A stretch of 38,828 nucleotides of DNA, from positions 1 through 38,828 of the IMG/VR virus record IMGVR_UViG_3300008267_000127; one strand, written 5' to 3'. The DNA comes from a virus. Both the position numbers and the translations under genes were made by a program. The notes under the pieces are model-generated. The model had not been told where the DNA came from, did not search any database, and saw only the letters and a list, made by a program, of their open reading frames with translations. How positions within the stretch are numbered: the first letter of the stretch is position 1; each line of letters opens with the position of its first letter. Shown in pieces: positions 1 through 38,828 of the stretch.

Positions 1-114
1 CTGCGCTGCCGCCCAAGCCGACGCTTGAAAGCTGTGATTGGGACGAAGCCAAATTCGCGGATGCCGTGGTCGAATGGAACAACGCCAGTCGGCAGGCAGA
101 GCAAGCGCAAGAGG
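1..114. repeat. Terminal direct repeat (left copy), circular closure
   Basis: The first 114 bases are identical to bases 38715-38828. This is what a circular assembly looks like when not trimmed. The repeat lies inside the scaffolding gene and keeps its reading frame across the join, so it is an overlap of a circular or circularly permuted molecule, not a second gene copy. P22-type phages package by headful and have permuted ends, which fits. Confidence 0.95.
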
Positions 115-566
115 AAAAGCGCAAGGCTGAACAGGCACAGCAGGAAGCCGCACAAAAGCGGATTGCTGCTTACCACGAGGCCAAGGTTGCGATGCCGGCA
201 GAGGATATGGAAGAGGCTGAGGCCACGGTGGCAGCGATGCTCAACCCAGTGCAGCAGCAAATCCTTATCCACGGTGCCAAAAACCCCGCGCTGCTGATCC
301 TCGCCTTGGGCAAGTATCCCGAAAAGGCCAAGCAGTTGGCCGCGATTGACGACCTGGCCGAGTTTGCGTTCACGGCTGCCCGCATGGAGTTGGAAGTGAA
401 AACAAGCACGCGCAAGGCCCCCGTTGCCCCTGAGAAGCCCATGACCGGCACTGCCGCTGTGGGTGTCGGGGGTTCAGATGCAACATTGGAACGGCTGCGC
501 TCTGACGCTGAAAAGACCGGCGATTACAGCAAAGTGATTGCCTACAAGCGCCAGCGCGCCGCGTAA
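1..566 (+). CDS. Scaffolding protein, C-terminal part (P22 gp8-like)
   Basis: This is the 3' part of the gene that starts at 38429; across the circular join it encodes 283 aa (P22 gp8 is about 303 aa). The product should act inside the procapsid as an assembly chaperone and leave before DNA packaging. This part is rich in Glu, Ala, Gln and Lys, with a long predicted coiled coil around codons 20-65 of this segment (repeated QAEQAQ/KAEQAQ patterns) and a basic C-terminal tail ending YKRQRAA, as expected for a coat-binding tail. It lies between portal and coat, the standard scaffold position. The assignment rests on position, size and composition; sequence similarity to gp8 itself is weak by eye. 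Confidence 0.8.
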   Translation, partial: ALPPKPTLESCDWDEAKFADAVVEWNNASRQAEQAQEEKRKAEQAQQEAAQKRIAAYHEAKVAMPAEDMEEAEATVAAMLNPVQQQILIHGAKNPALLILALGKYPEKAKQLAAIDDLAEFAFTAARMELEVKTSTRKAPVAPEKPMTGTAAVGVGGSDATLERLRSDAEKTGDYSKVIAYKRQRAA

Positions 567-584
567 CACACAAGGAACAATGGA

Positions 585-1859
585 ATGAGCAATTCGTTTT
601 CAAAAGAGGAACGGGTAGCATTTGAGCAGATGCTCGAAGGCTTTACTGATGGCCTCATCATGTCGCGCAACGTCAACACCTATGGCACCAATGGCCAGTT
701 GATGGAGCGCACCAACGACACCATCTGGCGTCCGCAGCCGTATATCGGCCTGTTGCAGGATCGTGTTGTCGGCACTCCGGTTGCCGCGCGTAACCGCGTG
801 CAGCTTGCCGTCCCGTCGCGGCTGGGTTTCCGCAAGAACGACACGTTCGAACTGGACGCCAACGAAATGCGCGATGCACTGCAGGAAGGCCGGCTTGCTG
901 AAAGCTCGTCCTTCAAGCTGGCCAGCGCCATCAACAGCGCCGTTCTTGACGTTGCCACCTTGCAGGGCACGCTCGTTGTGACCCGCACCACGGCTGCCGG
1001 CACTTATGACGATGTTGCCTTGTGCGACACCATCATGAACGAGCAGGGCGTGCCGCAGGATGCCCGTTATCTCGCGCTCAACACCCGCGATTATAACGGC
1101 ATGGCTGGCAACCTCGCCAACCGCCAGAACCTGGTGGCCGGCAAGACGCAAAACGCCTTTGAGCGCTCGCAGGTCGGCATGGTGGCAGGGTTTGACACCT
1201 ACAAGCTGGACGTGGGCCGTCGCATTGCTGCGGCTGCTGGCGGTGGTGCCATCACCATCAACACCACGGCTGGCGCTGCTAACTATTGGGTGCCGAAAGC
1301 GACCCAGACGGCGGCAACCGGCGAAGTCAGCAACGTTGACAACCGCTATCAGACGGTCACGCTTTCCAGCAACACCAACGTTGCGGCGGGCGATTGCTTC
1401 ACCATTGGCGGCGTGAATGCTGTTCATCACATCACCAAGGAAAGCACTGGCCAGCCCAAGACGTTCCGCGTCATCAGCGTGGGCGCCGCGAACACGGTGG
1501 TCATCAGCCCGCCGATCATCAGCAATCAGGGCGGCAGCGATGCCGAAGCCGAGTATCAGAATTGCTCGGTGACAGCCAACGCATCGGCTCCGGTGACGTT
1601 CCTGAACGCTGATGCCAGCGGTTACAACGTGTTTTGGCGCAAGCCGGCCATTGAACTGCTGCCGGGTCGCTATGCGGTGCCGTCCGATCAGGGCGTTGCC
1701 GTCATGCGTGCCAGCACCGATCAGGGCATTGAAGTTGTCATGGCGAAGAAGTTTGATAACGCCAGCTTCAAGACGCTTTACACGGTCGACGTGTTGTTCG
1801 GTGTGGTGATGACCGCGCCTGAACAGTGCGGCGTGCTGCTGTTCAACCAGGTGCCGTAA
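585..1859 (+). CDS. Major capsid (coat) protein, P22 gp5 family
   Basis: The 424-aa product builds the T=7 icosahedral shell (P22 gp5 is 430 aa). Landmarks recalled from P22 coat appear in order: NDTIWRP near residues 44-50, VAGFDTYKLD near 200-209, VSNVDNRYQTVTL near 248-260 opening the region that corresponds to the inserted telokin-like I-domain, TFRVISV near 293, and NVFWRKPAI near 348-356. The ATG has an AAGGA ribosome site eight bases upstream. It follows scaffold and precedes a small structural gene, with a stable hairpin just after its stop that may tune or protect this high-demand message. Confidence 0.93.
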   Translation: MSNSFSKEERVAFEQMLEGFTDGLIMSRNVNTYGTNGQLMERTNDTIWRPQPYIGLLQDRVVGTPVAARNRVQLAVPSRLGFRKNDTFELDANEMRDALQEGRLAESSSFKLASAINSAVLDVATLQGTLVVTRTTAAGTYDDVALCDTIMNEQGVPQDARYLALNTRDYNGMAGNLANRQNLVAGKTQNAFERSQVGMVAGFDTYKLDVGRRIAAAAGGGAITINTTAGAANYWVPKATQTAATGEVSNVDNRYQTVTLSSNTNVAAGDCFTIGGVNAVHHITKESTGQPKTFRVISVGAANTVVISPPIISNQGGSDAEAEYQNCSVTANASAPVTFLNADASGYNVFWRKPAIELLPGRYAVPSDQGVAVMRASTDQGIEVVMAKKFDNASFKTLYTVDVLFGVVMTAPEQCGVLLFNQVP

Positions 1860-1866
1860 CGCAATC

Positions 1867-1890
1867 GGGGGTGGTGTAAAAGCCGCCCCC
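1867..1890 (+). promoter_or_regulatory. Hairpin downstream of coat gene
   Basis: GGGGGTGGT (1867-1875) can pair with GCCGCCCCC (1882-1890) across a six-base loop, using two G-U pairs. No U-tract follows, so it is not a classical intrinsic terminator; it may stabilise the coat mRNA 3' end or attenuate readthrough. A similar hairpin occurs at 2515-2541, and both are followed by CCCCCAACCGCA and a purine-rich ribosome site. Confidence 0.5.
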
Positions 1891-1912
1891 AACCGCATGA
1901 AAGGATAAAGAC

Positions 1913-2506
1913 ATGTCAAACGCTCTCCCTTGGACTGGCTCGGCCACCGTCACGGTTCCTGCCTCGTCCGCCATCGCTTGCTACAGCGATGCTCCGTATT
2001 CGGTAACTAACGTTACCGCCTACGCCAACGTGCCTTCCACTGAAACCGTGCTTTTCAGCGGCAAGGGCGGCTTCACCTCCAGCGCCTTCACCAACGCTGC
2101 CACGCTGCAAATCCGTGGCGCTGACGGTGCGCCGCTCTGGTATTCGGTCGGCACTGCGCCGGCTGTTGCTGAGCGCATGGTTGACGCTTTGCCGGCTCCG
2201 TCCGCGCTTGATGTGACTGGCACAATCACGCCGGCCATGATCTTGGGCGGCATCCTGACCAGCGCCGCTGCGACCGTGACCGGCACGCTGGCAACCGGTG
2301 CGGTGATGGACGCTGCAACCACGATGGCGATTGGCGACGTTATCCGCTGGTCTGTCATCAAGGTGGGCGCTAACGCTTTCACGATGGCCCCGGCTGTGTC
2401 TGGGCATACCTATGTCGGCAGCACGACCGTTGCGACTGCCACCAGCGCCGCGTTCGTGACCCGCAAGACCGCTGCGGAAACGTTTATCACGTATCGCGTG
2501 TCGTAA
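1913..2506 (+). CDS. Putative virion structural protein after coat
   Basis: The 197-aa product is rich in Ala, Thr, Val and Ser, has almost no charged stretches, and lacks a signal peptide or membrane segment, a composition typical of beta-rich capsid decoration or fibre proteins. The C-terminal half (from about residue 100) alternates small hydrophobic residues with Thr in a pattern I associate with small beta-sandwich modules of phage structural proteins. It lies directly after coat, flanked on both sides by similar G5/C5 hairpins. A decoration or head-completion role is plausible from position only; no specific family is recognised. Confidence 0.6.
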   Translation: MSNALPWTGSATVTVPASSAIACYSDAPYSVTNVTAYANVPSTETVLFSGKGGFTSSAFTNAATLQIRGADGAPLWYSVGTAPAVAERMVDALPAPSALDVTGTITPAMILGGILTSAAATVTGTLATGAVMDAATTMAIGDVIRWSVIKVGANAFTMAPAVSGHTYVGSTTVATATSAAFVTRKTAAETFITYRVS

Positions 2507-2514
2507 TGCGTAAC

Positions 2515-2541
2515 GGGGGCGGTCTGGAAGTGACTGCCCCC
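2515..2541 (+). promoter_or_regulatory. Hairpin downstream of the 1913-2506 gene
   Basis: GGGGGCGGT (2515-2523) pairs with ACTGCCCCC (2533-2541) with one G-U pair and a nine-base loop. As in the hairpin after the coat gene, no U-tract follows. The sequence after it, AACCGCAACAAGGGAGAAG, carries the ribosome site of the next micro-gene. Confidence 0.5.
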
Positions 2542-2564
2542 AACCGCAACAAGGGAGAAGGCGC

Positions 2565-2636
2565 ATGAAGGGTTACGGCAAGATGATGCCCCCGAAGACG
2601 GCCAAGAAGCCGATGGGCAAGAAAAAGGGCAAGTGA
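2565..2636 (+). CDS. Basic micropeptide, 23 aa
   Basis: The reading frame encodes 23 residues, about nine of them Lys and none acidic, starting MKGYGKMMPPK and ending KKKGK. It has a very good ribosome site (AAGGGAGAAG at 2551-2560, five bases before ATG), and its TGA overlaps the ATG of the next gene as TGATG. A small Lys-rich peptide among capsid genes could bind packaged DNA or the capsid interior. No family is recognised; it may instead serve only to couple translation of the downstream gene. Confidence 0.55.
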   Translation: MKGYGKMMPPKTAKKPMGKKKGK

Positions 2637-2929
2637 TGCTGTTCCCCGTCCTTCTCTATCGCGTGCATTCCAACGGCGTTTGGCCGCTGCATGGCACGGC
2701 GAAGCTGCACAAGGTCACCACGGCGAATGATGCCGGTGAACTGGCGGCGTTGCTTGGCAATGGACAAGGCTGGTTTATTCCTGGCGACCCTCACGCCGAT
2801 GACGTGGATGAAACATCGCCCCCGACCCGTGCCGAGCTTGTGCATAAGGCAAAAGAACTTGGCCTGACGTTTCACCACAAGACCGGCGATGCCAAGTTGG
2901 CTGCCATGATTGAAGAGGCGCTTGCCTGA
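2636..2929 (+). CDS. Small protein with C-terminal HeH/SAP-like helix motif
   Basis: The 97-aa product has an N-terminal beta-rich part (MLFPVLLYRV, WFIPGD) and a C-terminal segment from about residue 62 reading TRAELVHKAKELGL, then DAKLAAMIEEAL. This resembles the HeH/LEM/SAP-type helix-extended-helix found at the ends of small phage head proteins. I chose ATG 2636, which overlaps the preceding stop, over the in-frame GTG at 2633. Its stop overlaps the gp4-like gene start by one base. A role in the head or connector is inferred from position. Confidence 0.6.
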   Translation: MLFPVLLYRVHSNGVWPLHGTAKLHKVTTANDAGELAALLGNGQGWFIPGDPHADDVDETSPPTRAELVHKAKELGLTFHHKTGDAKLAAMIEEALA

Positions 2930-3408
2930 TGGGCTATACCCGCCGCCAGTTTATCGCCGCCGCCTTTGAAGAGATTGGCATGGCTGATTACGTGTTCGAT
3001 TTGCAGCCCGAGCAGTTGCAGGGCGCGGCGCGGCGGCTGGATAGCATGTTGCTGGATTGGAACGCGCGCGGCATCCGGCTTGGGCCGAATATCAGCGCCA
3101 CGGTCGAGGTTGCCGATCTCGATACGGATATGGGCTTGCCTGACAGCGCCAACGAAGCGACCATCTGCAATCTCGCCATGAAGATTGCGCCTAGCTACGG
3201 CAAGCAGGTGCAGGCTGGCACGGTAATGAGCGCCAAGAACGCGCTGAACACGCTGTATGCTATTGCCGCTGCACCGCCGCGTATGCGCTTGCCGGCCACG
3301 CTGCCGGCTGGCGCTGGCAATAAGTGGTGGGGCTGGGGATATGGCCCCTACATTGTGCCGGAAGCGCCTGCTATTGACGCGGGCAATGATGGCGAATTGG
3401 AGTTGTAA
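2929..3408 (+). CDS. P22 gp4-like tail accessory (packaged DNA stabilisation) factor
   Basis: At 159 aa it is close to P22 gp4 (166 aa), which binds the portal after packaging, plugs DNA exit and provides the base for gp10 and the tailspike; P22 gp4 also has muralytic activity. The pattern matches: an N-terminal R..F..AAFEEIG helix, a segment near residues 40-46 (MLLDWNARGI) like MMAEWYQDGI in gp4, GLPDSANEATICNLA...IAPSYGK near 74-97, then a Pro/Gly-rich tail with LPAGAGN like MPTGSGN of gp4. It lies between coat and gp10-like genes as in P22. Confidence 0.88.
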   Translation: MGYTRRQFIAAAFEEIGMADYVFDLQPEQLQGAARRLDSMLLDWNARGIRLGPNISATVEVADLDTDMGLPDSANEATICNLAMKIAPSYGKQVQAGTVMSAKNALNTLYAIAAAPPRMRLPATLPAGAGNKWWGWGYGPYIVPEAPAIDAGNDGELEL

Positions 3409-3410
3409 CG

Positions 3411-3860
3411 ATGCCGACAATCAACCAGCTTCCGTTGCTGTCATCGCTTTCCAGCGGCGACCAGTTTGCGGTTTACAACACGGTCAATGGCGATGCGCGG
3501 CGCGTGTCGGTGAACTCGCTGTTGCAGTTTTTCCAGAGCAACTTTGCCGCGCCTGAGTTTGCGGTGCAGTTTGCCACTCCTGGCACCGGCTTTAACCTTG
3601 CTATCACGGTTGTTGGCAATGTGTGGGTGCTGCTGCAACCCGCAGGCGGCCTTGCGACCGGCACCATCACGTTGCCGCTTTCCACGGGCGTTGCAGACGG
3701 GACTGAGGTGCTTATCACCACGACGCAGCAGATTGCGGCGCTTTCGGTTGGCTTGAACGGCGCAACGGCTGAATATGGCTTTCCTTCGTCGCTGGCGGCC
3801 AATGGGTTTGCCAAGATGCGCTTTTACGCTGCTTCCAATAGCTGGTTCCGGGTGGGTTAA
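3411..3860 (+). CDS. Putative tail-associated structural protein
   Basis: The 149-aa product opens with MPTINQLPLLSSLSSGDQFAVYNT, an N-terminus I recognise from many phage tail/fibre-associated proteins whose first 40 residues read like 'I.qLp....l...D.lpv......t.kvs...l', probably a virion-attachment motif. The rest is a beta-rich module ending in an aromatic strand (NSWFRVG) like many fibre-tip or chaperone-less trimer domains. It sits immediately upstream of the tailspike, so it may be an adaptor or a small fibre. No enzymatic motif is visible. Confidence 0.6.
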   Translation: MPTINQLPLLSSLSSGDQFAVYNTVNGDARRVSVNSLLQFFQSNFAAPEFAVQFATPGTGFNLAITVVGNVWVLLQPAGGLATGTITLPLSTGVADGTEVLITTTQQIAALSVGLNGATAEYGFPSSLAANGFAKMRFYAASNSWFRVG

Positions 3861-3862
3861 GA

Positions 3863-5446
3863 ATGTCTGCACCAATCATCACGCCTCTGCCCGTCATCAC
3901 TGACATTGACGGCTCACCGCTAGACGATGGCTACATTTGGGTAGGGCAAGCCAATCTTGACCCTGTGGCCAATCCGCAAACAGTGTATTGGGATGCAGCG
4001 CTAACCGATCCCGCAACGCAGCCCGTTCGCACGCGCGGTGGTTATGCGCTGGACGGCAGCGCCCGAGGCCGGCTGTTTGCGGCAAACAATTACAGCATCC
4101 GCGTGGACAATCAGAACGGCAGCACCGTTTACAGCGCGGTTGATGAAAACGGCTTTTACGGCGGCGGCGTGACGGCTGCGGGCGTGTCGTTCACGCAGGA
4201 CGAGGCAGGCGCGGCCACTCGCACATTGCAAGTCAAGAATGAGGAAAGCCTAAGCGTGCAGGATTGGGGCGCTGTGGGTGACGGCGTGACCAATGACACG
4301 GTTGCTATCACGGCGGCTGATGCCAACGTCAACCGCAAATACAGCCCGCGCGGCACGTATGACACCACGCTTGCCTCCACCGATCTGGACGGCCCGTATT
4401 GGGGCGCTGGGCAAATCCGCGACGTTGCCAACAATCTGCGCGGCCCGTGGTTCAGCGCCGTCAAAACCGCGCCGTCATCGTTTGGCACGCACAGCAGCAT
4501 CGAAACGGCGTTCAATGGCGACTTGAGTAAAAACCAGATTGCCATGGAGCATCGGATTACCGGCGTTGCCACGCTTGGCCAGCCGTCAAGCGGTTATCTG
4601 TATCGCCCGGAAGCGATGCCCATTTATGGCTATCTCTACAATGCGAGCGGGTGGAACGATGGCACGGCAGACAATGACGGGCGCACGGGTGTAGCGTTTA
4701 GCCGTGTTGCCGTGTTCCAGGCTGGGCAAGGCGATGCTGTTTGCTACAACGGCACGGTATTTGTCACCGGCACTAAAGCTGGTTCAACCGACTTTTTGGC
4801 TAACCCTGCCGGCGTGCTGTTCAACGGTGATATTGAGGGCGGCCAAGCCGGCGTGTATCTCAACGCTGGCGAGCTTATCATGCGTGATGGCGGCTTTGAC
4901 GTTGCAGCTCTCGGGTGGGTAGTAAACGGCGTTCGCACGGTGGCAACCGGCGCAAAGGGTGCTTTCTGGTGCGGCTATCGCGTGCAATCGCAAGGCGCGG
5001 CTGCGATGGATCAGGCGTTTGCGGCAATCGGGCCTTTTGACAACGGTCTGGATTTTGCCATGTCCAGCGTTGACTTTGGAGCCAATCAAGCTGCAATCAG
5101 CATGAAGTCTGGCCAGCGTATCTATCTCAACAATTTCAGCACAAACGACCGCTACACCGATGGGTATAACGGTGATTTTATCGAATACAGCAGCGGCGCG
5201 AGTGCTATCAACTTTGTGCGCGGCGGCACCAGCCGGTTGCAGATTGGCACTGACCGCATTGCAATGTTGCAGCCGCCGTTGCTTCCCACAGTGACAGCAT
5301 CTGGCTTGCCCGGCGCGGCAACCCGTGCAGGCATGGAATACTATGTCAGCGATGCCACCGCAACCACGCGACTGTCCATCCTTGCAGGCGGTGGCGCAAA
5401 CTTCGTCAAGGTGTTCAGCAATGGCACCAACTGGCTGATTGCTTAA
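3863..5446 (+). CDS. Tailspike with P22-like head-binding domain and pectate-lyase-type beta-helix
   Basis: The 527-aa product has two parts. Residues 1-100 match the P22 gp9 head-binding domain pattern (DGSPLDDGYIWVGQANLDP..N....Y.D, then TQPVRTRGGYALDG and NGSTVYS). From residue 131, VQDWGAVGDGVTNDTVAI is the entry motif of Pectate_lyase_3-type right-handed beta-helices, followed by repeated short beta strands. It should bind the gp4/gp10 tail hub through the N-terminus and recognise or cleave host surface polysaccharide with the helix. Catalytic residues cannot be assigned by eye. The P22 domain is about 110 aa and the whole P22 spike 667 aa, so this spike is shorter. Confidence 0.87.
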   Translation: MSAPIITPLPVITDIDGSPLDDGYIWVGQANLDPVANPQTVYWDAALTDPATQPVRTRGGYALDGSARGRLFAANNYSIRVDNQNGSTVYSAVDENGFYGGGVTAAGVSFTQDEAGAATRTLQVKNEESLSVQDWGAVGDGVTNDTVAITAADANVNRKYSPRGTYDTTLASTDLDGPYWGAGQIRDVANNLRGPWFSAVKTAPSSFGTHSSIETAFNGDLSKNQIAMEHRITGVATLGQPSSGYLYRPEAMPIYGYLYNASGWNDGTADNDGRTGVAFSRVAVFQAGQGDAVCYNGTVFVTGTKAGSTDFLANPAGVLFNGDIEGGQAGVYLNAGELIMRDGGFDVAALGWVVNGVRTVATGAKGAFWCGYRVQSQGAAAMDQAFAAIGPFDNGLDFAMSSVDFGANQAAISMKSGQRIYLNNFSTNDRYTDGYNGDFIEYSSGASAINFVRGGTSRLQIGTDRIAMLQPPLLPTVTASGLPGAATRAGMEYYVSDATATTRLSILAGGGANFVKVFSNGTNWLIA

Positions 5447-5456
5447 GGAGAGAAGC

Positions 5457-5636
5457 ATGAACACGGCATCAGAACGCATGGTTGAACGGCAGGAAACGGC
5501 GGATTGCGTGCTGCCGGATGAAAACGTGCAGAAGTTCCTGCTGGATGTGATCGACCAGACCGCATTTCCGGGCAAGATGGCTATTTTTGTGGCGCAGGTG
5601 CAGGCCATGCTGCGCGCTGCTGTATTGAAAGGATAA
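5457..5636 (+). CDS. Small hypothetical protein, 59 aa
   Basis: A short helical protein: charged N-terminus (MNTASERMVERQE), then VQKFLLDVIDQTAFPGK and an amphipathic or mildly hydrophobic C-terminal helix (MAIFVAQVQAMLRAAVL). The ATG at 5457 is preferred because AAGGAGAGAAG lies just upstream; an in-frame upstream start at 5439 lies inside the tailspike gene. It is located between tailspike and the next structural genes. I do not recognise a family; small helical proteins here can be spike-assembly chaperones, but that is only a possibility. Confidence 0.6.
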   Translation: MNTASERMVERQETADCVLPDENVQKFLLDVIDQTAFPGKMAIFVAQVQAMLRAAVLKG

Positions 5637-5639
5637 CCA

Positions 5640-5948
5640 ATGGCTGACATTCGCACATTTGCGCCGGGTTACGGCACGGGCATCACCATCACTGGGGCGA
5701 CCGCACCCGGCAATAACACCGCGTTGCGCGCTGGTTCGCAGCAGGTGGTGGTGACGAACACCGATAGCACGAACATCATTTATTTCCGCACTTGCGCGGC
5801 GTCCACGGACGTTGCGACCACGGCGGATTATCTGGTGCTGCCTGGTCAACAGGTGAGCGTCACCCGCGCGCAGGATCACGCATTTATCGCGGTTGTCGCT
5901 GCGGCTGGCACGCCGTCTGTTCACGTCATCATCGGGGATGGCATCTAA
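5640..5948 (+). CDS. Small beta-rich virion protein, 102 aa
   Basis: The 102-aa product is Thr/Ala/Val-rich with the look of a single beta-sandwich: a strand SQQVVVTNTDSTNIIYFRTC followed by LVLPGQQVSVTRAQ and a final IAVV...VHVIIGDGI. Small proteins like this are common in fibre and decoration loci of podoviruses and often form oligomeric caps. It resembles in style, not in clear sequence identity, the protein at 11843-12175 (both have VTN..., a Cys-containing central strand and a short hydrophobic end). Three bases separate it from the fibre gene downstream. Confidence 0.6.
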   Translation: MADIRTFAPGYGTGITITGATAPGNNTALRAGSQQVVVTNTDSTNIIYFRTCAASTDVATTADYLVLPGQQVSVTRAQDHAFIAVVAAAGTPSVHVIIGDGI

Positions 5949-5951
5949 GCC

Positions 5952-8375
5952 ATGTTGGGCCGCACCCGCCGCCGCATTCGCGCACGCTTTCTAGGCGATG
6001 CGGGTGGCGCTCCCGTGCTTATTCAGGGGCCGGTGGCGGACTTCTATGCGTCTGGCACGGGCCTTATCGGGCGGGTGACCGAAAGCGGCGCGTCTCCGTA
6101 TGATACGGTTGTTTATGGCGGCGTTGTGCGTGAGGGCTTTACCGTCACGAGTGGGCGCGTGCAATCTACGCCAAACGCCAGCTCGCCGCAGGAAATCTTT
6201 GCATACGTTGAGCGTTCGGCTGACCGCATGTGGGTGCGAACGCAGCATGTAACCGACGCAGCGGGCGGCATGGCGGCCAACCAGCGCAACATTGCCCACC
6301 ACATCACGACCGGCACTGGCACGGCGACATGGATGTTCGGCAACGGCACATCCACGACTGGGCTTGTGACTGACCTCGGCATTCGTTGGACTAACCAAGC
6401 CAACACGACTAACATATTCGGCGCTGCCTCCGACAACGCTCAACACTTGGCGGGCGACTTCTTCACGGTGCGTTATGAGGGCTTGCTCGGCGGCAGCCCA
6501 ACGGCGCAGCTTTACATCAACGGGCAGGCCATCACTGACCCTGCGGCAATCGTTACCGCTACTGTCCCGATTACCCACCGCTATGGCTTCCGTGGCGCGA
6601 GTGCTGCCAACTTTGACAGCCTGGAACTTATCAGCCCGGTTGACGACCGCTCGATTGAGTTGATTATCCCCGGTCGCATTGTGCAGCGCAACAGCAACGG
6701 TGACATTCAAATGTCGCTGACGTTCCGCGCTTATCCCGATTTGCCCAGTGCTTCCAATCTACGGTATAGCTTCATCAACGCGGCGACGGGCGTGGCGGTC
6801 ACCGGCCATGATGAGCAACCCATCAGCAACTATGCGGCCAGCCCTGCAACTGGCGTGCTGCAAACGGATGAGATTGCCAACGTCGCGCGCTGCACCACTG
6901 GCCTGATGCTGAGCGCCGATGTGCCGGCAACGTTCTACGTAGAACTGAAGCGCACGGACGTGACGGTCGGCACCATCTCGAAGTCGCGTTCGCCCATCCT
7001 GCGGCGTGGCAATGTGATCTGCTGGGTGGGACAGTCTATTTCGCAGCAGATGTGGGCAGCGGCGGGCACAGCGGGCAGTGGGCAGCCGAACACCGCACCA
7101 ACCAATCGCTTCTGCTTTGATGCGACCAATCAATACGGCAGCGCCGACCTCGATATTGACGCGGGAGGCAACTGGCCCCGCGTGCGCCAGACCCGCCGCG
7201 CCACCACGTCCAACGCTGGCCCGACCGAGCAATTTGCTGGCGTGCTGCAAGCCCTGACTGGCGGCCTGCCCGTGATGATGGGCATGGGCGGCTGGGGCGG
7301 CACGTTGCAAGCTGCCCGCAACAATCTCATCACCAACCCGACCTATCGTGAACGCCTGCTTGTCGGCTTGGCCAACGCGCATTGCAAACTGTCCTACATT
7401 ATCGACACGTCCGGCCAGTTTGAACTGAATGACCCGACCAACAGTGCCAACGGCGGCCCGTATTATGGCAGCTTCCGCGAGGCGATTGACGGGCGGGTGA
7501 CGCCTTCTGTGGTTCCAGGTTACGAAGCACAGGTTATTGCCGAACAGGACGCTATCGACCTGCTTTGTGGGCCGACCGTCCGCATGATGTGCCCGGTCAA
7601 CGTGCAAGCCTCGCCGGATGCGAACCAGCAGGAGCTTCGCCGTATTCAAGCAGTCACGATGCCAGCGAACTACCCGACGCGGTTTGTGCGCGGCCCTTAC
7701 ACCGCGACGGCGTATCGTAACGGCACGACGAACAGCAGCACGGGCGACATTTACCACTTGTCGGCCACGTCCAACACGTCGCTGGGCCATGCCAACTGCG
7801 GCTACGGCATCCAGGCCCGTGACCATGCCCGCCGCGTGGCGCACCTTCTCGATCCGATTGCCAACCCGTCCGACTTCAACGGGCCAATCATGCTGTCGGC
7901 GGTGATTGCCAGCGGCACGACCATTGAAGTGACGTTCGACCCGAACGGCGGCACGCTGGCGTTCCGCAACGGCACATACCTTGGCGATTATCGCGGCGGC
8001 CTCGACTTCCTGACTGTTGCTGACAGCACGGACTTCAACACCGGCAACGCGATCTATCCGACAAACTGCACCGTGACCGGCAACGTCGCCACGTTCACGT
8101 TTGCCAGCGTGCCTGCGACTGTCTATATTTGCTCCCATCGCGGCAGCAATCCCTTTTCGCGTGGCCTTAACGTCTACACGCGCGATCTTGGCGCTGGCGG
8201 CGCGTCGGGCACGGATGCCGTGTTCTTGGATATGCCAAACCGCGCCAGCATGATTTGCAGCGAATATACCGGCGCAGAGTTCAACGACTTTGGCACAACG
8301 ACAACGTGGCGTCCCGTGCAGCCCTATTGGAATACGGGCGGCGCTAACGGCACCGATTACGTGACGGCGGTTTGA
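5952..8375 (+). CDS. Tail fibre/spike with lectin-like region and SGNH-hydrolase-like domain
   Basis: The 807-aa product has an N-terminal Arg-rich segment (LGRTRRRIRARFLG), a region at about residues 25-230 with the rhythm of a concanavalin/LamG-like fold (LYINGQAI near 187-194, FDSLEL near 221), a beta linker, then VICWVGQSISQQMW near 355-368, which fits SGNH block I with nucleophile Ser362 (GQS). VMMGMGGWGG (about 440) could be a later block, and GHANCGYGIQARDHARR (about 611-627) fits the terminal block with catalytic His. A deacetylating esterase acting on host polysaccharide is the likely role. The SGNH call rests on motif spacing only. It lies directly upstream of the gp10-like gene. 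Confidence 0.68.
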   Translation: MLGRTRRRIRARFLGDAGGAPVLIQGPVADFYASGTGLIGRVTESGASPYDTVVYGGVVREGFTVTSGRVQSTPNASSPQEIFAYVERSADRMWVRTQHVTDAAGGMAANQRNIAHHITTGTGTATWMFGNGTSTTGLVTDLGIRWTNQANTTNIFGAASDNAQHLAGDFFTVRYEGLLGGSPTAQLYINGQAITDPAAIVTATVPITHRYGFRGASAANFDSLELISPVDDRSIELIIPGRIVQRNSNGDIQMSLTFRAYPDLPSASNLRYSFINAATGVAVTGHDEQPISNYAASPATGVLQTDEIANVARCTTGLMLSADVPATFYVELKRTDVTVGTISKSRSPILRRGNVICWVGQSISQQMWAAAGTAGSGQPNTAPTNRFCFDATNQYGSADLDIDAGGNWPRVRQTRRATTSNAGPTEQFAGVLQALTGGLPVMMGMGGWGGTLQAARNNLITNPTYRERLLVGLANAHCKLSYIIDTSGQFELNDPTNSANGGPYYGSFREAIDGRVTPSVVPGYEAQVIAEQDAIDLLCGPTVRMMCPVNVQASPDANQQELRRIQAVTMPANYPTRFVRGPYTATAYRNGTTNSSTGDIYHLSATSNTSLGHANCGYGIQARDHARRVAHLLDPIANPSDFNGPIMLSAVIASGTTIEVTFDPNGGTLAFRNGTYLGDYRGGLDFLTVADSTDFNTGNAIYPTNCTVTGNVATFTFASVPATVYICSHRGSNPFSRGLNVYTRDLGAGGASGTDAVFLDMPNRASMICSEYTGAEFNDFGTTTTWRPVQPYWNTGGANGTDYVTAV

Positions 8376-9778
8376 TGGTTCAAATACCCATCATCAAAGG
8401 CATCTACGCGGATACGTCGCCAGACTTTCGCGTGTCGTTGCCTGTCAATTTCCATGCTGTGCCGCGCGACACGGGCATCAGCAGCGGCTATCTGCGCCCT
8501 GCCGATGGAACGGTGCAGACCGGCACCGGCCCTGGCCTGCCGCGTGGTGGCATCCTGTGGAACGGCGTAGCTTATCGCGTGATGGGCACAAAGCTGGTGA
8601 CGCAAGCCGGTAATGGCACTGTCACGGTGTTGGGTGACGTGGGCAGCGGCGGGCAGTGCGGCTTTGATTACAGCTTTGACCGGCTGGCAATCACGTCTGG
8701 CGGGCGGTTGTATTATTGGAACGGCACCACGCTAACCCAAGTGACAGACCCCGACCTTGGCACGGCGCTAACCGTCATCTGGATTGACGGCTATTTCATG
8801 ACGACCGATGGGGAGTTCCTTGTCGTCACGGAATTGACCGACCCGACGCAGGTTAACCCGCTTAAGTATGGCAGCAGCGAGATTGACCCTGATCCTGTCA
8901 ACGGGCTGTTCAAAATCCGCAACGAAGCTGTTGCCGTCAACCGCTACACAATCGAGTATTTCGACAACGTGGGCGGCGATCTGTTCCCGTTCCAGCGCAA
9001 CGAGGGCGCGCAAATCCAGAAAGGCTGTGTCGGCACGTTTGCGGCGGCAATCTATCTTGATACGCTGGCCTTTGTCGGTGGCGGGCGTAACGAAGCGCCG
9101 GCTGTGTATATCGCCAACAATGCAAACGCGGTGAAAGTCAGCACGCAAGAGATTGACGAACTGCTGATGGCCTACAGCGAAACGCAACTGGCCGGCGTCA
9201 TCATGGAAGCGCGCAACGACCGCAGCAATCAGTTGCTCTATATCCATCTGCCAGACCGCACGCTCGTTTATGACGCTGCGGCATCAGAAGCGATTGGCGA
9301 ACCTGTCTGGACGGTGATGGTAACGACACTTGCCGGCTTTGCACAATATCGTGCGCGCGATATGATATGGGCTTATGACCGTTGGCAGGTGGCCGACCCT
9401 GCCTCTACATCGGTGGGCTATTTCACGCGGGATAGCAGCGCGCATTGGGGTGAAAAGGTGCGGTGGGAGTTCAGCACGCCGGTAATCTACAACAACGGCG
9501 CGGGCGCGATTGTGGCCAGCCTGGAACTTGTTGCATTGACCGGCAGCGTTACCCTTGGCAGCGCGCCCGTCATCAGCACAAGTTACACCGTGGACGGCGT
9601 TACATGGTCGCAAGATCGCGCGCTAGGCGTGGGCGGCACTGGGGTTAGGGCCAAGCGTCTGGTATGGTTCCGGCAAGGCTGGATGCGTCATTGGCGCGTG
9701 CAACGTTTCCGTGGCACGTCTGACGCCCACATGCCGTTTGCCCGTCTGGAGGCGGCGATTGAGCCGCTTGCCTACTGA
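8375..9778 (+). CDS. P22 gp10-like tail hub (packaged DNA stabilisation) protein
   Basis: The 467-aa product (P22 gp10 is 472 aa) follows gp4 on the connector and closes the tail channel. Shared landmarks with P22 gp10: the start QIPIIKGIYAD like QLPMMKGMGKD, LPVNF/LPVNM, SSGYLRP/SSGYLRS, TIEYFDNVGG/TIEYFSLTGA, QKGCVGT/QKGIAGT, APAVYIA/APSVYII, GVIMEARNDRSNQLLYIHLP/GVMETLRFDSHELLIIHLP and LVYDA. ATG 8375 overlaps the previous stop (TGATG) and is preferred to the TTG three bases earlier. The one-base overlap on both sides indicates translational coupling. Confidence 0.93.
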   Translation: MVQIPIIKGIYADTSPDFRVSLPVNFHAVPRDTGISSGYLRPADGTVQTGTGPGLPRGGILWNGVAYRVMGTKLVTQAGNGTVTVLGDVGSGGQCGFDYSFDRLAITSGGRLYYWNGTTLTQVTDPDLGTALTVIWIDGYFMTTDGEFLVVTELTDPTQVNPLKYGSSEIDPDPVNGLFKIRNEAVAVNRYTIEYFDNVGGDLFPFQRNEGAQIQKGCVGTFAAAIYLDTLAFVGGGRNEAPAVYIANNANAVKVSTQEIDELLMAYSETQLAGVIMEARNDRSNQLLYIHLPDRTLVYDAAASEAIGEPVWTVMVTTLAGFAQYRARDMIWAYDRWQVADPASTSVGYFTRDSSAHWGEKVRWEFSTPVIYNNGAGAIVASLELVALTGSVTLGSAPVISTSYTVDGVTWSQDRALGVGGTGVRAKRLVWFRQGWMRHWRVQRFRGTSDAHMPFARLEAAIEPLAY

Positions 9779-10941
9779 TGGCATCGCAACCGCCTCGCGC
9801 GCTCAGGCTGACGCGCCAGCAGATTGCAGCGTTTGCCGGCGATGACTTTGACACGATCCGGCAAATCGAACGGCTGTTCAACACGGCAGACACGACTGCC
9901 AGCACAACGGTTGATTTAGAGCAGTTGGTCGGCCTTGGCGGCATCGGCCCGCAACGTCTGCCCAACCCATCGCAACAAGTGGACACAATCGACTTTACGC
10001 GCTTTCCCGCGTTTGTCGGGCAGGAAGGCCGCGCCGGCTGGAACCCGTTTGCAGGCACGCTTGCATGGGGCATGGAAGGCAACGTGTTGCAGCGTGTTGG
10101 CCTGTCCAATTATGTGCGCGTGACAAACACCACGGGCAGCACGATCAACGCAGGCACGGTGCTGGGCGTTATCGGAATTGCGGGCAGCGGATATTATGAC
10201 GTTGCGCCATATCTTGCCGATGGTTTGACCGATGCATATTTGGCTATCGGCGTGGCGGCAACCGACATTGCCAACAACGATAGCGGCTATGCGGTGCAGT
10301 TTGGCTTTGCAGACAATCTTGATACGTCATCGTTTGCGGCTGGTGACATTCTCTACGCCAGCGGTGCGGTGGCCGGTGCGCTGACTGCCACGCCACCGGC
10401 ATTTGAGGTTCCGGTGGGCATCGTGACGCTGGTTAGCAGCACGGAAGGCCAGATTGTTGTGCGCGTGTGCTGCGCTGCGGGTGGCGGCGGCGGTGGGGGC
10501 GGCACGGTTACGAGCGTTGCGGCTGGCACTGGGCTTTCCGCTGCGCCTTCCCCGATTGTCGGCGCTGGCACCATCAGCCTTGCCAACACGACGGTTGCAG
10601 CGGGCAGTTATACGCTATCCAATATCACGGTTGACGCGCAAGGGCGGCTTACGTCCGCAGCCAATGGCACGGCGGTTACGAACGTTGCCACGGCGGGCAC
10701 GGTCAACGGCATTACGCTCACGGGCGGCCCAATCACGACAACCGGCACAATCACGCTAGGCGGAACATTGTCAGGCGTTGACCTCGGCACGCAGACGACC
10801 GGCAACCTGGCAGTGTCGCGTGGCGGTGTTCCTACGGGTGGCACAACAGGCCAAGCCCTAGTGAAAGTCAGCAATACAGATTATGACGTAGCATGGGCAA
10901 CCGGCTCTGCTGGTGCCGAGGCAATCTCGTGGGTAATTTGA
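9778..10941 (+). CDS. Fibre-like structural protein with glycine hinge
   Basis: The 387-aa product starts with a charged helical attachment region (residues 1-60), then a compact module with WNPFAGTLAWGMEGNVLQ near 88-105 and YVRVTNTTGSTINAGTVLGV near 112-131, a pattern I have seen in many phage fibre or tail-tip proteins. A run of nine glycines (about 236-244) separates a C-terminal Thr/Gly/Ser-rich repeat region (TVAAGSYTLSNITVDAQGRL...) typical of trimeric fibre shafts. It follows the gp10-like hub, the position of the tail needle gp26 in P22, but lacks the heptad repeats of a needle. Confidence 0.66.
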   Translation: MASQPPRALRLTRQQIAAFAGDDFDTIRQIERLFNTADTTASTTVDLEQLVGLGGIGPQRLPNPSQQVDTIDFTRFPAFVGQEGRAGWNPFAGTLAWGMEGNVLQRVGLSNYVRVTNTTGSTINAGTVLGVIGIAGSGYYDVAPYLADGLTDAYLAIGVAATDIANNDSGYAVQFGFADNLDTSSFAAGDILYASGAVAGALTATPPAFEVPVGIVTLVSSTEGQIVVRVCCAAGGGGGGGGTVTSVAAGTGLSAAPSPIVGAGTISLANTTVAAGSYTLSNITVDAQGRLTSAANGTAVTNVATAGTVNGITLTGGPITTTGTITLGGTLSGVDLGTQTTGNLAVSRGGVPTGGTTGQALVKVSNTDYDVAWATGSAGAEAISWVI

Positions 10942-10942
10942 C

Positions 10943-11833
10943 ATGCTGAACCTCACCACGTCTGGCAGCGAAATTCGCGTTACGTCGAGCGCGGCGGCAA
11001 CGCTGGATATTCATGCTTCATGGGCTGATCTCGTTAGCGGCTCTGTCACGCTTGGCCAGACTGATACGGCCATGGTTTCGGCAACGACTACGGCTGTAGT
11101 GGCAGGGCCAAGCAGCGGCGTGCGTAACGTCAAGACGCTGTTCATCCGCAACAAGGGCGCTGTGCCTGCGACGGTGACGGTTGCCCACTACAACGGCACC
11201 ACGGCCTTTGAGATTTATAGCGCGTTCGTCGGTGCTGGCGGCCAGTTGCACTATAGCGAGGGGACAGGTTTTTTTGCCAGCAACACAACGTTGCGCGGCG
11301 GCGTTCATGGCGCTGCTACTTATGGCTCCGGCGCGTTTGTGCTGCCCACTGTCAACGCGACCGCATTAGGCACGGCTGCAACGGCTGCCGACCGCTTTGA
11401 AAGCGTGCCATTCATTCCCGCGCATGATCTTGTAGTTAACCAACTTGCCATTGAAGTAACAACGGGCGTTGCGGCTTCCACGTTTCGGCTAGGCATTTAT
11501 GCGGATAACGGCGCAACGGCCCCAGGAACGTTGCTTGTTGGAACGATTGCCCTGTCTAGCGCGGGGACTGGCTACGTGACGGACACTATTGCATCTCGGA
11601 CGCTGGCGGCGGGCGAGCTTTATTGGCTTGTGACGCACGCCAGCGCCAACCCGACATTTCGAGCGGTGGCCAACGGTGGATCATATGCTTTCAGCGCGCC
11701 TGCGGCTGGTTCCACGGCTAATTTTGTCGTTCAACGCGGCACGTCTGCCTTCGCGGGCGGCTTGCCGGCATCCGCTCCGGCTTGCACGCCCACGAACGCT
11801 GCGGCTCCTGCTATCCGATTGCGTCTGGCATAA
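10943..11833 (+). CDS. Putative tail structural protein, beta-rich
   Basis: The 296-aa product is almost free of Lys and Trp and rich in Ala, Thr, Gly and Val. The first about 100 residues resemble small beta-sandwich fibre proteins (VRNVKTLFIRNKGAVPATVTVAHYNG). The C-terminal half, from AATAADRFESVPFIPAHDLVVNQLAIEVTT on, resembles a jelly-roll carbohydrate-binding module in rhythm (FRLGIYAD.GATAPGTLL, AGELYWLVTHA). It may bind cell-surface sugars or form a fibre tip. One base separates it from the gene before and nine from the gene after. Confidence 0.58.
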   Translation: MLNLTTSGSEIRVTSSAAATLDIHASWADLVSGSVTLGQTDTAMVSATTTAVVAGPSSGVRNVKTLFIRNKGAVPATVTVAHYNGTTAFEIYSAFVGAGGQLHYSEGTGFFASNTTLRGGVHGAATYGSGAFVLPTVNATALGTAATAADRFESVPFIPAHDLVVNQLAIEVTTGVAASTFRLGIYADNGATAPGTLLVGTIALSSAGTGYVTDTIASRTLAAGELYWLVTHASANPTFRAVANGGSYAFSAPAAGSTANFVVQRGTSAFAGGLPASAPACTPTNAAAPAIRLRLA

Positions 11834-11842
11834 GGAACGCAC

Positions 11843-12175
11843 ATGGCCATTACCGCACAAGCCCTGATACAACCCAAATACGCCAGCACAACGCTAACGG
11901 CGGATTACACGGCTGCGGCTAAGACGATTGTTGACGCCTTCACCGTGACGAACGTAAGCGGTGGTGCGTCACAGATCACCGTGCATGTCGTTCCGGCTGG
12001 CGATGCGCCGAGCGCGGATAACTGCATCGTCAAGACGCGCGCCGTTGCTGTGAATGAGAGCTACATGGTCACGCCGATGCTTGGGCAGGTGGTGGAAAGC
12101 GGCGCGGCCATCTGGTGTGTGTCGGTTGCCGGCAATGCGCTGGTGCTGTTTGCAAGCGGGCGCGTGATTACTTGA
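11843..12175 (+). CDS. Small beta-rich virion protein, 110 aa
   Basis: The 110-aa product (MAITAQALIQPKYAS...) alternates hydrophobic and Thr residues, with VVPAGDAPSADNCIV and a C-terminal strand ALVLFASGRVIT. The pattern 'vp.g..ps..N.i......i...e.y' recurs in small phage proteins encoded next to tail fibres. There is a ribosome site AAGGAAC eight bases before the ATG. It is the last gene before a 79-base gap and the acetyltransferase gene. Function not known. Confidence 0.58.
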   Translation: MAITAQALIQPKYASTTLTADYTAAAKTIVDAFTVTNVSGGASQITVHVVPAGDAPSADNCIVKTRAVAVNESYMVTPMLGQVVESGAAIWCVSVAGNALVLFASGRVIT

Positions 12176-12254
12176 TTAGCGCGGCGTGATAGGGTAGAAC
12201 TACGCTACCGAGCGTCAAGAGGCAGCCGGTGGCCTCGTTCCGTAGCAGGTGGCT
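12176..12254 (+). promoter_or_regulatory. Structured intergenic segment before the acetyltransferase gene
   Basis: Two short inverted repeats lie in tandem: GGTAG...CTACC around 12193-12209 and GAGGC...GCCTC around 12219-12236. Neither has a U-tract, so a classical terminator is unlikely. The segment separates tail/fibre genes from ejection-protein genes and may be a processing or attenuation site. No tRNA cloverleaf can be drawn. Confidence 0.3.
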
Positions 12255-12752
12255 ATGACGCAGGACGCTCGCATCGCACTATCACAGCTCAACCGTAGCG
12301 CGGTAATCCGCCCCGCTGATTATGGCGACGTTGGCGCGATTGTTGACCTTGGCCGCGTGTTCCTTTCCGTTTCGGACATGGAAGCACTAGCGGCTTTTTG
12401 CCCTGAAAGCCTTGGCCGTTCGCTGCACAACATGGTTGACGCGCCTAACGCCATTTTGCTGGTCGCAGAGGAAGGCGGCCAGATTGTCGGCATGGCTGGC
12501 GCGATGGTGTTCCAGGCATATTGGAACGCGGAAGTAACCATTGGGCAAGAGACATTCTGGTGGGTGCAGCCCGAAGCGCGCGGCAAGTTTGGCAGCGCAT
12601 TGCTGGCGGCGCTTGAAGATGAGGCGAAAGCGCGCGGCGCTCGCACGTTCCTGATGGTTTCGCTCGAAGCGTTGCGGCCTGAGGCGGTGGGCAAGCTATA
12701 CGAGCGGCGCGGCTATGCCCCGCTTGAACATACGTTTTGGAAGGCGCTGTAA
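12255..12752 (+). CDS. GNAT-family N-acetyltransferase
   Basis: The 165-aa product has the GNAT order: an N-terminal VIRPADYGDVGAIVDL helix, strands NAILLVAEEGGQIVGMAGAM, and the acetyl-CoA motif A near residues 94-117 (VQPEARGKFGSALLAALEDE, i.e. R-G-x-x-G), then YERRGYAPLEHTFWK, a typical motif B end. It should transfer acetyl from acetyl-CoA to an unknown amine, perhaps a virion or host protein. ATG 12255, preceded by GCAGG, is preferred to the in-frame GTG at 12249. It lies one base ahead of the ejection-protein genes; other podoviruses also carry such an enzyme near internal virion genes. Confidence 0.82.
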   Translation: MTQDARIALSQLNRSAVIRPADYGDVGAIVDLGRVFLSVSDMEALAAFCPESLGRSLHNMVDAPNAILLVAEEGGQIVGMAGAMVFQAYWNAEVTIGQETFWWVQPEARGKFGSALLAALEDEAKARGARTFLMVSLEALRPEAVGKLYERRGYAPLEHTFWKAL

Positions 12753-13433
12753 ATGGCTATTACGACACTTGGCGCAATCGCGCTTGGCGTTGGCGCACTT
12801 GGCGGCGTGGCATCGTCTGCAATCGGTGCAGGCGCGGCACGCAGCGCAGGACGGGCGCAGGAGGCGGCGGCACAGCAGGGCATTGACGAACAGCGCCGGC
12901 AGTTTGACGCAATGCAGCAGTTGCTTGCGCCTTATGTGCAGGCAGGTGGGCCGGCGCTTGATGCGCTGATGGGTGCGGCGGGTTTGCGTGGGCCGGAAAG
13001 CCAAGCCCAGGCTATCCAGCAGCAAGAGCAAAGCCCGCTGTTTCAGGGCCTCTATCAGCAGGGCGAAAACGCCATCTTGCAGAACGCCAGCGCGACGGGT
13101 GGGCTTCGCGGCGGCAACGTGCAAGGCGCTCTTGCTCAATTCCGCCCGCAACTTTTGAACCAGCTATTCAGTCAGCAATATGACCGCTTGGCCGGCATTA
13201 CCTCGCTTGGCCAGAACGCGGCGGCTTTTCAGGGTAACGCCGGATTGCAGACGGGCCAGAACATTGCCAACTCGTTTGGGCAGATTGGCGCGGCACAGGC
13301 TGGCGCACGCATTGGCGCGGCTAACTCTATCAATCAGGGCATTGGTTCGGTGGCAAACATGCCATTCCAGATGTATGGATTGCAGCAAGGGCTTGGCCGC
13401 AATCCTGCCCCGTTTAGCGGATTGTTCGGCTAA
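12753..13433 (+). CDS. DNA ejection protein, P22 gp7-like
   Basis: The 226-aa product (P22 gp7 is 229 aa) starts with a hydrophobic Gly/Ala segment (residues 4-27, LGAIALGVGALGGVASSAIG) able to enter membranes, followed by a Gln/Ala-rich helical body (AQEAAAQQGIDEQRRQFDAMQQ) and repeated AGLQTGQNIAN-like helices. The central LFQGLYQQGENAILQNASATGGLRGG is a motif of phage internal virion 'DNA transfer' proteins. It should be packed in the capsid and injected to help DNA cross the periplasm. It is translationally coupled (TAATG) to the next ejection gene. Confidence 0.8.
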   Translation: MAITTLGAIALGVGALGGVASSAIGAGAARSAGRAQEAAAQQGIDEQRRQFDAMQQLLAPYVQAGGPALDALMGAAGLRGPESQAQAIQQQEQSPLFQGLYQQGENAILQNASATGGLRGGNVQGALAQFRPQLLNQLFSQQYDRLAGITSLGQNAAAFQGNAGLQTGQNIANSFGQIGAAQAGARIGAANSINQGIGSVANMPFQMYGLQQGLGRNPAPFSGLFG

Positions 13434-14257
13434 TGGTCGCTCCGTTCAACTATAACGTGCAGGGCGCTAACGTCGATCCGTTTGGCGCGTTTACGCAGGC
13501 ATACGGCCAAGGGGCGGCCATTCGCGCAGATCAGGCACGCGCGCAGGCGGCAGAAGTTGCGGCACAAGAAAAGATGATGCTACAGCAGGCCATGCGCGAG
13601 TTTGGCACGGCCAAGACGCCTGCCGAAAAAGTGGCGGTCATGGAGAAATACCCGTCTTTCGCCAAGCCCATCAGTGAACAATGGGGCGCGTTTGATGAAG
13701 CCACCCGCAAGCCGGTCTATGATGCTGGCCTGCGTGGTTATACGGCATTGCAGGGCGGCAACGGCAAGGCTGCGGCGCAAGAATGGCGCACGACTTCCGA
13801 GGCGTTCAAGAACAGCGGCAAGCCTGACATTGCCAAGCAGTTTGCCGACATGGCCGACATTGCCGAGAAAGACCCGAACGCGGCCAACATCATGGCGTCT
13901 GCTTTCTTGGCTGGCACTGATGGCAAGCGGTTTAAGGAATACGGCGAGGCAGTCGGCACGCAAGGCTTGACCAGCTTTCAGAAAGACTTGGCCGCATCCG
14001 GCGTTGACCCGAAAAGCCCGGAAGGCGTTGCCCTTGCAAAGCAGTATGTGCAAAACCGCGTCGATCCTATCGTGACCATGGAAACGCCGCGCGGCACTCA
14101 ATTCATTGGCCCAATGTCCGAGTATCAGCGCCGCTATGGTGGGGGCGGTGGCGCTGCGCCGCAAAAGCTGCCCGTTGTGACTAATCAACAGCAATACGAC
14201 GCAATCCCGTCCGGCCAGAAGTTTGTTTGGAACGGCGCTGTGATGGAGAAGCCTTAA
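13433..14257 (+). CDS. DNA ejection protein, P22 gp20-like position
   Basis: The 274-aa product is mostly helical and Ala/Gln-rich (AIRADQARAQAAEVAAQEKMMLQQAM near 29-54) with a C-terminal module after residue 235 (a run of Gly, then APQKLPVVTNQQQYDAIPSG). The end ...YDAIPSGQKFVWNGAVMEKP is a short beta motif common in phage internal proteins. It lies between gp7-like and gp16-like genes, exactly the gp20 position, and both junctions overlap (TAATG), so the three should be made together. Similarity to gp20 itself is not evident; the call is mainly positional. Confidence 0.7.
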   Translation: MVAPFNYNVQGANVDPFGAFTQAYGQGAAIRADQARAQAAEVAAQEKMMLQQAMREFGTAKTPAEKVAVMEKYPSFAKPISEQWGAFDEATRKPVYDAGLRGYTALQGGNGKAAAQEWRTTSEAFKNSGKPDIAKQFADMADIAEKDPNAANIMASAFLAGTDGKRFKEYGEAVGTQGLTSFQKDLAASGVDPKSPEGVALAKQYVQNRVDPIVTMETPRGTQFIGPMSEYQRRYGGGGGAAPQKLPVVTNQQQYDAIPSGQKFVWNGAVMEKP

Positions 14258-16941
14258 TGGCTGAACTGCCTCCTTGGATGAAAGGCGCAAAGGTTGTCGC
14301 CAAGCCGGAAGAATTGCGTCCGGCAGAGCGTCCGGCTGTGGAATTCACGCCGCCGCAAGACCCTATGTCACCGGCAGAAGCAACGCGCCTTGGCTTTGAA
14401 AGCACACGCCTGCAAATGCAGCAGGATGCAGAGCAGCGCACCATTGCTGACAAGGAACGCCAACGCCGTGAATTGACGGAAACGCAGTCAAAGGGGCTTG
14501 GTTTTTATCAGCGCGCCCGTTCGGCAGACGTTGAGTTTGAGCGTCTTGGCCTTGATCCGCAGAGCTACACCGAACTGCTGATTAACCGCCGTTCGCCCAA
14601 CTTTAGCCGTGCCGCGCTTTCCGATGAACGCCGCGCGCAACTTGACGCGATGGAAAATTTCATTGCTGCCACGCTGCGTCTGGAGTCCGGCGCGGCAATC
14701 TCGCCAGAGGAATTTGACAAGCAGGCGCGTATCTTCTTTCCAACGCCTGGCGCTGGCCCCAAGGAAATTGAGCAGAAGCGCAAGCAGCGCGAATTGGCCG
14801 TGCGTGGGTTTCGCGCCATTGCAGGCGAGTATGGCGCAGAGCAGGCCGATACGGCTTTGCGTGATCTTGGGTTCATAGACGAACAAGGCAAGCCGGTTTA
14901 CGGCGAGGCGCGGCAGGATGGCAGTCAAGGCCGCATCGTTACCGCTCCCGGCACCACAGGCGGCGTGGTAACTGGCGCTATCCAAGGCGGCCAGCCCATT
15001 ATGACGCCGCAGGATATGGAAGCCGGTAAAGCTATCCAAGAAGCGTGGAACCGCACCGGGCGCTTTGCCGATGTGCAGGCTGTTGCAGCGCAGTTTGGCC
15101 GTTCGTTTGGCTCCGAAGAAGCCGCGTTCCTGCAAGCCAATGAAGGCAAGCCCGTCACGATCAACGCCAACCCCACTGGCCAGCCCACAGCGGCAGAGGA
15201 AGCCGTTGGGGAGTTTGTCAGCACGCCAATGGGTGAGACCGTTGCGGCGGGCATGGTTAGCGCAGCCAGCGGGCAAACGTTTGGCTTGCTTGATGAGCTT
15301 GCACCTATCCTTGGCCTTGATGCTGACCGCGTGCAGGCTGCCAAGCGTTACCTGCAAGAGCGAAATGTTACCGCCTCGCTTGTTGGCGAAACGCTAGGCA
15401 GCATTGGCCCGGCTGGGCTGGCATCAACGGGTGTCAACGCGGCACTTGCTGGCACACGGCTTGCACCGCTTGCGCCTTTGGCCGGTGACGCGATTGCCGG
15501 CATCTTGGCGGGCGCGGGCGAGGCTAACGAAAACCGGCTTGGCGGCGCAATCGGTGGCGGCGTGCTTGGCGCTGGCGCTGGCGCGCTTGGTCGTCGCGTG
15601 TTTGGTGGTGGCCCTGATGTTGGCGGGCCGGGTGGTGGTGTGCCTGCTCCCACAGGCCCCCCCACGGCTGGCTCTGGTGGGCGTGTCAGCCTTTCAGGTG
15701 CTGCTACGCCTACGGAAACCATCCGAGTGACGGCGGCAGAAGATTTGCCCGTGCCCGTGTCGCTGATGAAGTTCCAGAAAAGCCGTGCATTTGAGGAAAG
15801 CCAGCGCGCCCGCGAGCTTGCCAAGAACAACGAGGTGGGCGGCCCCATCCGTGAGCGCATGGCACAACAGCAGCAGGCGATTGCGGCTAACTTTGACGCG
15901 TTCATTGATGAAACCGGCGCGCAAGTGCTTGGCAACCTTGAAGAGCAAGGCGCACGCATTACGGCGGGCATCCGCAGCATGGCGGACAAGAGCAAGGCCA
16001 AGTATCGCGCGCTCTATAAACGGGCAGAAGCGGCAGGCGAAACACGGGAACCTGTTAGCTATCAGCCGGTGCTAGACGCCATTGCGGCAAAGCTGCCCAC
16101 CGAACAAGACGAAAAGGTGCTGCGGATTGCGCGTGAAGCGATTGAACGCAACGACCCTAACGGCACCGGCCAGCTTTCGATTGAAGCCATGGAAGCCGTC
16201 CGCAAGGCTGTCGGCGCGAACATGGCAACGGACGCAAATCAAGCGCGGCTTGGCGGTGAGGTAAAGGGCATCATTGACAGCATCCTAGACGATGCAGGCG
16301 GCGACGTTTACCGTAGCGCCCGCGCGGCGTTCCGTGAGCATCAGGCGACGTTCAAGGACGTGGGCATTATCGCTCAACTGCTTGGCACGAAGCGCAACAG
16401 CACTGACCGCGTGGTTGCCGCTGAAAACGTGGTAGCGCGTATTCTTGCGCCCGGCACTGAGGCGGCACAGCTTCGCAAGATGCGTGACCTTGTGACGGGT
16501 GAGGGCGGCGACCCTCAAGCATGGGCAGAGGTGCAGGGCGCTGTGGCCGAGCAAATCCGTCGCGCCGCTTATCCGGCTGGCGCTGTTAAGGATGAGGCTG
16601 GCCAAGTGGCCGTTTCACCGGCTGGCCTTAAGCGCATCATTGAAAAGCTGGATGCGGGCGGCAAGTTGAATGTTATCTTTGACGGCAGCACGGCGCAAGG
16701 TTTCCGCACGCTGTCGGATGTGGCTCAAGACGTGTTTACCGCGCCGCCCGGCAGCATCAATTTCAGCAACACCACAAGCGCATGGGAGAACGCGCTAGAC
16801 CGCGTGTTGAATACGCTTGTAACCGGCCTGCCCGTGTCTGGCGGCGTCATGAACAACATCGTTGCCCCCTTGCGTAAGCGCATCAAAGAGCGCCCACTAC
16901 AGAAAGAGGTGCAGCAGCTTATCGGGGAACCGACGCAATGA
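14257..16941 (+). CDS. Large DNA ejection protein, P22 gp16-like
   Basis: The 894-aa product is larger than P22 gp16 (609 aa). It starts MAELPPWMKGAKVV, a type of N-terminus common in podoviral internal proteins. Residues about 30-280 are charged helices; residues about 340-460 form a hydrophobic Ala/Gly-rich region (GETVAAGMVSAASGQTFGLL, then LGGAIGGGVLGAGAGALG) that could span a membrane; a Pro/Gly hinge (about 465-490) follows, then a long helical C-terminus. No lytic transglycosylase motif is visible. ATG 14257 overlaps the preceding stop and is preferred to an in-frame start 30 bases earlier. It should be ejected into the host to form the translocation conduit. Confidence 0.75.
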   Translation: MAELPPWMKGAKVVAKPEELRPAERPAVEFTPPQDPMSPAEATRLGFESTRLQMQQDAEQRTIADKERQRRELTETQSKGLGFYQRARSADVEFERLGLDPQSYTELLINRRSPNFSRAALSDERRAQLDAMENFIAATLRLESGAAISPEEFDKQARIFFPTPGAGPKEIEQKRKQRELAVRGFRAIAGEYGAEQADTALRDLGFIDEQGKPVYGEARQDGSQGRIVTAPGTTGGVVTGAIQGGQPIMTPQDMEAGKAIQEAWNRTGRFADVQAVAAQFGRSFGSEEAAFLQANEGKPVTINANPTGQPTAAEEAVGEFVSTPMGETVAAGMVSAASGQTFGLLDELAPILGLDADRVQAAKRYLQERNVTASLVGETLGSIGPAGLASTGVNAALAGTRLAPLAPLAGDAIAGILAGAGEANENRLGGAIGGGVLGAGAGALGRRVFGGGPDVGGPGGGVPAPTGPPTAGSGGRVSLSGAATPTETIRVTAAEDLPVPVSLMKFQKSRAFEESQRARELAKNNEVGGPIRERMAQQQQAIAANFDAFIDETGAQVLGNLEEQGARITAGIRSMADKSKAKYRALYKRAEAAGETREPVSYQPVLDAIAAKLPTEQDEKVLRIAREAIERNDPNGTGQLSIEAMEAVRKAVGANMATDANQARLGGEVKGIIDSILDDAGGDVYRSARAAFREHQATFKDVGIIAQLLGTKRNSTDRVVAAENVVARILAPGTEAAQLRKMRDLVTGEGGDPQAWAEVQGAVAEQIRRAAYPAGAVKDEAGQVAVSPAGLKRIIEKLDAGGKLNVIFDGSTAQGFRTLSDVAQDVFTAPPGSINFSNTTSAWENALDRVLNTLVTGLPVSGGVMNNIVAPLRKRIKERPLQKEVQQLIGEPTQ

Positions 16942-17759
16942 CCCTAGCCATTACCCCGCCGTTCCCCGTCTTTACCGGACGCGATGGCCAGCCGCTTGAT
17001 GAGGGGCGCATTTACGTTGGCGTGGCCAATCTTGACCCAATCACTAATCCGGTTGCGCTGTTTTGGGATGCTGCGCTGTCTATCCCTGCCGCGCAGCCTG
17101 TCATCACCAGCGGCGGTTATCCCGTGTTCGTCGGCAGCCCTGCCAAGCTTTACACCGCGTCTGCAAGCGTGTCTGTGCGGGTGCTGGATGGGGCGGGTGC
17201 GCTTGTCTATAACGCGGCAAGCCTGACTGCGCCTGGCAGCGTTTCCAGCGTTGCAGCATCGGGCGGTGTGACGGGCTTCACCTTTACCGGCAGCCCCATC
17301 ACGTCATCAGGAACGCTGACGCTGGCTGTTGACGATGCTACGATGGCGCGCGTGGCGATTGGCGCGGCGGCATCTGGTGCAAACACTGACATCACTTCGC
17401 TAGAGCAAGACGTGGCCATTGTGGAAACTGGCACGATTGCTGCAAACACGCTGGGCTTTCGTGGCTTGCCTGTCGTCACCTTCCCCGGTGGCACTATTGA
17501 CCTGACACACGCCAGCAAAACGCTTTACACGTCTGGCAACGTCACTATTCCCGCCAATGCCTCCGTTGCTTTTCCGGTAGGAACTGCAATCGAGATCAGC
17601 AACAGCACAAACGCGACTGTGACCATCTCAATCACAAGTGACACGCTGCGCCAGTCTGGCACGACAAACACCGGCACGCGCACGCTGGCGGTCTATGGCG
17701 ATTGCGTCATCAAGAAGCGCGCTGCAACGCTTTGGCATATTGCCGGCAACGTATCATGA
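16938..17759 (+). CDS. Second tailspike-like protein with P22-type head-binding domain, no beta-helix
   Basis: Residues 1-95 are a paralogue of the head-binding domain of the tailspike at 3863 (shared: ANLDP..NP......WDAAL..PA.QPV...GGY, then VYN/VYS). After a Thr/Ser-rich linker (SSVAASGGVTGFTFTGSPIT), the C-terminus from residue 170 (NTLGFRGLPVVTF..., TIPANASVAFPVGTAIEI, ending TLWHIAGNVS) is a small beta module seen at the ends of many phage fibre proteins. With 273 aa it has no enzymatic helix, so it is likely an adaptor or non-enzymatic spike. ATGA overlap joins it to the genes on both sides. Confidence 0.78.
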   Translation: MTLAITPPFPVFTGRDGQPLDEGRIYVGVANLDPITNPVALFWDAALSIPAAQPVITSGGYPVFVGSPAKLYTASASVSVRVLDGAGALVYNAASLTAPGSVSSVAASGGVTGFTFTGSPITSSGTLTLAVDDATMARVAIGAAASGANTDITSLEQDVAIVETGTIAANTLGFRGLPVVTFPGGTIDLTHASKTLYTSGNVTIPANASVAFPVGTAIEISNSTNATVTISITSDTLRQSGTTNTGTRTLAVYGDCVIKKRAATLWHIAGNVS

Positions 17760-18139
17760 GCGGCATCATGGTTGCCCTGTCCGCCACGTTCGGCGGCGCT
17801 GGTGGTGGTGGTGGCGGCGTTGCGCTGTCTGCCGTTATTCCAGAGGGTGAAATTGCGTCCAACTTCAATTCTGATAGTTGGATATTCTCAACCGTGACAT
17901 GCACGGCATCAGGTGGCACGCCTCCGTATTCCTACGCATGGACGTATCCAACGACAAGTGGCGGCTCGTGGGGCTTTACCGGTGCGTCAAACGTTGCAAC
18001 GGTGACGCCGGCTGTTAGTGGCGTTTCGCTTGGTGCTGGCGTAAATGCCAACCTGATTTGCACGGTTACGGATAGCGCGGGCAGCCCTGCGGTAGTGGCC
18101 AGCAACCAGACGTTCTATTTCTACGAAAACATTTTCTAG
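17756..18139 (+). CDS. Ig/PKD-like virion protein with glycine-rich N-terminus
   Basis: The 127-aa product opens with a hydrophobic and Gly-rich stretch (VALSATFGGAGGGGGGVALS), then a module with the PKD/Ig rhythm: VTCTASGGTPPYSYAWTYP near 50-68, WGFTGASNVATVTP, and NLICTVTDSAGSPAVVASN near 101-119. Such domains often decorate fibres and bind cell surfaces weakly. It starts at ATG 17756, overlapping the spike stop, so it may be co-assembled with that spike. An in-frame upstream start is inside the preceding gene and is ignored. Confidence 0.68.
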   Translation: MSGIMVALSATFGGAGGGGGGVALSAVIPEGEIASNFNSDSWIFSTVTCTASGGTPPYSYAWTYPTTSGGSWGFTGASNVATVTPAVSGVSLGAGVNANLICTVTDSAGSPAVVASNQTFYFYENIF

Positions 18140-18149
18140 GGAGGTGTGA

Positions 18150-18344
18150 ATGGCAAAGATGGAACAGGACAGCGCGCAAGCAATCGCTGACGCATTGCAT
18201 GACGCGGAGCGGGCGCACAAGAAATTGGGCATCAAGCTGCAACGGCTGCACGCCATCATGCACAAGGAAGCGTGCGACCATGCCGAACAGCTTGGCATTG
18301 ACGTTGCGCCGCTTTCCGGTGGCACGCCAAAAGAATTGCCGTAA
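18150..18344 (+). CDS. Small helical protein, 64 aa
   Basis: The 64-aa product is a single, charged, His-rich helix (LHDAERAHKKLGIKLQRLHAIMHKEACDHAEQ) with a short Pro/Gly tail. It has a strong ribosome site, AGGGAGG, eight bases upstream. It opens the membrane-protein and lysis cluster, one base ahead of the multi-TM protein. No family recognised. Confidence 0.6.
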   Translation: MAKMEQDSAQAIADALHDAERAHKKLGIKLQRLHAIMHKEACDHAEQLGIDVAPLSGGTPKELP

Positions 18345-18345
18345 C

Positions 18346-18819
18346 ATGCTTGTGCAGACGATATTCGCGGTGGGCCTTTTGGTCGGGGCTGCCTTTTCCG
18401 TGCATTGTCGCTGCCCGTTGTTGTTGCGTTCGGCGTTGGTGCTGGCGGTGAATTTCATTGCCTGCAACCTTGCTGTGGTTGCCGCTAATGACGCGGCTCC
18501 GGTTGCGTGGTTCATGTTCTTTGACGTGGCCAGCGCAATCGTGCTGCTGTGGCAGCCATCTGGATACACGCCTGCTATTCTGGCGCGTGTCTATTTCGTG
18601 CAGTTGGGGCTGCATTATGCCCATTGGGCGTCCGGTTCAGTGGACACTTGGGGCTATAATACGATGTTGACGCTCGGCGGGGGGCTTCAGATCGCTTTTC
18701 TCATCATGGGAGCGGTCAATGGAGACGGAAGGAAAATTCGCAATGGGCGCAATCGTAGCAGCGATAATGGCATGGCTGTGGCGGGCGTCCGGTCGCATCT
18801 TGAAGCGGGGGCAGAGTAA
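18346..18819 (+). CDS. Multi-pass membrane protein, 157 aa
   Basis: The frame starting at ATG 18346 (one base after the preceding stop) encodes about four transmembrane helices: residues 2-20, 26-47, 55-67 and 71-86 or 100-125 (GGGLQIAFLIMGAV). The C-terminus is basic and polar (GDGRKIRNGRNRSSDNG). An in-frame upstream start at 18199 lies inside the previous gene in another frame and gives an unlikely Cys/Arg-rich extension. It could be a holin or a superinfection-exclusion protein; position next to the lysis genes favours the former but the two-TM protein at 19477 is a better holin candidate. Confidence 0.62.
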   Translation: MLVQTIFAVGLLVGAAFSVHCRCPLLLRSALVLAVNFIACNLAVVAANDAAPVAWFMFFDVASAIVLLWQPSGYTPAILARVYFVQLGLHYAHWASGSVDTWGYNTMLTLGGGLQIAFLIMGAVNGDGRKIRNGRNRSSDNGMAVAGVRSHLEAGAE

Positions 18820-18838
18820 TGCCGACACCGCCGATTGA
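18719..18838 (+). CDS. Possible 39-aa small membrane protein with dual starts
   Basis: Overlapping the end of the multi-TM gene in another frame, ATG 18719 has GGGAG six bases upstream and gives METEGKFA followed by MGAIVAAIMAWLWRASGRIL. A second in-frame ATG at 18743 also has a good ribosome site (AAGGA, nine bases upstream). The product is a short hydrophobic helix with a basic, amphipathic end. Two starts differing by an acidic N-terminal tail recall dual-start holin/antiholin pairs, but the helix is short and the overlap on both sides makes a chance frame possible. Confidence 0.35.
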   Translation: METEGKFAMGAIVAAIMAWLWRASGRILKRGQSNADTAD

Positions 18839-19025
18839 TAAGCAACAGATCAGCATGACAAGCGCCGCTGTGTTGATTGTGGCAGTGTTTGGCATTGGCG
18901 CAGGCTGGACGGCGCACGAAAGTCGGCTGGCCAAACTTGAAGAACATCGCGCCGAAAGCAAGCAACTGCTGTCTGCAATCTGTCGCAAGCTGAATTGCGA
19001 CGGCAACGGAATGCGGCAACAGTGA
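18819..19025 (+). CDS. Single-TM small protein, 68 aa
   Basis: The 68-aa product has one transmembrane helix (residues 15-30, AAVLIVAVFGIGAGW) and a charged C-terminal coiled-coil-like segment (ESRLAKLEEHRAESKQLLSAI) with two Cys (CRKLNC). ATG 18819 overlaps the stop of the multi-TM gene (TAATG). The layout resembles small phage membrane proteins of lysis cassettes, such as antiholins or pinholins; function is not certain. Confidence 0.6.
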   Translation: MPTPPIDKQQISMTSAAVLIVAVFGIGAGWTAHESRLAKLEEHRAESKQLLSAICRKLNCDGNGMRQQ

Positions 19026-19096
19026 CCTTTGCCGGCTGCACCCTATTAGCGTGCGGCGTGGCGCTTGTGCTATACGCAGCAATAACGAGGCGGTGA
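19022..19096 (+). CDS. Hydrophobic micropeptide, 24 aa
   Basis: GTG 19022 overlaps the preceding stop (GTGA) and opens a 24-codon frame made of one hydrophobic helix with Cys residues (FAGCTLLACGVALVLYAAI) and a basic end (TRR). Its stop lies four bases before the lysin-like gene, so it would couple translation across the gap. It looks like a minimal membrane peptide; the evidence is the overlap and the clean hydrophobic/basic layout only. Confidence 0.42.
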   Translation: MTFAGCTLLACGVALVLYAAITRR

Positions 19097-19099
19097 GAT

Positions 19100-19480
19100 A
19101 TGTGGCAATGGCGGCAAGCATCGGGCGAGTTGTGGCGCGATGGCGCGTTTGTGTCGCGCGGGTATAGCGGCAAAGGGCGCGGCAAGAATAACCCCGCATT
19201 GCAGGCTGTGCAGGGCGTAGGGCCATTGCCACGCGGGCGCTATCGCATCGGCACGCCTCGCACGTCACAGCGCACCGGGCCGTTCGTGATGGACTTATAT
19301 CCGGTTGACGCCACGCCGAACGACACGCGGCATGATGAGACTGGCCGCGCTGCTTTTCAGATACACGGCGATAGCGTCCGCAATCCTGGCACCGCGTCAT
19401 CTGGCTGCATCATCCTGCCGCGCCAAGTGCGCGAGCGCATATGGGCGTCAAAGGTGCATGTGATCGAGGTGGTGGAATGA
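19100..19480 (+). CDS. tlde1/DUF2778 L,D-transpeptidase-fold enzyme, candidate lysin
   Basis: The 126-aa product matches the tlde1 (DUF2778) pattern: W-x-W...G-L near 2-11, GYSGKGRGKNNPALQAVQ near 21-38, GPLPRGRYRIG near 41-51, then FQIHGDS (His89) and ASSGCIIL (Ser101-Gly102-Cys103), the HxxxxxSxGC catalytic block of L,D-transpeptidase folds. The founding member, the Salmonella T6SS effector Tlde1, trims and exchanges peptidoglycan tetrapeptide stems. It has no signal peptide, so it would need a holin. It lies in the lysis cassette immediately before a two-TM protein, and no other cell-wall hydrolase is visible in the genome, so it is the best lysin candidate. Cys103 is the predicted nucleophile. 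Confidence 0.83.
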   Translation: MWQWRQASGELWRDGAFVSRGYSGKGRGKNNPALQAVQGVGPLPRGRYRIGTPRTSQRTGPFVMDLYPVDATPNDTRHDETGRAAFQIHGDSVRNPGTASSGCIILPRQVRERIWASKVHVIEVVE

Positions 19481-19776
19481 AGCCGCCTAACGAAGCATGG
19501 GCAGCATGGACGTATCGCGCTGCCATGATGGTGCTGGCGCTTTTTGGCATGGCAATGGTGGTATGGCTGCACGTTGACATTGCCTACGGTGATTGGCCGG
19601 CATCAATGGCAGCAAAGCGCATCGAGTTGCTTGGCACGTTCGGACTGGCACAACTGGCGCTGCTTGGCGTGCAGCAAGTCGGGCTGGTGGCGCGCAATCT
19701 GGTGCGAAACTTGAAGATCGCCGGCCCGGGCGGCATGTCGGTGGACGTGAACAGCCATGAAGGGCTTGCCGAATGA
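19477..19776 (+). CDS. Candidate holin, two-TM protein
   Basis: The 99-aa product starts at ATG 19477, overlapping the lysin-like stop (ATGA). It has two hydrophobic helices, about residues 10-33 (WTYRAAMMVLALFGMAMVVWL) and 47-70 (IELLGTFGLAQLALLGVQQVGL), separated by a short loop with Asp and Trp, then a polar basic tail. Size and two-helix layout fit class II holins. Position directly after the cell-wall enzyme supports a holin role; no experimental family is recognised. An in-frame start 36 bases upstream is inside the previous gene and is not used. Confidence 0.62.
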   Translation: MKPPNEAWAAWTYRAAMMVLALFGMAMVVWLHVDIAYGDWPASMAAKRIELLGTFGLAQLALLGVQQVGLVARNLVRNLKIAGPGGMSVDVNSHEGLAE

Positions 19777-20729
19777 TTGCATGTGCAGCTATCGCAACCG
19801 CGCTCTTGACCGGCAACGTCACCACAGGGCCGATCACGTGCCCCGAGCGCGTCATCATCCGCAACATCCCCGCCCGCCACACGGCCACGGTGCTGGATGC
19901 GACGGGGGCGACGTTCCTCGAAGGCATCACGATTGCCGCCAGCAATGGCCTGCACGTGGAGGGCGGCACCTATGGCACGCTGGAACGCGACACGCGCGAA
20001 CGGTGGGCGGTGCAAATCAGCGGCGGCGCGGATATCAGCATGAACGGGCCAACGGTGCTTGGCGGGCCTGCAACGCTTGGCGTGACCGGCGCGTTCCTGA
20101 CTGGTGATCGGGGCGGCCTGCAAGTTCGCGGTGCAACCCGCGTGACGATCCGCGCTGGCAAGTTCCGGCGTTTCCGCACGCAACTCACATTCGATGGTGC
20201 GACCGATAGCCTGGCGCATGGCAACGATTTTGGCGAGGCATCGTCGGACGGGCTGAACATCATCGGCAGCCATCGCATCGTCGCCAGCGAGAATTATTGC
20301 CATTGGTATGTGCGTCTCGGCAACGCGCACCCGGATTGTATTCAAGGCTGGAGCCTGCGGACTGGCCCGGTGATGACGCAAATTTACCTGATCAACAATA
20401 ACGCCGAAGGCAACATGCAGGCCAATCTGTTCGGCAACATCGGCGGCGGCAGCGTTGATGGGTTTTTCGCTTACGGCAATCGCGCCTGGGTGATGTTCTC
20501 ACACACCATTTCCTGCGGCGGCTGCATCAACAGCGTGGTCAAATACAATATTTTGGCCAGCTATCCCGGCACACTGTTTGGCATCGGCAAGATCAAGGGC
20601 CTCGAACACGCCAGCAACGTGGTGGCGGACAACCCCATGGTGGACGGCACGAAAGAGCCGCCGCCGTCGATCAGGTGGAACGGGGTTATTCCGTTTGCGG
20701 TGGGCAGCCGGTTTGAGGTGCAGCCATGA
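19773..20729 (+). CDS. Right-handed beta-helix protein in the lysis cassette
   Basis: The 318-aa product has a hydrophobic start (MIACAAIATALLTGNV) that could be a weak signal peptide, then parallel beta-helix rungs: VIIRNIPARHTATVLDATGA, a GGLQVRGATRVTIRAGKF rung near 112-129, SDGLNIIGSHRIVASENYCHW near 157-177, IYLINNNAEGNMQANLFGN. Aspartates near HPDCIQGW (about 186-193) resemble active-site positions of pectate-lyase or glycosidase-like helices. It may be a polysaccharide depolymerase helping lysis or release. Being between holin and spanins is unusual for a fibre. ATGA overlaps on both sides. Confidence 0.7.
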   Translation: MIACAAIATALLTGNVTTGPITCPERVIIRNIPARHTATVLDATGATFLEGITIAASNGLHVEGGTYGTLERDTRERWAVQISGGADISMNGPTVLGGPATLGVTGAFLTGDRGGLQVRGATRVTIRAGKFRRFRTQLTFDGATDSLAHGNDFGEASSDGLNIIGSHRIVASENYCHWYVRLGNAHPDCIQGWSLRTGPVMTQIYLINNNAEGNMQANLFGNIGGGSVDGFFAYGNRAWVMFSHTISCGGCINSVVKYNILASYPGTLFGIGKIKGLEHASNVVADNPMVDGTKEPPPSIRWNGVIPFAVGSRFEVQP

Positions 20730-21094
20730 TACCGCTTTGGGCAATCCGCCTTGCGCCCTACGCTGCCGGCGTCCTGCTGGCTGTGGGCGCGTATTTTTGG
20801 GCGCACGGGCGCGGCGTCGATGCAGAGCGCGCCGAGTGGCAAGCGCGGGAGGTCGCGGCGCAAGAAGCCCAACGCGCGCGAGAAACCGCCTTGCAAGCCC
20901 AGGTGGACGCCGCTGGTGCTGCGCTCTCCATGTCCACGGCTGAAATCGAACGGCTCACAAAGCTGGCAAACATGAAACGGAGTGCGTTCTATGTCCAAAA
21001 TCCTGCCGCTGCTGGCCCTTGCCTGCACCCTGACCGCCTGCGGGCCATTCAGGAAGGTGACGAAGCCGCTAACGCTGCCATCGCCGCCCGCTGA
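20726..21094 (+). CDS. i-spanin, Rz-like
   Basis: The 122-aa product has one N-terminal TM helix (residues 5-25, WAIRLAPYAAGVLLAVGAYF), then a long periplasmic coiled coil (DAERAEWQAREVAAQEAQRARETALQ...) and a C-terminal region with PAAAGPCLHPDRLRAIQEGDEAAN, a recurrent ending of Rz-like proteins. It would sit in the inner membrane and pair with the o-spanin encoded in its own 3' end to fuse inner and outer membranes at the last step of lysis. It starts by ATGA overlap with the beta-helix gene. Confidence 0.85.
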   Translation: MIPLWAIRLAPYAAGVLLAVGAYFWAHGRGVDAERAEWQAREVAAQEAQRARETALQAQVDAAGAALSMSTAEIERLTKLANMKRSAFYVQNPAAAGPCLHPDRLRAIQEGDEAANAAIAAR

Positions 21095-21236
21095 GGCTCT
21101 ACGGGCCTGCACAGTGCCGCCGTTGCTGTGCGGGACGGCTGAGTGCGTGGATGCGGCGCTAGAGGAGCGGCGGGCGGCTATCAGTCAGTGCGAGGCCAAG
21201 CGGGCTGCTCTTGTGGCAGCGTGGCCTAAGCCTTGA
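20991..21236 (+). CDS. o-spanin, Rz1-like outer-membrane lipoprotein
   Basis: The 81-aa product starts inside the i-spanin gene in another frame. ATG 20991 has ACGGAG eight bases upstream, and gives a lipoprotein signal MSKILPLLALACTLTAC with lipobox LTAC (Cys17 predicted lipidated), followed by a Pro-rich mature part (LTLPSPPAEALRA) typical of o-spanins. It extends 142 bases past the i-spanin stop. The last 11 bases overlap a convergent minus-strand micro-gene. Confidence 0.85.
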   Translation: MSKILPLLALACTLTACGPFRKVTKPLTLPSPPAEALRACTVPPLLCGTAECVDAALEERRAAISQCEAKRAALVAAWPKP

Positions 21237-21339
21237 GGTGCGCGCCGGCTGCGATGGCGTCTGCTGCGTCCTGCATGATTTCCGCAACGCCCTGATTGCC
21301 TGCGCCATACCACAGCCATTGTGGCCGCGATCTGCTCAT
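21226..21339 (-). CDS. Micro-gene at the convergent end, 37 aa
   Basis: ATG at 21339 overlaps the stop of the upstream minus gene (ATGA) and opens a 37-codon frame reading SRPQWLWYGAGNQG, then an acidic/Ala-rich helix (MQDAADAIAAGAHLKA). The aromatic start and the helix look protein-like. Its last 11 bases overlap, tail to tail, the o-spanin gene, so transcripts from both strands meet here. No family recognised. Confidence 0.5.
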   Translation of the reverse strand: MSRSRPQWLWYGAGNQGVAEIMQDAADAIAAGAHLKA

Positions 21340-21545
21340 GCGTCATGGCCGTTCTCCGACATGTCATCAAAGGCAACCTCATTGCCATGCGAATCAAAAT
21401 ACATCGGTTGCCAAAAATCACCATCATCGCAATCTGAACAAATCATAGAAAGAGAAACTGCGCGCGGAGGATCGGCATCTAGTCGATTTGTCGTTTCATG
21501 CGAATCGCACTTAGGACACAGTAGTTTTATCAATGCGCGGCTCAT
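21336..21545 (-). CDS. Zinc-ribbon-like small protein, 69 aa
   Basis: The 69-aa product has CPKC near residues 10-13 and CSDC near 36-39, a two-knuckle zinc-binding pattern, followed by an acidic/aromatic tail (DDGDFWQPMYFDSHGNEVAF). The ATG at 21545 is chosen because AGAGGAG lies just upstream; an in-frame start at 21593 would add a Met/Lys/Arg-rich extension inside the previous gene. It is near the promoter-distal end of the 23.85-21.23 kb minus operon; function unknown. Confidence 0.62.
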   Translation of the reverse strand: MSRALIKLLCPKCDSHETTNRLDADPPRAVSLSMICSDCDDGDFWQPMYFDSHGNEVAFDDMSENGHDA

Positions 21546-21795
21546 AACCCGGCTCCTCTTTGAAAACATTAAAGCCATCTTCGTCAGCGACAATGAAACC
21601 GTGCCAATATCCCGCGTTCCATCGTATGATTGGCCGCGACTGACTGTGATAGTCGATGATTATCGCTCGGCATTGTTCTGCGTGACATTCGACCGTGGCG
21701 CACCAAGGCGGGCCTCCATATCCATAAGAAACGTCATCTGAACCGCACTTAGGGCACGATAAAACTTCAGGCGAGTGCTTCACACAGGCCTCCAT
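21511..21795 (-). CDS. Lar-like (restriction alleviation) zinc protein, 94 aa
   Basis: The core LSCPKCGSDDVSYGYGGPPW, then CHAEQC...IIIDYHSQSRPIIRWNAG, follows the Lar family layout of a short CxxC, second C..C pair and a WN-containing helix. Lar from the Rac prophage relieves type I restriction by boosting methylation. The family tie is by pattern, not by close identity, and the C-terminal extension (FIVADEDGFNVFKEEPGYEP) is not typical. With the orphan methyltransferase on the plus strand it could protect entering DNA. Confidence 0.5.
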   Translation of the reverse strand: MEACVKHSPEVLSCPKCGSDDVSYGYGGPPWCATVECHAEQCRAIIIDYHSQSRPIIRWNAGYWHGFIVADEDGFNVFKEEPGYEPRIDKTTVS

Positions 21796-22019
21796 GCGGC
21801 CAGGTTCTCAAGATGAAATGCCTCAGGCCTCTCGGCGTTTATCACCTCTGCCAAGATATGCGCCCGAGCTTCGCTGCCATTTTCAGCGCCGCAGTCGAGA
21901 AGCCAACCGTCAGCTAAACAGACATACCAGATAAGGCCTACGCCACAGTCGGCGCGATGTTGGCGCTTGCATACGATAGCGCGCGGACTGCGAATTGTCT
22001 CAAAGTCAATATTGTTCAT
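21780..22019 (-). CDS. Hypothetical protein, 79 aa
   Basis: The 79-aa product has a Cys/Trp-containing centre (HRADCGVGLIWYVCLADGWLLDCGAENGSEARAHILAEVIN is split as ADCGVGLIWYVCL and GWLLDCGAE) and ends in an aromatic/acidic helix. It is flanked by overlaps of 16 and 4 bases, as expected inside a tight early operon. The pattern of three Cys plus charged helix suggests a small folded domain; no family recognised. Confidence 0.55.
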   Translation of the reverse strand: MNNIDFETIRSPRAIVCKRQHRADCGVGLIWYVCLADGWLLDCGAENGSEARAHILAEVINAERPEAFHLENLAAWRPV

Positions 22020-22207
22020 GCCACGTCTCCCGAATGATCATATTCAGGATGCTGAATGCTGCGGGTGTCGATATTTTCAAACTGCGCGCAGCATGGATCG
22101 TCTCCGGGTTGGCTATGAAAGTGCTTATCGCACCAGCTAGGCACGTTGAAGCCTTGCAAGCGGTAGCCACGCCGCCAGAAGCGGCATTGATTGCAGGTTG
22201 CGTTCAT
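22016..22207 (-). CDS. Cys/His-rich small protein, 63 aa
   Basis: The 63-aa product is dense in Cys and His: CNQCRFW near 5-11, SWCDKHFHS near 24-32, DDPCCAQF near 36-43. The order C-x2-C...C-x2-H...CC suggests a metal-binding fold of the kind found in many small phage early proteins. ATGA overlaps on both sides. No function assigned. Confidence 0.58.
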   Translation of the reverse strand: MNATCNQCRFWRRGYRLQGFNVPSWCDKHFHSQPGDDPCCAQFENIDTRSIQHPEYDHSGDVA

Positions 22208-22590
22208 GATGCGTGTCCTTCAAGGGCGGCGCGGAGTTTGGCGATAATCTCACTGCTCACCATCGCAGCATTAGGCGACCAATAACCGTCCAGTTCATTG
22301 TCGTCGCGCGGCGGAACGTAGCGTTCGCGGTCGCCCCTCATGCGGGCGTCCCAATCAGCCATCACAGCCTTTGCAGCCTCGACCAGCACCGCCACCCTTT
22401 CGGCATATGCGGCCACCTCTGCGTCACGGGCAGCATGGCCGGCGCGGTAGGCTTCTGCCAGCACGATAACAAATCTCCCGTCTCGCAGGCCCTTTCGAGT
22501 GCGTTCCGCAAGAACTGGGTAGCCATCCGCTTCATCGTCCTGAGCCTGTCGTTCCCGCGCCCACAGCATCGCTTCATCAGGCGTTGTCAT
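22204..22590 (-). CDS. Hypothetical protein, paralogue of the 23223-23627 product
   Basis: The 128-aa product starts at ATG 22590; an in-frame start at 22740 would run through the upstream gene and is ignored. It begins MTTPDEAMLWARERQAQ and later has AEAYRAGHAARDAEVAAYAERV, which aligns with DAALLWAREFEA and AEAFRAGQAHADAGLLDELERL of the protein at 23223-23627. The two probably arose by duplication. It is helical with a C-terminal charged segment. A role in early host takeover or regulation is possible but not shown. Confidence 0.6.
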   Translation of the reverse strand: MTTPDEAMLWARERQAQDDEADGYPVLAERTRKGLRDGRFVIVLAEAYRAGHAARDAEVAAYAERVAVLVEAAKAVMADWDARMRGDRERYVPPRDDNELDGYWSPNAAMVSSEIIAKLRAALEGHAS

Positions 22591-22879
22591 GGCTGTTGCT
22601 CCTGTCCCAGGATGCGGCGGCGCCCTGAATGGCATGAGCGACCGCATTAGGGCCGCTGAACACGTCGCCGCGTTCGAGCCGAGCAGCCGCCCTCTCCACA
22701 AACAGCGGCCAGAGTGCAGTGATGGCGGCTTGTGCGACAACGCCCATGTCAGTTTCGCCCTGATCGAGCCATGCTATTTTCAGGCTGTCGGGCAGCGTGA
22801 TGGGGTCTTCACCGCTCTCTGCAATGATGGCGTTAGTGATGACGTTTGCCAGCTTGGCAGCAATCTCAGCCGCGTTCAT
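22577..22879 (-). CDS. Hypothetical acidic protein, 100 aa
   Basis: The 100-aa product has an amphipathic N-terminal helix (MNAAEIAAKLANVITNAIIAE), an acidic centre (SGEDPITLPDSLKIAWLDQGE) and Ala-rich helices (ITALWPLFVERAAARLERGDV). It overlaps its neighbours by 4 and 14 bases. I do not recognise it. Confidence 0.55.
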   Translation of the reverse strand: MNAAEIAAKLANVITNAIIAESGEDPITLPDSLKIAWLDQGETDMGVVAQAAITALWPLFVERAAARLERGDVFSGPNAVAHAIQGAAASWDRSNSHDNA

Positions 22880-23226
22880 GGCGCACCCATTGCGCGGATG
22901 AGGTCTGCCAATCGCTTGCCTTCAATGTCATCGGCTACCCACTGGTGCGCCACCTTCGCCGCTTCTTCCAGTACCATCGGGATGATTGCGCGGGCAATCG
23001 TCTTGGCGTCCTCACCAAAGGCCCGGCGCTCTGCTATCTCTAGGGCAATGATGCCCACCAGATCATCCTGCATCGCGGCCTCCTGCGCCTCGGTTTCGTC
23101 TGTGTCTGCTGGCGTGTCGTCTATGGTGACGAAGTAATAATGCCCGATGACCGGCTTCAACTTCTCCGGTGTCGTGCCCAGGGTGTGCGCCATTTCGCGC
23201 AGTTTCGCGGCGGTGATCGTGGTCAT
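22876..23226 (-). CDS. Hypothetical acidic helical protein, 116 aa
   Basis: The 116-aa product starts MTTITAAKLREMAHTLG, includes an acidic loop (TPADTDETEAQEAAMQDD) and a helical end (EEAAKVAHQWVADDIEGKRL). It has more acidic than basic residues. ATGA links to both neighbours. Acidic small early proteins of phages often act as DNA mimics or regulators, but there is no direct evidence here. Confidence 0.55.
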   Translation of the reverse strand: MTTITAAKLREMAHTLGTTPEKLKPVIGHYYFVTIDDTPADTDETEAQEAAMQDDLVGIIALEIAERRAFGEDAKTIARAIIPMVLEEAAKVAHQWVADDIEGKRLADLIRAMGAP

Positions 23227-23627
23227 GGCTGTTCTCCGAGGGCGGCGCGGTGCCGCTCAACAGCACACTTTGCCTCCAAAAGCGACAAGCCAGACTTGCC
23301 ACGAAAATGCTTTACGGCGGCAAAAAAGGGCATCGCGTCCGTTTCTTTCAACAAAAATTTATGGTCGGTTTGCGCTTGCGTGGCGGCATAAACAACGCTC
23401 TTCAACTGCGCCACCTCAGCCCGCAGCCGCTCGAGTTCATCCAGTAGACCAGCATCAGCGTGGGCTTGGCCAGCGCGGAAGGCTTCTGCTGCGTGCCGAA
23501 CCGACGCGTATTCGTCGCAAGCACCCTGCCGTATCATGCTGGCAATCATCGTGGACGGATGCACGCTTGCCTCAAATTCACGCGCCCACAGCAGCGCAGC
23601 ATCGGGCGCGTTTGGGTCAGTCGTCAT
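23223..23627 (-). CDS. Hypothetical protein with L7/L12-like C-terminal helix
   Basis: The 134-aa product has an N-terminal part homologous in pattern to the 22204-22590 protein (LLWARE; AEAFRAGQA), a coiled-coil-like centre (LLDELERLRAEVAQLKS), and a C-terminal segment HFRGKSGLSLLEAKCAVE, which recalls the VKxxREITGLGLKEAKDLVE helix pair of ribosomal protein L7/L12. If real, that end could contact translation factors; it may equally be chance. ATGA overlaps on both sides. Confidence 0.58.
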   Translation of the reverse strand: MTTDPNAPDAALLWAREFEASVHPSTMIASMIRQGACDEYASVRHAAEAFRAGQAHADAGLLDELERLRAEVAQLKSVVYAATQAQTDHKFLLKETDAMPFFAAVKHFRGKSGLSLLEAKCAVERHRAALGEQP

Positions 23628-23845
23628 GGTCTACCTCCAGCAATGTATTCAGCGCATTGATTGTATCGACCATCAACAACCCAATGCACCATGCGCCCGC
23701 TAACTTGAGCGCGCTCAATGTGGACAAGCGCAGTCCAATCGCGCGAAGCATTGGTAGCGCGCGCCGCGTCCAATGCGCTGCTAAAACAGCAATGCTCGCT
23801 GATAGCCCCAAGCGAGCCGGCAACAATGTAAGGCGAAACGGTCAT
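23624..23845 (-). CDS. First gene of the left minus-strand operon, 73 aa
   Basis: The 73-aa product starts at ATG 23845 with AAGGGAGAG just upstream; an in-frame ATG at 23869 is rejected because it overlaps the promoter -10. It reads MTVSPYIVAGSLGAISEHC..., then a mixed strand/helix (WTALVHIERAQVSGRMVHWVVDG) and ends RYNQCAEYIAGGRP. No family recognised. An overlapping frame at 23617-23826 has a weaker start and is discarded. It is the first message of the promoter at 23868-23895, so it should be made early. Confidence 0.62.
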   Translation of the reverse strand: MTVSPYIVAGSLGAISEHCCFSSALDAARATNASRDWTALVHIERAQVSGRMVHWVVDGRYNQCAEYIAGGRP

Positions 23846-23867
23846 ATCTCTCTCCCTTGTTGCCCCC

Positions 23868-23895
23868 ATTATATAGCGCCACGCTTACACGTCAA
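23868..23895 (-). promoter_or_regulatory. Strong sigma70-type promoter (P1) with operator-like sequence
   Basis: On the minus strand, TTGACG (23895-23890) is followed after 16 bases by a perfect TATAAT (23873-23868). The spacer holds the shared 13-mer, read on the plus strand as TAGCGCCACGCTT (23874-23886). The -35 overlaps the stop codon of ninB. It drives 23845 to 21226. The leader shares AACAAGGGAGAG and then ATATGAC with the gene at 27794, suggesting common regulation or descent. Confidence 0.8.
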
Positions 23896-24272
23896 GCGCC
23901 TTTTTCGCTCCACGCCACGCCGCGTTCATCGCCCCATTGCTGTATAAACGTAATCAGATCGGCCATTTGTGCCACGGTTAGTTTGCTGCTGCGGAAGCCC
24001 ATGGGAAACGGGCGACCGTCTAGCCCCATCTCGAACACCTGTTCATGGCCGCACGCTTGCATGAACAGCGCCTTCCATACGTCTGGCGTTGCAGCACGGC
24101 CATCAGGACGCGCCTTGGCAACATCGGTCAGCATCGCCCACAGCTTGGCGTTTTGCTCATCGCTGCGGTTGCGTGGCTTAATGACGGCCATCCAATCGGC
24201 AGGCGCTTTCTGCACAAGGCTGATAGCGCGGGCGCGGTTGCGGTCGCTGGAAAGTGACACATGATAAGTCAT
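23892..24272 (-). CDS. ninB: NinB recombination protein
   Basis: The 126-aa product fits NinB (lambda Orf), an SSB-binding recombination mediator that assists Red/ERF-type annealing. Landmarks are RSDEQNAKLWAMLTDVAK near 36-53, DVWKALFMQACGHE near 64-77, then GLDGRPFPMGFRSSKLT near 83-99 and MADLITFIQQWGDERGV near 102-118. Length is close to lambda NinB (146 aa). It is last in the recombination operon and its TGA overlaps the -35 box of the next promoter. Upstream gene overlap is ATGA. Confidence 0.9.
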   Translation of the reverse strand: MTYHVSLSSDRNRARAISLVQKAPADWMAVIKPRNRSDEQNAKLWAMLTDVAKARPDGRAATPDVWKALFMQACGHEQVFEMGLDGRPFPMGFRSSKLTVAQMADLITFIQQWGDERGVAWSEKGA

Positions 24273-24643
24273 GCTTCATCTCCGTCGATCACGTAACCCG
24301 CCTCACGCGCTGCCCGCTGCAATGACGGCGACTGGCGGGCAAGGTCTTTGGCAATTTGTAGCGCGTCAACGCCATACTTTGCCTCAAATCTTGCCCAGCC
24401 CAGCACGTCCGTCTGTTCACGATGCGCCTCTGCACAGCCTGGCACGGTGTAGTAATCTGGCACCTTAAGCCCCATGCCCTTGCCGCCAGCGTAATCAACG
24501 TGCATTGCCTGCACCTTGCCGCTGCATACGTGGCCGGCTTTGCCTTCAATCAAGCAGCAAAAGCCACGCACAAATTGCAAATGCGCCGGAAAGCGTTTGC
24601 CATCGTTTTGGCGGCCTGAATTACGGTGGCGGCGTTGCAACAT
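24269..24643 (-). CDS. DUF968/HNH-like recombination-associated protein
   Basis: The 124-aa product starts at ATG 24643, which overlaps the upstream stop (TAATG); a start 75 bases earlier is ignored. It has CLIEGKAGHVCSGKVQAMHVDY (C-x7-C then QAMH near 31-50), GGKGMGLKVPDYYTVPGCAEAHREQTDVLG near 53-82 and then an alpha-helical end. This C...C...H...KxPD...PxC...H.E.H pattern is that of phage DUF968/HNH-fold proteins, which often lie beside NinB. A nuclease or branched-DNA binding role is expected from the family, not shown here. Confidence 0.68.
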   Translation of the reverse strand: MLQRRHRNSGRQNDGKRFPAHLQFVRGFCCLIEGKAGHVCSGKVQAMHVDYAGGKGMGLKVPDYYTVPGCAEAHREQTDVLGWARFEAKYGVDALQIAKDLARQSPSLQRAAREAGYVIDGDEA

Positions 24644-25131
24644 TAGCCGCGCTCCTTGGCTTTCATTGCCATGCGTTCCAATGCGTGAAAGCGGCAATGA
24701 CAAGGCGTGCAAAGCCACGTTACGTTAAGCGGGTCTGCATAATCGTGGTGGTGTGCTACAGTTTTGCGTTCGCCGCAAAAAGCGCAATCCATCGGGCGCA
24801 ACCTGCCATCCCTGACCGCATTTCCAACAATAATATTAGCCGCGCGCTTTTCTGGTGAGCGTGCCGCCCGTGCTATAACACGTGCTGCCGCTTTAAGCCG
24901 CCGATGCGGCAACTTAGAGCGTTCACGATCATAAGCCCGTATCTGCTCTGCTTTTTCATAATTGCGTTTGCGGGCGCGCGCCTTAACGCATGTTTTGCAT
25001 TGTGACGCGTAGCCATCGGCGCAGCCGGGCGCTTTGTAAAACTGGTCTATGCCAAAAAATCCGCCGCAAAGCGTGCATTTCTTTACGGGCGCGTCGTTTG
25101 CGGGTATTGGGTTATTCACTTGTCGCTCCAT
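24643..25131 (-). CDS. HNH-type zinc endonuclease-like protein
   Basis: The 162-aa product has an N-terminal zinc knuckle (CTLCGGFFGIDQFYK...CKTC near 19-48), a basic middle (ARARKRNYEKAEQIRAYDRERS) and a C-terminal HNH-like motif: CAFCGERKTVAHHHDYADPL near 115-134 and VTWLCTPCHCRFHALE near 136-151. The pattern C-x2-C...H-H...N...C-x2-C-x3-H is that of HNH nucleases that occur as free-standing or recombination-linked genes. ATG 25131 is preferred; a GTG at 25116 with GGAG upstream is an alternative. Possible role in nicking or resolving DNA. Confidence 0.7.
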   Translation of the reverse strand: MERQVNNPIPANDAPVKKCTLCGGFFGIDQFYKAPGCADGYASQCKTCVKARARKRNYEKAEQIRAYDRERSKLPHRRLKAAARVIARAARSPEKRAANIIVGNAVRDGRLRPMDCAFCGERKTVAHHHDYADPLNVTWLCTPCHCRFHALERMAMKAKERG

Positions 25132-25146
25132 CAAAGCGGGAAGTCA

Positions 25147-25175
25147 GGGGGCAGGCGTTGGCGCGCGCTGCCCCC
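25147..25175 (-). promoter_or_regulatory. G5C/C5G hairpin between ssb and the HNH gene
   Basis: GGGGGCAG (25147-25154) pairs perfectly with CTGCCCCC (25168-25175), with a short inner GCG/CGC pairing in the 13-base loop. It lies in the 85-base gap after ssb on the minus strand. No U-tract follows in the minus direction. It resembles the hairpins at 1867-1890 and 2515-2541 in its G5/C5 stem and may separate ssb from downstream expression. Confidence 0.5.
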
Positions 25176-25216
25176 AAAACTTATGCGCCTATTATGGCTG
25201 GCGCGCAAGCTAAAAA

Positions 25217-25597
25217 CTAAAACGGGACTTCGCTGCCGTCGTCCAAGTCATCAAGCGGCGCACGTCGCGGGCTGCCACCATTGTCACGCTGCGGCGCTGC
25301 ATTGTCATCACGCTGGCCGCCGCCAAGCAACGTCACCTCGGCAACCTCAATCTTGAGATCGGGCCGCCCATCATATACGCCGGCAGTCAGCTTGCCAGAT
25401 ACGGCAACGCTTTCACCCTTGCGGATAAAGCCGGCCACCTTTTCGCCGCGTGTTCCCCAAAGGCTGCACTTATACCACGTTGCATCTTTGTCGCGGCCAT
25501 TGTTGATGGCAACCGTCCACTCTGTAACAGTGCTGCCGCCTGCGGCCTTGCTGGCGGCATCTTTGCCGACACGTCCGGCGATGCTGATAATCTGCAT
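25217..25597 (-). CDS. ssb: Single-stranded DNA-binding protein
   Basis: The 126-aa product has the OB-fold SSB pattern: MQIISIAGRVGKDAASK, VTEWTVAINNG near 24-34, ATWYKCSLWGTRGEKVAGFIRKGESVAVSG (split: WYKCSLWG near 41-48 and GFIRKGESVAVSG near 57-69), then a disordered linker and the acidic tip LDDGSEVPF that recruits partner proteins. It should coat ssDNA during replication and recombination and work with ERF and NinB in this operon. Length is shorter than E. coli SSB (178 aa) but usual for phages. Confidence 0.93.
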   Translation of the reverse strand: MQIISIAGRVGKDAASKAAGGSTVTEWTVAINNGRDKDATWYKCSLWGTRGEKVAGFIRKGESVAVSGKLTAGVYDGRPDLKIEVAEVTLLGGGQRDDNAAPQRDNGGSPRRAPLDDLDDGSEVPF

Positions 25598-25609
25598 GTG
25601 TGTTGCTCC

Positions 25610-26305
25610 TTAACCTGCAAACGTGATTGGCAGCGGGCCATTGTCGCCCTTGCCAAGCATCGAATAAACATCGTCATACAAGCCCATGAGCTTGTCATAC
25701 TGCGCTTCATGGCTGGCCTTCAACCGCAGCAGCGCCTTACCGTTCTTGCTGTGCCACAGTGCCAGCGCGCCAGCATCACCAGACTTGCCGATGGCGTCCA
25801 GTTCGATGGCCTGCTTGTCGCACCAATCGGCAACCTTGGCGGTCACATCGTCTTCACCGCCTGGATCGGTTGGCTCAGGATTGACGTTAGCAGGCGGCTG
25901 GCGGGGCTTGGCGGCCTTCGTGGCTGCGTTGCCGTCATCATCCTCTGGTGCCACGCCAAACGCCGTCTGGAGGCTGTAGCGGCGGGCGTAGGTGATGGCG
26001 CTGCCATAGCCTTGCGCGTCTTGCTTGCTGGCCGGCACAAACAACACACCACAAGACAGTTCTTCACCGCTAGCATGGCAGATCAGCGTTTCGACCGCCA
26101 CCCCGCCTTGTGCATCATGGAACGCCTGCCGAAACCAAAGCCCATTGGCAGACAGCGCCGGCTTGATGGCGTCAACAACCGCGCCGAGGTCGGCATATTT
26201 CGTCTTGAAGTGCGGGTTATTGCTGTCTTTCGTAGCGCCCTCGATCTCGGGGAACGCCTTGGCCATTGCCGCGAAAAGCGCCGCGCGCGGATTATCGTTT
26301 GCCAT
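25610..26305 (-). CDS. erf: ERF-family single-strand annealing protein
   Basis: The 231-aa product matches ERF: ALFAAMAKAFPEIEGATKDSNN near 9-30, HFKTKYADLGAVVDAIKPAL near 32-51, GLWFRQ, then YGSAITYARRYSLQTAFGV near 99-117, the ERF signature. It anneals complementary single strands in recombination and genome circularisation, which headful-packaged P22-type DNA needs. P22 Erf is 204 aa. C-terminal part (after about 125) is variable and helical. Twelve bases separate it from ssb downstream. Confidence 0.93.
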   Translation of the reverse strand: MANDNPRAALFAAMAKAFPEIEGATKDSNNPHFKTKYADLGAVVDAIKPALSANGLWFRQAFHDAQGGVAVETLICHASGEELSCGVLFVPASKQDAQGYGSAITYARRYSLQTAFGVAPEDDDGNAATKAAKPRQPPANVNPEPTDPGGEDDVTAKVADWCDKQAIELDAIGKSGDAGALALWHSKNGKALLRLKASHEAQYDKLMGLYDDVYSMLGKGDNGPLPITFAG

Positions 26306-26310
26306 GTCTG

Positions 26311-26601
26311 TTATCCCTTCGCCAGCAATTCAGGTGACAGCCCTGCGGCCACCAGCGCCGTCCGCGCCTTTTCACGCGCAACCGCATCGCACCGCTGCTG
26401 CTGTGCAAGGTCACGCTGCGCCATGGCGTCGTCATACGCCTCTTGCACGGTTGCGCCACGTCCAGACGGGCATGGGCCATGCGCGGCCTGCACAATCACA
26501 AACACGCCGATTGACGAACGCGAGACATGCACGAACTCCACGTCATCGGGAAGGCTGTGAGTGTCCAATGCGGCTTGCATGGCGGTTAGATATGCGTGCA
26601 T
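26311..26601 (-). CDS. Hypothetical protein, 96 aa
   Basis: The 96-aa product begins MHAYLTAMQAALDTHSLP; its ATG 26601 has GGGAGAG six bases upstream. A mid part VEFVHVSRSSIGVFVIVQAAHGP suggests a beta sheet, followed by a helix rich in Gln and Arg (DDAMAQRDLAQQQRCDAVAREK). It overlaps the upstream gene by 16 bases. No family recognised. Confidence 0.55.
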   Translation of the reverse strand: MHAYLTAMQAALDTHSLPDDVEFVHVSRSSIGVFVIVQAAHGPCPSGRGATVQEAYDDAMAQRDLAQQQRCDAVAREKARTALVAAGLSPELLAKG

Positions 26602-26828
26602 TTCATGCTCTCCCGATAGGCTTGCACCGCTGCCACAATGGCACGGATGCGCTTCACAATGCCGGCAAACGTGCGCCGGCCCACATAACCCGCAACTTGC
26701 CCAAACGTGGTGGCAGGCGGGCGGTCACACAAAGCGGCGTTGCTGTTGCGCTCCATTTCGCTTTGCACGATGATCCAGCCGCGCGGGCGGGTGCCTGGTT
26801 CACGCCAGTTTGCGTCCGTCCAGATCAT
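26586..26828 (-). CDS. Hypothetical protein, 80 aa
   Basis: The 80-aa product is aromatic-rich at the start (MIWTDANWREPGTRPRGWIIVQ) and then basic (YVGRRTFAGIVKRIRAIVAAV). The basic, partly amphipathic second half might bind nucleic acid. ATGA overlap with the upstream gene. No family recognised. Confidence 0.52.
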   Translation of the reverse strand: MIWTDANWREPGTRPRGWIIVQSEMERNSNAALCDRPPATTFGQVAGYVGRRTFAGIVKRIRAIVAAVQAYRESMKCTHI

Positions 26829-27106
26829 TTGCCGGAAGCCTTGGCAATAGCGGCGCGCATATTGCGTTCAATACGGTCGTCGTCGTCCATATCGCCATCG
26901 CCGCCTAGCCAACGATTAAGCAGAGCCTGCGCCGCTTCCAGCAAGTCAGGCGCGGCGGCAATAAGGCGGGCGTTTGCTTGCGCCTTTTCGCCGTCGTAAA
27001 TGATGGCGATTGGCAGCCGGTTATTGGCGCAAATCTCGTGCGACATGTCCAGATCATCAGGCGTGGCCCATTCATTCCATGGCCCCGGCGTGTGTTGTCC
27101 GCTCAT
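26825..27106 (-). CDS. Phage protein of the HTPGPW...LIAAAPDLLEA family
   Basis: The 93-aa product has the hallmark start SGQHTPGPWNEW and the later ANARLIAAAPDLLEAAQ near 44-60, which is a very common small phage protein of unknown function in proteobacterial phages. A charged acidic loop (GDGDMDDDDRIERN) follows and a short helix ends the chain. Function unknown despite frequent occurrence. Overlaps both neighbours by four bases. Confidence 0.72.
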   Translation of the reverse strand: MSGQHTPGPWNEWATPDDLDMSHEICANNRLPIAIIYDGEKAQANARLIAAAPDLLEAAQALLNRWLGGDGDMDDDDRIERNMRAAIAKASGK

Positions 27107-27453
27107 TTCACATTCCCCTTATTGACCGGCTGCGACGGTGCCAGCAGCGTTTGCAGATACGTTACGGCGGCTTCCGGGCAGTCGCTGTAATCCCACTCAC
27201 GGCGCAGGTCGATTGCCTCGCTGTCAGGGTCTTCGGGCGACACACAGCTTTCCGCGTAATGGTCGTAAACGGCTTCCTTGGCCGCGTCCTGCAAAGCCTC
27301 GTCAAGCTCGTCATCGCAGCCGGTGAAGTGCTTAAGCAGGCCGGCAATCGCCGCAATCGTGCGGAAGTGCTGCGACGGCGTAACTGGTTCGGCATGTGCA
27401 AAGCGTTCGTGGCGCTCTTGCAGCCGTGCGGCGTGTGCGTTGTCGTCGATCAT
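27103..27453 (-). CDS. Hypothetical acidic protein, 116 aa
   Basis: The 116-aa product is acidic and helical with LKHFTGCDDELDEALQDAAKEAVYDHYAE (near 40-68), then SPEDPDSEAIDLRREW and a C-terminal helix. Its many acidic residues and Cys pair (C46, C70) are notable. ATGA overlaps on both sides. No family recognised. Confidence 0.55.
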   Translation of the reverse strand: MIDDNAHAARLQERHERFAHAEPVTPSQHFRTIAAIAGLLKHFTGCDDELDEALQDAAKEAVYDHYAESCVSPEDPDSEAIDLRREWDYSDCPEAAVTYLQTLLAPSQPVNKGNVK

Positions 27454-27629
27454 GCTACACCCGTCGTCAGTTTGTGCGTCAGAAGGTCGGCACGAGCTGC
27501 GTCGCGGCGAAGCCTCGCAGCTTCAAGATTGGCTTCTGCTTGCTTGAGTGCCTGCAAAGCAAGATCGACCGATTTTTGTTCGCCGTCTAGCCGCTGTTGC
27601 AGCAATTCCAAAACTGTCCATTCGCTCAT
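27450..27629 (-). CDS. Coiled-coil protein, first gene of the recombination operon, 59 aa
   Basis: The 59-aa product is a near-continuous coiled coil (LELLQQRLDGEQKSVDLALQ, then ALKQAEANLEAARLRRDA). ATG 27629 has AGGGAGAGAG just upstream; an in-frame GTG or ATG at 27656 lies in the leader and is rejected. It is the first gene of the minus-strand unit starting from the promoter at 27679-27707. Function unknown; a small oligomerising regulator or inhibitor is possible. Confidence 0.6.
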   Translation of the reverse strand: MSEWTVLELLQQRLDGEQKSVDLALQALKQAEANLEAARLRRDAARADLLTHKLTTGVA

Positions 27630-27678
27630 CGTCTCTCTCCCTATCGCCGCTGCCACTCGGTCTCACACGGCATGTCCT

Positions 27679-27707
27679 TTTATAAGCGCCGCGCTTTATC
27701 CCGTCAA
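27679..27707 (-). promoter_or_regulatory. Strong minus-strand promoter (P2) with operator-like palindrome
   Basis: TTGACG (27707-27702) and TATAAA (27684-27679) are 17 bases apart on the minus strand. The spacer holds AAGCGC-C-GCGCTT (27684-27696, plus-strand reading), a perfect palindrome about one central base and the best copy of the shared 13-mer. It drives the ninB/ssb/erf operon. The predicted leader is about 40 bases. Confidence 0.8.
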
Positions 27708-27718
27708 CAACATTTTTC

Positions 27719-27731
27719 TAGCGCCACGTTA
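27719..27731 (+). promoter_or_regulatory. Fifth copy of the operator-like 13-mer between divergent promoters
   Basis: TAGCGCCACGTTA matches the P1 copy TAGCGCCACGCTT at 11 of 13 positions. It lies between the -35 box of P2 (27702-27707) and that of P3 (27742-27747), so a bound regulator could affect both directions. It is not itself inside a promoter. Confidence 0.55.
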
Positions 27732-27741
27732 TTTTTTCTGA

Positions 27742-27771
27742 TTGACGCAAAAGCCGGCGCATGGGTATATG
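27742..27771 (+). promoter_or_regulatory. Plus-strand promoter (P3)
   Basis: TTGACG (27742-27747) is followed after 18 bases by TATATG (27766-27771); GTATAT one base earlier gives a 17-base spacer. The spacer holds AAAGCCGGCGCAT (27750-27762), an imperfect, reverse-oriented copy of the shared 13-mer. It drives the regulator at 27794 and the early plus-strand genes. Confidence 0.7.
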
Positions 27772-27793
27772 CCCCCATAACAAGGGAGAGCAT

Positions 27794-28216
27794 ATGACAC
27801 ACAGCAAATCCTGGACGCCAGCAGAGGACGCCATGTTGCGCGCCATGATGGCCGCTGGCATGACGCACCGGCAAGTATCGGCACAGCTCGGGCGCACCAT
27901 GCACGGCGTGCAATCGCGGGCCATGCGGCTGGGCGTGAATGTTGACCCGATCCGCTGGAACGACACGATGGACGCGGTTTTGCAGCGCATGTGGCAAACG
28001 ACTGCCACGGCTGCCGAGATTGGCGATGCTGTCGGACGTTCGCCAAGCGCCGTGTGCAAGCGCGCAAAACTGCTTGGCCTCGCCCGTCGCGGCAAGGGAT
28101 ATGTTCGCCCACCGTCGCCAATCGTGAAGGGTGCAGAGGAAAAGCACGCCGACCGCATTGCGACAATCCGCTTTGAAACGCATTATTGCGAAGCCGCCGA
28201 CCGCAATCCAGGTTGA
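27794..28216 (+). CDS. Tandem GcrA/Myb-like HTH regulator
   Basis: The 140-aa product has two successive HTH units: SWTPAEDAMLRAMMAAGMTH, then RQVSAQLGRTMHGVQSRAMR (residues about 6-47) and RWNDTMDAVLQRMWQTTATA, then AEIGDAVGRSPSAVCKRAK (about 54-96). Both resemble the W-T..E...L..LW..G.S...IA..LG unit of the cell-cycle regulator GcrA and of SANT/Myb domains. ATG 27794 has AAGGGAGAG upstream. It is the first gene on the plus strand and may regulate phage transcription or interfere with GcrA control; DNA target unknown. Confidence 0.72.
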   Translation: MTHSKSWTPAEDAMLRAMMAAGMTHRQVSAQLGRTMHGVQSRAMRLGVNVDPIRWNDTMDAVLQRMWQTTATAAEIGDAVGRSPSAVCKRAKLLGLARRGKGYVRPPSPIVKGAEEKHADRIATIRFETHYCEAADRNPG

Positions 28217-28236
28217 CCAATTATGGGGTATGCAGC

Positions 28237-28374
28237 ATGATCGCTCTGTTACCATGGCGCTGGCAAGCCCGCATTCTGTTTTGGCTTGGCCATAGCGTGC
28301 CTTACATCGCCACATGGACGGGCCGCACGTTGAACGATGTGGAACGCGAACTTCATATAAGGGCAACGCAATGA
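28237..28374 (+). CDS. Small protein, 45 aa
   Basis: The 45-aa product (MIALLPWRWQARILFWLGHS...) is hydrophobic and aromatic at the start and charged at the end (LNDVERELHIRATQ). It resembles a small HTH-like or membrane-associated peptide. ATG 28237 has only a weak upstream GGGG; the stop overlaps the next start (ATGA), which supports translation. Confidence 0.45.
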   Translation: MIALLPWRWQARILFWLGHSVPYIATWTGRTLNDVERELHIRATQ

Positions 28375-28643
28375 ATGGACTTTTTTTTCAATGGCTGTTT
28401 GGCAAGCGTCCAGCAAAAAACGCCGCGCTTGAACTTGCTACGGCACGTCTGCAAGACGACGCCCGCCGCCAGTTTGAAGCAAGACAAGAATGGTATGCGC
28501 CTTACGCACGTTTGCCACAACGCGCTGCATCCGAACTAGCCAAGCATGGCGCTGCAATGCGACGTGAAAGCGAACGAGCGCGGGTGTTGGCAAAGATGAA
28601 CGCGCTGCGGCGTGAATTGGGCATGGGGGAGTATGTGCCGTGA
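28371..28643 (+). CDS. Hypothetical basic protein, 90 aa
   Basis: The 90-aa product starts MNGLFFQWLFGKRPAK, then is a long basic/Ala-rich helix (ELATARLQDDARRQFEARQE..., RRESERARVLAKMNALRREL). ATG 28371 overlaps the preceding stop. The helicase follows with GTGA overlap, so it may be a helicase partner. No family recognised. Confidence 0.55.
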   Translation: MNGLFFQWLFGKRPAKNAALELATARLQDDARRQFEARQEWYAPYARLPQRAASELAKHGAAMRRESERARVLAKMNALRRELGMGEYVP

Positions 28644-30031
28644 CGTATGAAGAATATCTTGCCGCCAAGCTGGCGATTGACCCGCCAACCGGCATTGACG
28701 AGCCTGGCGACCTTCACCCGTCGCTATTCGGCTATCAGTCGGACATTGTGCGGTGGGCGCTTCGCCGTGGCCGTGCTGCTATTTTTGCAGGCACTGGGCT
28801 TGGCAAAACGCGCATGGCCATTGAGTGGGCAACGCACGCTGCCAATTTCACCGGCAAGCCGACGCTGATCTTGACCCCGCTTGCCGTGGCCGCGCAATTC
28901 GTGGCTGAGGGGGATACGTTTGGCCGTCCGGTCATTCGCGCCACGTCTCAAGCGGATATTGCCGGCAATGGCGTCTATGTCACTAACTATGACAAGCTGT
29001 CACGTTTTGACCTTGCAGCGTTCGGCGGCATTGTGCTGGATGAAAGCAGCATCCTCAAGGCGCATGACGGCAAGACGCGGGCGGCGTTGATCGAGGCGGC
29101 GCAAGCCATCCCGTTTCGGCTTGCGGCAACTGCCACGCCAGCCCCAAACGATTATATGGAATTGGGCAACCATGCCGAGTTCCTTGGTGTCATGTCCTAT
29201 TCGGAAATGCTGGCCATGTTCTTTGTTCATGACGGCGGCGACACGGCGAAGTGGCGTTTGAAAAAACATGCCGAGGCTGATTTTTGGCGATGGATGTGCA
29301 GTTGGGCTGTTATGCTGACAAAGCCAAGCGACCTTGGCTATGATGACACGGCGCACAAGCTGCCGCCGCTGTTGACCAATCAGCACACGGTTGCCGTTGA
29401 ATACAAATCCAGCATCGAGACAGGGCTATTGTTTCCGGTGGAAGCCCGCACGATGCAAGAGCGGCTGGGCGCGCGGCGTGATAGCATCGCCGATCGTGTG
29501 GAATGTGCTGCGTCACTCATCAACGGTAACAACCGGCCATGGGTGGCATGGTGCAATCTCAACGGTGAAGCTGACGCGCTTGCGGCGGCTATTCCTGGTG
29601 CGGTCAACGTCTCCGGCTCCGATAGTGAGGCAATCAAGGAAGCGCGTCTTGAAGCGTTTGCGCGCGGCGATATTCGTGTGCTGGTCACTAAGCCGTCAAT
29701 CTGCGGCTTTGGCATGAACTGGCAGCATTGCGCCGATACGGCTTTTGTGGGCCTCAATGATAGCTTTGAGCAGGTCTTTCAGGCGGTGCGGCGTTTCTGG
29801 CGTTTTGGGCAGACTAAGCCGGTCAATGTCCACTTCATCGCCGCTGAGACAGAAGGCGCGGTGGTGGCGAACCTGCAACGCAAGGAAGCCGACGCCAACC
29901 GAATGATTGCATCAATGGTGCATCACATGGCCGATATTACATCGGCTCAAATCAAGGGCGTAGTGCGCGACAAAGCGGGCTATCAGCCAAAACCAACGGC
30001 GCTGCCGTCTTTTCTGGGGAAAGTAGCATGA
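28640..30031 (+). CDS. SNF2/DEAD-type superfamily 2 helicase
   Basis: The 463-aa product has the SF2 motif set: Walker A AGTGLGKT (residues 50-57), Walker B LDESS (133-137), motif III TATPAPN (164-170), and C-terminal QAVRRFWRFGQTKPV (381-395, motif VI). Motif Q-like YQSDIVRWAL is near 32-41. Phage helicases of this type work in replication, recombination or ejection of proteins from DNA. Start is GTG 28640, overlapping the previous stop. It is followed by the methyltransferase with a 4-base overlap. Confidence 0.86.
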   Translation: MTYEEYLAAKLAIDPPTGIDEPGDLHPSLFGYQSDIVRWALRRGRAAIFAGTGLGKTRMAIEWATHAANFTGKPTLILTPLAVAAQFVAEGDTFGRPVIRATSQADIAGNGVYVTNYDKLSRFDLAAFGGIVLDESSILKAHDGKTRAALIEAAQAIPFRLAATATPAPNDYMELGNHAEFLGVMSYSEMLAMFFVHDGGDTAKWRLKKHAEADFWRWMCSWAVMLTKPSDLGYDDTAHKLPPLLTNQHTVAVEYKSSIETGLLFPVEARTMQERLGARRDSIADRVECAASLINGNNRPWVAWCNLNGEADALAAAIPGAVNVSGSDSEAIKEARLEAFARGDIRVLVTKPSICGFGMNWQHCADTAFVGLNDSFEQVFQAVRRFWRFGQTKPVNVHFIAAETEGAVVANLQRKEADANRMIASMVHHMADITSAQIKGVVRDKAGYQPKPTALPSFLGKVA

Positions 30032-30918
30032 CTATCGAAGCACTGAACTATGCCGAGGGCAAGGATTGGGCGATCTGGAACGGCGATTGCATTGAGGTTA
30101 TGCGCCAGCTTCCCGATGCAAGCGTGGGATATTCTGTCTTTTCGCCGCCATTTGCCAGCCTTTACACCTACAGCAACAGCGACCGCGACCTTGGTAACTG
30201 CAAAGATGGTGACGACTTTCTGCACCACTATGGGTTTGTCATGGAGCAGCTTGCCCGCGTGGTGAAGCCGGGCCGTCTTATCTCGATGCACTGCATGGAT
30301 ATGCCGACAAGCAAGACGCGTGACGGCGTGATCGGCGCGCGCGACTTCCCCGGCGAACTAATCCGCGCAGGGCAAGAGCATGGCCTGATTTTTCACAGCC
30401 GCGTTTGCATCTGGAAAGATCCTGTTACGGCAATGCAGCGCACGAAGGCCATCGGCCTGCTTTACAAGCAGATCAAGAAAGACAGTTGCATGAGCCGGCA
30501 GGGCTTTGCCGATTACATCGTGACCATGCGCGTGCCTGGCGACAATCCTGAGCCTGTGACACACACCGAGGATGGTTTTCCAGTCGGACTGTGGCAAAAG
30601 TATGCTTCGCCCGTTTGGATGGACATTGACCCATCTGATACGCTGCAATACCGCGCCGCCCGCGAGGCAGAGGATGAGCGCCATATCTGCCCGTTGCAGC
30701 TTGGCGTTATCCGCCGTTGCATTGAACTGTGGAGCAATCCCGGCGACGTGGTTTTATCGCCTTTTGCCGGCATCGGCAGCGAGGTTTATACCGCTGTGCA
30801 GATGGGCCGGCGCGGCATCGGCATTGAACTTAAGCCGTCATACTTTGAGCAGGCGCAGCGCAACATGGCTGATGTGCATTCTGACATGGGCGGATTGTTT
30901 AGCGAGGGGGCCGCATGA
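30028..30918 (+). CDS. DNA methyltransferase, SPPF type (N4C/N6A class)
   Basis: The 296-aa product has catalytic motif IV SPPF (39-42), after WNGDCIEVMRQLPD, and AdoMet-binding motif I SPFAGIGSE (244-252) at the C-terminal side, followed by IGIELKPSYFEQA. This order is that of beta-class DNA methyltransferases; SPPF is most usual in N4-cytosine enzymes but does not exclude N6-adenine. No restriction partner is nearby, so it is an orphan that could guard phage DNA against host restriction or regulate transcription. Confidence 0.85.
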   Translation: MTIEALNYAEGKDWAIWNGDCIEVMRQLPDASVGYSVFSPPFASLYTYSNSDRDLGNCKDGDDFLHHYGFVMEQLARVVKPGRLISMHCMDMPTSKTRDGVIGARDFPGELIRAGQEHGLIFHSRVCIWKDPVTAMQRTKAIGLLYKQIKKDSCMSRQGFADYIVTMRVPGDNPEPVTHTEDGFPVGLWQKYASPVWMDIDPSDTLQYRAAREAEDERHICPLQLGVIRRCIELWSNPGDVVLSPFAGIGSEVYTAVQMGRRGIGIELKPSYFEQAQRNMADVHSDMGGLFSEGAA

Positions 30919-31253
30919 TAGTGCTGCTATGGCCAGACAAACGTCTGTCACCTAACGCCCGCACACACTTCATGCAGCGCAGCCGTGTCGCCAGGATCGC
31001 CAAGATGGACGCAGCAACGCTGGCATACGCCGCAAAGCTTGTGCTGCCCACTGATGGCCCGATCCGCGTGCTGTGGACGCTGCACCCACCAGACAAGCGC
31101 TCGCGCGATATGGACAACGTAATCGCCAGCCTGAAGCACGCACAAGATGGCGTGGCGCTGGCATGGCGCGTTAACGACGCAAGGTTTGTGCCAACGTATC
31201 AATGGGGCGAACCCGTGCGAGGCGGGCGTGTGACGTTTGAGGTGATAGCATGA
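30915..31253 (+). CDS. rusA: RusA-type Holliday junction resolvase
   Basis: The 112-aa product (E. coli RusA is 120 aa) has LSPNARTHFMQRSRVAR near 11-27, then HPPDKRSRDMDNVIASLKHAQDGV near 57-80 with the catalytic D65 and D67, and WRVNDARF near 84-91 with a third Asp (D88). It should cut four-way junctions before packaging, working with ERF, NinB and SSB. It overlaps its neighbours by four bases. Confidence 0.9.
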   Translation: MIVLLWPDKRLSPNARTHFMQRSRVARIAKMDAATLAYAAKLVLPTDGPIRVLWTLHPPDKRSRDMDNVIASLKHAQDGVALAWRVNDARFVPTYQWGEPVRGGRVTFEVIA

Positions 31254-32074
31254 CAAGGATTGCGATCTGGTTTAGCTGCGGTGCCGCCAGCGCGGTTGCT
31301 GCAAAGCTGATTTTGTCTGAACAACCCGACGCCGTTGTGGCCTATTGCGAGACCGGTATCGAGCATCCCGACAACGAACGGTTTATGGCCGATTGCGTGC
31401 GCTGGTTCAATGTGCCGATTAAGCGGCTGTCAAATCCTGAGTATGCCGACACTTGGGATGTGTGGGAACAGCGCCGCTATATTGCTGGCATTGCGGGCGC
31501 CCCATGCACCGGGGCGCTGAAAAAGCAGCCGCGCATTGCTTTCCAGCAGCCCGGCGATACGCATGTTTTTGGTTACACTGCCGATAGCGAGGATGTGGAG
31601 CGCGCCGACAGGTTCCGCCAGCATAATCCTGAATTGTTGGTGCGCTTTCCGCTGATCGAGCGCGGCATCACAAAACAAGCCTGCCTCGCCATGTTGCAAA
31701 GCGCCGGCATCGAACTGCCGCCCATGTATGCTCTAGGCTTTCAGAACAACAACTGCATCCCATGCCCGAAGGCCACTAGCCCAAATTACTGGGCGGCAAT
31801 GCGCCTGCACTTTCCGGCAGAGTTTGCCCGCATGGTGGCGCTGTCCCGTGAACTGGGCGCACGATTGGCGCGGATGCCCGGCGATGTGCGGGTATTCATT
31901 GATGAGGTGCCGGCAGATTGGCCGACGCTTAACCCGATTGCGCCAGCGTGCGACTTTCTTTGCCACATTGCAGAGCAAGATTTGCGAGACAACGAAAAGG
32001 CCGCCGCAGACACGAAGCCCACGGCGGCCAGTTTGGATGTGCACCACAGGGGAGAGGATGCAAGCAATGGATAA
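31250..32074 (+). CDS. PAPS-reductase-like PP-loop ATPase
   Basis: The 274-aa product has a modified PP-loop FSCGAASAVAAKL (8-20), where PAPS reductases have SGGxDS, followed by AYCETGIEHPDNERF near 31-45, typical of this class. GAPCTGALKKQP near 83-94 and NNCIPCPKA near 166-174 carry Cys pairs that may bind metal. Such phage proteins are related to PAPS reductase/DndC-like enzymes. Substrate unknown; tRNA or DNA sulfur/adenylyl chemistry are possibilities. It lies between RusA and the DnaA-like gene. Confidence 0.8.
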   Translation: MTRIAIWFSCGAASAVAAKLILSEQPDAVVAYCETGIEHPDNERFMADCVRWFNVPIKRLSNPEYADTWDVWEQRRYIAGIAGAPCTGALKKQPRIAFQQPGDTHVFGYTADSEDVERADRFRQHNPELLVRFPLIERGITKQACLAMLQSAGIELPPMYALGFQNNNCIPCPKATSPNYWAAMRLHFPAEFARMVALSRELGARLARMPGDVRVFIDEVPADWPTLNPIAPACDFLCHIAEQDLRDNEKAAADTKPTAASLDVHHRGEDASNG

Positions 32075-32423
32075 CGCAAACGAGCAGCCGATGCAATACC
32101 GTCGCCGCGATGTGTTACGGGTATGCAGCAGATACTATCCCAAGACGCCGCGCCAAGAACGCATGTTGATTGTGGCCTGCGTTGCCGAACGGTTTGGCGT
32201 GACCGTCGATCAGATCATGAGCGACACGCGTAAGCAACCTATTGCCGCTGCTCGCCAGGCAGCCATGCGCGCCATTTGGGTAAAGTATGGCGATAGCACG
32301 CCAGTCATTGGCAGGATGTTCAACCGTGACCACACAACCGTCATGCACGCGCTGGGCAAGATCAACAAGCCGAGGGCTGTGTATAGTGGGGACAACGCGC
32401 CTGCCGATATTGCAACCGCGTGA
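32067..32423 (+). CDS. DnaA domain-IV-only protein
   Basis: The 118-aa product ends in a DnaA C-terminal DNA-binding domain: VAERFGVTVDQIMSDTRKQP near 39-58, AARQAAMRAIW near 61-71, and the DnaA signature NRDHTTVMHALGKI near 86-99. No AAA+ domain is present. ATG 32067 has AGAGG nine bases upstream; an in-frame ATG 32058 is possible. It could bind DnaA boxes or a phage origin, compete with host DnaA, or guide the initiator encoded just downstream. Confidence 0.84.
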   Translation: MDNANEQPMQYRRRDVLRVCSRYYPKTPRQERMLIVACVAERFGVTVDQIMSDTRKQPIAAARQAAMRAIWVKYGDSTPVIGRMFNRDHTTVMHALGKINKPRAVYSGDNAPADIATA

Positions 32424-32442
32424 CAATCGGCGCATAAACGAA

Positions 32443-32474
32443 GCGCCGGCCCCTCGGGCGAGAGAAGCCGGCGC
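32443..32474 (+). promoter_or_regulatory. Long hairpin upstream of the replication gene
   Basis: GCGCCGGC (32443-32450) pairs perfectly with GCCGGCGC (32467-32474). Within the loop CTCG (32453-32456) and CGAG (32459-32462) pair too, so a two-tier hairpin can form. No U-tract follows. It lies between the DnaA-like and replication genes and may be part of an origin, a processing site or a translation control element. Confidence 0.5.
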
Positions 32475-32501
32475 AGGTGTAACCGTTGAAAGGTAACGGC
32501 T

Positions 32502-32570
32502 ATGAACACTGATACACAAGCGCGCCTGCGCTCGCAAGATGCGGGATATACGCCAGAGGGCAATTCATGA
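32502..32570 (+). CDS. Possible leader peptide, 22 aa
   Basis: A 22-codon frame (MNTDTQARLRSQDAGYTP...) starts at ATG 32502 with GAAAGG eight bases upstream; the ribosome site sits in the loop of a small hairpin (CCGTT/AACGG). Its TGA overlaps the ATG of the replication protein (ATGA), so it may serve as a coupling leader. The peptide is polar and without family. Confidence 0.42.
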   Translation: MNTDTQARLRSQDAGYTPEGNS

Positions 32571-33316
32571 GCCGCTGGTTCCGCTTTTACGCCGAAGCAA
32601 TGCGTAATCCAAAAGTGATGCGGCTGGCAGATAATGACTTCCGGCTATGGGTTCGCCTGCTTGCCGTGGCATCTGAAAACGATGGTCGCTTGCCACCGAT
32701 TGCCGACCTTAAGCTACTGCTTAACGCCCGTTTAGACCGGCTTGCAGACGGGTTGCAGAGGCTTATAAACTCTGGCTTAATCGACGTTGCAGGGCAAGGT
32801 TATGAGCCTCATAATTGGAGCAAGTTCCAATATAAATCAGACACTTCGACGCCACGTGTAACGTTACATCGCGCAAAACGAAACGTTACTGTAACGCCCC
32901 CAGATACAGAAGCAGATACAGAAGAGATAGCTAACGCTATCTCTAAAGAGCGGGACAAGCCCGCTCGCAAACGCGCTTATCGTTGCCCGGATGATTGGCA
33001 GCCGAAGCCATTGCCAGCCGAGGTCATGGCAAAACTAACGATGATGCCGAGCGATTGGCTGGAGCAAAAACTGGCAGCCATGAAGGATTGGTCAAAGGCC
33101 AGTCCAAACGGTGCCAAGCTAGATTGGGATGCAACTTGGCGCGGATGGGTGCGCCGTGAACTGGAAAAGGAACCGAAGTATGGCAATGGACACATGGAGC
33201 GACATAACGGGCAGGGCGGTGGCCAGTATCGGCGCAGTCCCGGCCTCGAATGGGCAAAGCAGCAATTTGCCATCGGAGACGACAGCGGAACCATTGAAGC
33301 CGACGCCTGGACATAA
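32567..33316 (+). CDS. Replication initiator/replisome organiser
   Basis: The 249-aa product starts SRWFRFYAEAMRNPKVMRL, then a winged-helix-like FRLWVRLLAVASENDG and RLADGLQRLINSGLIDVAGQ near 57-77, typical of the N-terminal domain of lambda O-like and DnaD-like phage replication proteins. The middle is basic and unstructured, and a helical C-terminal region (SDWLEQKLAAMKDWSKA) is like those that recruit helicase loaders. It follows the DnaA-domain protein and hairpin, a layout typical of phage origins. Its 3' end overlaps the next gene by 137 bases. Confidence 0.75.
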   Translation: MSRWFRFYAEAMRNPKVMRLADNDFRLWVRLLAVASENDGRLPPIADLKLLLNARLDRLADGLQRLINSGLIDVAGQGYEPHNWSKFQYKSDTSTPRVTLHRAKRNVTVTPPDTEADTEEIANAISKERDKPARKRAYRCPDDWQPKPLPAEVMAKLTMMPSDWLEQKLAAMKDWSKASPNGAKLDWDATWRGWVRRELEKEPKYGNGHMERHNGQGGGQYRRSPGLEWAKQQFAIGDDSGTIEADAWT

Positions 33317-33830
33317 GCGGGCGATTGCTGAACTTGCCTTGCGCTTTCCGGCTGGCCGGGAATACGATCCCGACCAATACCAGTTGCGGCTGGAATATCT
33401 TGCCAAGGATACGGCGCATATCGCGGTGGGCCTTCTACGCCAAGCCTGCGACCGGGTGGCACAGACGGCGCGTGGCTTGCCCTACGCCAGCGAGATTTTG
33501 ACGGCAGCAACGGCGATTGTTGGAGAGCGCCAGCGCGTCAATCCAAACGAACGGCAGACGGTCAACAGCGATGGCGAGTTCATCAACCCCGGCGATGTGC
33601 CGATTGGCCATCCCGGCGAAAACGTGGAACGTTGTAAGGAACGCAATTGCCAGCTTGCACGTGACGGCGCGGCTTATCGTGTCTTTCCGGTGGGCCGGTT
33701 TAACATGGGCCGGGTGCAGGTTGAGGATGATAACGCGATTGCGCCTACCCATATTTGCAACCGTGACGGCACGTTTCGCAATCGGCACCAGGATAGCGGC
33801 GAAGTGTCGGGATTGTGGCCACGCCAATGA
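33180..33830 (+). CDS. Hypothetical replication-associated protein, 216 aa
   Basis: ATG 33180 with AAGGA eight bases upstream opens a frame that overlaps the 3' end of the replication gene by 137 bases. The protein has GHKRAIAELALRFPAGREYDP, then YQLRLEYLAKDTAHIAVGLL near 77-96 (split), and DRVAQTARGLPYASEIL; the later part includes CKERNCQLARDG and NRDGTFRNRHQDSG. Position next to the initiator suggests a helicase loader or accessory, but no P-loop is seen. It might be a zinc-binding protein. Starting later is possible. Confidence 0.6.
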   Translation: MAMDTWSDITGRAVASIGAVPASNGQSSNLPSETTAEPLKPTPGHKRAIAELALRFPAGREYDPDQYQLRLEYLAKDTAHIAVGLLRQACDRVAQTARGLPYASEILTAATAIVGERQRVNPNERQTVNSDGEFINPGDVPIGHPGENVERCKERNCQLARDGAAYRVFPVGRFNMGRVQVEDDNAIAPTHICNRDGTFRNRHQDSGEVSGLWPRQ

Positions 33831-33859
33831 TTGACGCCCGCAAAACGCCGCGCTATTGT
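33831..33859 (+). promoter_or_regulatory. Promoter (P4) of the HTH gene, probably leaderless
   Basis: TTGACG (33831-33836) and TATTGT (33854-33859) are 17 bases apart. The spacer carries AAACGCCGCGCTA (33843-33855), a copy of the shared 13-mer. Six bases separate the -10 end from the ATG at 33866, which puts the start codon at or near +1; CCCCCC precedes it and there is no ribosome site, so a leaderless mRNA is expected. Confidence 0.68.
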
Positions 33860-33865
33860 CCCCCC

Positions 33866-34129
33866 ATGACACAGCCCGCATCGCCTACGCCTGCCGAGAT
33901 CATCGCCTTTCGTGAAGCGCGCGGCATGACGCAACGTGAGATAGCAAACGCGCTAGGCGTTCACGCTGTCACATGGTCACGCTGGGAGTGCGGCAAGCTG
34001 TCGGTCAATCCAGACCGTTGGCGCGTGCTGCTGACAAAGCAAGTGCTGGCATCGGCTGGAAGCGCAAGGGACAAGCTGGCATCTGTGGCGCATGTGATTG
34101 AGCATGGAACGCTGGAGGCAGCGGCATGA
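33866..34129 (+). CDS. XRE-type HTH regulator, probable autoregulated repressor
   Basis: The 87-aa product has the HTH MTQREIANALGVHAVTWSRW near 21-40, followed by ECGKLSVNPDRWRVLL, typical of XRE/Cro-like DNA-binding domains. It is short, with no room for a LexA-like protease or large dimer domain, so it is more Cro-like than cI-like. An in-frame upstream start at 33815 has no ribosome site and crosses the promoter. The P4 promoter that drives it carries the same 13-mer as P1-P3, so it is the best candidate to bind that site and repress itself and the early promoters. The next gene overlaps by ATGA. Confidence 0.78.
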   Translation: MTQPASPTPAEIIAFREARGMTQREIANALGVHAVTWSRWECGKLSVNPDRWRVLLTKQVLASAGSARDKLASVAHVIEHGTLEAAA

Positions 34130-34272
34130 CCGCGCTTGACCTGCTCGCCAAATACCGCGCCCATTGGCAAGCCATGAGCGACGCCAGCCTATCCGCAGAG
34201 ATAGCACTATGGGAAGGCACGTCTCGCGGTGAGGCGCTGATGATGCTGCAACGGGAGAGAGGCAATGGATGA
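34126..34272 (+). CDS. Small protein, 48 aa
   Basis: The 48-aa product (MTALDLLAKYRAHWQAMSDA...) is an amphipathic, acidic/Ala-rich helix pair ending MMLQRERGNG. ATG 34126 overlaps the preceding stop (ATGA). Function unknown. Confidence 0.5.
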   Translation: MTALDLLAKYRAHWQAMSDASLSAEIALWEGTSRGEALMMLQRERGNG

Positions 34273-34333
34273 CAACTGGATACAGCTTCGCAAAGAGCGA
34301 GGCTATGGTATGCACAATCTGGAGCAAGCATGA
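34265..34333 (+). CDS. Possible micropeptide, 22 aa
   Basis: A 22-codon frame starts at ATG 34265 with a strong site (GGGAGAG, five bases upstream) and overlaps its neighbours at both ends (TGA with the following ATG as ATGA). It reads MDDNWIQLRKERGYGMHNLE. Its start (MDDN) resembles the MDDN of the next gene. It could be a coupling leader or a real small protein. Confidence 0.4.
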   Translation: MDDNWIQLRKERGYGMHNLEQA

Positions 34334-34524
34334 TGGATGACAACCTGGAAGGCTACGCAGACGGCATCAGCGGTCACCCCAAGCAAGACAGACGCTGCGG
34401 TGAATACCGTGAATGGCGCGACTATGAGAACGGTTACGCGCTTGGCAGCGATGACGCGGCTGTGATGGAAGGCAACCGCGCATTTGCTGCATGGGCCGAT
34501 GGCATGGCTGATGGGGACGCATAA
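34330..34524 (+). CDS. Hypothetical acidic protein, 64 aa
   Basis: The 64-aa product (MMDDNLEGYADGIS...) is acidic with aromatic and Gly residues (EYREWRDYENGYALGSDDAA, then FAAWADGMADGDA). GGAG lies five bases upstream. ATG 34330 overlaps the preceding stop; its own stop overlaps the small-terminase start by one base (TAATG). No family recognised. DNA-mimic-like acidity (about 15 Asp/Glu) is visible. Confidence 0.55.
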   Translation: MMDDNLEGYADGISGHPKQDRRCGEYREWRDYENGYALGSDDAAVMEGNRAFAAWADGMADGDA

Positions 34525-34931
34525 TGGGAAGGCCATCACTCAAAACGCCAGAACTGTGCGACGAGATTGAGCAGCGTTTGTCGAAAGGCGAGCCGTTGCT
34601 GCAAATCTGCCGTGATGAGTGGATGCCGACAGCAAGAGCGGTTTATAATTGGATGGATGCCGACGCCGAGCTTTCTTCGCGCATCGCGCGCGCGCGAGAC
34701 CTTGGTTATGACGCCATTGCGATGGAAAGCCTTGAGATTATCGACACGCCACCGGAGCGCGTTGAAGGCAAGATTGATAGCGCGTCTGTGCAATGGGCAA
34801 AGAACCGCGCCGAGCATCGCCTTAAGCTTTTGGCCAAGTGGTCGCCCAACAAATACGGCGACAAGGTTGAGCACGAACACAAGGGCAGCCTGAACCTAGT
34901 GCAAGCATCCTCGCTAGACGAGAAGCTGTGA
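34524..34931 (+). CDS. Terminase small subunit
   Basis: The 135-aa product starts MGRPSLKTPELCDEIEQRLSKGE (split) and continues ICRDEWMPTARAVYNWMDAD near 28-47, a standard small-terminase HTH pattern (R-P-S-x-x-T-P-E-L...I..R...G....IC.D...P....V..W). It recognises the packaging site and recruits the large subunit. The pac site is often within this gene in P22-type phages. GTGA overlap with the large subunit. Confidence 0.88.
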   Translation: MGRPSLKTPELCDEIEQRLSKGEPLLQICRDEWMPTARAVYNWMDADAELSSRIARARDLGYDAIAMESLEIIDTPPERVEGKIDSASVQWAKNRAEHRLKLLAKWSPNKYGDKVEHEHKGSLNLVQASSLDEKL

Positions 34932-36265
34932 CGTTCAAGCTGACGGCCAAGCAAGCCGCCGCGCAAGAGGTGTGCGCCAGCGATGCAACGCACGTCATGC
35001 TGTTTGGTGGTTCGCGTTCGGGCAAGACGTTCCTGCTAGTCCGCAACCTTGTCATGCGCGCCATGAAGGCGGCTGGTTCGCGGCACGTCATCTTTCGCCA
35101 GCGGTTCAACGCGGCCAAGAATAGCATCTGGCTGGACACGTTGCCCAAGGTGATGGCGCTGGCATATCCTGAGATCAAATACACGCTCAACAAGACAGAC
35201 TTTTTCATGGCGCTGCCGAACGCAAGCGAGGTGTGGATTGGCGGCCTTGATGACAAAGACCGCGTTGAGAAGATTTTGGGCATGGAGTTTGCCACGATCT
35301 ATCTCAACGAGTGCAGCCAGATTGCATGGGAAAGCCGCAACATTGCCCTGACACGTCTTGCCCAGGCCGCGACACAGACGATTGAAGGCCGCGAGCCGCA
35401 GCCGCTCAAGTCGCGCATGTATTACGATTGCAACCCGCCGTCTAAAGCCCATTGGACGTTTCGGCTGTTCAAAGAGAAGATTGACGCAGAGACGCGTCTG
35501 CCATTGAAACGCCCTGACGATTACGCGGCTTTCCAGATCAATCCGCAAGACAACCGCGACAACATCGCAGCCGGCTATCTGGAAACGCTGGAAGCGATGC
35601 CGGCCAGATTGCGAAAGCGGTTTCTTGATGGCGAGTTTGGCGACGCAACGCCTAACGCGCTGTTCAATGACGCCACGATTGATACATACCGGCATGAAAG
35701 CGAAGTGCCGCAGCTTGTGCGCGTTGCGGTGGGCGTCGATCCGTCTGGCAGCGATGACAACGACAATGCAGACAATGACGCTATCGGGATTGTGGTCGCT
35801 GGGCTTGGCGTCGATGGCAATGCGTATGTGCTAGAGGATTGCACGGTAAAGGCTGGGCCTGCGACATGGGGCAGCGTTGTGGCCAGCGCATATGACCGCA
35901 ACGAGGCTGACATTGTGGTGGGTGAAACCAACTACGGCGGCGCGATGGTCAACATGGTTGTGCAATCCGCCAGGCCACGAACGCCGTTCAAAGCCGTCAC
36001 CGCATCGCGCGGCAAGCATGTGAGGGCTGAACCATTCAGCGCGCTGTATGAACAGGGCAAGGTGCGCCACGTTGGCAGGTTCAACGAGTTAGAGGATGAA
36101 CTGTGCGGCTTTAACACGACCGGCTATCTTGGCAGCCAATCGCCTAACCGTGCAGACGCGCTGTTCTGGGCATTGGCCGAACTGTTCCCCGCAATGGTGC
36201 AGCCGCGCAAGCAACCCATGACGCACGTTGCGCCACGACCTGTTGCCAGCGCGTTCCGTAGGTGA
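34928..36265 (+). CDS. Terminase large subunit
   Basis: The 445-aa product has Walker A FGGSRSGKT (26-34), Walker B TIYLNE (123-128), and a C-terminal RNase-H-like nuclease with VAVGVDPSG (267-274), followed by NDAIGIVVAG and VVGETNYGG. It powers DNA translocation and cuts concatemers. P22 gp2 is 499 aa. GTG 34928 overlaps the small-subunit stop. Headful packaging is inferred from the family. 52 bases separate it from the portal gene. Confidence 0.93.
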   Translation: MTFKLTAKQAAAQEVCASDATHVMLFGGSRSGKTFLLVRNLVMRAMKAAGSRHVIFRQRFNAAKNSIWLDTLPKVMALAYPEIKYTLNKTDFFMALPNASEVWIGGLDDKDRVEKILGMEFATIYLNECSQIAWESRNIALTRLAQAATQTIEGREPQPLKSRMYYDCNPPSKAHWTFRLFKEKIDAETRLPLKRPDDYAAFQINPQDNRDNIAAGYLETLEAMPARLRKRFLDGEFGDATPNALFNDATIDTYRHESEVPQLVRVAVGVDPSGSDDNDNADNDAIGIVVAGLGVDGNAYVLEDCTVKAGPATWGSVVASAYDRNEADIVVGETNYGGAMVNMVVQSARPRTPFKAVTASRGKHVRAEPFSALYEQGKVRHVGRFNELEDELCGFNTTGYLGSQSPNRADALFWALAELFPAMVQPRKQPMTHVAPRPVASAFRR

Positions 36266-36317
36266 TATTGCTCAACAAGGTGCATCGTCGTGATGACAGA
36301 CGCACGGGGATTGATGA

Positions 36318-38405
36318 ATGGCGCGACCGTCAAAGGCCGAGCGGCTTAACACTATCTGGCAGCGCTCGCTGACGGAATACAACCGCGTCCAATCCGCATT
36401 GCGCCCAGAGCGTGAATTGTGCCGCCAAGCCCGCCGCTTTGCCAGCATCCCCGGCGCGCAATGGGAGGGGCTTTGGGCAGACGCCTTCGCCAGCAAGCCG
36501 CGTCTGGAAATGAACAAGATCATGATGGCGGTCATCCGTATCATGAACGAGATGCGTAACAACCGCATTACCGTAGACTTCGTGCCGAAAGACGGCGCAC
36601 CCGATGACATGCTGGCTGATACGCTTGATGGCTTGTTCCGCGCTGACTATGAGGACAGCAACGGCGACGAAGCGGTAGACAACGCCAGCGATGAGGCTGT
36701 GTCTGGCGGATATGGCGCAATCCGGCTGCGGACGCGGTATGAAGATGAGTATGACGACGAGAACGAACGCCAGCGCATTTGCCTAGAACCGATCTTTGAC
36801 GCTGACACGTCCGTATTTTTTGACCTAGACGCCAAGCGCCAGGACAAGGCCGACGCCAAGCGGTGCTGGGTGGTTTACAGCATGACGCATGAGGCGTTCA
36901 AGGAAGTCTGGGGCGTTGACCCAACGACATGGCCCAAGCTGACATATGACGGCTACAATTTCGACTGGTGCGCGCCGGACGTTGTTTACGTTGCCGAGTA
37001 TTACCAGATCGAAGATGAGCGCGTTGCCATGGTGCGCTTTCAGACGCTTGACGAGCAGGAGCATGAGTTCGAGGCAGAGGACGTTGCCGAGGCCGAGGCC
37101 GGTGAAGAAGGCGACGAGTATGACGCTATCCGGCAGGTGATCGCGCTGGGTGGCGTGGTAGTCAAGGAATGGCGCAAAAAGTGCCGCCGTGTTCACAAAT
37201 ACATCATGTCAGGCGGTGGCATCCTAGAGGATTGCGGCTTCATCGCCGGCAAGCACATCCCGATTGTGCCTATGTATGGCAAGCGGTGGTTCATCGACAA
37301 CGTTGAGCGTTGCATGGGCGTGACGCAGATTGCGATGGACGCGCAACGTCTGGACAACATGCAGACGAGCAAGCTGGCAGAGATTGCCGCGCTGTCGTCA
37401 CGTCGCAAGCCGATTGTGCATCCTGAACAGATCAGCGGGCACGAAACATTCTGGCAGAATGATAACATTGAAGATTTTGCCTACCTCACGCTCAATCCGT
37501 TGACTGGGCCTGATGGCCAACCAATTCCTGGCGGCCCTGTCGCTTACAACGAGCCGCCCGATGTGCCGCCTGCGATGGCCGCGCTGCTGCAGATCACCCG
37601 CGCCGACATGAACGAGTTGCTTGGCGTCAATCAGCAAGCCGAGAAGATGGTTAGCAACATCTCTGGCAAGGCTGTGGAGATGATCCAGCAGCGGCAGGAC
37701 ATGCAATCGTTCATCTTCATGGACAACCGCGCCAAGATGATGCGCCGCGTCGGTGAAGTCTGGCTGTCCATGGCACAAGACATTTACGTCGAGGATGGCC
37801 GCAAGATGAAGGCGGTCAACGAGGATGGCACGGCGAACCAGGTTGAGTTGAACAGGCCGATTATCGACGAAAAGACCGGCGCGATTACGTATCAGAACGA
37901 CCTGACGCGTGCCAAGATGGACGTAACGGTTGACGTTGGGCCGTCCTATACCAGCCGCCGTCAAGCAACCGTGTCTGCACTGACTGCCATGATGCAGATG
38001 GCCGCCGATCCTGCCGATCAGAAGGTGCTGCTTGCCGCGTCGCTGATGAACATGGAAGGCGAAGGGCTGGGCGATATTCGCAAGTTCTATCGCCGCCAGC
38101 TTGTGCAGCTTGGCGCGGTCGAGCCGAACGACGAAGAGCGCGCCGAAATGGAGGCCGCATCGCAGCAAGAGCAACAGCCCGACGCGCAAACGCAATGGGC
38201 ATTGGCCGAGGCTGGAAAGGCGCAGGCACAGACACAGCTTGCCGTTGCCAACACGCAAAAGGCGCTGGCCGACGCTGAAAAGACGCAAGCCCAAACGGCA
38301 GAGACATTGGCTGGCATTGAGACAAGTCAGCTTAAGGCGGCGCTTGATGCTGCCGAACGGATTGGCGGCGCTATTGCCGGCAACGGCCAACCGCAGGGGC
38401 TTTAA
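36318..38405 (+). CDS. Portal protein, P22 gp1-like
   Basis: The 695-aa product (P22 gp1 is 725 aa) forms the dodecameric ring through which DNA moves. It shows the P22 portal pattern: N-terminal RSLTEYNRVQSALRPEREL, FASIPGAQWEG near 42-52, LEMNKIMMAVIRIMNEMRNN near 63-82 (split), acidic loops (DEYDDENERQ) near 142-152, and a C-terminal Gln/Ala-rich helix (AEAGKAQAQTQLAVANTQKA) near 635-660 like the barrel helix of gp1. ATG 36318 has GGGGA upstream. The scaffolding gene follows 23 bases later. Confidence 0.9.
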   Translation: MARPSKAERLNTIWQRSLTEYNRVQSALRPERELCRQARRFASIPGAQWEGLWADAFASKPRLEMNKIMMAVIRIMNEMRNNRITVDFVPKDGAPDDMLADTLDGLFRADYEDSNGDEAVDNASDEAVSGGYGAIRLRTRYEDEYDDENERQRICLEPIFDADTSVFFDLDAKRQDKADAKRCWVVYSMTHEAFKEVWGVDPTTWPKLTYDGYNFDWCAPDVVYVAEYYQIEDERVAMVRFQTLDEQEHEFEAEDVAEAEAGEEGDEYDAIRQVIALGGVVVKEWRKKCRRVHKYIMSGGGILEDCGFIAGKHIPIVPMYGKRWFIDNVERCMGVTQIAMDAQRLDNMQTSKLAEIAALSSRRKPIVHPEQISGHETFWQNDNIEDFAYLTLNPLTGPDGQPIPGGPVAYNEPPDVPPAMAALLQITRADMNELLGVNQQAEKMVSNISGKAVEMIQQRQDMQSFIFMDNRAKMMRRVGEVWLSMAQDIYVEDGRKMKAVNEDGTANQVELNRPIIDEKTGAITYQNDLTRAKMDVTVDVGPSYTSRRQATVSALTAMMQMAADPADQKVLLAASLMNMEGEGLGDIRKFYRRQLVQLGAVEPNDEERAEMEAASQQEQQPDAQTQWALAEAGKAQAQTQLAVANTQKALADAEKTQAQTAETLAGIETSQLKAALDAAERIGGAIAGNGQPQGL

Positions 38406-38428
38406 ATCTGCGAGGGAGTGTGATACCC

Positions 38429-38828
38429 ATGATTTTGGCAGAACAGGAAACACCGCAAGCCGAACCTGAAGCCGCCGAACTGGCACAATCCGAAGTGCCG
38501 CCCGCTGGTGAGAATGAAGCCGCCAGCGACGCGCAACCGGAAGCTGGTTCAGGTGATGACGCTGGTGAACTTGTCGTTTCGATTGGTGAGGAAGCGCCGC
38601 CTCAGACCGAAGAGCAATCCGCGCCTGCTTGGGTGCGAGACCTGCGTAAGCAAAACCGTGAATTGACCAAGCGTCTTAAAGAGCTTGAAGCCAAGGACAA
38701 GCATCCCGCGCAACCTGCGCTGCCGCCCAAGCCGACGCTTGAAAGCTGTGATTGGGACGAAGCCAAATTCGCGGATGCCGTGGTCGAATGGAACAACGCC
38801 AGTCGGCAGGCAGAGCAAGCGCAAGAGG
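38429..38828 (+). CDS. Scaffolding protein, N-terminal part (continues at base 1)
   Basis: ATG 38429 (GAGGGAG eleven bases upstream) starts an acidic, Glu/Pro/Ala-rich N-terminus (MILAEQETPQAEPEAAELA), then WVRDLRKQNRELTKRLKELE near 68-87, a helix/coiled-coil that matches many podoviral scaffolds, and then continues across the join into the segment ending at 566. The reading frame is open to the window end; it is truncated only by linear presentation. Whole product 283 aa. Confidence 0.82.
   Translation, partial: MILAEQETPQAEPEAAELAQSEVPPAGENEAASDAQPEAGSGDDAGELVVSIGEEAPPQTEEQSAPAWVRDLRKQNRELTKRLKELEAKDKHPAQPALPPKPTLESCDWDEAKFADAVVEWNNASRQAEQAQE
38715..38828. repeat. Terminal direct repeat (right copy)
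   Basis: Identical to bases 1-114. See the left copy; trimming one copy gives the 38,714-bp circle. Confidence 0.95.

Follow-up and report, generated by a model that had tools for sequence, protein, structure and literature searches.

A dyad operator candidate common to several early promoters of a phage, with a small Aca10-related protein as its candidate binder

Does a single phage-encoded protein govern several early promoters of this virus through one short operator? The question arises from an initial annotation of the window, by which we mean the whole 38,828-nucleotide stretch of DNA (IMG/VR record IMGVR_UViG_3300008267_000127) analysed here. Five 13-base sequences were named there as copies of one site, and all five are present at the positions given below. 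We regard it as reasonably probable, judging from sequence, that four of these copies are operators for a dimeric HTH repressor encoded by the phage itself, most likely the 87-aa XRE protein whose gene begins at 33866, and that the outcome would be an early burst of transcription followed by shut-off, with no lysogenic state.

The proposal that the five copies belong to one site family holds for four of them. Those at 23874, 27684, 27719 and 33843 form a 6-1-6 dyad whose symmetrised form, WARCGYNRCGYTW, has 5 matches in the genome versus 0.24 expected, a number reached in none of 200 dinucleotide shuffles. When any one of the four was omitted from the weight matrix, it still ranked between 3 and 5 among 38,828 positions, and with the internal matrix the top five scores lie at 15.9-17.7 bits and the remainder at or below 12.9 bits. 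A search with the plain 13-mer consensus, allowing 2 mismatches, gave no enrichment (30 matches versus 22.4 +/- 5.3 expected), and so it is the dyad symmetry that carries the signal. With an external matrix, for which six sites were taken from L253/L254 and Pseudomonas phage Atpa001 (described below), the same four window copies rank 1, 2, 3 and 9. The fifth named copy (27750-27762, inside promoter P3) was rejected as a member, with rank 184 by the internal and 1849 by the external matrix. A further dyad match at 28418..28430 (AAACGCCGCGCTT, external rank 15) lies inside coding sequence, in the codons N-A-A-L, and the identical 13-mer occurs with no promoter around it in two other phage loci (L148 and L169); this match is therefore probably a coding coincidence and not an operator.

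Because the copy at 27750 is not a member, the promoter spacers that hold a copy number three, not four as first described. All three are sigma70-type spacers (TTGACG-N16/17-TATAAT-like). Promoter P1 (23868..23895, minus strand; TTGACG-N16-TATAAT, -35 box 23895-23890, -10 box 23873-23868) matches the consensus at 11 of 12 positions and overlaps the 3' end of a ninB-like gene. Its spacer contains candidate operator O-P1 (23874..23886, TAGCGCCACGCTT; rank 4 internal, 1 external), which abuts the -10 box, and the P1 unit opens with a gene (23624..23845, minus strand) for a 73-aa protein with no match in Pfam, PHROG or NCBIfam. Promoter P2 (27679..27707, minus strand; TTGACG-N17-TATAAA, -35 box 27707-27702, -10 box 27684-27679) precedes a leftward early operon that comprises small genes and those for an ERF annealing protein, SSB, an HNH-like protein and NinB; no family match was found for the small genes behind P1 and P2. 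Candidate operator O-P2 (27684..27696, AAGCGCCGCGCTT), a perfect palindrome around one base, occupies the P2 spacer and overlaps the first base of the -10 box.

Promoter P3 (27742..27771, plus strand; TTGACG-N18-TATATG) diverges from P2 and drives the rightward early operon. The copy previously noticed between this divergent pair is O-mid (27719..27731, TAGCGCCACGTTA; rank 5 internal, 3 external), which is outside any spacer and whose centre is no more than 0.5 bp from the point halfway between the two -35 boxes. The P2/P3 region has two valid sites 35 bp apart, and the other valid sites are single. Promoter P4 (33831..33859, plus strand; TTGACG-N17-TATTGT, -35 box 33831-33836, -10 box 33854-33859) harbours O-P4 (33843..33855, AAACGCCGCGCTA; rank 2 internal, 9 external), which overlaps the first two bases of the -10 box. 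This is the promoter of the 33866 gene, and thus a copy does lie at the proposed regulator's own gene, as had been suggested. The P4 mRNA is probably leaderless, since the -10 box ends 6 nt before the ATG.

Two proteins had been put forward as the regulator, and the 33866 product (33866..34129, plus strand) is the better candidate on account of its XRE fold, its nearest solved relative (the anti-CRISPR-associated repressor Aca10) and the site in its own promoter. Aca10 (7XI5) is matched with E = 3.9e-8 and 34% identity over nearly all of its length, the Aca10-like HMM scores the protein at 51 bits (non-members at 29.5 or below), and its HTH_31 domain is the Pfam domain listed for Aca10. Its score against S24-type repressors is 36 bits. 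A single-sequence AlphaFold run gave a poor model (pLDDT 55), and an alignment-based run was used instead (pLDDT 80), for which the top Foldseek match is Aca10 (7xi5) at 1.3 A. In the tree the protein is placed outside the Aca10 clade, with weak support. Residue R44, critical for DNA binding by Aca10, is not kept (L is aligned there), and the Aca10 motif GDRRMHP is missing, with GKLSVNP in its place. The Aca10-type operator ATACGCTCATTGAGCGTAT, present in most Aca10-like loci, has no match in the window at up to 5 mismatches. The general Aca trait is present, namely an inverted repeat within the core promoter of a small HTH protein's own gene (33843-33855, P4). Searches found no close relatives of the protein in viral contigs and only weak ones in phage records. 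The loss of R44, the placement outside the clade and the S24 score speak against the 33866 protein, which we nonetheless take to be the most likely binder of the four dyads.

If so, a dimer bound at P1 and P2 would block the leftward recombination operon together with an internal unit of small genes, and a dimer at P4 would exert negative feedback on the repressor's own gene. O-mid may strengthen repression of P2, tune P3, or both. An early burst of transcription would end in shut-off once enough repressor has accumulated. That the regulator also co-ordinates the early plus-strand unit, as first suggested, has only indirect support, from the midpoint site at 27719.

A lysis/lysogeny switch, which the initial annotation had entertained, is not indicated. 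Searches of the whole record for integrases (PF00589) and serine recombinases (PF00239) were empty, with positive controls. Searches of the record for RacR/CI and YdaS/P22-Cro proteins (PF14549 and PF15943, and phmmer with three such proteins) were empty too. RacR/YdaS-like operator arrays, with a spacing of about 20-25 bp, were not found in the window. Given that no integrase, serine recombinase, RacR, YdaS or P22-Cro was detected, autoregulated repression or early shut-off appears more likely than a switch.

There is good support for the proposal of one operator common to several early promoters, strengthened by near-identical operators that other phages have in their immunity regions. In two loci (L253 and L254) four exact dyads form two pairs, 22-23 bp apart, that adjoin a Cro/YdaS gene, and one of these dyads sits inside TTGACT-N16-TATAAT. 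Pseudomonas phage Atpa001 (Hollowayvirus) carries OL/OR-like triplets, three sites on each side of its annotated repressor and spaced 20-25 bp, whose sequences (TAGCGTTACGCTA and TAGCGTAACGCTA) are nearly the same as in the window. The operators of L253 and Atpa001 are probably bound by a Cro/CI-type protein, because they adjoin Cro/YdaS-type rather than Aca10-like genes and because the Aca10-like gene of L253 has a different dyad upstream. RacR of the Rac prophage binds where GCCTAA/TTAGGC repeats lie in the racR-ydaS interval (PMC5700373), which provides an experimental precedent for this kind of operator. The window shares with RacR/YdaS and Atpa001 the use of 6-1-6 dyads in divergent early promoters. 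In those systems, however, the operators are arrays 20-25 bp apart that adjoin the repressor and Cro/YdaS genes, whereas in the window neither protein nor an integrase was found and the sites are spread over three promoter regions.

These parallels lend some force to a different reading, which we judge rather unlikely, that the sites are real operators bound by a repressor from outside the phage. The binder could be one of the host's regulators, or else a protein of RacR/YdaS or CI/Cro type from a prophage or plasmid that the host carries, and the sites would then be the relic of a temperate ancestor or the means by which the phage is held in check. The near-identical operators of L253/L254 and Atpa001 do adjoin Cro/YdaS and repressor genes, and no RacR, YdaS or P22-Cro protein is detectable in the window. 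However, unused sites would be expected to decay in a compact genome, and four intact sites, with O-P4 at the XRE gene of the phage among them, are better explained by a phage-encoded binder.

The other protein put forward as regulator is a GcrA-like tandem-HTH protein (27794..28216, plus strand; PF07750 above cut-off, phrog_323). The GcrA family (PF07750) acts at sigma70 promoters, and the 27794 gene is the first of the rightward early operon and adjoins two of the sites. We know of no member of this family that binds dyads of such a kind, and the protein is unlikely to be their binder. We give very little credence to the view that it regulates these promoters together with sigma70, even though its position is suggestive, for P3, its own promoter, has no convincing copy and the sequence that GcrA would be expected to use is missing. 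Methylated GANTC is described as the GcrA target (PMC3667746), and GANTC is found at none of P1, P2/P3 and P4, with 3 occurrences in the whole genome versus 92 expected; the absence from the promoters led us to drop a methylation-based reading. Close relatives of the 27794 protein were likewise found in no viral contigs, and only weak ones in phage records.

It is similarly improbable that there is no operator at all and that a GC-rich spacer with an alphaproteobacterial-style extended -10 (GCTATA) merely produces look-alikes: the -10-proximal half of the dyad does include GCTATA, an ordinary promoter sequence, and recurs in 11 of 142 distinct promoter-like sites of other phage loci (2.7 Mb), and the plain consensus is not enriched, but the -35-proximal half is conserved too, one site lies away from every spacer, all four are recovered both by the leave-one-out matrices and by the external one, and the full dyad occurs in just one of the 142, itself the L253 operator.

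The favoured reading, a phage-encoded repressor acting at four dyads, can be set beside several known systems. Like Aca10 of Pseudomonas citronellolis (7XI5), the window pairs a small XRE protein with a candidate operator in a promoter spacer that overlaps the -10 box; unlike the window dyad, the Aca10 operator is AATACGCTCATTGAGCGTATT, 21 bp in length. Viral loci of the Aca10 family mostly have one Aca10-type dyad in a promoter spacer, at the same position as in the window. No Aca10 locus compared has more than one close operator (up to 3 mismatches), whereas four sites are distributed over three promoter regions of the window. In published Aca operators an inverted repeat is always present in the core promoter, at times joined by another on its upstream or downstream side (PMC9410906), and the P2 arrangement resembles those with a second repeat. 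In SIRV2 and other archaeal viruses, Aca8 and a shared regulatory sequence of early genes likewise combine one HTH protein, an element at its own gene and a proposed shut-off of many early genes through a common promoter element (PMC11065993). That element belongs to an archaeal promoter (BRE/TATA) and is unrelated in sequence, and an anti-defence function in the window would be hypothetical. The stoperators of L5-type mycobacteriophages also place several short sites for one phage repressor across a genome; they are asymmetric and bound by a monomeric immunity repressor (PMC9283540), whereas the window sites are promoter-associated dyads in a genome with no visible lysogeny module.

More tentatively, we see here a possible Aca-like autorepressor turned genome-wide regulator of early genes in an apparently virulent P22-like phage, through an operator otherwise seen in lambdoid immunity regions. 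If true, immunity-type operators would be at work in a phage without lysogeny genes, and a small Aca10-related repressor would cover several early promoters rather than a single operon. The small genes that come first after P1 and P2 would then be candidates for host takeover or anti-defence, as with Aca8 in archaeal viruses, where a common operator has already served as a route to candidate anti-defence genes.

The single sister phage found (three contigs, L001-L003/L083) has no XRE gene, no P1 unit and no dyads in its promoters; L083 lacks P1, and the same ninB (90% amino acid identity) is followed there by a different gene. The divergent region of the sister phage contains three copies of YATGCCGCA. 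A promoter-based scan of the collection (TTGACGGGATAAN{8,13}TTATA) led to a phage group with another palindrome, AAACGGATCGTTT, which we set aside as an analogue and not the same operator; it lies in a leftward promoter of the same kind, beside a Cro-like gene.

The most likely reading of the dispersed palindrome in this phage genome is, on the sequence evidence, negative feedback by a dimer of the 87-aa XRE protein encoded at 33866 on three predicted promoters, P2, P1 and P4. The dimer would block P2, P1 and its own promoter P4, and early leftward transcription would be limited once it is made. The XRE protein may also act on a fourth promoter, P3. Phage repressors with dispersed operators are known in kind, and Aca8, proposed to control several early genes, provides a precedent (PMC11065993). 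A limited literature search found no case in which a lambdoid-type operator and an Aca10-related protein occur together in the absence of a lysogeny module.

The window, a complete viral record of 38,828 bp, encodes P22/APSE/Sf6-like portal, terminase, coat and DNA-ejection proteins, and its second half has no near DNA match among the phage collection. No tyrosine integrase or serine recombinase was detectable in the window with searches whose positive controls worked. The leftward operon encodes an ERF annealing protein, SSB, an HNH-like protein and NinB; the rightward operon encodes a GcrA-like protein, a helicase, a DNA methyltransferase, a PAPS-reductase-like protein, a DnaA-C protein and a replication initiator, followed by the XRE gene and the terminase. 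Both are called early from gene content. The 118-aa product of 32067-32423 carries DnaA domain IV (Bac_DnaA_C, E=5e-19) and is possibly an origin-binding protein without the ATPase domain.

All five 13-mers of the initial annotation are present at the positions given there, and their plain consensus, with two mismatches allowed, shows no enrichment. The dyad WARCGYNRCGYTW, a pattern fitted to the sites themselves, has five matches in the window against 0.24 expected, a count reached in 0 of 200 shuffles, and 13 in 2.1 Mb of other phage DNA, many of them duplicated loci. Because of this fitting, we ran a leave-one-out analysis, in which a symmetrised matrix built from three sites (of 23874, 27684, 27719 and 33843) was scored on the fourth. 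The left-out site always ranked third to fifth of 38,828 positions, and the few positions above it were the other sites and 28418. We treat 28418 as coincidence because it is coding (N-A-A-L) and an identical 13-mer occurs in two other phage loci (L148 and L169) outside any promoter. The proposed fifth copy, at 27750, ranks 184 by the internal matrix and was dropped.

P1 (23868-23895, minus strand) reads TTGACG-N16-TATAAT, with the dyad abutting the -10. In P2 (27679-27707, minus strand; TTGACG-N17-TATAAA, -35 at 27707-27702) the dyad overlaps the first base of the -10, and in P4 (33831-33859, plus strand; TTGACG-N17-TATTGT) the first two. The P4 -10 ends 6 nt 5' of the XRE ATG, so this transcript is probably leaderless. 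The -35 boxes of P2 and P3 (27742-27747) flank the site at 27719-27731, whose centre falls no more than 0.5 bp from their midpoint; it lies some 53 bp upstream of the predicted start of each promoter. The first genes behind P1 (23624-23845) and P2 (27450-27629) each encode a small protein that matches no family.

The -10-proximal half, GCTATA, might simply be promoter sequence. In a set of 142 distinct promoter-like sites from 276 loci, this half occurs in 11 and the full dyad in only one, which is the L253 operator described below. Six contigs (L208, L211, L213, L215, L225 and L227) share a promoter, TTGACGGGATAAACGGATCGTTTATA, with a different palindrome in its spacer; in L044, which comes from the L213 contig, a Cro-like gene adjoins it.

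The same operator recurs in other phages. In loci L253 and L254, included on account of an Aca10-like gene, a divergent region holds four exact dyads, grouped into two pairs spaced at 22-23 bp; it adjoins a Cro/YdaS gene (PF15943, PF14549) whose best homologues (61%) are in Pseudomonas phages. One of these phages, Atpa001, has TAGCGTTACGCTA, TAGCGTAACGCTA and four weaker copies in the regions flanking its annotated repressor, arranged in two groups of three at 20-25 bp spacing. The L253 dyads were spotted via the pattern itself; Atpa001 was reached independently, by Cro homology. A matrix from six sites of L253/L254 and Atpa001 only, with no window sites, gives 23874, 27684 and 27719 the top three ranks in the window, in that order, with 33843 ninth, 28418 fifteenth and 27750 1849th. 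When the single Atpa001 palindrome serves as seed, the window's three top positions include 23874 and 27719. RacR, the relative that has been studied by experiment, binds the racR-ydaS region, which contains GCCTAA/TTAGGC repeats (PMC5700373).

As to the binder, no RacR, YdaS or P22-Cro homologue was detectable in the window. For the GcrA-like tandem-HTH protein at 27794, the initial annotation's other candidate, the family target GANTC is absent from P1, P2/P3 and P4. The window holds three GANTC against 92±9 expected from dinucleotide shuffles, the sister phage (L083, with L001-L003) none within the pieces examined, and many related loci are depleted, a possible sign of CcrM-type hosts or of the phage methyltransferase. 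The XRE protein (HTH_31) has as its best solved relative by sequence 7XI5 (E=3.9e-8), which is Aca10 (PMC9410881); its model again has 7xi5 as top fold match (1.3 Å), with an alignment that included Aca10 relatives and may favour that match. Aca10 binds a 21-bp palindrome overlapping the -35 and -10 of its own promoter (PMC9410881), and most Aca10-like viral loci have a single Aca10-type dyad at the same promoter place. In published work, Aca promoters always contain one inverted repeat within the core promoter, with a second at times adjoining it (PMC9410906); P2 together with the midpoint site resembles the latter. The XRE protein is not counted as an Aca10 member: it is placed, with weak support, outside the Aca10 clade, lacks R44 and has a different proposed operator. 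We therefore class it as neither Aca nor Cro, although it would act like an autorepressor of either type. The main point against the XRE protein as binder is that, in the phages where a recognisable regulator adjoins the operator, it belongs to the Cro/CI type.

The units headed by P1 and P4 are absent from the sister phage, whose NinB is 90% identical in protein to that of the window but has a different gene next, and whose XRE gene before the terminase is of another type. Its divergent region (L083 5093-5166) has three YATGCCGCA copies (spacing 41 and 24), maybe a different operator, adjoining a small HTH gene whose start is probably leaderless. Finally, in most cases an Aca10-like viral locus has a single Aca10-type operator, located within a promoter spacer a few hundred bases 5' of the aca gene (L253 9653, where it is diverged, L256 3374, L261 5942, L267 5194, L270 2068, L272 6773, and others), and the small genes in between are candidate anti-defence genes.

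Follow-up and report, generated by a model that had tools for sequence, protein, structure and literature searches.

The window analysed here is a 38,828-base stretch of the IMG/VR virus record IMGVR_UViG_3300008267_000127, whose portal and terminase are P22-like. Between an upstream gene, itself located after a replication-initiation-like gene, and the terminase genes lies a gene encoding an HTH protein (Table 1). The upstream gene gave no match in a Pfam search and has a 75% identical relative in three related contigs (L087-L089). Family searches with the 48-aa and 64-aa ORFs that follow the HTH gene also returned no match, a result that Acrs of an undescribed type would escape. A short way upstream of the replication gene, at 31250-32074, the window carries a PAPS-reductase-domain gene (phrog_424, in the class of morons, auxiliary metabolic genes and host takeover). 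Terminase relatives among genomes are found in Dyella, Polaromonas, Rhodanobacter, a gammaproteobacterial MAG and Fangia, whereas the presence of a GcrA-like gene, and methyltransferase matches to Rhodoplanes and Azospirillum plasmids, hint at alphaproteobacteria. A megablast of 14000-38828 against phages found no match.

Table 1. Features of the HTH locus and of the comparison promoter (all on the plus strand)
Feature	Position	Strand	Details
Upstream gene of undefined family	33180..33830	+	open frame 33129-33830, start uncertain; stop TGA 33828-33830
Rival in-frame start ATG	33827..33829	+	overlaps upstream TGA 33828-33830 (ATGA); SD energy -4.1
-35 element TTGACG	33831-33836	+	
-10 element TATTGT	33854-33859	+	17-nt spacer after -35
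Discriminator CCCCCC, 6 nt	33860-33865	+	predicted +1 = A33866
Start codon ATG of HTH gene	33866-33868	+	
HTH gene, 87 aa, XRE/HTH_31, Aca10-like	33866..34129	+	PF13560 E 9.8e-9; 7xi5 E 3.9e-8
48-aa ORF	34126..34272	+	overlaps HTH stop (ATGA); strong SD, -9.3 kcal/mol
64-aa ORF	34330..34524	+	weak similarity to same-place ORF in L089 contig (31% identity, E 0.001)
Terminase small subunit	34524..34931	+	PF20901 E 3.5e-29
Terminase large subunit	34928..36265	+	PF17289, PF04466
Comparison promoter TTGACG-N18-TATATG-CCCCC	27740..27796	+	predicted +1 A27777; 17-nt leader, SD-like AAGGGAGAG; ATG 27794

Sequence comparison places the 87-aa protein among the XRE/HTH_31 DNA-binding regulators, as a relative of Aca10. 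The protein exceeds the Pfam cut-off for PF13560 (35.8 bits against 27) and also that for PF01381 (E 1.4e-5), and its nearest solved relative is Aca10 (PDB 7xi5, a code that we traced to the Aca10 paper, PMC9410881), with 61 of 87 residues aligned. An AlphaFold model from the single sequence reached a pLDDT of 55.5, too low for comparison.

The initial annotation described a -10 TATTGT ending at 33859 and an ATG at 33866 with no ribosome site, and we confirmed this layout, in which TTGACG forms the -35. A sigma-70-type promoter would occupy the 35 nt that separate the HTH gene from the upstream gene. Sigma-A promoters of Zymomonas mobilis have a modal spacer of 17 and a modal discriminator of 6 (PMC7566282), values that would put +1 on 33866 if borrowed for the host of this phage. 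The transcript would most likely begin with the A of the AUG (A33866), and the resulting leaderless mRNA would carry the HTH coding region together with both small ORFs and, perhaps, the terminase genes. The first 12 nt of the RNA predicted from 33866 are unpaired, while 189 of 200 shuffled sequences fold at least as well.

We next asked how far chance explains the promoter. A match of 9/12 is at chance level: 4 kb contained one such site where 1.8 +/- 1.5 would be expected. Such a site ends 5-9 nt upstream of an ATG at only 3 of the 1405 ATGs on both strands of the window; the other two, at 9375 and 25596, lie inside or antisense to other genes, which leaves 33866 as the only plausible gene start of the three. 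In Markov sequences this placement occurred at 44 of 48,236 ATGs, and by our arithmetic about 0.03-0.05 cases would be expected over approximately 31-50 gene starts. Our data indicate that the promoter score alone is at chance level and that its placement before an ATG is not. The placement test has a visible false positive in the 320-aa ORF from GTG 25598 (25598-26560, plus strand), which shows this arrangement by accident. We rejected it as a second leaderless gene because an ERF gene and an ORF that we take to be SSB-like lie on the opposite strand, and used it as a false-positive control.

Three in-frame starts are available to the HTH gene: GTG 33815, which the initial annotation had rightly named, ATG 33866, and ATG 33827, a closer rival that it had missed and that adds 13 residues (the MIDARKTPRYCPP extension). 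We scored anti-SD (Shine-Dalgarno) pairing for 34 starts, namely these three alternatives and 31 others. Pairing energies were -2.2 kcal/mol for GTG 33815, -4.1 for ATG 33827 and +1.5 for ATG 33866, the weakest of all 34, whereas energies of the other 31 starts spanned -1.9 to -10.9; at random positions the median was -2.0. ATG 33866 is thus the one start without any SD, as expected of a leaderless start. The coding score of the 12 codons at 33830-33865, -0.097, falls at the 3.3 percentile among 800 in-frame coding blocks of equal length and is ordinary among off-frame blocks; by codon use these codons look non-coding. Furthermore, with numbering from 33866, residues 4-64 match residues 3-63 of the Aca10 chain (65 aa) in an ungapped alignment, so that the N-terminus from 33866 is in register.

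The start at 33827 has arguments of its own. Translation could be coupled to the upstream gene through the in-frame ATGA overlap, yielding a 100-aa protein and making the promoter-like sequence coding DNA that resembles a promoter by coincidence. Its weak SD pairing exceeds that at 33866, and each of the four relatives whose start was read has its HTH start overlapping the upstream stop or directly beside it (ATGA in L089, TAATGA in L002, TGATCATG in L015, and an ATG just before TAA in L135). However, this reading takes the non-coding-looking codons as coding, and it leaves the promoter, and a second copy of it described below, unexplained. It also places 19 residues ahead of the P-x-P motif, where ATG 33866 places 6; by our count there are 0 in L089, 1 in L002, 4 in Aca10, 7 in L015 and 14 in L135. 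We consider a coupled start unlikely. Both starts might also be used, with read-through mRNA giving the coupled 100-aa form and the local promoter the leaderless 87-aa form. Signals for each are present, and about half of the leaderless units of Z. mobilis are reported to have a leadered upstream unit as well (PMC7566282), yet the extension's codon use again speaks against the longer form, and we regard dual use as quite unlikely. The gradings given to the leaderless, coupled and dual readings are our own judgement.

We found a second promoter-like sequence at 27740-27782, ahead of a GcrA-like / D5-like regulator gene, which reads GATTGACGC...TATATG-CCCCC-ATAACA. It has in common with 33829-33871 the first nine bases, GATTGACGC, and CCCCCATRACA at equal distance, and the latter string occurs in the window only at the HTH promoter and at 27772. 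The two differ in that the predicted transcript from 27742 has a leader with an SD-like sequence while that of the HTH gene has none. Among patterns that were all chosen after seeing the sites, GATTGACGN{20,26}CCCCATRACA was found twice in the window against 0.00 expected, TTGACGN{9,14}GCGCTAT twice against 0.01, and TTGACGN{9,14}GCGCWW four times against 0.57 (33831, 27742, and on the minus strand 27707 and 23895). Short of proof, these counts support reading 33831 as a phage promoter whose putative +1 is the A that follows the run of C. Gapped local alignment of the promoters at 33831 and 27742 was discarded as evidence of conservation; its score of 38 was joint third of 3864 windows and no outlier.

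Two start assignments elsewhere in the window are touched by these promoter-like sites. The region 27660-27800 contains divergent TTGACG promoters (plus strand 27742, minus strand 27707), and the listed ORF start at 27761 falls inside the former; 27794 is the likely start. On the minus strand, 23838-23910 holds TTGACG-N16-TATAAT (11/12) with its -10 overlapping the ATG listed at 23869, and that gene probably begins instead at the ATG that comes next, behind AAGGGAGAGAG.

Together, the missing SD, the exact spacing, the non-coding gap, the second promoter with the same +1 context and the register with Aca10 point to a leaderless HTH gene with a predicted mRNA from the A33866 AUG, which we judge to be the probable arrangement. 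The gene had been described as both leaderless and self-controlled; the first part of this description stands as probable, and the second fares differently, as set out below. Gene callers may pick ATG 33827 or GTG 33815 for this gene.

We then questioned whether the arrangement was shared with related phages. The L089 contig matches 28 of the 51 window proteins and is related over much of its length; the 23 proteins without a match include the large terminase subunit and the HTH protein. After the same upstream gene, L089 carries TTGACG-N17-TAAACA (5654-5682), the -10 of which is weak, followed by a 74-aa ORF with an SD, a different HTH gene (77 aa, start ATGA) and the same terminase small subunit. 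This layout indicates that both a promoter-like site and an HTH gene are retained at the junction, and that the leaderless arrangement is not common to the two phages. L087 and L088 have the same junction sequence as L089, and the three were counted as one observation. The order at 5654-6181 of L089 is that of an acr-aca operon adjoining the terminase, and its 74-aa ORF, of no assigned family, is a candidate anti-defence gene.

Searches with the HTH protein found no close relative in viral_contigs, only partial matches in phages (16 records, 0 covering 80%) and in plasmids (33 records), and weak matches in 23 of 398 genomes (best E 1e-7). A tblastn against 81 terminase loci, including the window's own (L001), gave E < 0.01 besides L001 in L015 only, with L002 at 0.038; most of these loci are without an HTH gene like that of the window. 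Across 178 loci, TTGACGN{9,14}GCGCTAT was found in the window's own copies (L001, L112) and once in the apparent terS coding region of L032, so this motif is not common to these loci. In the annotation of the P22-like phage MW202867, a 'putative DNA binding domain' gene is the sole HTH candidate directly before the terminase.

Aca10 is described as a repressor that binds as a dimer to a 21-bp inverted repeat within the promoter of its operon, Arg44 being the most critical contact (PMC9410881). As in this closest solved relative, the HTH protein might shut its own promoter via an inverted repeat between -35 and -10. The likeness to Aca10 comprises membership of the HTH_31 family and an ungapped N-terminal register over 61 aligned residues, whereas the window's HTH lacks the key DNA-contact residues and the promoter dyad, and no acr gene was recognised. 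By our reading of the alignment, of the Aca10 contacts Q22, Q37 and R44 only the first is kept (Q23), the others being S38 and L45 in the HTH protein; Aca10 R34 is replaced by V and Q38 by R. A dyad search of 33825-33875 found none overlapping the promoter, the best (4/5) being matched by 192 of 200 shuffled sequences. The HTH gene also comes first behind its promoter, in contrast to aca, the last-named gene of the acrIC7-acrIC6-aca10 operon. The description of the gene as self-controlled is consequently unsupported, because no dyad overlaps its promoter, and with the contact residues changed as well, autoregulation by the known Aca mechanism is not indicated. We consider such an autorepressor very unlikely, which is a separate question from the choice of start; a non-palindromic or distant operator may still exist. 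Many Aca-like genes are reported to occur widely in the absence of any known acr gene (PMC9410906). Among the papers that our literature search listed on anti-CRISPR-associated or Aca2 proteins, none contains the word leaderless.

The promoter-to-start arrangement was also sought across IMG/VR. A scan for TTGACG-N17-TATTGT-N6-ATGA returned 44 stretches, 18 of them with an ORF of at least 60 aa, several of which lie inside long genes. The scan shows that the arrangement recurs and is no proof for the HTH gene of the window. In L215 (3509-3738), a Cro-like 64-aa protein (PF09048, E 2.5e-6, under the Pfam cut-off) lies directly behind TTGACG-N17-TATTGT-N6-ATG and is possibly another leaderless phage regulator. 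A similar TTGACG...TATTGT...ATGA element with an 8-codon ORF (MNHF...) makes up 13 of the 44 matches, on contigs of 37-39% GC (L181, L187, L189, L192, L194, L197, L198, L200, L201, L206, L210, L219 and L220); this appears to be a conserved promoter-like element.

Leaderless mRNAs are an established class. Leaderless genes occur in 207 of 953 bacterial genomes surveyed (PMC3160421); Caulobacter is reported to have 375 leaderless mRNAs with translation efficiency similar to that of leadered ones (PMC4117421), and Z. mobilis 119 (PMC7566282). The predicted transcript of the HTH gene resembles these in beginning at or next to the AUG, but those genes are cellular while ours belongs to a phage. Closer parallels are cI and cro of phage PY54, shown by RACE to have leaderless repressor mRNAs in a paper that likens PY54 cI to lambda cI, cited as leaderless (PMC4488713). 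These share with the HTH gene a small phage HTH regulator, a strong promoter adjoining the start codon and an mRNA, predicted here, that begins at the AUG. In contrast, as described there, PY54 cI and cro lie in an immunity region where 5' ends have been mapped and operators are present, whereas the HTH gene lies between a replication gene and the terminase, has no operator found and has a predicted 5' end. The comparison of the initial annotation with lambda cI transcribed from PRM holds for a leaderless regulator mRNA, again predicted here, but lambda CI binds operators beside PRM and none was found for the HTH gene. Leaderless phage regulators are thus already known, and the HTH gene is probably a further case. 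The earlier suggestion that leaderless translation would let the regulator behave differently during host takeover does not follow.

A broader and highly speculative scheme, to which we give little credence, is that the slot between replication and terminase genes may be a place where HTH genes and their small neighbours are exchanged behind a TTGACG promoter that is retained. Here the HTH gene would sit directly on the promoter and give both coupled 100-aa and leaderless 87-aa Aca10-like forms, and regulator output would depend on the state of the infected cell's ribosomes. If the leaderless arrangement is true, a phage of an uncultured lineage would join the list of those with leaderless regulators, at a terminase-adjacent place, and the leaderless arrangement would become linked with an Aca10-like HTH protein.
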